23,009 nucleotides of DNA from a virus. The DNA is taken from positions 1 through 23,009 of IMG/VR virus record IMGVR_UViG_3300030085_003204. One strand, 5' to 3'. The notes under the pieces are model-generated. The model saw only the letters and a program-made list of their open reading frames with translations. It did no database searches and was not told the origin of the DNA. Below are positions 1 through 23,009 of the stretch, in pieces (positions within the stretch are counted from its first letter, which is position 1; each line of letters starts with the position of its first letter). The translations under genes and the position numbers were made by a program.

Positions 1-592
1 CGTTCTCACGCCAGCCAATGTTTGCAACGTGCTGAGATGATAGTGAGGACTTAAAATCCTCAAAGGAGCCACGCTGATTGATTTCACTGTGTGGCTTCTG
101 AACAGAACGTGCGTTCCATGTCTCAGCAGCACGGCGCTGGGCAGCATCAGTCGGGAAGAAGGAACGCTCCACGACCATGATCTGGAACATCTGGTCCTTA
201 GCTGTTGCTGCGCCCTGACGGACTGCCTCTCGGCTGTGCTGACCATCATAGTGACCACACCCCTGATCGTTGCAGGAGAAGGAGATGGTTCCGGTCTCGT
301 TGTCAACACTGAGACTGCCATCATCAATGACGATACACATACCTCCGTTGTAAACAGCAAACCCAGGATCGTTTTCTAGGGTGTGCAGAATAGCCTTGAC
401 CCGTGGTGATTCTGGGTTGACTGCACGAGGATTGGTGCCGTTGGGGATGTTGAAAAGCTGGCTATCTTCCGTGATGTGAATATAAGCAGTGCCTGACTTC
501 ATGAACTTACCATCCTTCTTGATGGTCATCTGGCTCCATGGCTGATCATCAGCCGCACCCATGTATAGGTCTAGTGTAAATAAGTTGTTCAT
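1..592 (-). CDS. AIPR/DGQHR-like protein, N-terminal 197 residues (C-terminus outside window)
   Basis: An open frame runs from ATG at 592 to the window edge, so the C-terminus is missing. An AAAGGAG ribosome site lies 8 bases before the ATG. The visible residues read like the core of AIPR (abortive infection phage resistance) and DndB/DGQHR proteins: a NPRAVNPESPRVKAIL stretch, TLENDPGFAVYNGG (compare the family's 'T-L-x-N-P-x-x-F-x-x-x-N-N-G' region), and GHYDGQHSREAV, which matches the DGQHR/NGxQT loop. What is seen is motif order and spacing. The family link is my recognition and no search was run. AIPR and DndB proteins occur in defence and DNA-modification loci, so in a phage this could be a counter-defence or DNA-modification regulator, which is inference. 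It has its own strong sigma70-type promoter and a structured leader, separate from the gp32-like gene upstream, which suggests early expression. Its GC content is visibly higher than that of the tail genes. Confidence 0.6.
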   Translation of the reverse strand, partial: MNNLFTLDLYMGAADDQPWSQMTIKKDGKFMKSGTAYIHITEDSQLFNIPNGTNPRAVNPESPRVKAILHTLENDPGFAVYNGGMCIVIDDGSLSVDNETGTISFSCNDQGCGHYDGQHSREAVRQGAATAKDQMFQIMVVERSFFPTDAAQRRAAETWNARSVQKPHSEINQRGSFEDFKSSLSSQHVANIGWREN

Positions 593-625
593 AATATACT
601 CCTTTATAATGATATTAATTGAACA

Positions 626-657
626 AATCCCCTCTGTGTTCTCAATAACACGGGATT
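626..657 (-). promoter_or_regulatory. Stem-loop in the leader of the AIPR-like gene
   Basis: AATCCC then GTGTT, a six-base loop, AACAC, a four-base bulge and GGGATT form an 11-bp interrupted stem in the 5' leader, about 30 bases before the ATG. It is not followed by a T-run, so it is not a terminator. A second weak hairpin (TCTCC/GGAGA) lies at 666-680. A role in translation or mRNA stability is inference. Confidence 0.4.
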
Positions 658-721
658 CTTGCAATTCTCCCTGAAGGAGAGTCGATGTTCTTTTCAGTCC
701 TCAATCGCCTCGGACATTCTT

Positions 722-750
722 AATATAGCAGGTTGGCTACCATGTGTCAA
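722..750 (-). promoter_or_regulatory. Sigma70-type promoter for the AIPR-like gene
   Basis: On the minus strand TTGACA (750-745) is followed by exactly 17 bases and TATATT (727-722). Transcription would start near 715, giving a leader of roughly 120 bases before the ATG at 592. It sits directly behind the terminator of the gp32-like gene, so the AIPR-like gene is an independent unit. Confidence 0.8.
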
Positions 751-760
751 GTATTTTTTT

Positions 761-791
761 AAAAAAGTTGGCAGACTTTAGCCGGTCTGCC
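761..791 (-). terminator. Rho-independent terminator after the gp32-like gene
   Basis: On the minus strand GGCAGAC, an eight-base loop and GTCTGCC form a 7-bp stem followed by AAC and six T residues. It begins 28 bases after the stop of the gp32-like gene. Confidence 0.8.
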
Positions 792-818
792 AGCGGCGGC
801 TGGAGCGGTACGCTTTTA

Positions 819-1586
819 CTAGCCAGCCATCAACTCGTCAAAAGCCTTATCCACGCTTGACTTCTTGTTGGTGTTGTACTGAGTGGTTTCGCGAGACCGT
901 GACTCAGCAGAATTGTCACCTGATAGCATTGCGTCTAGGATAGCGCTAATCTCTTCTGGTGAGTGACGAGTGAACAGTGCATCAATATCCGGCATATTCT
1001 GTAGCAGACCGGGGATTGCGTCCTTATCTGTCAGAAGCGGACTGGTGTTCCGTCGCATCTTCATGTTTGTCTTCGGGTATGCACCGGGAGTAGTAGGCTT
1101 GGTGTATGTGATAGTAATATCAGTGCCGCCTTCAGGGTCGGTGATGTCGCCGTACTCTGGATCGAGAATATACCCGAGAAGAAGTTCATAAGCCTGCTTG
1201 CCGTAGCCATAAACCTTGACTCCCTCGTTTTCCATCCCGCGAACAATGACAGGCGAGAAGTAGCGAGTGCGAACAAAAAGCGACTTTGCAAGCTTCTTGG
1301 TTTCTTCATCGTTAGTCTCAGTGCCGTCACGCCATAGCTGTGAAGCAAACTCACAGATTGGGCAGTGTTCACCAAAGTTACGCTTGGGGCACATCACACC
1401 ACCGCGATGGCCTTCAATATTGTAGTGAAAGAAAATCTCCTTTAGTGGATCTCCATCTGCTGCTGGGACAATACGAACGTCTGTATCTCCCTCATCTGGC
1501 TTAAACCATACACTGGTCTTATCGCTCTTTCCTTCTCCACGAAGTGCGGCGAGCTTCCTCCGCATAAGTTCCATGTTGATTCCCAT
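819..1586 (-). CDS. gp32: Single-stranded DNA-binding protein, T4 gp32-like
   Basis: A 255-residue protein. The frame is open up to 1742, but ATG at 1586 is preceded by AAGGAGAAC and gives an N-terminus like gp32 (M, basic helix, LAALRGEGK), and two promoters fill the longer frame, so I use 1586. The hallmark is a zinc site: His54, Cys66, Cys75 and Cys78 (CPKRNFGEHCPIC), close to the T4 gp32 spacing of H-12-C-9-C-2-C. Around it are the OB-fold stretches DVRIVPA, the FVRTRYFSPVIVR strand and VKVYGYGKQAYELL, all matching gp32. In that family the protein coats single-stranded DNA during replication, recombination and repair and binds the polymerase. The C-terminal tail is only mildly acidic (VDKAFDELMAG). 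Length is a little under T4 gp32 (301). It follows the tubulin-like gene, has tandem promoters, and ends in its own terminator, as expected of an abundant protein. Confidence 0.9.
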   Translation of the reverse strand: MGINMELMRRKLAALRGEGKSDKTSVWFKPDEGDTDVRIVPAADGDPLKEIFFHYNIEGHRGGVMCPKRNFGEHCPICEFASQLWRDGTETNDEETKKLAKSLFVRTRYFSPVIVRGMENEGVKVYGYGKQAYELLLGYILDPEYGDITDPEGGTDITITYTKPTTPGAYPKTNMKMRRNTSPLLTDKDAIPGLLQNMPDIDALFTRHSPEEISAILDAMLSGDNSAESRSRETTQYNTNKKSSVDKAFDELMAG

Positions 1587-1637
1587 AATGTTCTCCTTGT
1601 GTTGGGCTATAGTATGACGAGCGTTCCTCGCCATCTT

Positions 1638-1666
1638 AAGATAACACGCTCTCCAAGTCTTGTCAA
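1638..1666 (-). promoter_or_regulatory. Proximal sigma70-type promoter for gp32-like gene
   Basis: TTGACA (1666-1661), 17 bases, TATCTT (1643-1638), then AAGATGG on the minus strand. The start would lie near 1631, about 45 bases before the ATG at 1586. The -10 flank resembles that of the promoter at 722-750 (TATATTAAGAATG). Confidence 0.75.
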
Positions 1667-1713
1667 GCGTATTTGTTTTGGGTGATGTTTGGAGCGTTCC
1701 CTTGCTCATCTTT

Positions 1714-1742
1714 AATGTAACGTGATCAGCGTTGGCTGTCAA
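1714..1742 (-). promoter_or_regulatory. Distal sigma70-type promoter for gp32-like gene
   Basis: TTGACA (1742-1737), 17 bases, TACATT (1719-1714), then AAAGATG on the minus strand. The -35 box lies within the last codons of the tubulin-like gene, whose stop is at 1726-1728, and the -10 box lies beyond it. Confidence 0.65.
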
Positions 1743-2589
1743 GTATATTTTGTCCTTGAATATAATTTGTGTGCGCTACACAAAACCCAAAATCGCTTTC
1801 ATAAGGTGATTCATATACCGCATAAGTCACATTCTTAAACGCGTTTCGGGGTTTGCTTTTAAGACTTTGGACTACCTCTGAATGAAGCCTTCCATCCGTC
1901 TCTAGACGCTTTTCCGCTATACATAAATAGTATGCTACATCACGATCTTGCTCTAAATTATAATACCATTGTTCAGAAAGTTTGTCTACCGAGACCACCC
2001 CAACAGAACGTATTTTCTGTACCTCTGATGGCTTTGTTAGGTTACCTACGAGTGGCTCAGTATGGTCGAAGACATTTAGATAATGAACAGCATAGTAGAT
2101 GTTTTTGTTGATCATATCAAAATATTTTTTTATTGGGATCTCGCCTATTGTCTTCTCAATTGCTGGGTTTGACAAGATTGTAAAACTCTTGAAAAGCCCA
2201 GATCTTGCATACTGCTGCAATATACCAAATATTGCCCTTTCTTGCAGCCTAACATCACCTATTAACAGGTCTACGTCGGGCTTAATGTAAAAGATCTCTA
2301 TCTCTCTGTATCTTATCTGCTGTAAAATTGCAAGCGTGTAGTTTGCTGAGAACGATGACCCGCAAACAAACACTTGAACCCTATCTTGCACTGCTTGTAA
2401 TGTCTTGTATGATGAAAGCTTTGGGGCTTTCTCCTCACAATCTTCTGCTTTCTCTACTCTCGGTAAATCTCTAGTATATTTTGTGTTGTCTCTTCCCTCT
2501 GAGAACAAAAAGCAATTATATTCTTTGTGATCTCCAAACAACGACACCACATTACACCCAGCATCGCCTATGCCTATCAGCGATATCAT
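1726..2589 (-). CDS. Protein with a possible degenerate FtsZ/tubulin-like fold
   Basis: A 287-residue protein whose ATG overlaps the polymerase stop (ATGA). A GGGAG ribosome site lies within the end of the polymerase gene. Seen: it opens with MISLIGIGDAGCNVV, very like the first strand and T1 loop of FtsZ (IGVGGAGxN). A second strand, VQVFVCGSSFSANYTLAIL (71-89), falls where FtsZ has its GGGTGSG loop and following helix. Next come a strand ending IKPD (102-105), a helical stretch, FTILSNPAIEKTIG (like FtsZ IPN...L), and IPIKKYFDMINKNIYYAV, like the FtsZ H6 helix. The glycine-rich GTP loop is not conserved and I see no GxNxDxxD catalytic loop. It may therefore bind nucleotide poorly or not at all. 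Phage tubulins (PhuZ, TubZ) move or centre DNA. Any such role here is inference. A different Rossmann-type protein is the main alternative. Confidence 0.5.
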   Translation of the reverse strand: MISLIGIGDAGCNVVSLFGDHKEYNCFLFSEGRDNTKYTRDLPRVEKAEDCEEKAPKLSSYKTLQAVQDRVQVFVCGSSFSANYTLAILQQIRYREIEIFYIKPDVDLLIGDVRLQERAIFGILQQYARSGLFKSFTILSNPAIEKTIGEIPIKKYFDMINKNIYYAVHYLNVFDHTEPLVGNLTKPSEVQKIRSVGVVSVDKLSEQWYYNLEQDRDVAYYLCIAEKRLETDGRLHSEVVQSLKSKPRNAFKNVTYAVYESPYESDFGFCVAHTNYIQGQNILDSQR

Positions 2590-3776
2590 AACTTTAACTC
2601 CCTCAACTCTCCGTAATTCTTGCCTGCCTTAACATTTGCTCTGAACGAACCAAGTTTATTGTTTTGGAATACCTCCTTTAGTTCTGGTATAAGATATCTA
2701 TCATCCTCGTGGATGTCAAGTACAATTTCATCGTGTACAATAAAAGCAACGTGAGACTGTGTATCCTCAAGGATCTTATCAAGTTCAACTGCACGATCGA
2801 TTGTAAGATCGGCTGTCGTGCTCTGGATAATATAATTGAAAGCTTTACGCTGATCGACCTTAATCTTTCTTTTAAATGGAGTCTCAACACGATCCCCATA
2901 AAAGTAGTCTCCGATCACCCGTTCTCTACTGTAAACAGAATCGTTAAGAGATTTATCGTCATTATTATAAAATGACGCGAAGAATCTTACTTTAGCTTCC
3001 TCACGATCTATCGGATGATCACCATATAGGTGCTTCATATTCCACTGGTGAATATCTTCATCTGGCTGTTCCACACCAGAGAGGGCCAAGAAAGTTCTAA
3101 CTTCTGCGCCATTATAATCAAATGAAACAAGCCAATCGTTTGTAGGTTTAACCACAGAGCGAAACTTTGACTTCATTGTTAAAATAGGATTACTTGTTCT
3201 CTTGGTTGTGAGACGCCCTGTGACGGTTCCAAAAAGATTGTAGTCTACGTAGTGCGACTTCTTTTTTACAAGCATCCTAATGTCCTCTCGGTCGCTTGTA
3301 GAGGTCATCAGCCGACGACAACCATCAATGTTAATATTCAATTTTTGGTAACTGATCTTGTGGATTAGCTTGTAAGCACGGTCAAGGTGATCATAGTTCT
3401 GTGGTTTCCTGTGGTTGTTGAATACGTGCTCTGTAATTTTGTTACGCATCTCACAAAATTCTAGCAAAAAATCGCTTGGAACAAGATCAAAAAAACAATT
3501 CTGATGCAGATCAATCTTTGCAATTTCAAAAGATTTTAGATAAGCTTTAAAAGTTTTTTGCAATTCTGTAAAGTCTTGTTGTAAGTGCTCAGGGCAAACA
3601 TCTTGAAGTCTCTGCCCATTACATCGTAACCAAGCGTATTCAATGTTTTGGTCTTTGAGTGACCCTGTGTATTTCCAAGTCTTTGAAAGTCCTGCTGGTA
3701 TACTGTCGAAATGTAACTTGCCATCAACATACACACCAACACACTCTGACTTATCGTCAAGGGTTTGAAAAATCAT
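2586..3776 (-). CDS. Family A DNA polymerase, polymerase domain only
   Basis: A 396-residue protein with the full family A signature: LFGTVTGRLTT (181-191) at the thumb-palm junction; motif A SFDYNGAEVRT with Asp220; an O-helix with Arg258, Lys262, Phe266 and Tyr270 in exact R-x3-K-x3-F-x3-Y spacing; YIIQSTTADL (315-324); and motif C IVHDE with Asp349. Both metal-binding aspartates are present, so it should be active. Family members with a 3'-5' exonuclease domain are much longer (about 600-900 residues). Here only about 140 residues precede the conserved core, with no exonuclease motif I can see. Proofreading would have to come from another protein or be absent. T4 uses an unrelated family B polymerase. 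The ATG overlaps the preceding gene's stop by one base (TGATG) with GAGG just upstream, and a strong promoter lies inside that gene. The next gene follows by an ATGA overlap. Confidence 0.9.
   Translation of the reverse strand: MIFQTLDDKSECVGVYVDGKLHFDSIPAGLSKTWKYTGSLKDQNIEYAWLRCNGQRLQDVCPEHLQQDFTELQKTFKAYLKSFEIAKIDLHQNCFFDLVPSDFLLEFCEMRNKITEHVFNNHRKPQNYDHLDRAYKLIHKISYQKLNINIDGCRRLMTSTSDREDIRMLVKKKSHYVDYNLFGTVTGRLTTKRTSNPILTMKSKFRSVVKPTNDWLVSFDYNGAEVRTFLALSGVEQPDEDIHQWNMKHLYGDHPIDREEAKVRFFASFYNNDDKSLNDSVYSRERVIGDYFYGDRVETPFKRKIKVDQRKAFNYIIQSTTADLTIDRAVELDKILEDTQSHVAFIVHDEIVLDIHEDDRYLIPELKEVFQNNKLGSFRANVKAGKNYGELRELKL
2691..2719 (-). promoter_or_regulatory. Sigma70-type promoter inside the polymerase gene
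   Basis: TTGACA (2719-2714), 17 bases, TATCTT (2696-2691) on the minus strand, lying in the codons just after motif C of the polymerase. It could drive the tubulin-like gene, whose start is about 100 bases on. Because it is inside coding sequence it could be coincidence, but its -35, spacing and -10 equal those of the proximal gp32 promoter. Confidence 0.55.
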
Positions 3777-4963
3777 CAGTCCTCACGAAGTTTTTTATTT
3801 GTTTCATTAATATAGCTCAGTGAGCCTACGCTGTCAAATGGTTGGGCTATAATTTTTACAAATCTGTTCATAGAGCGCACCAGACCAAACGATCTATAGA
3901 GTTGCATACAATCGTTTAAAAGTTTTATTTTTTCACCATTTGAAAGTTTTTTATCTGTCTCTAACAATCTTATTTCATAGTAAAATTTCAACATTTGGGC
4001 CTCACTAATTTCCTTATCAAAAAGCTGAACGTTAACTTTTGGTATTTCTACATATCTGGTTCTTTGAACACCGTCACAATCATAAGGTTCTGCAAATGTA
4101 GTAGCAGTTTGATTATATAAATTTAATATATAAAACTTTAATTTATTAAAAAAGAATATTTCTGTTTCTTCGTAAGCACTAGCCAAAATATTGTCAGTGC
4201 TAATTAAGCCATATTGTACAGAATATTCAAGTGCTTCAGAAGATCCTATATCTGCCACTATTCTCCAAGGTATATTTTTATCTACCATAAAACCATATGA
4301 TCTGCAAGCATTTAAATAAAATTCCCAATTAGGACTGTTGTAAAATTGTTCGATTTTATTCTGGTCATCAAAATAATCAGAGTCTGCTATCTCCAAACAT
4401 AATCCCGAAGAAAAAATTGGACAAAATCTGCTCTTGACAAATCCAGCAAATGTAATAGGATATAACTTGAGAGTTTGAGAGAGAAGACTTAAAATCTCTT
4501 CTAGAAAAAAACTTAAATTATCAAATTTTCTGCCTTTTAATTGATTTGATAAAGCATTGAATTGCGTTTGTAAATAAGAAACATGCAAAGCTACTGGATC
4601 TTGATACGCTTTATAAACTTTTAGGGTGCTTAAAAATGGATCATCTGCTCGAATTGTACCTATTGTTGAACACTTAAGAAATTGTGTATTTAATCTATTA
4701 AACATATCAACGACAAAATTTAATGCTTGTGGTGGTGATGCTTGAGGATCAATAGCTCCTAAGCCCTTTAAATTTTCAGAAGTTGAATTAAGATATATTG
4801 TTCTAAAATCTCTTCTAACTCTCCCATACAGAAATTTTTCACCAAAGTTAAAATCAACTAAATTTTTATATTCCTCGTTTTCTGAGTCTGTGAGATAGAT
4901 TAATTTTTTATCTAGTGTTTGCTCAACTGTGTTGTCTTCCTTGCCAACGTATAAAAATGACAT
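3776..4963 (-). CDS. Virion-type protein of unknown function, probably baseplate
   Basis: A 395-residue protein I cannot assign to a named family. It starts 12 bases after the 1088-residue protein with an AGAGG ribosome site. It has no signal peptide or clear membrane segment. The composition is rich in Phe, Tyr, Asn and Leu, with a compact aromatic section FYNSPNWEFYLNACRSYGFM followed by IPWRIVADIGS, a stretch I associate with conserved uncharacterised structural proteins of T4-like environmental phages. The C-terminal third looks helical (LLETDKKLSNGEKIKLL). Its position at the end of the baseplate run argues for a virion or baseplate role, which is inference. Its AT-rich base use matches the gene upstream. 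The polymerase promoter lies within its last 30 codons. Confidence 0.75.
   Translation of the reverse strand: MSFLYVGKEDNTVEQTLDKKLIYLTDSENEEYKNLVDFNFGEKFLYGRVRRDFRTIYLNSTSENLKGLGAIDPQASPPQALNFVVDMFNRLNTQFLKCSTIGTIRADDPFLSTLKVYKAYQDPVALHVSYLQTQFNALSNQLKGRKFDNLSFFLEEILSLLSQTLKLYPITFAGFVKSRFCPIFSSGLCLEIADSDYFDDQNKIEQFYNSPNWEFYLNACRSYGFMVDKNIPWRIVADIGSSEALEYSVQYGLISTDNILASAYEETEIFFFNKLKFYILNLYNQTATTFAEPYDCDGVQRTRYVEIPKVNVQLFDKEISEAQMLKFYYEIRLLETDKKLSNGEKIKLLNDCMQLYRSFGLVRSMNRFVKIIAQPFDSVGSLSYINETNKKLRED
3809..3837 (-). promoter_or_regulatory. Sigma70-type promoter for the DNA polymerase
   Basis: TTGACA (3837-3832), 17 bases, TATATT (3814-3809), then AATGAAA on the minus strand. The start would lie near 3802, about 26 bases before the polymerase ATG at 3776. 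It lies in the 3' end of the preceding virion gene and would separate polymerase expression from the late baseplate genes. Confidence 0.75.
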
Positions 4964-4974
4964 TATAATAACCT

Positions 4975-7900
4975 CTAGTAAATTGACTTACACTTTTTAG
5001 GTGAAGTATTGTTGTCCTGATTTTCTTTATTATCCGCATCTAAGCCTTGAACCCATTTGGCCTTTAAAGTGGATTTCATTGTACCGGGAGCAATTTCATG
5101 TTCTGAACCAATAATCATATGATAACCACCAATGCCTAAATCAGTTAAATCAAATTGTTTTTTATCGTATTTGCCTAAATCTGGTGAGAACCCACGGGGC
5201 TCTACAAAAATATAAGTGCCAGGAAAAGCATGAACATTCAAAAAGCTATCAATATTTACATCGTAAATTTCACGAAGCTGCGATAAGCCTTGGTAGCCCT
5301 CTTTTTCAAATCTAACTTCTTTTAATCCGGGTGAATCAGTTTTTGAAAGGCTGATGTTTTTAACTATACCGACATCTCTACCTAAAATATAATGATATAT
5401 TCCGCCATCTTCATCATCTTTCTTGTTTCCAGTCATCATATCGGAGGGAGTAGTTCTGCCAGCATAAAAAATGAAGAAATGGTTTTCTCGGTCTGCACCA
5501 AGATTGGCGCTAGCAAGAGTTCTATGTCCCGATATATTTAAAACCGGACGGGATGCTTTATCAATGTTTAGTCTTCTTGATGTTTTATTCATTTGTCTTG
5601 TAATATCATCTTGTTTATCTCTTTCTTCGTTATTTTTAATAAATTGCCTATACGATGTTATAGTAGATTGAAAAACTCTAGTTTTTTGTTTTATGTTAAA
5701 ATCATAACATGAATCATCATTTAAAAATGTTTTAACAAGATTATTCATTAAGTTAGTAATAAATTGTGTTAGTGTATATTCAGCGCTATCTTTAGCTAGC
5801 ATTTTTTCTGTTAACCATTCGTTAAAATAAGACAAAGAGATTGGTAAATCTGCGAAAGAAATATTTGCTGACTGATTAGTATCGGCATGATTTATAAGTT
5901 TCATAGGCCCAAGAACAATTCTCATTTTTTTTAATTGTTCTATTGAGCTTTTTATTTTTTTCCTTTCTTCCGATAGCAATGTTTGATTGAGAGCAACGGA
6001 TGAACCTCCTGCGAGACTAAAAGAGTCTGATATTGTTAAAGATTCAAAATTCATTTGCATTTCTTTTAATATTAGATCTATCAAATCCCCAAGGAAGAAA
6101 AATGCTATTGTTTTATTTTGAGGACTTACTGGTCTAGCCTCTTCTGAAGATGGAAATATACTTTCGGCCAACTTCTTGCCCGCAGGTCCTGCCGTAAGGT
6201 TGGAGATTAGGACCGCTGGGCTCGTGACAGCGGCGAGAACGCCAAGAGCCCCATATTCATCGTAATAACTTTTAGCAGCGTCAACGATTTGTTCTCCTGC
6301 GTCTGCAATAGAATCAAGTATCCCCTCCGATTCTTCTTCAGTTTTTTCGGGCTCTAACTCTTTCCAAGCTTCTGCCATGTCCGCTGCTACATTTGCTGCT
6401 GCTGTTGAATTTTTAGAAACTTTAGAAGTGATATCTCCTAATTTGAAAAATGGACCTTTTTCGGCAATTGTATTAAATTCTTCTACAGTTAGATTTAAAT
6501 AATATAATATGCCAGATTCTATCATTTTCGATGTTAAAAATTTTAAAGCCTCTAATTTATCTGACTTTATTTTTTCTGATTCTTGTTGTTTAAATTCTGA
6601 TATTTTCTCTGCATTGTCGCCGCCACAATCTTTGGCCAATGTTTTGAACGCTAAGTCTCGTTCAATTAATCTTTTGTTAATTGATGTATCAGAAAAAATA
6701 TTCATTCTTGGTTTATCAAAATACTCCTCAATATAAGCATAATAATCTACTGTAAATTCTACAGCGCCTGTTTCATCAAAATTAAACTGATGTGTTACCG
6801 GTGTTAAATTCAGTGTTACAAAATTATCATTTACAGCCCCTTGTATATCTGAGTAGTTTGAGATTCTTTCGGTTCTTGGTGGCAAAGATAATCCGATTAA
6901 AGCTTTGATTCTAAAATCAAGCTCAGGATCCCCGGTCTTTTCCTTAACTGCTTTTCCTGTTTTTAACGCAAGATCAATATATCTAAGTCCGCTTGACCCG
7001 CGAGGTCTTAACAACTCTGAAAAGTTATTTGCTTTAATAGACAGCTTAGCTTTGATACTTTTTTTAACTGAAAACGGGTTACTACCATCATATGCAAATG
7101 TAAAATTTTTGATATTTGCGCCAAAGCCCCGCCTGTTTCTATTTGAGTATATTTCTGAAACATCATCCTTAGAGGCAAAAGTATCAAATGGAAATTCTAG
7201 TTCTACTTCTTTGCCATCATCGTTTGGCGCAACCTTGAAAAGTCTTATCATTGGCTGTAAATGGGCTAGCTGTTTATTTTCAGCTTCAAAAAAGTTGCGG
7301 AACGAAGGGCTTTGCGTTAATTTATTTATAAATCCAAATGGTTCGCCCTCAACTGGTAACACTGCATTATACTCGTATCCGTTAAAAAATGGAAGTTTTT
7401 TATTTGGAAAACTTGCAATATGAAGACCTGCAAGTTGAAAAATTGTGGCCAACATGATACACTGTTCTTTAAGGCTTTTTTCATTTTTACTAGCCTCGGC
7501 AACCGCCTCTTCCCGTGCGGCAGCCTCTTCTTCTATTGCTTTAAGTTTGGCTGCCGCAGCTTCGGCTGCTTCTTTGCTTTTTGAAGCTTCTCGAATTTCT
7601 TGCATGGTCAAGCCGGAGTCTGGACCCGTTTCAAGTGCGACGAGCGCTTTAATCCCTAAGTCATAAAGTTCTTCTATTTCTTCACCGAGTTTGCCTGGAT
7701 CACAACTTAAATCGGCTAACTTGAAAAAATTGCTTCTTTTTAAGGCGTCCACCAGATCGCTTTTGAACTCTTCTGCGCTGGTCCCGCTTTCAGGTTTATC
7801 TAAATAAATTTCATAAAGGCCCAAGTCGATGCTGCGTTGACCGATGTTCACGATGTGAGACCCCTCTTTACGCTCGGGGTTGAGCCACACCGGGTTTATA

Positions 7901-8241
7901 TCAGTTTTTTTTAATGCTTTTAAAAAATCTTCTCCTACTAATTCAAGTCCTACTAGCCCGTCTCTGTTTCTGTCATTAAATACTGCTAAATCATGAAATG
8001 CTGTCGTTATATCATTTGAATCGGCAAACCTTTTGCCATCAAAAATAAAGCCAGAAATTCTAGCATCTGAAATTATTTTATCGGGTTTATCTTCTGGGTC
8101 AACAAACTCAGCATCTCGCCTTTCAGCTTCAGCCGCCGCCGCCTTCCAGTCTCTAGACTTATGCTCTTCTTCGATGCGTGCGGTTATTTGTTTGCCAGTT
8201 GGAACATCAAAAAGGTTTATTGTTTTACATGGAGTTGCCAT
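4975..8241 (-). CDS. Large virion structural protein, probable baseplate component
   Basis: A 1088-residue protein with no family I can name. Its ATG follows the LysM protein's stop by one base, and its GGAGG ribosome site lies in that gene's last codons. Visible regions: an N-terminal stretch with DRNRDGLVGLELVGEDFL near residue 90; an Ala/Glu/Lys coiled coil at about 214-260; a beta-rich section (about 280-520) with paired strands; a helical, acidic middle with a short hydrophobic segment (LGVLAAVTSPAVLISNL); and a beta-rich end with FLNVHAFPGTYIFVEP and DLTDLGIGGYHMII before a charged tail. The hydrophobic segment could cross a membrane, as in some injection proteins, but is short. The place between LysM/gp53-like and other tail genes suggests a baseplate or hub part; this is inference. 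One of the most AT-rich genes of the window (14 G+C in the 60 bases at 6541). Confidence 0.75.
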   Translation of the reverse strand: MATPCKTINLFDVPTGKQITARIEEEHKSRDWKAAAAEAERRDAEFVDPEDKPDKIISDARISGFIFDGKRFADSNDITTAFHDLAVFNDRNRDGLVGLELVGEDFLKALKKTDINPVWLNPERKEGSHIVNIGQRSIDLGLYEIYLDKPESGTSAEEFKSDLVDALKRSNFFKLADLSCDPGKLGEEIEELYDLGIKALVALETGPDSGLTMQEIREASKSKEAAEAAAAKLKAIEEEAAAREEAVAEASKNEKSLKEQCIMLATIFQLAGLHIASFPNKKLPFFNGYEYNAVLPVEGEPFGFINKLTQSPSFRNFFEAENKQLAHLQPMIRLFKVAPNDDGKEVELEFPFDTFASKDDVSEIYSNRNRRGFGANIKNFTFAYDGSNPFSVKKSIKAKLSIKANNFSELLRPRGSSGLRYIDLALKTGKAVKEKTGDPELDFRIKALIGLSLPPRTERISNYSDIQGAVNDNFVTLNLTPVTHQFNFDETGAVEFTVDYYAYIEEYFDKPRMNIFSDTSINKRLIERDLAFKTLAKDCGGDNAEKISEFKQQESEKIKSDKLEALKFLTSKMIESGILYYLNLTVEEFNTIAEKGPFFKLGDITSKVSKNSTAAANVAADMAEAWKELEPEKTEEESEGILDSIADAGEQIVDAAKSYYDEYGALGVLAAVTSPAVLISNLTAGPAGKKLAESIFPSSEEARPVSPQNKTIAFFFLGDLIDLILKEMQMNFESLTISDSFSLAGGSSVALNQTLLSEERKKIKSSIEQLKKMRIVLGPMKLINHADTNQSANISFADLPISLSYFNEWLTEKMLAKDSAEYTLTQFITNLMNNLVKTFLNDDSCYDFNIKQKTRVFQSTITSYRQFIKNNEERDKQDDITRQMNKTSRRLNIDKASRPVLNISGHRTLASANLGADRENHFFIFYAGRTTPSDMMTGNKKDDEDGGIYHYILGRDVGIVKNISLSKTDSPGLKEVRFEKEGYQGLSQLREIYDVNIDSFLNVHAFPGTYIFVEPRGFSPDLGKYDKKQFDLTDLGIGGYHMIIGSEHEIAPGTMKSTLKAKWVQGLDADNKENQDNNTSPKKCKSIY

Positions 8242-8242
8242 A

Positions 8243-8578
8243 TTATACCTCCAATACCCTAATAATTTCCTCTAGATTTAAAGGTATATCAAGAGTGTCT
8301 CCAATTTTTGCGTTTGCTTCTGTTGGATAGCCATTATACCAAGCTATAATCCACCATAGTTGGGGATCGTTATAATATGTGTGCGCGAGTTTATAAAATC
8401 TATCACCGTATTTCCAAATGTGGGTATCAGTGGCCAGACCTATTCTTTCAAAAATTTCTGGATTTTTTAGAACAACGGTATTCATTTGCTGGATAGCTTT
8501 TACTCCTCTCATTTGTGTAAGAGGGGAGTAAAAATCTGAGTTATTATTTGCTACTGTTACATTAGTGTATCTTGACAT
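8243..8578 (-). CDS. LysM-type baseplate wedge protein, T4 gp53-like
   Basis: A 111-residue protein. The frame could begin at a TTG at 8581, but the ATG at 8578 overlaps the previous stop as TGATG and has GGAGG nearby, so I choose it. The centre and end form a LysM-like module: HIWKYGDRFYKLAHTYYNDP, then WWIIAWYNG, then IGDTLDIPL, the usual 'starts with a G-D-x-x-x-x-I-A, ends with a G-x-x-L-x-I-P' plan. In T4-like phages gp53 carries a LysM-type domain that locks baseplate wedges together around the hub. Shorter than T4 gp53 (196). Its place next to the gp48/54-like gene fits. A generic LysM tail protein is the alternative name for the same job. Confidence 0.75.
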   Translation of the reverse strand: MSRYTNVTVANNNSDFYSPLTQMRGVKAIQQMNTVVLKNPEIFERIGLATDTHIWKYGDRFYKLAHTYYNDPQLWWIIAWYNGYPTEANAKIGDTLDIPLNLEEIIRVLEV

Positions 8579-9672
8579 CAATAATCCTCCACATAGTAAT
8601 CGACGGCTTGATTAACAGAAGCGGCTTCAGCTTCAGAAACTCCGTCTGAGGCATCGGCTCCAAACGCCGCCGCTACGTAACCACCCATCGCAGAGGCAAC
8701 ATAGGCAGCCTTCGAAGTGGGATCGCTTGGATCTCCATATTTGCCTTTTGCCATTTTTCTTGCGTCCCTTTTCAGCCTAGCATCTCCAAACATGCCGCCA
8801 TATCTTGCCTCTGCATTGGCAAGCGCGGCTTCTGCCTTGGCTCTTTCATCTTTCTTTCTCTCTAGTGCAGAATATGATGCCCCGGCAGGTGCTGCATCTT
8901 CATCTGCCGATTGTGCACCGTATGGAAATTGTTTGCCTTCTCCAAACGTATCTTCATCCCAGCCCAAATGATGCTCATGAATTGGAGAAAAGCCGCCGAT
9001 ATTAACTTCAATTAATTTTGGTAAAATAGTGCCATCTGATTTTTGAAATACGCCTTTATCACCTTCAAGGTTAAAATTAAATGTTACGTCATTGCAAAAA
9101 CCAAGCATACCGTCCCCGCCAGGACCATAACTGCTATATATATCTTTTGGTCCGCCCCCGACGTTACTAACTGAGTCAACGGTTGTTTGTAAAAGGTTCA
9201 TTACTTTTAGTCTCAATAGTGGTCCTTGAGAAAGTGTTCTAACTGGAAATTTGTCTGTGCCAAAATTACTGTAATTTGGATACATAAATTGTGATAATTG
9301 TTGTGCTTTTGCAAGATTTTCGTATGCCTCACTCTCACTAGCGGCGGGCATTTGGAAACCGATAGAAATTCTTCTTGTTGTTTGTTTAAAATTATAAAGA
9401 GGATCTGCCCTGCCATATACTGGTTCAGAATTCCAGTCTTGAGAAAAAGTATCATTAAATGCGGTCAGGAAAGCTTTAAACTTTATTATTTTACCAGAGG
9501 GCACATGTTGTATTGTAATAACAAAATTTCTTTGTGCAAGGGCGTCAGCACCATCTGCAAAGAAAAACTCTTTTCCACCTACTTCATTGGCTTTATATTT
9601 TTCAGCAGTAAAAAGTTCATCCATTTTAGCCCGTCTTTGTTCTTCGGGTGTTTTTTCTTCTTCTTTCGACAC
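8578..9672 (-). CDS. Baseplate/tail-tube protein, T4 gp48/gp54-like
   Basis: A 364-residue protein with a GTG start whose G is also the last base of the tape measure stop (TAGTG), and GGAGGGG upstream. The core (about 50-230) is a beta-rich tube-like domain: FVITIQHVPSGKIIKFKAFL, then DWNSEPVYGRADPLYNFKQT and RRISIGFQMPA, followed by a helix with NLAKAQQLSQFMYPNY. The phrase 'E-x-V-Y-G-R-x-D-P' is one I know from proteins that start the tail tube on the baseplate in T4-like phages. The C-terminal 90 residues are Ala-rich, charged and probably flexible. T4 gp48 is also about 364 residues, though equal length alone proves little. In T4, gp48 and gp54 cap the hub and start tube polymerisation. 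The gp48 versus gp54 choice is not resolved here. Confidence 0.6.
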   Translation of the reverse strand: MSKEEEKTPEEQRRAKMDELFTAEKYKANEVGGKEFFFADGADALAQRNFVITIQHVPSGKIIKFKAFLTAFNDTFSQDWNSEPVYGRADPLYNFKQTTRRISIGFQMPAASESEAYENLAKAQQLSQFMYPNYSNFGTDKFPVRTLSQGPLLRLKVMNLLQTTVDSVSNVGGGPKDIYSSYGPGGDGMLGFCNDVTFNFNLEGDKGVFQKSDGTILPKLIEVNIGGFSPIHEHHLGWDEDTFGEGKQFPYGAQSADEDAAPAGASYSALERKKDERAKAEAALANAEARYGGMFGDARLKRDARKMAKGKYGDPSDPTSKAAYVASAMGGYVAAAFGADASDGVSEAEAASVNQAVDYYVEDY

Positions 9673-12224
9673 TATACAGCCCCTCCTCTACCTGCGGCAG
9701 CTTCCATCGCTTTACCGCTTATAAGTTTTACTGTCCTTTGATCTAGTTGCTTACCATCTAATTCTAGATTTATATTTACAACATAAGGCTTTTGGCTTGA
9801 AGCTTGCGCAGTTGCAGGTGGTGCCGCTTGATTGTTTACACCAAAAACAACCCCAGCAACAGCAGCCGTCGTCATAGCAGCAGCGGCAGTCTTCATAGAG
9901 GTTTGGAACTCAAGATTCTTCTTTGTTGGAATTGCTGTTATAGCCTCTGTTACTTTTCCAAAAGCCTCTGCTGTATCATTGCCCATCATGGCTGCTGCTG
10001 CGCCCATTGCAAGGAATAAAGGAACCGCCATGGCAATTCCAGAAAGCGTAAGTGGGTTAGCAAAAACGGCCATTGAGGCAGCGATGCCGCCCAATACGAT
10101 AGGTAATAGTAGAAGTGATACCGAGACCTCTCCAAGTTTTCCAAGAGATTCTATAAGATATGAAAATCCTACCGCTGCCGCAGCAATCGCGCCACCCATC
10201 ATCAAAATAGCTCCACCAACTGCCAAAATCACACCAACACCTGCGGCGGTTAGCGCCGCTTGCGGACCGGCAACTAAGGCTATCAATAAGGCCATTAGGA
10301 CACCAAACGCGACTGTGAATGCAACAATGCCGGCAACTGCATACGGTGCCATTTTACCTAGGCCATCAAAAGATTTAACTAATTCTGCTACCCCAAGAGC
10401 AGCCAAGCCTACACCTGCTCCAATCATTAATACAGCAGCACCAAAGGCGAGCATGTTTTTGGCTGCGGCGCCTGCTACTCTGCCAGCACGTTTATTGGCT
10501 TTATTTTGTTTTTCTGTTAAAGTAACTGTTGTGCTCTTAATAACGTTGCCTTGTGCATCAACTATATTTTGTGTCTCTTTCGTTGTTGTTTCTGTTACTG
10601 TTTGCGCAATTGATTGTCCTTGTAACAGTAGTTGTCGTTTACGGAAAAATGTATCAAGTTTGATCGCGACGGTCCCTGCTTTAATCAGCAGGGCAACAAC
10701 ACCTAATATGGGCACAATAATTTTAAACGCTTCAATATTATCTGTTATTTTTTTCGTGAGAAATTCTAAACCACTGATAAGAGGCTCAAGTATTGGGATT
10801 GCCGACTGCAAGGCCATGTTTAGCCTATCTTGCATTGACGCAAGTTCTTGAGCACGTTTTTTTGCATCAAGCAACTCTTCACTGTTTTGGTTTACAGCAC
10901 CAGACACTAAATCCATATCTCCACTCATAAGAGCCGCTAGTTCGCCTACGTCTTTAAGCCCTAAAGAGTCTTTAAAGAAGTTCTTTTGGTAGTAAGACAT
11001 TTCATCAAATGAAAGTCCGGTATCCAGTATGGAGTCTCGAATCATTTCAAAACGCTCTGCGGGCTCTGTTGCCATCATTAGGTCCATGGCGTTTACAAAG
11101 TTACCACCAAGTGCAGCGTTTAATTTACCAGCCATGCCAGCCGCGCCCTCAAACGTATCAAATTGATTCGTTAGGTTTACGATTGATTCTATTGACATGC
11201 CTGTAACCTTGGCAGCTATCGCAAGGTCTTTAAAAGCTTTTGTGCCTTGGTCACCAAGTTTTGCGAGCATGTCACCAGCACCAGCAAATTGGCTTGCTAA
11301 CTCTGATGGCGCAACCCCAAGATCAGACGCAAACTTTGCAAGATCTTCCATATTGTCGCCTGCTTGCTCAACAGACATTCCCAAAGCCTTCGTTGAAAGC
11401 TGGATGGCACTAGCAAAGTCTTGGTTAGACACACCAAGCTTGGCCAACTCGGTCCCTTGAAGCGCTAGTGAGTCCCTAGCAGATTCAGATATAAGGGTAA
11501 AATCAGTAAAAGTAGTAAAAAGAGTTTGATTTGCCGCGATTACATCCTCCGTGGTTGCCCCAAACTCGCGTGCCTCTTCGTATTGTCTAGTTAGGGATGC
11601 GGCAAATTCAGCAGACGCGCCAGTTGTCTTCATAAACTCGACTTTCATATCAGCTACGGCAAAAGTTTGCTTAACAATTGAATCTGTAAATGCAGTTGCT
11701 GCTTTAGTAGCAAGCTGATCCATAGCTTCCATTCTATCAGCAGCGTCAGCGACAAGCAACATTGACTTCCCAACTTCAACAAAGTTTTTTGGATTTAGGG
11801 CGTCTTCAAGTTTAAAAGCATCTGCACCACCGAAGATATTGGAGAATGAATCTGCCAGACCCTCGGCGGCTTCATCAGCTTTCTCAACTTCTTTGGCAAA
11901 CTTTTCAGCTTGTAATACTTTTTCTTTTAATGCTCTTATTTCTTCAGCGGTAGCTTCACCTTTATTTATTGCCGTTTGAAGTTCTTTGTTTAATTCAGCC
12001 ACATACTTTTTTTGATTTTTTAATCTGTCTGAGTCTGTGCTAAATAAATCTTTATAAATGTCGTCAATCTCTTTGATTACATCTTTATATTCTTGCGCTC
12101 TACCGGTGTCATCATCGTCGGGAAAGCTAAGTCCTTCCGCTCCGGGGCTGCGGTCTCCAGCACGGCCGGACAAAACTTTAGTAAGTTTTTTCAATTCAGC
12201 TAAAATGTCTGCATCTAAAGCCAT
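9672..12224 (-). CDS. Tail tape measure protein
   Basis: An 850-residue protein, by far the most helical in the window. The N-terminal 130 residues are charged coiled coil (KNQKKYVAELNKELQTAIN). The centre holds Ala/Met/Asp-rich repeats of the tape-measure type, such as LGVSNQDFASAIQLSTKALG and LGVAPSELASQFAGAGDML. From about 490 to 760 come several hydrophobic stretches (IIVPILGVVALLI, MLAFGAAVLMIGAGVGLAALG, VGVILAVGGAILMMGGAIA), as expected of a protein that is expelled and may cross the host inner membrane. The end (VVNINLELDGKQLDQRTV) is a short beta segment typical of tape measures at the hub. The family sets tail length and fills the tube lumen. A candidate late promoter motif lies 22 bases upstream of the ATG, behind a terminator. 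The role matches T4 gp29 without clear sequence likeness. Confidence 0.85.
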   Translation of the reverse strand: MALDADILAELKKLTKVLSGRAGDRSPGAEGLSFPDDDDTGRAQEYKDVIKEIDDIYKDLFSTDSDRLKNQKKYVAELNKELQTAINKGEATAEEIRALKEKVLQAEKFAKEVEKADEAAEGLADSFSNIFGGADAFKLEDALNPKNFVEVGKSMLLVADAADRMEAMDQLATKAATAFTDSIVKQTFAVADMKVEFMKTTGASAEFAASLTRQYEEAREFGATTEDVIAANQTLFTTFTDFTLISESARDSLALQGTELAKLGVSNQDFASAIQLSTKALGMSVEQAGDNMEDLAKFASDLGVAPSELASQFAGAGDMLAKLGDQGTKAFKDLAIAAKVTGMSIESIVNLTNQFDTFEGAAGMAGKLNAALGGNFVNAMDLMMATEPAERFEMIRDSILDTGLSFDEMSYYQKNFFKDSLGLKDVGELAALMSGDMDLVSGAVNQNSEELLDAKKRAQELASMQDRLNMALQSAIPILEPLISGLEFLTKKITDNIEAFKIIVPILGVVALLIKAGTVAIKLDTFFRKRQLLLQGQSIAQTVTETTTKETQNIVDAQGNVIKSTTVTLTEKQNKANKRAGRVAGAAAKNMLAFGAAVLMIGAGVGLAALGVAELVKSFDGLGKMAPYAVAGIVAFTVAFGVLMALLIALVAGPQAALTAAGVGVILAVGGAILMMGGAIAAAAVGFSYLIESLGKLGEVSVSLLLLPIVLGGIAASMAVFANPLTLSGIAMAVPLFLAMGAAAAMMGNDTAEAFGKVTEAITAIPTKKNLEFQTSMKTAAAAMTTAAVAGVVFGVNNQAAPPATAQASSQKPYVVNINLELDGKQLDQRTVKLISGKAMEAAAGRGGAV

Positions 12225-12245
12225 ACAAATACCCTCACTTCATAG

Positions 12246-12254
12246 GTAAATAGT
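12246..12254 (-). promoter_or_regulatory. Candidate late promoter motif ACTATTTAC (tape measure)
   Basis: GTTACTATTTACCTATGAA on the minus strand, with the 9-base core 22 bases before the tape measure ATG and just behind a terminator. The same core and position recur at 19719-19727. Promoter function is inferred from repetition and placement. Confidence 0.5.
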
Positions 12255-12261
12255 AACGCCA

Positions 12262-12290
12262 TAAAAACGAAAGGCTGCGGGTGCAGCCTT
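12262..12290 (-). terminator. Rho-independent terminator before the tape measure gene
   Basis: On the minus strand AAGGCTGC, ACCC loop and GCAGCCTT form an 8-bp stem followed by TCGTTTTT. It starts three bases after the stop of the 75-residue gene and separates the tube/hub unit from the tape measure unit. Confidence 0.85.
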
Positions 12291-12293
12291 AGT

Positions 12294-12521
12294 TTAGTAT
12301 AATTTTTTCATCTGTTTTGGTTCGTTATGAGGAGTCAGCGTTTGTGAGTTTGAGCCGCGTCCTTTGGAGGCATTATCCATCGCTTCTTTCTCAGCTTCAA
12401 GTTGTCTTAACAGCCTCTCAACAAACCACTTTCTAAGCCCTACAGGCAGGTTGTAGGCTTCAGAAAAACTCCATCCACCTGAATACTTGAGGAAGAAAAA
12501 CTGCTCATATACGTTTTCCAT
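12294..12521 (-). CDS. Small tail assembly protein, perhaps gp51/chaperone-like
   Basis: A 75-residue protein. The frame is open to an ATG at 12593, but that would overlap 65 bases of the gp26-like gene and has no ribosome site, while ATG at 12521 lies 7 bases after that gene's stop behind GAAG. The start choice is therefore positional. It begins with an aromatic helix (YEQFFFLKYSGGWSF), then EAYNLPVGLRKWFVERLLRQL, and ends in a polar tail (SNSQTLTPHNEPKQ). The 'LP-x-x-x-R-x-W' helix is found in small proteins beside gp26 in T4-like phages, and in tail assembly chaperones placed before the tape measure in other phages. Both readings fit the location. T4 gp51, a hub assembly factor, is the nearest named candidate, and I hold that only weakly. 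Confidence 0.6.
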   Translation of the reverse strand: MENVYEQFFFLKYSGGWSFSEAYNLPVGLRKWFVERLLRQLEAEKEAMDNASKGRGSNSQTLTPHNEPKQMKKLY

Positions 12522-12528
12522 ATATTCT

Positions 12529-13362
12529 TCAGTTAGACCAAAAGAAATCCGCTGAAAGCGGAACCTCCATCTCTTGCTCATGAGAACACTCACTACACTC
12601 GAAATGCTGAGTTAAGTCAACATTTGGTGCAGCAAGACGATAGGCAAGTCGCAAATGGCGGGAGTCAATTGATGGGACATTATCAATAAAGTATTGCTTT
12701 GCTTGCATTGAACTATCTCCGTTTAAAGAAACTACAATGGCTGCAATCTGTCGTGTAATGTTTTTTTCTTTTTTGGTCTTTCTATCACTTTGTAAGCCTG
12801 ATAGGAATGATTTTTCATCTCGGCCATTCAATAATCTAAACTGAACGTCAACACCGGTCCGTGGCAAAGTGACATTAAATGTGCCATCATCATTTGTTTG
12901 TACACCAAGGTCTCTAGCATCAGCACCATCATAAATAATTGCTTGATTTAGGTCAAAAGAGTATTCTTGGGTGGTGCCGCAACTCGGACAAGCAACTTTA
13001 GTTTCATACATATTGCCATAGCCTGATACTCTAGTAGCAACTATGATAGCGTTACGGTCACCAACAAAAAGAGAGTCGGGATCAATTGCTTTATTGACAA
13101 TAAGACTAGAAATAACTCTATCTAATGCAACACCTTTCTTTAAGAGTGTTCTTGAAGTAAGCATATCCTCTTCTTTTGCCGTCATTTGACGAATCTCAAT
13201 GGAGTCTTGTCCATGAAGAGGATGACTTTCAGGATAAAATCTACCCTGAGATGGTAGTTCGACAAACTCTGTTGGAACTACAAACGAAAAACCGCCAGTC
13301 TGTGCTGGTGGCTGGGTGTCTTGGTGTTGTGAGCCACCAAGACGGTCTCTGTTTCTTGACAA
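12529..13362 (-). CDS. gp26: Baseplate hub protein, T4 gp26-type, with zinc-ribbon cysteines
   Basis: A 277-residue protein read from a TTG start at 13362 behind GAGAGGTG. No ATG offers a better fit because conserved sequence begins soon after. The N-terminal 25 residues are polar and Gln/Gly-rich. Then come FVELPSQGRFYPESHPLHG and IRQMTAKEEDMLTSRTLLKK, the strongest hallmarks of the T4-type baseplate gp26 family. CPSCG in the middle and CSEC near the C-terminus pair up as a likely zinc ribbon. In T4, gp26 belongs to the baseplate hub assembly set and is about 208 residues, so this version is longer. It follows the tube gene with a 29-base gap and is followed by the small assembly gene. Confidence in the family is good. 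The exact job in this phage is inferred. Confidence 0.8.
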   Translation of the reverse strand: MSRNRDRLGGSQHQDTQPPAQTGGFSFVVPTEFVELPSQGRFYPESHPLHGQDSIEIRQMTAKEEDMLTSRTLLKKGVALDRVISSLIVNKAIDPDSLFVGDRNAIIVATRVSGYGNMYETKVACPSCGTTQEYSFDLNQAIIYDGADARDLGVQTNDDGTFNVTLPRTGVDVQFRLLNGRDEKSFLSGLQSDRKTKKEKNITRQIAAIVVSLNGDSSMQAKQYFIDNVPSIDSRHLRLAYRLAAPNVDLTQHFECSECSHEQEMEVPLSADFFWSN

Positions 13363-13391
13363 TTTACACCTCTCGTTTTATATTGTCTATA

Positions 13392-13976
13392 TCAAACTTG
13401 GAAGAACTCGCGACCACCGCCGACCACGGCAGAGGACTCAGTTGCTGTCTCAACTCTTGCCCAGTCGTACTGAAGTTCGACGGTAGTTTCGGTAAGATCA
13501 TCACCGCCATACTGTAGATCTCCAAACTTAACGTCTTTGATGTAAGCATTCCAAAGAGTCCAAGTTTCAAGTGGGTTACCGTCAGAGTCAATCTGAGTTA
13601 TGATAACTGTTCCAAGTGCGCCTGCCGCCTTGGCCTTTGAAATAGAGCCAAGGGAAGTAGCATCAGTTGGTGGAGAATAACCTGAAGAGACAAGAATATC
13701 AGAAAGTGTCGCAGTCATATCTGGCTCAACTGGGTCAACCATCGTTACTGAAATAGTGTTCCAAGTGACTGAGCCTGGGTAATAGAAAGTATGATTCAAA
13801 TACTTGTGCTCAGAACTATTAACTGCAAAAGAAGGCTTTGCAGCGGTTTTAGCGTACCAAAGAAGTGCGCCACCCTGAGCAGCATTAATTCCTTGGAATT
13901 CTACAGTAAAGCGAAACTGTCGCTTTGGATCTTTAAGGGTTGTGTCTTGTCCGAAGTTGGTTGACCAAAATGGCAT
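13392..13976 (-). CDS. gp19: Tail tube protein, T4 gp19-like
   Basis: A 194-residue protein, somewhat longer than T4 gp19 (163). AGGAGAA lies before the ATG. Seen: a tube-type beta fold opening with RQFRFTVEFQGI, then AKTAAKPSFAV, HTFYYPGSVTWNTISVTMVDP and, after a small insertion, WTLWNAYIKDVKFGDLQYGGDDLTETTVELQYDW in consecutive strands. The 'Y-P-G-x-x-x-W-x-x-x-x-V-T-x-V-D-P' phrase and the 'I-x-x-V-x-F-G-x-L-x-Y' phrase are typical of gp19. It polymerises as rings that form the inner tube through which DNA passes. Its place right after the sheath gene is that of T4. A candidate late promoter motif lies 27 bases upstream, fitting the high amounts needed. Confidence 0.9.
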   Translation of the reverse strand: MPFWSTNFGQDTTLKDPKRQFRFTVEFQGINAAQGGALLWYAKTAAKPSFAVNSSEHKYLNHTFYYPGSVTWNTISVTMVDPVEPDMTATLSDILVSSGYSPPTDATSLGSISKAKAAGALGTVIITQIDSDGNPLETWTLWNAYIKDVKFGDLQYGGDDLTETTVELQYDWARVETATESSAVVGGGREFFQV

Positions 13977-14002
13977 TTGTTAGGTTCTCCTGTGATTCAT
14001 AA

Positions 14003-14011
14003 GTAAGTAGT
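14003..14011 (-). promoter_or_regulatory. Candidate late promoter motif (tube gene), one mismatch
   Basis: CCTACTACTTACTTATGAA on the minus strand differs by one base from the ACTATTTAC core and keeps the TATGAA flank seen at 12246. It lies 27 bases before the tube ATG. Confidence 0.4.
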
Positions 14012-14015
14012 AGGT

Positions 14016-14031
14016 GGGGGCAAAAGCCCCC
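14016..14031 (-). other. GC-rich hairpin between sheath and tube genes
   Basis: A 6-bp GGGGGC/GCCCCC stem with a 4-base loop follows the sheath stop by 6 bases. On the minus strand no T-run follows, while the plus strand has GTTTTATC. It may partly terminate, protect the sheath mRNA 3' end, or stop antisense transcription. Confidence 0.6.
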
Positions 14032-14037
14032 GTTTTA

Positions 14038-16950
14038 TCAGTCATCAAATGATGCACCAGTAGAGGCGATTACGAAGTCGATTGCGATGAATTCGATAGC
14101 GCGTGCTGGTTTGACCATAATCTTAGCGTAAAGAACGTTTTGATCAATTAGGTCGGGGGTTGTAGTAGTTTCGTCAAGAATTAGACGGTAATCAGTAATA
14201 CCAAATTGAGTCTTAACATTAGCAAGGAATGGCTCGATAAGGGACCTGAAGCGGTTCCAAGTGGCCTGCACATTTTGCTCGAAAAGAATCTGAGAAGATA
14301 GAATGGAAATATTCTTCTTCAAGAAGATTACTAGACGACGAACGTTAATTCTATCCAAGGCAGAGGGTCTCTCTTGTAGAGTCTTTTGTCCGAACACAAC
14401 GATTCCTGTGCTTGGGAAACTAGCAATTGGGTTAATTCTTGACTCATAGAGAGTGTCGCGCTGCTTAGATGTCAAACGCTCGGTGACATTTACAATTGGT
14501 ATGCCTGCGGCACCATCAGAAAGTCCGCCGCGATTAAATCCTGCGGGCGCAAACCAAACTTGTGTTGATCTTTCTGAGGATGCAAGAACACCCATCATCG
14601 CTACAGTGGGCGGAATCCAGACAAGCTGTCCACCATTTTCATCACGAGTCTGCACCCAAGGATAGAATGCTGCACCGTATGATGAATCAATTTTTCTATC
14701 TCTTAGAGCGATAGCGGCTTGCGTAGGAGTAGTGCCGATTCTTTGATTACGGTTTGAATAGTATTTTTCATGAGGCGGTCTGTACACATCAGGAAGATCG
14801 ATAAGAGCCATTGCATCTGCACGATCCTCGCATACATTAATTACATGTGTTGTTAATGATTCAAGAGTTAGACCGGGAACTGTCAACAGATTCATGTTTA
14901 TGAATTCTGGGTCAGAAACAGTATCAATCGCGCGGCGGTAAGTGTGGAAAACATAACTATTTGTTTCCGTAGAAGAGCCCTCAGTCATCGCGCCATTATA
15001 CACAGGATCTGGCTTCGTAATATCAAACCCGTCGAACCCGCCATAGAATGGAGCAGTAAATTGTCCGTATCCATCATCAAGAATATCAGAGTATGAAGCA
15101 GAGCTTACTGAAGTTGCATCCTGTCTGGAGCCAGACTTATAGGAATAGTTATTGCTTGCATCTTTTTCTAGATCATCAAGTGTAAAGACATAGGCAAAAC
15201 TATCAATACCAGTTACAGCCGCTGTTGTATCTTGTGGCCATGCGGTTGTCCAATATCTATGAGGATCAGAGATTGAAGCATCGGCTCTTGTGGAGGTATC
15301 AGTTCTAGTAGACATAAAGCCAAAGTATGCATCAGTTGGGTTGGATAGTCCGCCATCAGAAGCACTTGTTCTAAGTCTAACAGAGGGGAAAACAAGTTTT
15401 CCTGAAACTGCACGAGTACCACCAGCAGAAGAGCTAACTGCACCAAAAACTCCAGTGGATGAATCTGGGATACTTGTTGTCCCTACAGCGAAAACACTAC
15501 CATAGGTTGTGCTAGCCTGTGTTAAAGTGGCGCTGTCAGTGAACTTGGGAGGACCGTAGTAGCCGAATGGAAGTAATACTGGGTCTGTTGCTCCCGCATC
15601 AACGTCAGCGTTCATTTCTACTCTAACATATCTAGATTGATTTGGGTAATCACCATATTCTCTAAGTCTCTTTTCAGTTTCAGACCATTCATAAAAGCTG
15701 TCACCAATTCTGCGAGCAACATAATTTGGTGATGATGGGTCTAGGGTGAGATTGTCAAATCTCTCAAGAACTTGTACATTGTTATCAGTATCTCTGATAC
15801 TTCTAATAATAACAGAGAAAGTTCCATAATCAGTAGCCGACGAGTTTGATTGACGAATTTTTTCAATTGAAACCTTGGCGTTCTTATGGAGCCACTCTCC
15901 ATGGCCACGACCAATTAGTCGGAAAAGCTTTTGTAGCTCTGTCGCTACGTATGAAGCGGGTGCGCCTTGGTGTTGACCAACGAACCAGCCAGCACGAGCT
16001 TCCTGGGATGCTTTACCCTTCATGGCGGCGGGCGTAGCAGTTGAACTTGGCTCTTTTAAGGCTGCTATGAGTCCAACAAGATCTGTGTTCGATGTCAAGT
16101 CAGTGGTGTAAGCAGTTGTAAAGCTTGCGTCTCTTAATTCCTGCTCAAAAGTTTCTCCAAGCCAGTAGGTCTTTTCTGAACTTGCTGGATAGAAACCTGC
16201 TGATTCGCGAAGTTGAGGATTTGTATTAAACCGCTTGCGAATAAACGTTTCTTTTGTATCATCAAAGCCAAACTTAATTTTCTCAACTGGATTGGTCTCA
16301 TCAGTTGAATTAAAGATTTCAACAGTGAATAATTTATCTGTCGCATCAGTTGTAATTAGAGTTCCTGCCGCCCCTGTAGTTGGAACAACAAACGGCTCCC
16401 CGTCCGTTGAACCGCTTCGGACATAGCTACTTCCTGATAGGCGTATTTTTCCGCTATCTAAATACCAAACTGCGGCAAGGACGCCTTCTCCAAGGTTTGT
16501 CCCGACAGAGGCAGATTTGAAAACCCACAAGCCGTATGCACCACCATTACTAGCGTTAAGCTTGTTTGGTGTGGTAACTGAGGTTTGCCACCCAGCCTGC
16601 CCACCAGTGCTGCTATCATTGTCAGAACGCTGCTGCCCGAGAAGACGAACAAAAGTTAATGGAGCAACATTGGCGTTTAAGAAAGCCTTTGCGGCGTAAG
16701 TCCCGTACATTGGAGATTGATAGTTTCCATCTCGATAAATATCTCCACCGCCATTTCCAGGCACAGTACCACCAAATTCAGTCACAAAGTCAGAATATGA
16801 TTGAACAGTCACAGGCTGCATTGCAAGACCACGAGTTGAGCGTCCAATGACTACAGGGCCAATGGCTTCAGCCTGTCTTGGTCTAAAAGAGTTATCAATT
16901 TCATTGATAAATACGCCAGGGGAGACGAATTTAAAGTTTTTTACGGGCAT
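14038..16950 (-). CDS. gp18: Tail sheath protein, T4 gp18-like, enlarged
   Basis: A 970-residue protein, against 659 for T4 gp18. The N-terminus has the sheath signature FVSPGVFINEID (8-19), then GPVVIGRSTRG and a NANVAPLTFVRLLG segment. The C-terminal region has the conserved sheath core: PAGFNRGGL, VNVTERLTSKQRDTLYESRI, NPIASFPSTGIVVFGQKTL, INVRRLVIFLKKNI, NVQATWNRFRSLIEPFL and YAKIMVKPARAIEFI. Between the two lie several hundred Ser/Thr/Gly-rich residues, probably surface domains inserted into the contractile core. The family forms the contractile sleeve that drives the tube into the cell. The ATG has GTGAGG before it. The gene is preceded by a 96-base gap with a candidate late motif and a small hairpin. 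Assignment is firm. The origin and role of the extra domains are unknown. Confidence 0.93.
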   Translation of the reverse strand: MPVKNFKFVSPGVFINEIDNSFRPRQAEAIGPVVIGRSTRGLAMQPVTVQSYSDFVTEFGGTVPGNGGGDIYRDGNYQSPMYGTYAAKAFLNANVAPLTFVRLLGQQRSDNDSSTGGQAGWQTSVTTPNKLNASNGGAYGLWVFKSASVGTNLGEGVLAAVWYLDSGKIRLSGSSYVRSGSTDGEPFVVPTTGAAGTLITTDATDKLFTVEIFNSTDETNPVEKIKFGFDDTKETFIRKRFNTNPQLRESAGFYPASSEKTYWLGETFEQELRDASFTTAYTTDLTSNTDLVGLIAALKEPSSTATPAAMKGKASQEARAGWFVGQHQGAPASYVATELQKLFRLIGRGHGEWLHKNAKVSIEKIRQSNSSATDYGTFSVIIRSIRDTDNNVQVLERFDNLTLDPSSPNYVARRIGDSFYEWSETEKRLREYGDYPNQSRYVRVEMNADVDAGATDPVLLPFGYYGPPKFTDSATLTQASTTYGSVFAVGTTSIPDSSTGVFGAVSSSAGGTRAVSGKLVFPSVRLRTSASDGGLSNPTDAYFGFMSTRTDTSTRADASISDPHRYWTTAWPQDTTAAVTGIDSFAYVFTLDDLEKDASNNYSYKSGSRQDATSVSSASYSDILDDGYGQFTAPFYGGFDGFDITKPDPVYNGAMTEGSSTETNSYVFHTYRRAIDTVSDPEFINMNLLTVPGLTLESLTTHVINVCEDRADAMALIDLPDVYRPPHEKYYSNRNQRIGTTPTQAAIALRDRKIDSSYGAAFYPWVQTRDENGGQLVWIPPTVAMMGVLASSERSTQVWFAPAGFNRGGLSDGAAGIPIVNVTERLTSKQRDTLYESRINPIASFPSTGIVVFGQKTLQERPSALDRINVRRLVIFLKKNISILSSQILFEQNVQATWNRFRSLIEPFLANVKTQFGITDYRLILDETTTTPDLIDQNVLYAKIMVKPARAIEFIAIDFVIASTGASFDD

Positions 16951-16978
16951 TAGTTAATCCTCACTTTTTAAGTAAAAT

Positions 16979-16992
16979 ATGCTACGAAGCAT
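16979..16992 (-). other. Small hairpin before the sheath gene
   Basis: ATGCT, TCGT loop, AGCAT on the minus strand, followed by ATTTTACTTAAAAAG. The stem is only 5 bp, so it is at most a weak terminator or leader structure. It lies between the candidate late motif at 17006 and the sheath ATG. Confidence 0.35.
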
Positions 16993-17005
16993 GTTTAATC
17001 ACATC

Positions 17006-17014
17006 TTAAATAGT
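17006..17014 (-). promoter_or_regulatory. Candidate late promoter motif (sheath gene), one mismatch
   Basis: CTAACTATTTAAGATG on the minus strand, with ACTATTTAA against the ACTATTTAC core. It lies 56 bases before the sheath ATG in a 96-base gap that has no other explanation. Confidence 0.4.
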
Positions 17015-17046
17015 TAGCTGTTTTCGCAAAGGACTTCAGGAAGTGC

Positions 17047-17934
17047 TTAGTCAATAAAAAAGTTGTCATTACCTGCTGGCACAACTGTCTCTCTTGGGAA
17101 ACTAATTTCGACTACGTTTTCATCTTTTCGCACAATTGGTCGGTCATCACTGCTGCCCTCCCCAACAAGATAGCCAAGAACCTTAATATTTATCTCACTT
17201 GTAAATTGTCTTTCGTCTTCTCCAAGATTTGCCATGTTATTGGATTGATTGAACCCTTGGTCTATAAATGCCTCATAAAGATGTCCATTTCTGCGCATAA
17301 CAAACGAATTTATCTGGCCAGTTCTCGTCATAAACGGCTGAGTTAGGTCATTCATTTGTTGCTGATACTCTGTTTTTACAACAATTTTATAATCTAAATT
17401 AATATAAATTGGAATTGGTATAGATAAAAATTCAACGACAACTTTATGGTTAACTCTTGGGAAAAACTTTTGTCTTGTTCCAGTTGTGTTTGTTCGAATC
17501 CCATTGGCCACAGCAAAATTTCTGGTTTTGTCTTGTTTTATTCTTTTTGCTATAACAAGACGACCGGCTCTTCCGTTTTTATCATTTGAAAATACATGTG
17601 CTTGAAAGCCACCTTTGCGAGTTGGATCTTTAGTAATCGCAGTTCTTTCTATAGTTATAACCGGTAATGTAATAACGCCACCACCATCGTCATCAGGATG
17701 TCTAAGGTCATGATCGTTCTTAATTTGAAAAGCTCGTTCTGGGGTTTGCCATAAAACTGGGACTCTTTTATAGCCCTCATTTGTCATGGTTGTTAAATCC
17801 AAGTCTTCTTTAAGCCATGAAGTGATCGCATAATCTATATCCTCTATACTAGAACCCAGCATTCCTAGCTCTTTTAAACTAAAATCTTTTTTATCTTTTG
17901 GTAATTGTGTGAAATCAAAATTTTTAGGTAGCAT
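17047..17934 (-). CDS. Tail completion/sheath terminator protein, T4 gp15-like
   Basis: A 295-residue protein from ATG at 17934, which has AAGGGA upstream and overlaps the preceding gene by 11 bases. A TTG at 18000 would add 22 residues inside that gene without a ribosome site, so I reject it. Features: MTNEGYKRVPVLWQTPERAF, then VITLPVITIERTAI and KDPTRKG, a pattern I recognise from the tail-end completion proteins of T4-like phages ('V-P-V-x-W-x-T-P-E-R-A-F ... L-P-x-I-x-x-x-R'). Later strands (IPIPIYINLDYKIVVKTEY) and KVLGYLVGEG complete a beta-rich protein. T4 gp15 (272 residues) caps the sheath and tube and receives the head. The position between neck protein gp14 and the sheath matches T4 gene order. 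T4 gp3-like is the alternative. Confidence 0.65.
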   Translation of the reverse strand: MLPKNFDFTQLPKDKKDFSLKELGMLGSSIEDIDYAITSWLKEDLDLTTMTNEGYKRVPVLWQTPERAFQIKNDHDLRHPDDDGGGVITLPVITIERTAITKDPTRKGGFQAHVFSNDKNGRAGRLVIAKRIKQDKTRNFAVANGIRTNTTGTRQKFFPRVNHKVVVEFLSIPIPIYINLDYKIVVKTEYQQQMNDLTQPFMTRTGQINSFVMRRNGHLYEAFIDQGFNQSNNMANLGEDERQFTSEINIKVLGYLVGEGSSDDRPIVRKDENVVEISFPRETVVPAGNDNFFID

Positions 17935-18415
17935 CAAATAGTCCCTTACGTGCTCTCTTACATGTTGCAGAAATTTCAAATGTTTGGTTGACTTGTCCAA
18001 AAAGTTTTCTTGAAGACGAAGTTTTTACAATTTCATAATATCTCTCACCATAAAGAACAAAATCGCCCTGGCGAACAAATAGATCTTGATCTTCAGTCAA
18101 TCTTCGTTTGTGAAAGTGTACAGTTATTTGTGACATACTATCAATACCAACAGAGTCAAGATAAGAAGAGCCCTCTTCATCAAAGTTAACAAGGGCATAT
18201 ATTCTAACAGGAGGTAAAAATGTTTTTTGGATGGCCTCACCATATAGATCATGAAAGTTTGTTGTCTCAATATCAATAGGATAATAAAGAATCTGTTGTC
18301 CGATGACCTTTTCTACAAGTTCATCATTAACCTGCTTAACAAGGTCTCTCTCTTTCTTGCCAAGAAAAAGCGGTGGTGGTGGGGAGGCGGGTCTGGACCA
18401 TTCGTTATCTGACAT
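17924..18415 (-). CDS. gp14: Neck protein, T4 gp14-like
   Basis: A 163-residue protein, shorter than T4 gp14 (256). Seen: a Pro-rich start (RPASPPPPLF), then LVEKVIGQQILYYPIDIE, FHDLYGEAIQKTF, FLPPVRIYALVNF, a SSYLDSVGI turn and SQITVHFHKRRL, ending GERYYEIVKT with a basic tail. The pattern 'Y-Y-P ... D-L-Y-G-E ... I-x-x-Y ... G-I-x-x-x-x-x-I-x-x-x-x-x-R-R' is one I associate with gp14 of T4-like phages. In T4, gp13 and gp14 together close the packaged head and form the neck for tail joining. It lies four bases after the gp13-like gene and overlaps the gp15-like gene, the T4 order 13-14-15. The short length leaves it possible that only the core domain is kept. Confidence 0.65.
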   Translation of the reverse strand: MSDNEWSRPASPPPPLFLGKKERDLVKQVNDELVEKVIGQQILYYPIDIETTNFHDLYGEAIQKTFLPPVRIYALVNFDEEGSSYLDSVGIDSMSQITVHFHKRRLTEDQDLFVRQGDFVLYGERYYEIVKTSSSRKLFGQVNQTFEISATCKRARKGLFDAT

Positions 18416-18419
18416 TTAT

Positions 18420-19697
18420 TTATCCTACAAAGATAGGTAGCGGTGAGCGACGGAGAGTTTCCTCCGCTGCTGAAACCTTCTCTTGATCTTTTTTCACTAA
18501 TTCTGTATATTCGATTTCTTTTAACATTTCAGTCAAACCTTGGCGTAGGTCATCTTTTTCTTTTTGAGCCTCAGATAAAAGCGAAGAATAATTTAATGTA
18601 ACAGACTCCCCTGGAATTGGAACAGTTTGGAATTTGCCACGGATTTGTCCAAGCATTTCTTTACAAAGTGCCAGAGCGTAATTACGAATCCATTGCTTGC
18701 CCATGGAATTAATATTTTCATATGGGATGTTATCAAATGGAAGAGTGTTGATGTTGTTAACGCCGTGGACTCCGGTATTAGTATCATCACCTTCGCCCCA
18801 CGAATTATCTGCGATTCTAAATCTAAACCAAACTCTATCAAGAAAACCAGCAAAATTATCCGCGCCGCGAGGAGTCGGATAAAGCCTAAGTCTGTTGTTT
18901 AATATCTCATAAGAGTAATGAGAGACTCTTGTATAAAGAGAATCTTCATACATTATAGCTTGCAGTTTATTTTGCCAAGCTGGGACAATCTCAAAAGTAG
19001 AATCGTCAGCGTATTGTCCGTAAGTAGAGTAATTGCCTACAACACCTATGCCACCATAGTATCCATAGAAGCGCCACATGGCGATTGGAGAACGATAAAA
19101 AACTTTATCTATTATTATCCTTGAGTCGCCAACTTTTCCAGCATATGGAACAGCGCCGCCACTATCATCTAGTCCACTATCTGATGCTGCTGAAACAATT
19201 GATTGTAAATCATAATCCTGTTGGTTCTTGACAGTTGTAAATGAAGCAGAATAAATTCTTGTTGTGCCACCCAAGCCAGCAAATGTCGAAGCTGCATCTC
19301 CAATTTTGTTTGCATATGACAAAGTAATTCGAGGATATTGTAAACTTGCGCTAGTTGGTCCCTCTACTAATGCACCCTTATGATCAAAGGTGCCAGTTAA
19401 TTTCCCAAGAGTGTCAGATAGGACATTCTTTCCTTGGTGCATGTTAACAATGTATGAATACTCTAGCACCGCCTCCTCATAGGCAGCGTAAACGTTGTCA
19501 TTTGTTAATTCAATATCTACTACATCGCCACCAAGTTTTTTAAATACATAATTTACTTGTTTAGCAGCACCAGTGATAAATTCACTAGAATTTGTATACA
19601 TCCCAAAAGGGACTGCTGAAGCTACATCATCTGTAGAGCCAGTTGTAGAAAGTATAACCGCACTAGTTTCGGAGAGTGGTTGTAAATTTGTCGGCAT
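18420..19697 (-). CDS. gp13: Neck/head completion protein, T4 gp13-like
   Basis: A 425-residue protein, longer than T4 gp13 (309). AGGAGG lies before the ATG. The region 44-85 (AKQVNYVFKKLGGDVVDIEL, then DNVYAAYEEAVLEYSYIVN) looks like the helical adaptor core that docks on the portal. The C-terminal part (ALCKEMLGQIRGKFQ, VPIPGESVTLNYSSLLSEA, KDDLRQGLTEML) matches the closing helices of gp13-like proteins. Between them is a Tyr/Gly-rich beta section with FYGYYGGIGVVG. Gene order gp13-gp14-gp15-sheath-tube supports the call. A terminator and a candidate late motif lie directly upstream, so this gene probably starts a late unit that runs through the neck genes. An out-of-frame ATG two codons earlier is ignored because it lacks a long frame. 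Confidence 0.7.
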   Translation of the reverse strand: MPTNLQPLSETSAVILSTTGSTDDVASAVPFGMYTNSSEFITGAAKQVNYVFKKLGGDVVDIELTNDNVYAAYEEAVLEYSYIVNMHQGKNVLSDTLGKLTGTFDHKGALVEGPTSASLQYPRITLSYANKIGDAASTFAGLGGTTRIYSASFTTVKNQQDYDLQSIVSAASDSGLDDSGGAVPYAGKVGDSRIIIDKVFYRSPIAMWRFYGYYGGIGVVGNYSTYGQYADDSTFEIVPAWQNKLQAIMYEDSLYTRVSHYSYEILNNRLRLYPTPRGADNFAGFLDRVWFRFRIADNSWGEGDDTNTGVHGVNNINTLPFDNIPYENINSMGKQWIRNYALALCKEMLGQIRGKFQTVPIPGESVTLNYSSLLSEAQKEKDDLRQGLTEMLKEIEYTELVKKDQEKVSAAEETLRRSPLPIFVG

Positions 19698-19718
19698 TCA
19701 TAGAGCCTCCTGTTCGTA

Positions 19719-19727
19719 GTAAATAGT
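19719..19727 (-). promoter_or_regulatory. Candidate late promoter motif ACTATTTAC (neck unit)
   Basis: TTCACTATTTACTACGAA on the minus strand, core 22 bases before the gp13-like ATG and about 8 bases after the T-rich tail of a terminator. The core and its distance to the ATG equal those of the tape measure copy. Confidence 0.5.
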
Positions 19728-19734
19728 GAAAGCA

Positions 19735-19771
19735 CAAACAAAAGCCCCCTCACCTTGTTAGATGAGGGGGC
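19735..19771 (-). terminator. Rho-independent terminator after the histone-like gene
   Basis: On the minus strand GCCCCCTCA, a 10-base loop and TGAGGGGGC form a perfect 9-bp stem followed by TTTTGTTTG. It begins 18 bases after the stop of the 49-residue gene. Confidence 0.9.
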
Positions 19772-19789
19772 AATAAACATTAACTTGGT

Positions 19790-19939
19790 TTACTCAGACT
19801 TAGGTGCCTTTTTGCTAGCAGCTTTAGCACGAGTCTTGGCTGGCGCCTTTGCCTTGGCAGGAGCCTTGGGGGCTCTTGCTTGCTTGGCTTGGGATCTTTT
19901 AACACTATCAACCAAGTTGCCTACGGTAGAGAATGCCAT
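19790..19939 (-). CDS. 49-residue Lys/Ala/Pro-rich histone H1-tail-like protein
   Basis: ATG at 19939 comes one base after the stop of the preceding gene (TGATATG) with GGGAG eight bases upstream, and TAA is at 19790-19792. The first 13 residues (MAFSTVGNLVDSV) form a short, mildly hydrophobic helix. The rest is almost wholly Lys, Arg, Ala, Pro and Ser, with repeated KAPAKAKAPAK units: 10 Lys and 3 Arg in 49 residues. The composition resembles histone H1 tails and bacterial AlaP/Lys-rich DNA-binding tails. It should be disordered, strongly positive, and able to bind DNA or a negative surface. The ribosome site, tight coupling and the terminator straight after it support a real gene. A packaged DNA-condensing or capsid-associated protein is inference. 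Low-complexity sequence means likeness to histones need not be ancestry. Confidence 0.75.
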   Translation of the reverse strand: MAFSTVGNLVDSVKRSQAKQARAPKAPAKAKAPAKTRAKAASKKAPKSE

Positions 19940-19940
19940 A

Positions 19941-20810
19941 TCAGATCTCCCACGCACCACGAAGGTAGTTGACTAGTAGTGGCTCGGCAGCGCCACCGGG
20001 CTGCTCCATCTGTAGGAGCAAGGCCATTCCAACTGCTGCTTCGGGGATTGGGGAAGTAACAGTAAGAACTTTTGGTAATGCACCAACTTCAGTTCCAGTT
20101 GCTGCTCTGGCAGCGTAGTATTCAATACTGTCAACGCCGTCCCAGCGAATACCCATTGTTAGAACGTCGGTATCGGCACCCAATGTGATTGTGGGACTAA
20201 TTGCTCTATCAATATCATTATCTGATTCGGTATTGACATTTTGACGTACTTTTATGGCACCAGTGCTGTGGACGTTTTTAACAAATCCAATGGAATCTTT
20301 TCCACCAGCAGCAGCCTGTGTCGCATACTGGTTGCCAGTCGCGTAGGTCTGCTCAATCAAGCCGAAAAAGAACTCACACTTGTCAATATCTTCTACCTTA
20401 ATAGATGTCTCAACCCACCATTGCTTACCTATTGTACAAGTAAATGGCTTGTTTGCGGTCATAAATCCAACCTGATCATTGGCTGCGGTACCAGTTGTCA
20501 ACCTAACTGCGCCATCAGTAAAGTCAGCGTCATTAGCGACAAGCGCAATTGTTGAACTGTTTTCATCTTCACGAAGCCAAATTGCAGTTGTTTGTCCGTC
20601 TGCTGGAATATCGGCCATGTCCTCAAAGCCAAAGCCATGCATTTGGCCAAGAGCAACCATTCTCAAGTTTCTTTGTGCTCCAGGCACCATGATGGGGCGG
20701 ACTTCACCCCACTTATCGTCACCATCATAAGGTGCGTTAACACCGTTGTTGCGAAAAGCACGCTGTAGCACTGCGTCTAGTCTTGCAGCACCTAATCTTC
20801 TATTTCCCAT
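19941..20810 (-). CDS. Virion protein, probable capsid decoration or head fibre, lectin-like fold
   Basis: A 289-residue protein with AAAGGAGA before the ATG. The N-terminal 60 residues (MGNRRLGAARLDAVLQRAF) are basic and helical and may anchor it. The rest is beta-rich and low in Lys, with a sandwich-like core: FTCTIGKQWWVETSIKVEDI, CEFFFGLIEQ, DSIGFVKN, VLTMGIRWDGVDSIEYYAA, then PIPEAAVGMALLLQM. The order resembles concanavalin/laminin-G-type modules (the 'W-x-E-x-x-x-K-x ... F-F-G-L' and 'G-I-x-W-D-G' phrases). It lies between the capsid protein and neck genes, in its own transcription unit with a 127-base leader. I cannot name a family. A surface decoration such as T4 Hoc or Soc in role, not in sequence, is inference. 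Confidence 0.7.
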   Translation of the reverse strand: MGNRRLGAARLDAVLQRAFRNNGVNAPYDGDDKWGEVRPIMVPGAQRNLRMVALGQMHGFGFEDMADIPADGQTTAIWLREDENSSTIALVANDADFTDGAVRLTTGTAANDQVGFMTANKPFTCTIGKQWWVETSIKVEDIDKCEFFFGLIEQTYATGNQYATQAAAGGKDSIGFVKNVHSTGAIKVRQNVNTESDNDIDRAISPTITLGADTDVLTMGIRWDGVDSIEYYAARAATGTEVGALPKVLTVTSPIPEAAVGMALLLQMEQPGGAAEPLLVNYLRGAWEI

Positions 20811-20861
20811 AATATTTTCTCCTTTATTATATTATTGCAATAACTTGTCTTATTCAATGAA

Positions 20862-20886
20862 TTATTACCAGCCACCTCGGTAATAA
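20862..20886 (-). promoter_or_regulatory. Stem-loop in the leader of the decoration-like gene
   Basis: TTATTACC, a 9-base loop and GGTAATAA form a perfect 8-bp inverted repeat in the 127-base leader, about 52 bases before the ATG at 20810. No T-run follows. The rest of the leader (20811-20936) holds no gene I can support, only an AT-rich stretch with TATAATAAAGGAG just before the ATG. Confidence 0.45.
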
Positions 20887-20936
20887 AACTTTCTAAGGGC
20901 AGTGGCCTCGCCCAGAGGAGAATATTTCAAGTTGTT

Positions 20937-20945
20937 GTAAATAGT
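20937..20945 (-). promoter_or_regulatory. Candidate late promoter motif ACTATTTAC (decoration unit)
   Basis: GATACTATTTACAACAA on the minus strand, five bases after the T-rich tail of the capsid terminator. It lies 127 bases before the ATG at 20810, farther than the other copies. Confidence 0.45.
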
Positions 20946-20950
20946 ATCAC

Positions 20951-20982
20951 AAAAAGCAAAAACCCCCTACCGAAGTAGGGGG
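20951..20982 (-). terminator. Rho-independent terminator after the major capsid gene
   Basis: On the minus strand CCCCCTAC, a TTCG tetraloop and GTAGGGGG form a perfect 8-bp stem followed by TTTTTGCTTTTTG. The TTCG loop is one of the most stable known. Confidence 0.92.
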
Positions 20983-20990
20983 CTTAGTTT

Positions 20991-21006
20991 AGTAAGTTGG
21001 CTTACT
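20991..21006 (-). other. Second hairpin after the capsid stop
   Basis: AGTAAG, a 4-base loop and CTTACT form a 6-bp inverted repeat between the capsid stop (21009-21011) and the terminator. It may add 3'-end protection to the capsid mRNA; that role is inferred. Confidence 0.4.
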
Positions 21007-21008
21007 TA

Positions 21009-22832
21009 TCAGGAAGTAGCGCCCTGCTCACCTAGGAGACCACGGCAGATTACTAGTCCGTACATATCAGGACGAACCATCTTCTTCGCGTAACGGGTCA
21101 TAACGCCCTTACGTGGTACGAAGTCTTCAGGTCCGAAGATTGTGGGAGTAGTCTGTAGTGGCACGTAAGGTGCGTAGACATAACCGCTTTCAAGGAAAGA
21201 GGCGCCGCGACGACCGACAAGAATCACGTTGCGAAGGAAGTATGGGTCAACAATGACATCAAACTTCTTGCTGATTGAGCCGACACGAACAGCACCAACA
21301 GAGCCCTTCTCGTCATCATGAGTAACGCTTGCACGGAAGCCAGCGGTGAACTCAAGGATGTTAGCAACTTCAGGTCCGCAGACAAGGAAGTTAGCACCAC
21401 CACGAAGAGTCTTGCGGTGAATCTGAGCGGAGACATCATTGATGGTTTCAATGAGGGTCTCGTACCACTCAGAAACGGTACCAGTGAAGTCAGGAGCAGC
21501 AGAAGCGGCGCCTAGCTCGTTACCGTTAGAGTCTACGAAGAGACCGGGTGCGCGAGACCAGTAGCGGGTAGCTGCGGTGGCACCGTTCACAAGGTCAGCA
21601 AGGATCTCACGGTCAATCTCAAGAGCAATCTGCTCGGAGAGAATTGAGGTAAGTTCAACCTCTGCATCCAAGTTGTGGTATGCGTTGAGGTCCTGACCAA
21701 GCTCAGGGGTCCACTTGGCCTTGAGCTTCTTGGTCTGAGCGGTAATCGCGGTTGAATCAACCTTGATATCAATCTCAGGAATTTCGCTAGCAGCCTCAAG
21801 TTCAAAGAGGTCACCAACAACTGCGCCTAGTGAGGAAGCACCGACGTTGTTAAACTTATCCTTAACTGGGAAAACCAACTTGTTAGCAGGAATCGCAGTA
21901 CTGGTGGCGGTGGAGCCAGCGGTGACAGTGCCAGCCACGAAGGTAAAGCGAACAGCTTTTTTATTGGTCGCGGCATCAGAAGCGCTCGCAAGTCTGGTTA
22001 GACGACGAATCTGAGTTGCGGTTGAGCCAAGAGCGTCTGCGTAGTTCTGCGCAGCAGTAGCATCAAGGATGAACGGTGCAAGGTTATCGTAATCAGGATC
22101 ACCCTGGTCTACCTTAGCTGTGATCTCTTCTTCCTCAATATCAATGACAACAACACCAAGGGTGCTATCAGTGACAGATAGGAGATCGGGATCAAACTCA
22201 ATCAACTTCTTGTTGGCATCAGTTACAGCGCCATCGAGAACGAAAGCACCTTTAACCTGCATACCGTCAGCGGAGTCGGTTAGAGCAGTGGTGTTACTAC
22301 CACTTGGTGATGCGTATGCATAACCACGAGTAGCAGCGGTACGAGGACCAGAACCATCTTCCTTGCTGGAGCCGACTAGGCTAACACCGTCGATGATTCC
22401 AGCACCAACTTTGTCGGTACCGTAGATGGAAGCATCCTTATCGTTACCAAAGCGGGTGCTCTGGGCAAGACTTGAATCGCCAGCACGATCTTCCGAGAAA
22501 ACAAAATCAAGGAAGAAAATGAGACCACTGGGTAGGCTCATTGGCTGAACGCTTACGAGGTCGTTGGCGATAAGGCCAGCGAAAACGCGGCGGACGATTG
22601 GGAATGCAACAGCAGCAAAACCCTGCACATCACCAGCGCCTAGGGTAGACTGCTCACGGAGAAGCTCCTTGGCTTGGTTTTCAAGAAGACGAGACATGGT
22701 TTGGCGTTCGCGCTCACCGTCAAGACCCTCTAGGAGACCAGTCTTCTTCCACTTAGATAGAAGAGCGTGGGACTCAGCACGCATATCACGATTGACTATA
22801 CCTTCAGTCAATCTTTCAACAATACTAGACAT
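21009..22832 (-). CDS. gp23: Major capsid protein, T4 gp23-like
   Basis: A 607-residue protein against 521 in T4. AAGGAGG lies 8 bases before the ATG. The N-terminus aligns with T4 gp23: ALLSKWKKTGLLEGL and RLLENQAKELL match T4 LLNKWKPLLEGEG and KIFENQEKD. Next come FPIVRRVFAGLIANDLVSVQPM and PSGLIFFLDF, the classic gp23 core, then KKLKAKWTPELGQDLNAYHN and EVELTSILSEQIALEIDREIL, and late FLVCGPEVANILEF. Extra length is mostly between about residues 160 and 370, a Gly/Thr/Ala-rich region likely to be a surface insertion. The product forms the HK97-fold hexamers of the head. T4 gp23 is trimmed after Glu65; I see no LxE-A/G site at the equivalent spot. The gene follows the scaffold-like gene and has its own strong terminator. 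GC is higher than in tail genes. Confidence 0.95.
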   Translation of the reverse strand: MSSIVERLTEGIVNRDMRAESHALLSKWKKTGLLEGLDGERERQTMSRLLENQAKELLREQSTLGAGDVQGFAAVAFPIVRRVFAGLIANDLVSVQPMSLPSGLIFFLDFVFSEDRAGDSSLAQSTRFGNDKDASIYGTDKVGAGIIDGVSLVGSSKEDGSGPRTAATRGYAYASPSGSNTTALTDSADGMQVKGAFVLDGAVTDANKKLIEFDPDLLSVTDSTLGVVVIDIEEEEITAKVDQGDPDYDNLAPFILDATAAQNYADALGSTATQIRRLTRLASASDAATNKKAVRFTFVAGTVTAGSTATSTAIPANKLVFPVKDKFNNVGASSLGAVVGDLFELEAASEIPEIDIKVDSTAITAQTKKLKAKWTPELGQDLNAYHNLDAEVELTSILSEQIALEIDREILADLVNGATAATRYWSRAPGLFVDSNGNELGAASAAPDFTGTVSEWYETLIETINDVSAQIHRKTLRGGANFLVCGPEVANILEFTAGFRASVTHDDEKGSVGAVRVGSISKKFDVIVDPYFLRNVILVGRRGASFLESGYVYAPYVPLQTTPTIFGPEDFVPRKGVMTRYAKKMVRPDMYGLVICRGLLGEQGATS

Positions 22833-22855
22833 ATTTTAAATCCTCCTTATTTGAT

Positions 22856-23009
22856 TTATTTTATACCTGCTAGTTTACGCATTCTCGCAGTAAAGGGATC
22901 CACTTTGGGTTCTTCCTTGCGAGATGCACGGATAACGGAAGTTGGACGGGTGATAGCTTCGCTTAGTGATTGTGGTCCTCTCTTGGGAGTGGACGCCACC
23001 GTGCTTTGA
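22856..23009 (-). CDS. C-terminal end of a prohead core/scaffold-like protein (partial)
   Basis: The final 50 codons of a gene that enters from the right edge, stop TAA at 22856-22858, 23 bases before the capsid ATG. The visible part is basic and polar (ASRKEEPKVDPF) and ends TARMRKLAGIK. A basic tail ending in 'R-M-x-x-L-A-G' directly before gp23 is what I would expect of a gp22-type scaffold, since T4 order is 21-22-23. The call is mainly positional. The N-terminus and most of the protein are outside the window, so nothing more can be checked. Confidence 0.6.
   Translation of the reverse strand, partial: QSTVASTPKRGPQSLSEAITRPTSVIRASRKEEPKVDPFTARMRKLAGIK

What the first reader, a model, noticed from the sequence alone, without database searches (positions are those of the whole stretch)
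1726..2589. Possible degenerate tubulin/FtsZ-fold protein beside a phage DNA polymerase
The N-terminus (IGIGDAGCNVV) looks like the FtsZ T1 loop, and the following order of strand, loop, helix, IKPD strand, SNPAIE and an H6-like helix follows the FtsZ layout. Yet the GGGTGSG loop reads CGSSFSAN and no catalytic GxNxDxxD loop is visible. Jumbo phages use tubulins to position replicating DNA. A non-polymerising or nucleotide-free tubulin relative in a T4-type phage, between polymerase and gp32, would be new to me.
Basis: partly seen in the sequence, partly recalled or inferred. Interest (0 to 1): 0.72.

Follow-up and report, generated by a model that had tools for sequence, protein, structure and literature searches.

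The report
Tubulin-like protein in phage replication operon
A large group of uncultured, mostly aquatic viruses of bacteria carries a strongly altered relative of tubulin and FtsZ (the proteins of the cell skeleton and of bacterial division) placed between the genes for DNA polymerase and the single-strand DNA-binding protein, which suggests that a cytoskeleton-type protein has become part of viral DNA replication.

Summary
ORF 1726-2589 (-) is a real gene under strong purifying selection (dN/dS 0.03-0.05). It belongs to an undescribed family with hundreds of relatives in viral metagenome contigs and none found in 50,697 phage records. With a 133-member family alignment, AlphaFold2 gives pLDDT 94 and pTM 0.92. 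The model is a full-length tubulin/FtsZ fold (CetZ Z 22.8; FtsZ, TubZ and tubulin about 21; top 50 Foldseek hits all FtsZ/TubZ). By alignment, the guanine-recognising residues are kept (Asn141 and Asn161 in 132/133, aromatic 157), so 'nucleotide-free' is not supported. The phosphate loop GGGTGSG is altered to GxGxxSG, and eroded to GSSFSAN in the window's clade. The T7/H8 element that completes the neighbour's GTPase site is missing. The gene lies after polA (often overlapping it as ATGA) and before gp32 and uvsX in nearly every locus tested. Most likely it is a guanine-nucleotide-binding, poorly or non-hydrolysing tubulin-fold scaffold or accessory of the phage replisome. The fold is well supported; nucleotide binding and role are inferred. 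Several of these phages also encode a second, canonical FtsZ-like protein.

The parts
1726..2589 (-). tubulin/FtsZ-fold protein, 287 aa (the finding)
   Evidence: ORF; family alignment A7; AF2 pLDDT 94.2; Foldseek/VIA-align to FtsZ, TubZ, CetZ, tubulin
2551..2574 (-). T1 loop, residues 6-13 GIGDAGCN (family GLGxAGCN)
   Evidence: G6 98%, G8 100%, G11 97%, C12 93% of 133; aligned to the FtsZ T1 loop
2338..2364 (-). T4 phosphate loop, residues 76-84 CGSSFSANY (family GxGx[IV]SG in place of GGGTGSG)
   Evidence: G.G..SG in 66 of 133; GSSFSAN in the window clade; aligned to the FtsZ G-box region
2167..2169 (-). Asn141, aligned to FtsZ IPN Asn / tubulin N206 (guanine recognition)
   Evidence: N in 132 of 133; HHalign register
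2107..2121 (-). H7 residues 157-161 (aromatic-xxx-Asn), aligned to FtsZ F183/D187, tubulin Y224/N228
   Evidence: 157 Y83 F18 W14 H11 of 133; N161 132 of 133; HHalign register
2014..2067 (-). loop 175-192 at the place of T7 and helix H8; no helix in the model, no conserved acidic residue
   Evidence: DSSP of model, block pLDDT 93; highest acidic fraction 0.66
2586..3776 (-). family A DNA polymerase, 396 aa; stop overlaps the tubulin-like start by 4 nt (ATGA, 2586-2589)
   Evidence: PF00476 1.7e-14, phrog_17 2.7e-23
819..1586 (-). gp32-type single-strand DNA-binding protein (probable ATG start at 1586; ORF opens at 1742)
   Evidence: PF08804 2.7e-16, phrog_1192 3.6e-26
3776..4963 (-). conserved protein of unknown function directly upstream of polA
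   Evidence: no Pfam or PHROG hit; similarly placed ORFs of 368-477 aa in L041, L056, L040

Best explanation
The gene encodes a divergent member of the tubulin/FtsZ superfamily that was fixed in the replication operon of a widespread lineage of T4-like phages. It has the complete two-domain fold (GTP-binding domain, H7, activation domain) and probably still binds a guanine nucleotide. It lacks the T7/H8 element with which one subunit normally activates GTP hydrolysis in the next. I infer that it is not a treadmilling cytomotive filament. It would act as a nucleotide-stabilised scaffold or accessory subunit made together with DNA polymerase (by translational coupling) and gp32, organising or tethering the phage replisome. 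Shown by computation: gene, family, fold, operon, residue conservation, absence of H8 in the model. Inferred: GTP binding, lack of hydrolysis, binding to polymerase or gp32, role in replication. My confidence is about 0.95 in the fold, about 0.65 in nucleotide binding, and about 0.4 in the replisome scaffold/accessory role.
For: Fold. Sequence-level homology: HHalign of A7 with a mixed FtsZ set, P 1.1e-5, score 47.9, colinear over residues 3-166, against at most 21.8 in 30 column-shuffled controls and 17.4 reversed. Guanine-contact positions kept in 132/133. Missing T7 acids and H8. Operon: polA upstream in 159 of 170 testable loci, gp32 downstream in 172 of 173, uvsX in 127 of 127, 4-nt overlap with polA in 70 loci. 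In L071, one of the 11 apparent exceptions, polA is present behind an inserted gene. Purifying selection.
Against: No experiment. Operon position is indirect evidence of function. The residue mapping rests on profile alignment, not on superposed coordinates, which were not available. The phosphate loop is eroded in the window's clade, so nucleotide binding there may be weaker or lost. A residue that could stand for the catalytic acid (189) is acidic in about two thirds of the family, so hydrolysis is not excluded everywhere. Related cultured phages (Flavobacterium phage immuto, Microcystis phage Mel-JY01) have polA and gp32 without this gene in the slot, so it is not needed for such a replisome in general.
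Confidence: 0.45

Rival explanations
1. It is a polymerising phage tubulin like PhuZ or TubZ that forms filaments to position or cluster replicating phage DNA, with an unusual hydrolysis mechanism or with stable filaments.
For: Full tubulin fold with GTPase and activation domains; gene next to polA and gp32; known phage tubulins position DNA (PMC4244570); residue 189 acidic in 66%.
Against: No T7 GxNxDxxD, no H8 in the model, T7 region among the less conserved segments (1.89 bits against a mean of 2.29); no C-terminal helix/tail as in PhuZ/TubZ (chain ends just after the last strand); no iteron-like repeat array in the first 5.2 kb of the window.
Confidence: 0.25
2. It is a capping or regulatory partner of another FtsZ: either of the host's, blocking division during infection, or of the second, canonical FtsZ-like protein that some of these phages carry.
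For: An FtsZ-fold subunit without T7/H8 could plausibly cap a filament (inference); a canonical FtsZ-like protein is encoded in at least eight contigs that also carry this gene.
Against: Eight long contigs (147-204 kb) carry this gene and show no canonical FtsZ-like gene, so that partner is not obligate; the operon ties it to replication rather than to host takeover genes; low similarity to FtsZ makes mixed interfaces doubtful.
Confidence: 0.12
3. It is an ordinary Rossmann-fold NAD(P)-binding protein and the FtsZ likeness is accidental.
For: Pfam TrkA_N and other NAD-binding models match 44 and fewer of 133 members, best 4.2e-5; the one match whose range was shown covers the N-terminal GxGxxG stretch.
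Against: The confident full-length model matches tubulin-superfamily chains at Z 20-23 over 258-278 residues, and none of the 50 rows shown is anything else; profile similarity to FtsZ continues to H7.
Confidence: 0.03

Closest known systems
CetZ / FtsZ / TubZ / tubulin superfamily
   Same: Complete fold, order of elements, T1 loop, guanine-recognising Asn residues (VIA-align Z 21-23)
   Different: 9-15% identity, no Pfam Tubulin hit for the window protein, altered T4 loop, no T7 motif and no H8, short (about 275-290 aa), no C-terminal tail
PhuZ / phiKZ TubZ of nucleus-forming jumbo phages (PMC3678025, PMC4244570)
   Same: Phage-encoded tubulin fold, possible role around replicating phage DNA
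   Different: No T7 loop motif, no H11 or acidic knuckle; sits in the polA-gp32-uvsX operon of T4-like phages; Foldseek TM only 0.53 to Noxifer PhuZ
TubZ partition system of plasmids and phage c-st
   Same: Tubulin fold on a mobile element, fold match to B. cereus and B. thuringiensis TubZ
   Different: No iteron-like repeat array found in the first 5.2 kb of the window, neighbours are replisome genes, no H11
Second, canonical FtsZ-like protein of the same phages (A8; e.g. L137:1309-2442, L205:1027-2121)
   Same: Tubulin superfamily, same genomes
   Different: Has GGGGGTGSS/GSA and a DxxD-type T7, Pfam Tubulin above or just below the cut-off, about 85-100% identical among the loci listed, 64-65% in L205; encoded elsewhere and absent from many long contigs with the present gene
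Misato (divergent eukaryotic tubulin relative; PMC9871819, PMC4510148)
   Same: A tubulin-superfamily protein that has taken a new role (general analogy only)
   Different: Eukaryotic, different role (chaperone complex); no direct comparison made

Membership tests
Tubulin/FtsZ superfamily | Two-domain fold: GTP-binding Rossmann-like domain, central helix H7, mixed-sheet activation domain | tested here: met
   AF2 pLDDT 94.2, pTM 0.92; Z 22.8 CetZ, 21.5 FtsZ, 21.4 TubZ, about 20.8 tubulin over residues 1-287
Tubulin/FtsZ superfamily | Glycine-rich T1 loop at the N-terminus | tested here: met
   GLGxAGC(N) in the family, G8 100%, aligned to FtsZ GVGGGGNN
Tubulin/FtsZ superfamily | Tubulin signature GGGTG[ST]G in T4 | tested here: not met
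   Family has GxGxxSG in 66/133; window clade GSSFSAN
Tubulin/FtsZ superfamily | Guanine-contacting Asn after S6 and aromatic + Asn/Asp in H7 | tested here: met
   N141 132/133, 157 aromatic Y/F/W 115/133, N161 132/133, in register with FtsZ IPN, F183, D187; by alignment, not by bound structure
Tubulin/FtsZ superfamily | T7 loop GxxNxDxx[DE] with helix H8 for hydrolysis in the neighbour | tested here: not met
   No conserved acid in 175-192 (maximum 0.66 acidic) and no helix between H7 and S7 in the model
Tubulin/FtsZ superfamily | Pfam PF00091 match | tested here: not met
   No hit for the window protein; 6 of 133 members weakly, best 0.0095
Tubulin/FtsZ superfamily | GTP-dependent polymerisation and GTPase activity | not testable with these tools
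   Needs purified protein
PhuZ/TubZ phage and plasmid tubulins | C-terminal helix H11 and tail beyond the core | tested here: not met
   Chain ends about 13 residues after the last strand (267-274) without a further helix
PhuZ/TubZ phage and plasmid tubulins | TubR-type adaptor and tubC iterons near the gene (TubZ systems) | tested here: inconclusive
   No iteron-like array in window 1-5200; no dedicated search for TubR was made, and it could lie elsewhere
NAD(P)-binding Rossmann proteins (TrkA_N etc.) | Profile match over the nucleotide-binding domain | tested here: inconclusive
   44/133 members match TrkA_N, best 4.2e-5, none for the window protein; the full-length structural matches listed are all tubulin superfamily

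The most novel reading that the evidence does not exclude
A tubulin-fold protein has become a dedicated subunit of a viral DNA replisome: made in coupling with the polymerase, binding a guanine nucleotide without self-activated hydrolysis, and serving as clamp-like, tethering or regulatory factor for polymerase and single-strand-binding protein. As far as I know it would be the first tubulin-superfamily protein to work in DNA synthesis itself rather than in moving DNA or dividing cells.
Probability: 0.35. Interest if true: 0.88.

Novelty: new variant of a known kind. Interest (0 to 1): 0.75.

Why it matters
Known phage tubulins are PhuZ of nucleus-forming jumbo phages and TubZ of a few partition systems, plus scattered FtsZ-like genes such as that of phage G. 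Here a separate, very divergent branch is a conserved member of the replication operon in a large lineage of T4-like phages seen here only in metagenomes, and it is missed by Pfam, PHROGs and tblastn against phage records. If it works in the replisome it widens what the tubulin fold is used for. If it polymerises without T7/H8 it would be a new kind of tubulin filament. Either way the question is directly testable with small proteins. Its presence together with a second, canonical FtsZ-like gene in several contigs suggests that these phages may have a cytoskeleton of their own.

Tried and rejected
Shallow AF2 with 12 close homologues failed (pLDDT 33) and was discarded. Single-sequence searches in Pfam, PHROGs, PDB and phage records found nothing; an hmmsearch of the PDB with a 7-row profile gave only chance matches. 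HHalign against the second phage FtsZ alone was weak (probability 3.4%), probably because that alignment has little diversity; against bacterial FtsZ alone it scored 27.0; a mixed FtsZ set gave P 1.1e-5. Rossmann NAD-binding protein: rejected because the full-length tubulin fold is predicted with high confidence; no such protein is among the structural hits shown, though absence from a hit list alone would not exclude it. Gene in decay: rejected by dN/dS. Host-derived FtsZ picked up by an assembly error: rejected by the conserved phage operon in about 180 loci (a few loci repeat the same contig). tubC-like iterons: none found in the first 5.2 kb. A scan of bacterial genomes with the family alignment could not be run (no stretch conserved enough), so cellular relatives are untested. 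Equivalent slots in related phages Mel-JY01, immuto, Goe26, LysYB1 and LR756508 hold other genes. No paper found describes this family or a phage tubulin in a polA-gp32 operon.

Full report
What was checked. The ORF lies at 1726-2589 on the minus strand, 287 aa, in a 23-kb virus record of IMG/VR. Its ATG overlaps the stop codon of a family A DNA polymerase gene (2586-3776) by four bases (ATGA), and a gp32-type gene follows (819-1586). Pfam, PHROGs, the PDB sequences and 50,697 phage records give no significant sequence match to the protein.

The family. Iterative scans of viral contigs found first 23 and 39 loci, then through bridging sequences a very large family. A non-redundant alignment of 133 members (A7) has the window protein at about 23-35% identity to most others. 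dN/dS between the window gene and close relatives is 0.03-0.05 where it can be estimated, so the gene is strongly constrained.

The fold. A first model from 12 close homologues failed (pLDDT 33). With A7, which contains no FtsZ or tubulin, AlphaFold2 without templates gave mean pLDDT 94.2 and pTM 0.92, all five models above 93. The order of helices and strands follows that of the tubulin/FtsZ core up to S10, except that no helix stands at the place of H8. The top 50 Foldseek hits in the PDB are all FtsZ or TubZ, E about 1e-12 to 1e-10, TM (query) 0.63-0.71. VIA-align gives CetZ Z 22.8 (258 residues, 3.2 A), Aquifex FtsZ 21.5, TubZ 21.4, tubulins about 20.8, over model residues 1-287. Among viral models the best are a phage FtsZ (TM 0.70), phage tubulins and PhuZ.

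Sequence-level support. HHalign of A7 with a small mixed alignment of bacterial FtsZ, phage G gp138 and the second phage FtsZ gave score 47.9 and P 1.1e-5, colinear from residue 3 to 166. Thirty column-shuffled versions of A7 reached at most 21.8, reversed A7 17.4, and unrelated profiles (gp32, UvsX, PolA) 11.8-20.9; bacterial FtsZ alone gave 27.0 and the phage set alone 31.9. The register puts Asn141 on the FtsZ IPN Asn, residue 157 on the FtsZ Phe and Asn161 on the FtsZ Asp of the F-xxx-D motif in H7 (Phe183 and Asp187; tubulin N206, Y224, N228; numbering from my own knowledge). Asn141 and Asn161 are present in 132 of 133, and residue 157 is Y, F or W in 115. T1 is GLGxAGC(N). T4 reads GxGxxSG in 66 of 133; all 12 of the close homologues first aligned, including the window, read GSSFSAN. 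Between H7 (153-174) and S7 (193-199) the model has a loop with block confidence about 93 and no helix, where FtsZ has T7 and H8. No column there is acidic in more than 66% (residues 178 and 189), and the segment is among the less conserved. So guanine recognition appears kept, phosphate binding altered, and activation of the neighbour's GTPase lost or replaced. The chain ends shortly after the last strand, without the H11 helix and tail of PhuZ and TubZ (PMC3678025).

The operon. In about 180 loci (a few repeat a contig), polA lies directly upstream in 159 of 170 testable cases, gp32 downstream in 172 of 173, uvsX further down in 127 of 127. In 70 loci the start overlaps the polA stop by four bases, 66 of them ATGA. 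In L071, one of the 11 apparent exceptions, polA is present but a 641-aa gene is inserted between. Phages with related gp32 or PolA (Mel-JY01, Flavobacterium phage immuto, Goe26, LysYB1, LR756508) have other genes in the slot, and searches with three family members found no relative among the phage records.

A second phage FtsZ. A near relative of the window phage (127-kb contig) and several other long contigs carry, elsewhere in the genome, a 364-378-aa FtsZ-like protein with GGGGGTGS. Its Pfam Tubulin score is above the cut-off in most, and its closest solved chains are CetZ and FtsZ. At least 125 stretches of viral contigs encode it. Both genes occur together in at least eight contigs, but eight long contigs with the present gene lack a detectable second one. 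They are separable.

How it most likely works. The operon position, with probable translational coupling to polA, and the loss of T7/H8 under strong selection fit best with a guanine-nucleotide-binding, poorly or non-hydrolysing tubulin-fold scaffold or accessory factor of the replisome. This is inference. Rivals are a DNA-positioning filament of the PhuZ/TubZ kind, and a cap or partner of host or phage FtsZ. No tool here can test nucleotide binding, polymerisation or partners.

Known or new. The tubulin fold in phages is known (PhuZ, TubZ, phage G FtsZ-like). Comparative work on jumbo phages counts two FtsZ/tubulin types in them (PMC7824862), and a text search of a review-type paper on FtsZ/tubulin evolution found no mention of phages (PMC9871819). 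I found no description of this family in the held literature, which does not include most subscription papers or preprints. I rate it a new variant of a known kind.

Noticed in passing
L137:1309-2442 (+), L205:1027-2121 (-), and 80 loci L208-L287: A second, canonical FtsZ-like protein (364-378 aa, GGGGGTGS, DxxD-type T7) is encoded in the same phage lineage; its neighbours look like an SbcC/gp46-type gene (L137) and a sigma-factor-like gene (L205) by reading.
   Followed up: partly
window 2586-3776: The family A DNA polymerase is compact (396 aa), and Pfam and PHROGs find no 3'-5' exonuclease domain in it; a separate exonuclease was not searched for.
   Followed up: no
window 3776-4963: A 395-aa protein of unknown function directly upstream of polA, with similarly placed ORFs in L041, L056 and L040; no Pfam or PHROG match.
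   Followed up: no
L071:1466-3391: A 641-aa predicted secreted protein with repeated DxDxDG-like motifs and a VWA-like DxSGS stretch is inserted between polA and the tubulin-like gene; such motifs hint at a Myxococcota/Deltaproteobacteria-like source.
   Followed up: no
loci with 297-373 nt between polA and the tubulin-like gene (at least 22 of the loci): A subgroup has about 300 nt between polA and the tubulin-like gene, perhaps a small extra gene.
   Followed up: no
A7 columns of window residues 24, 86, 125, 127, 129, 130, 169, 263: Invariant or nearly invariant Y24, L86, Q125, Y127, R129, S130, H169, Y263 are not part of the known nucleotide site by alignment and may mark a family-specific binding surface.
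   Followed up: no
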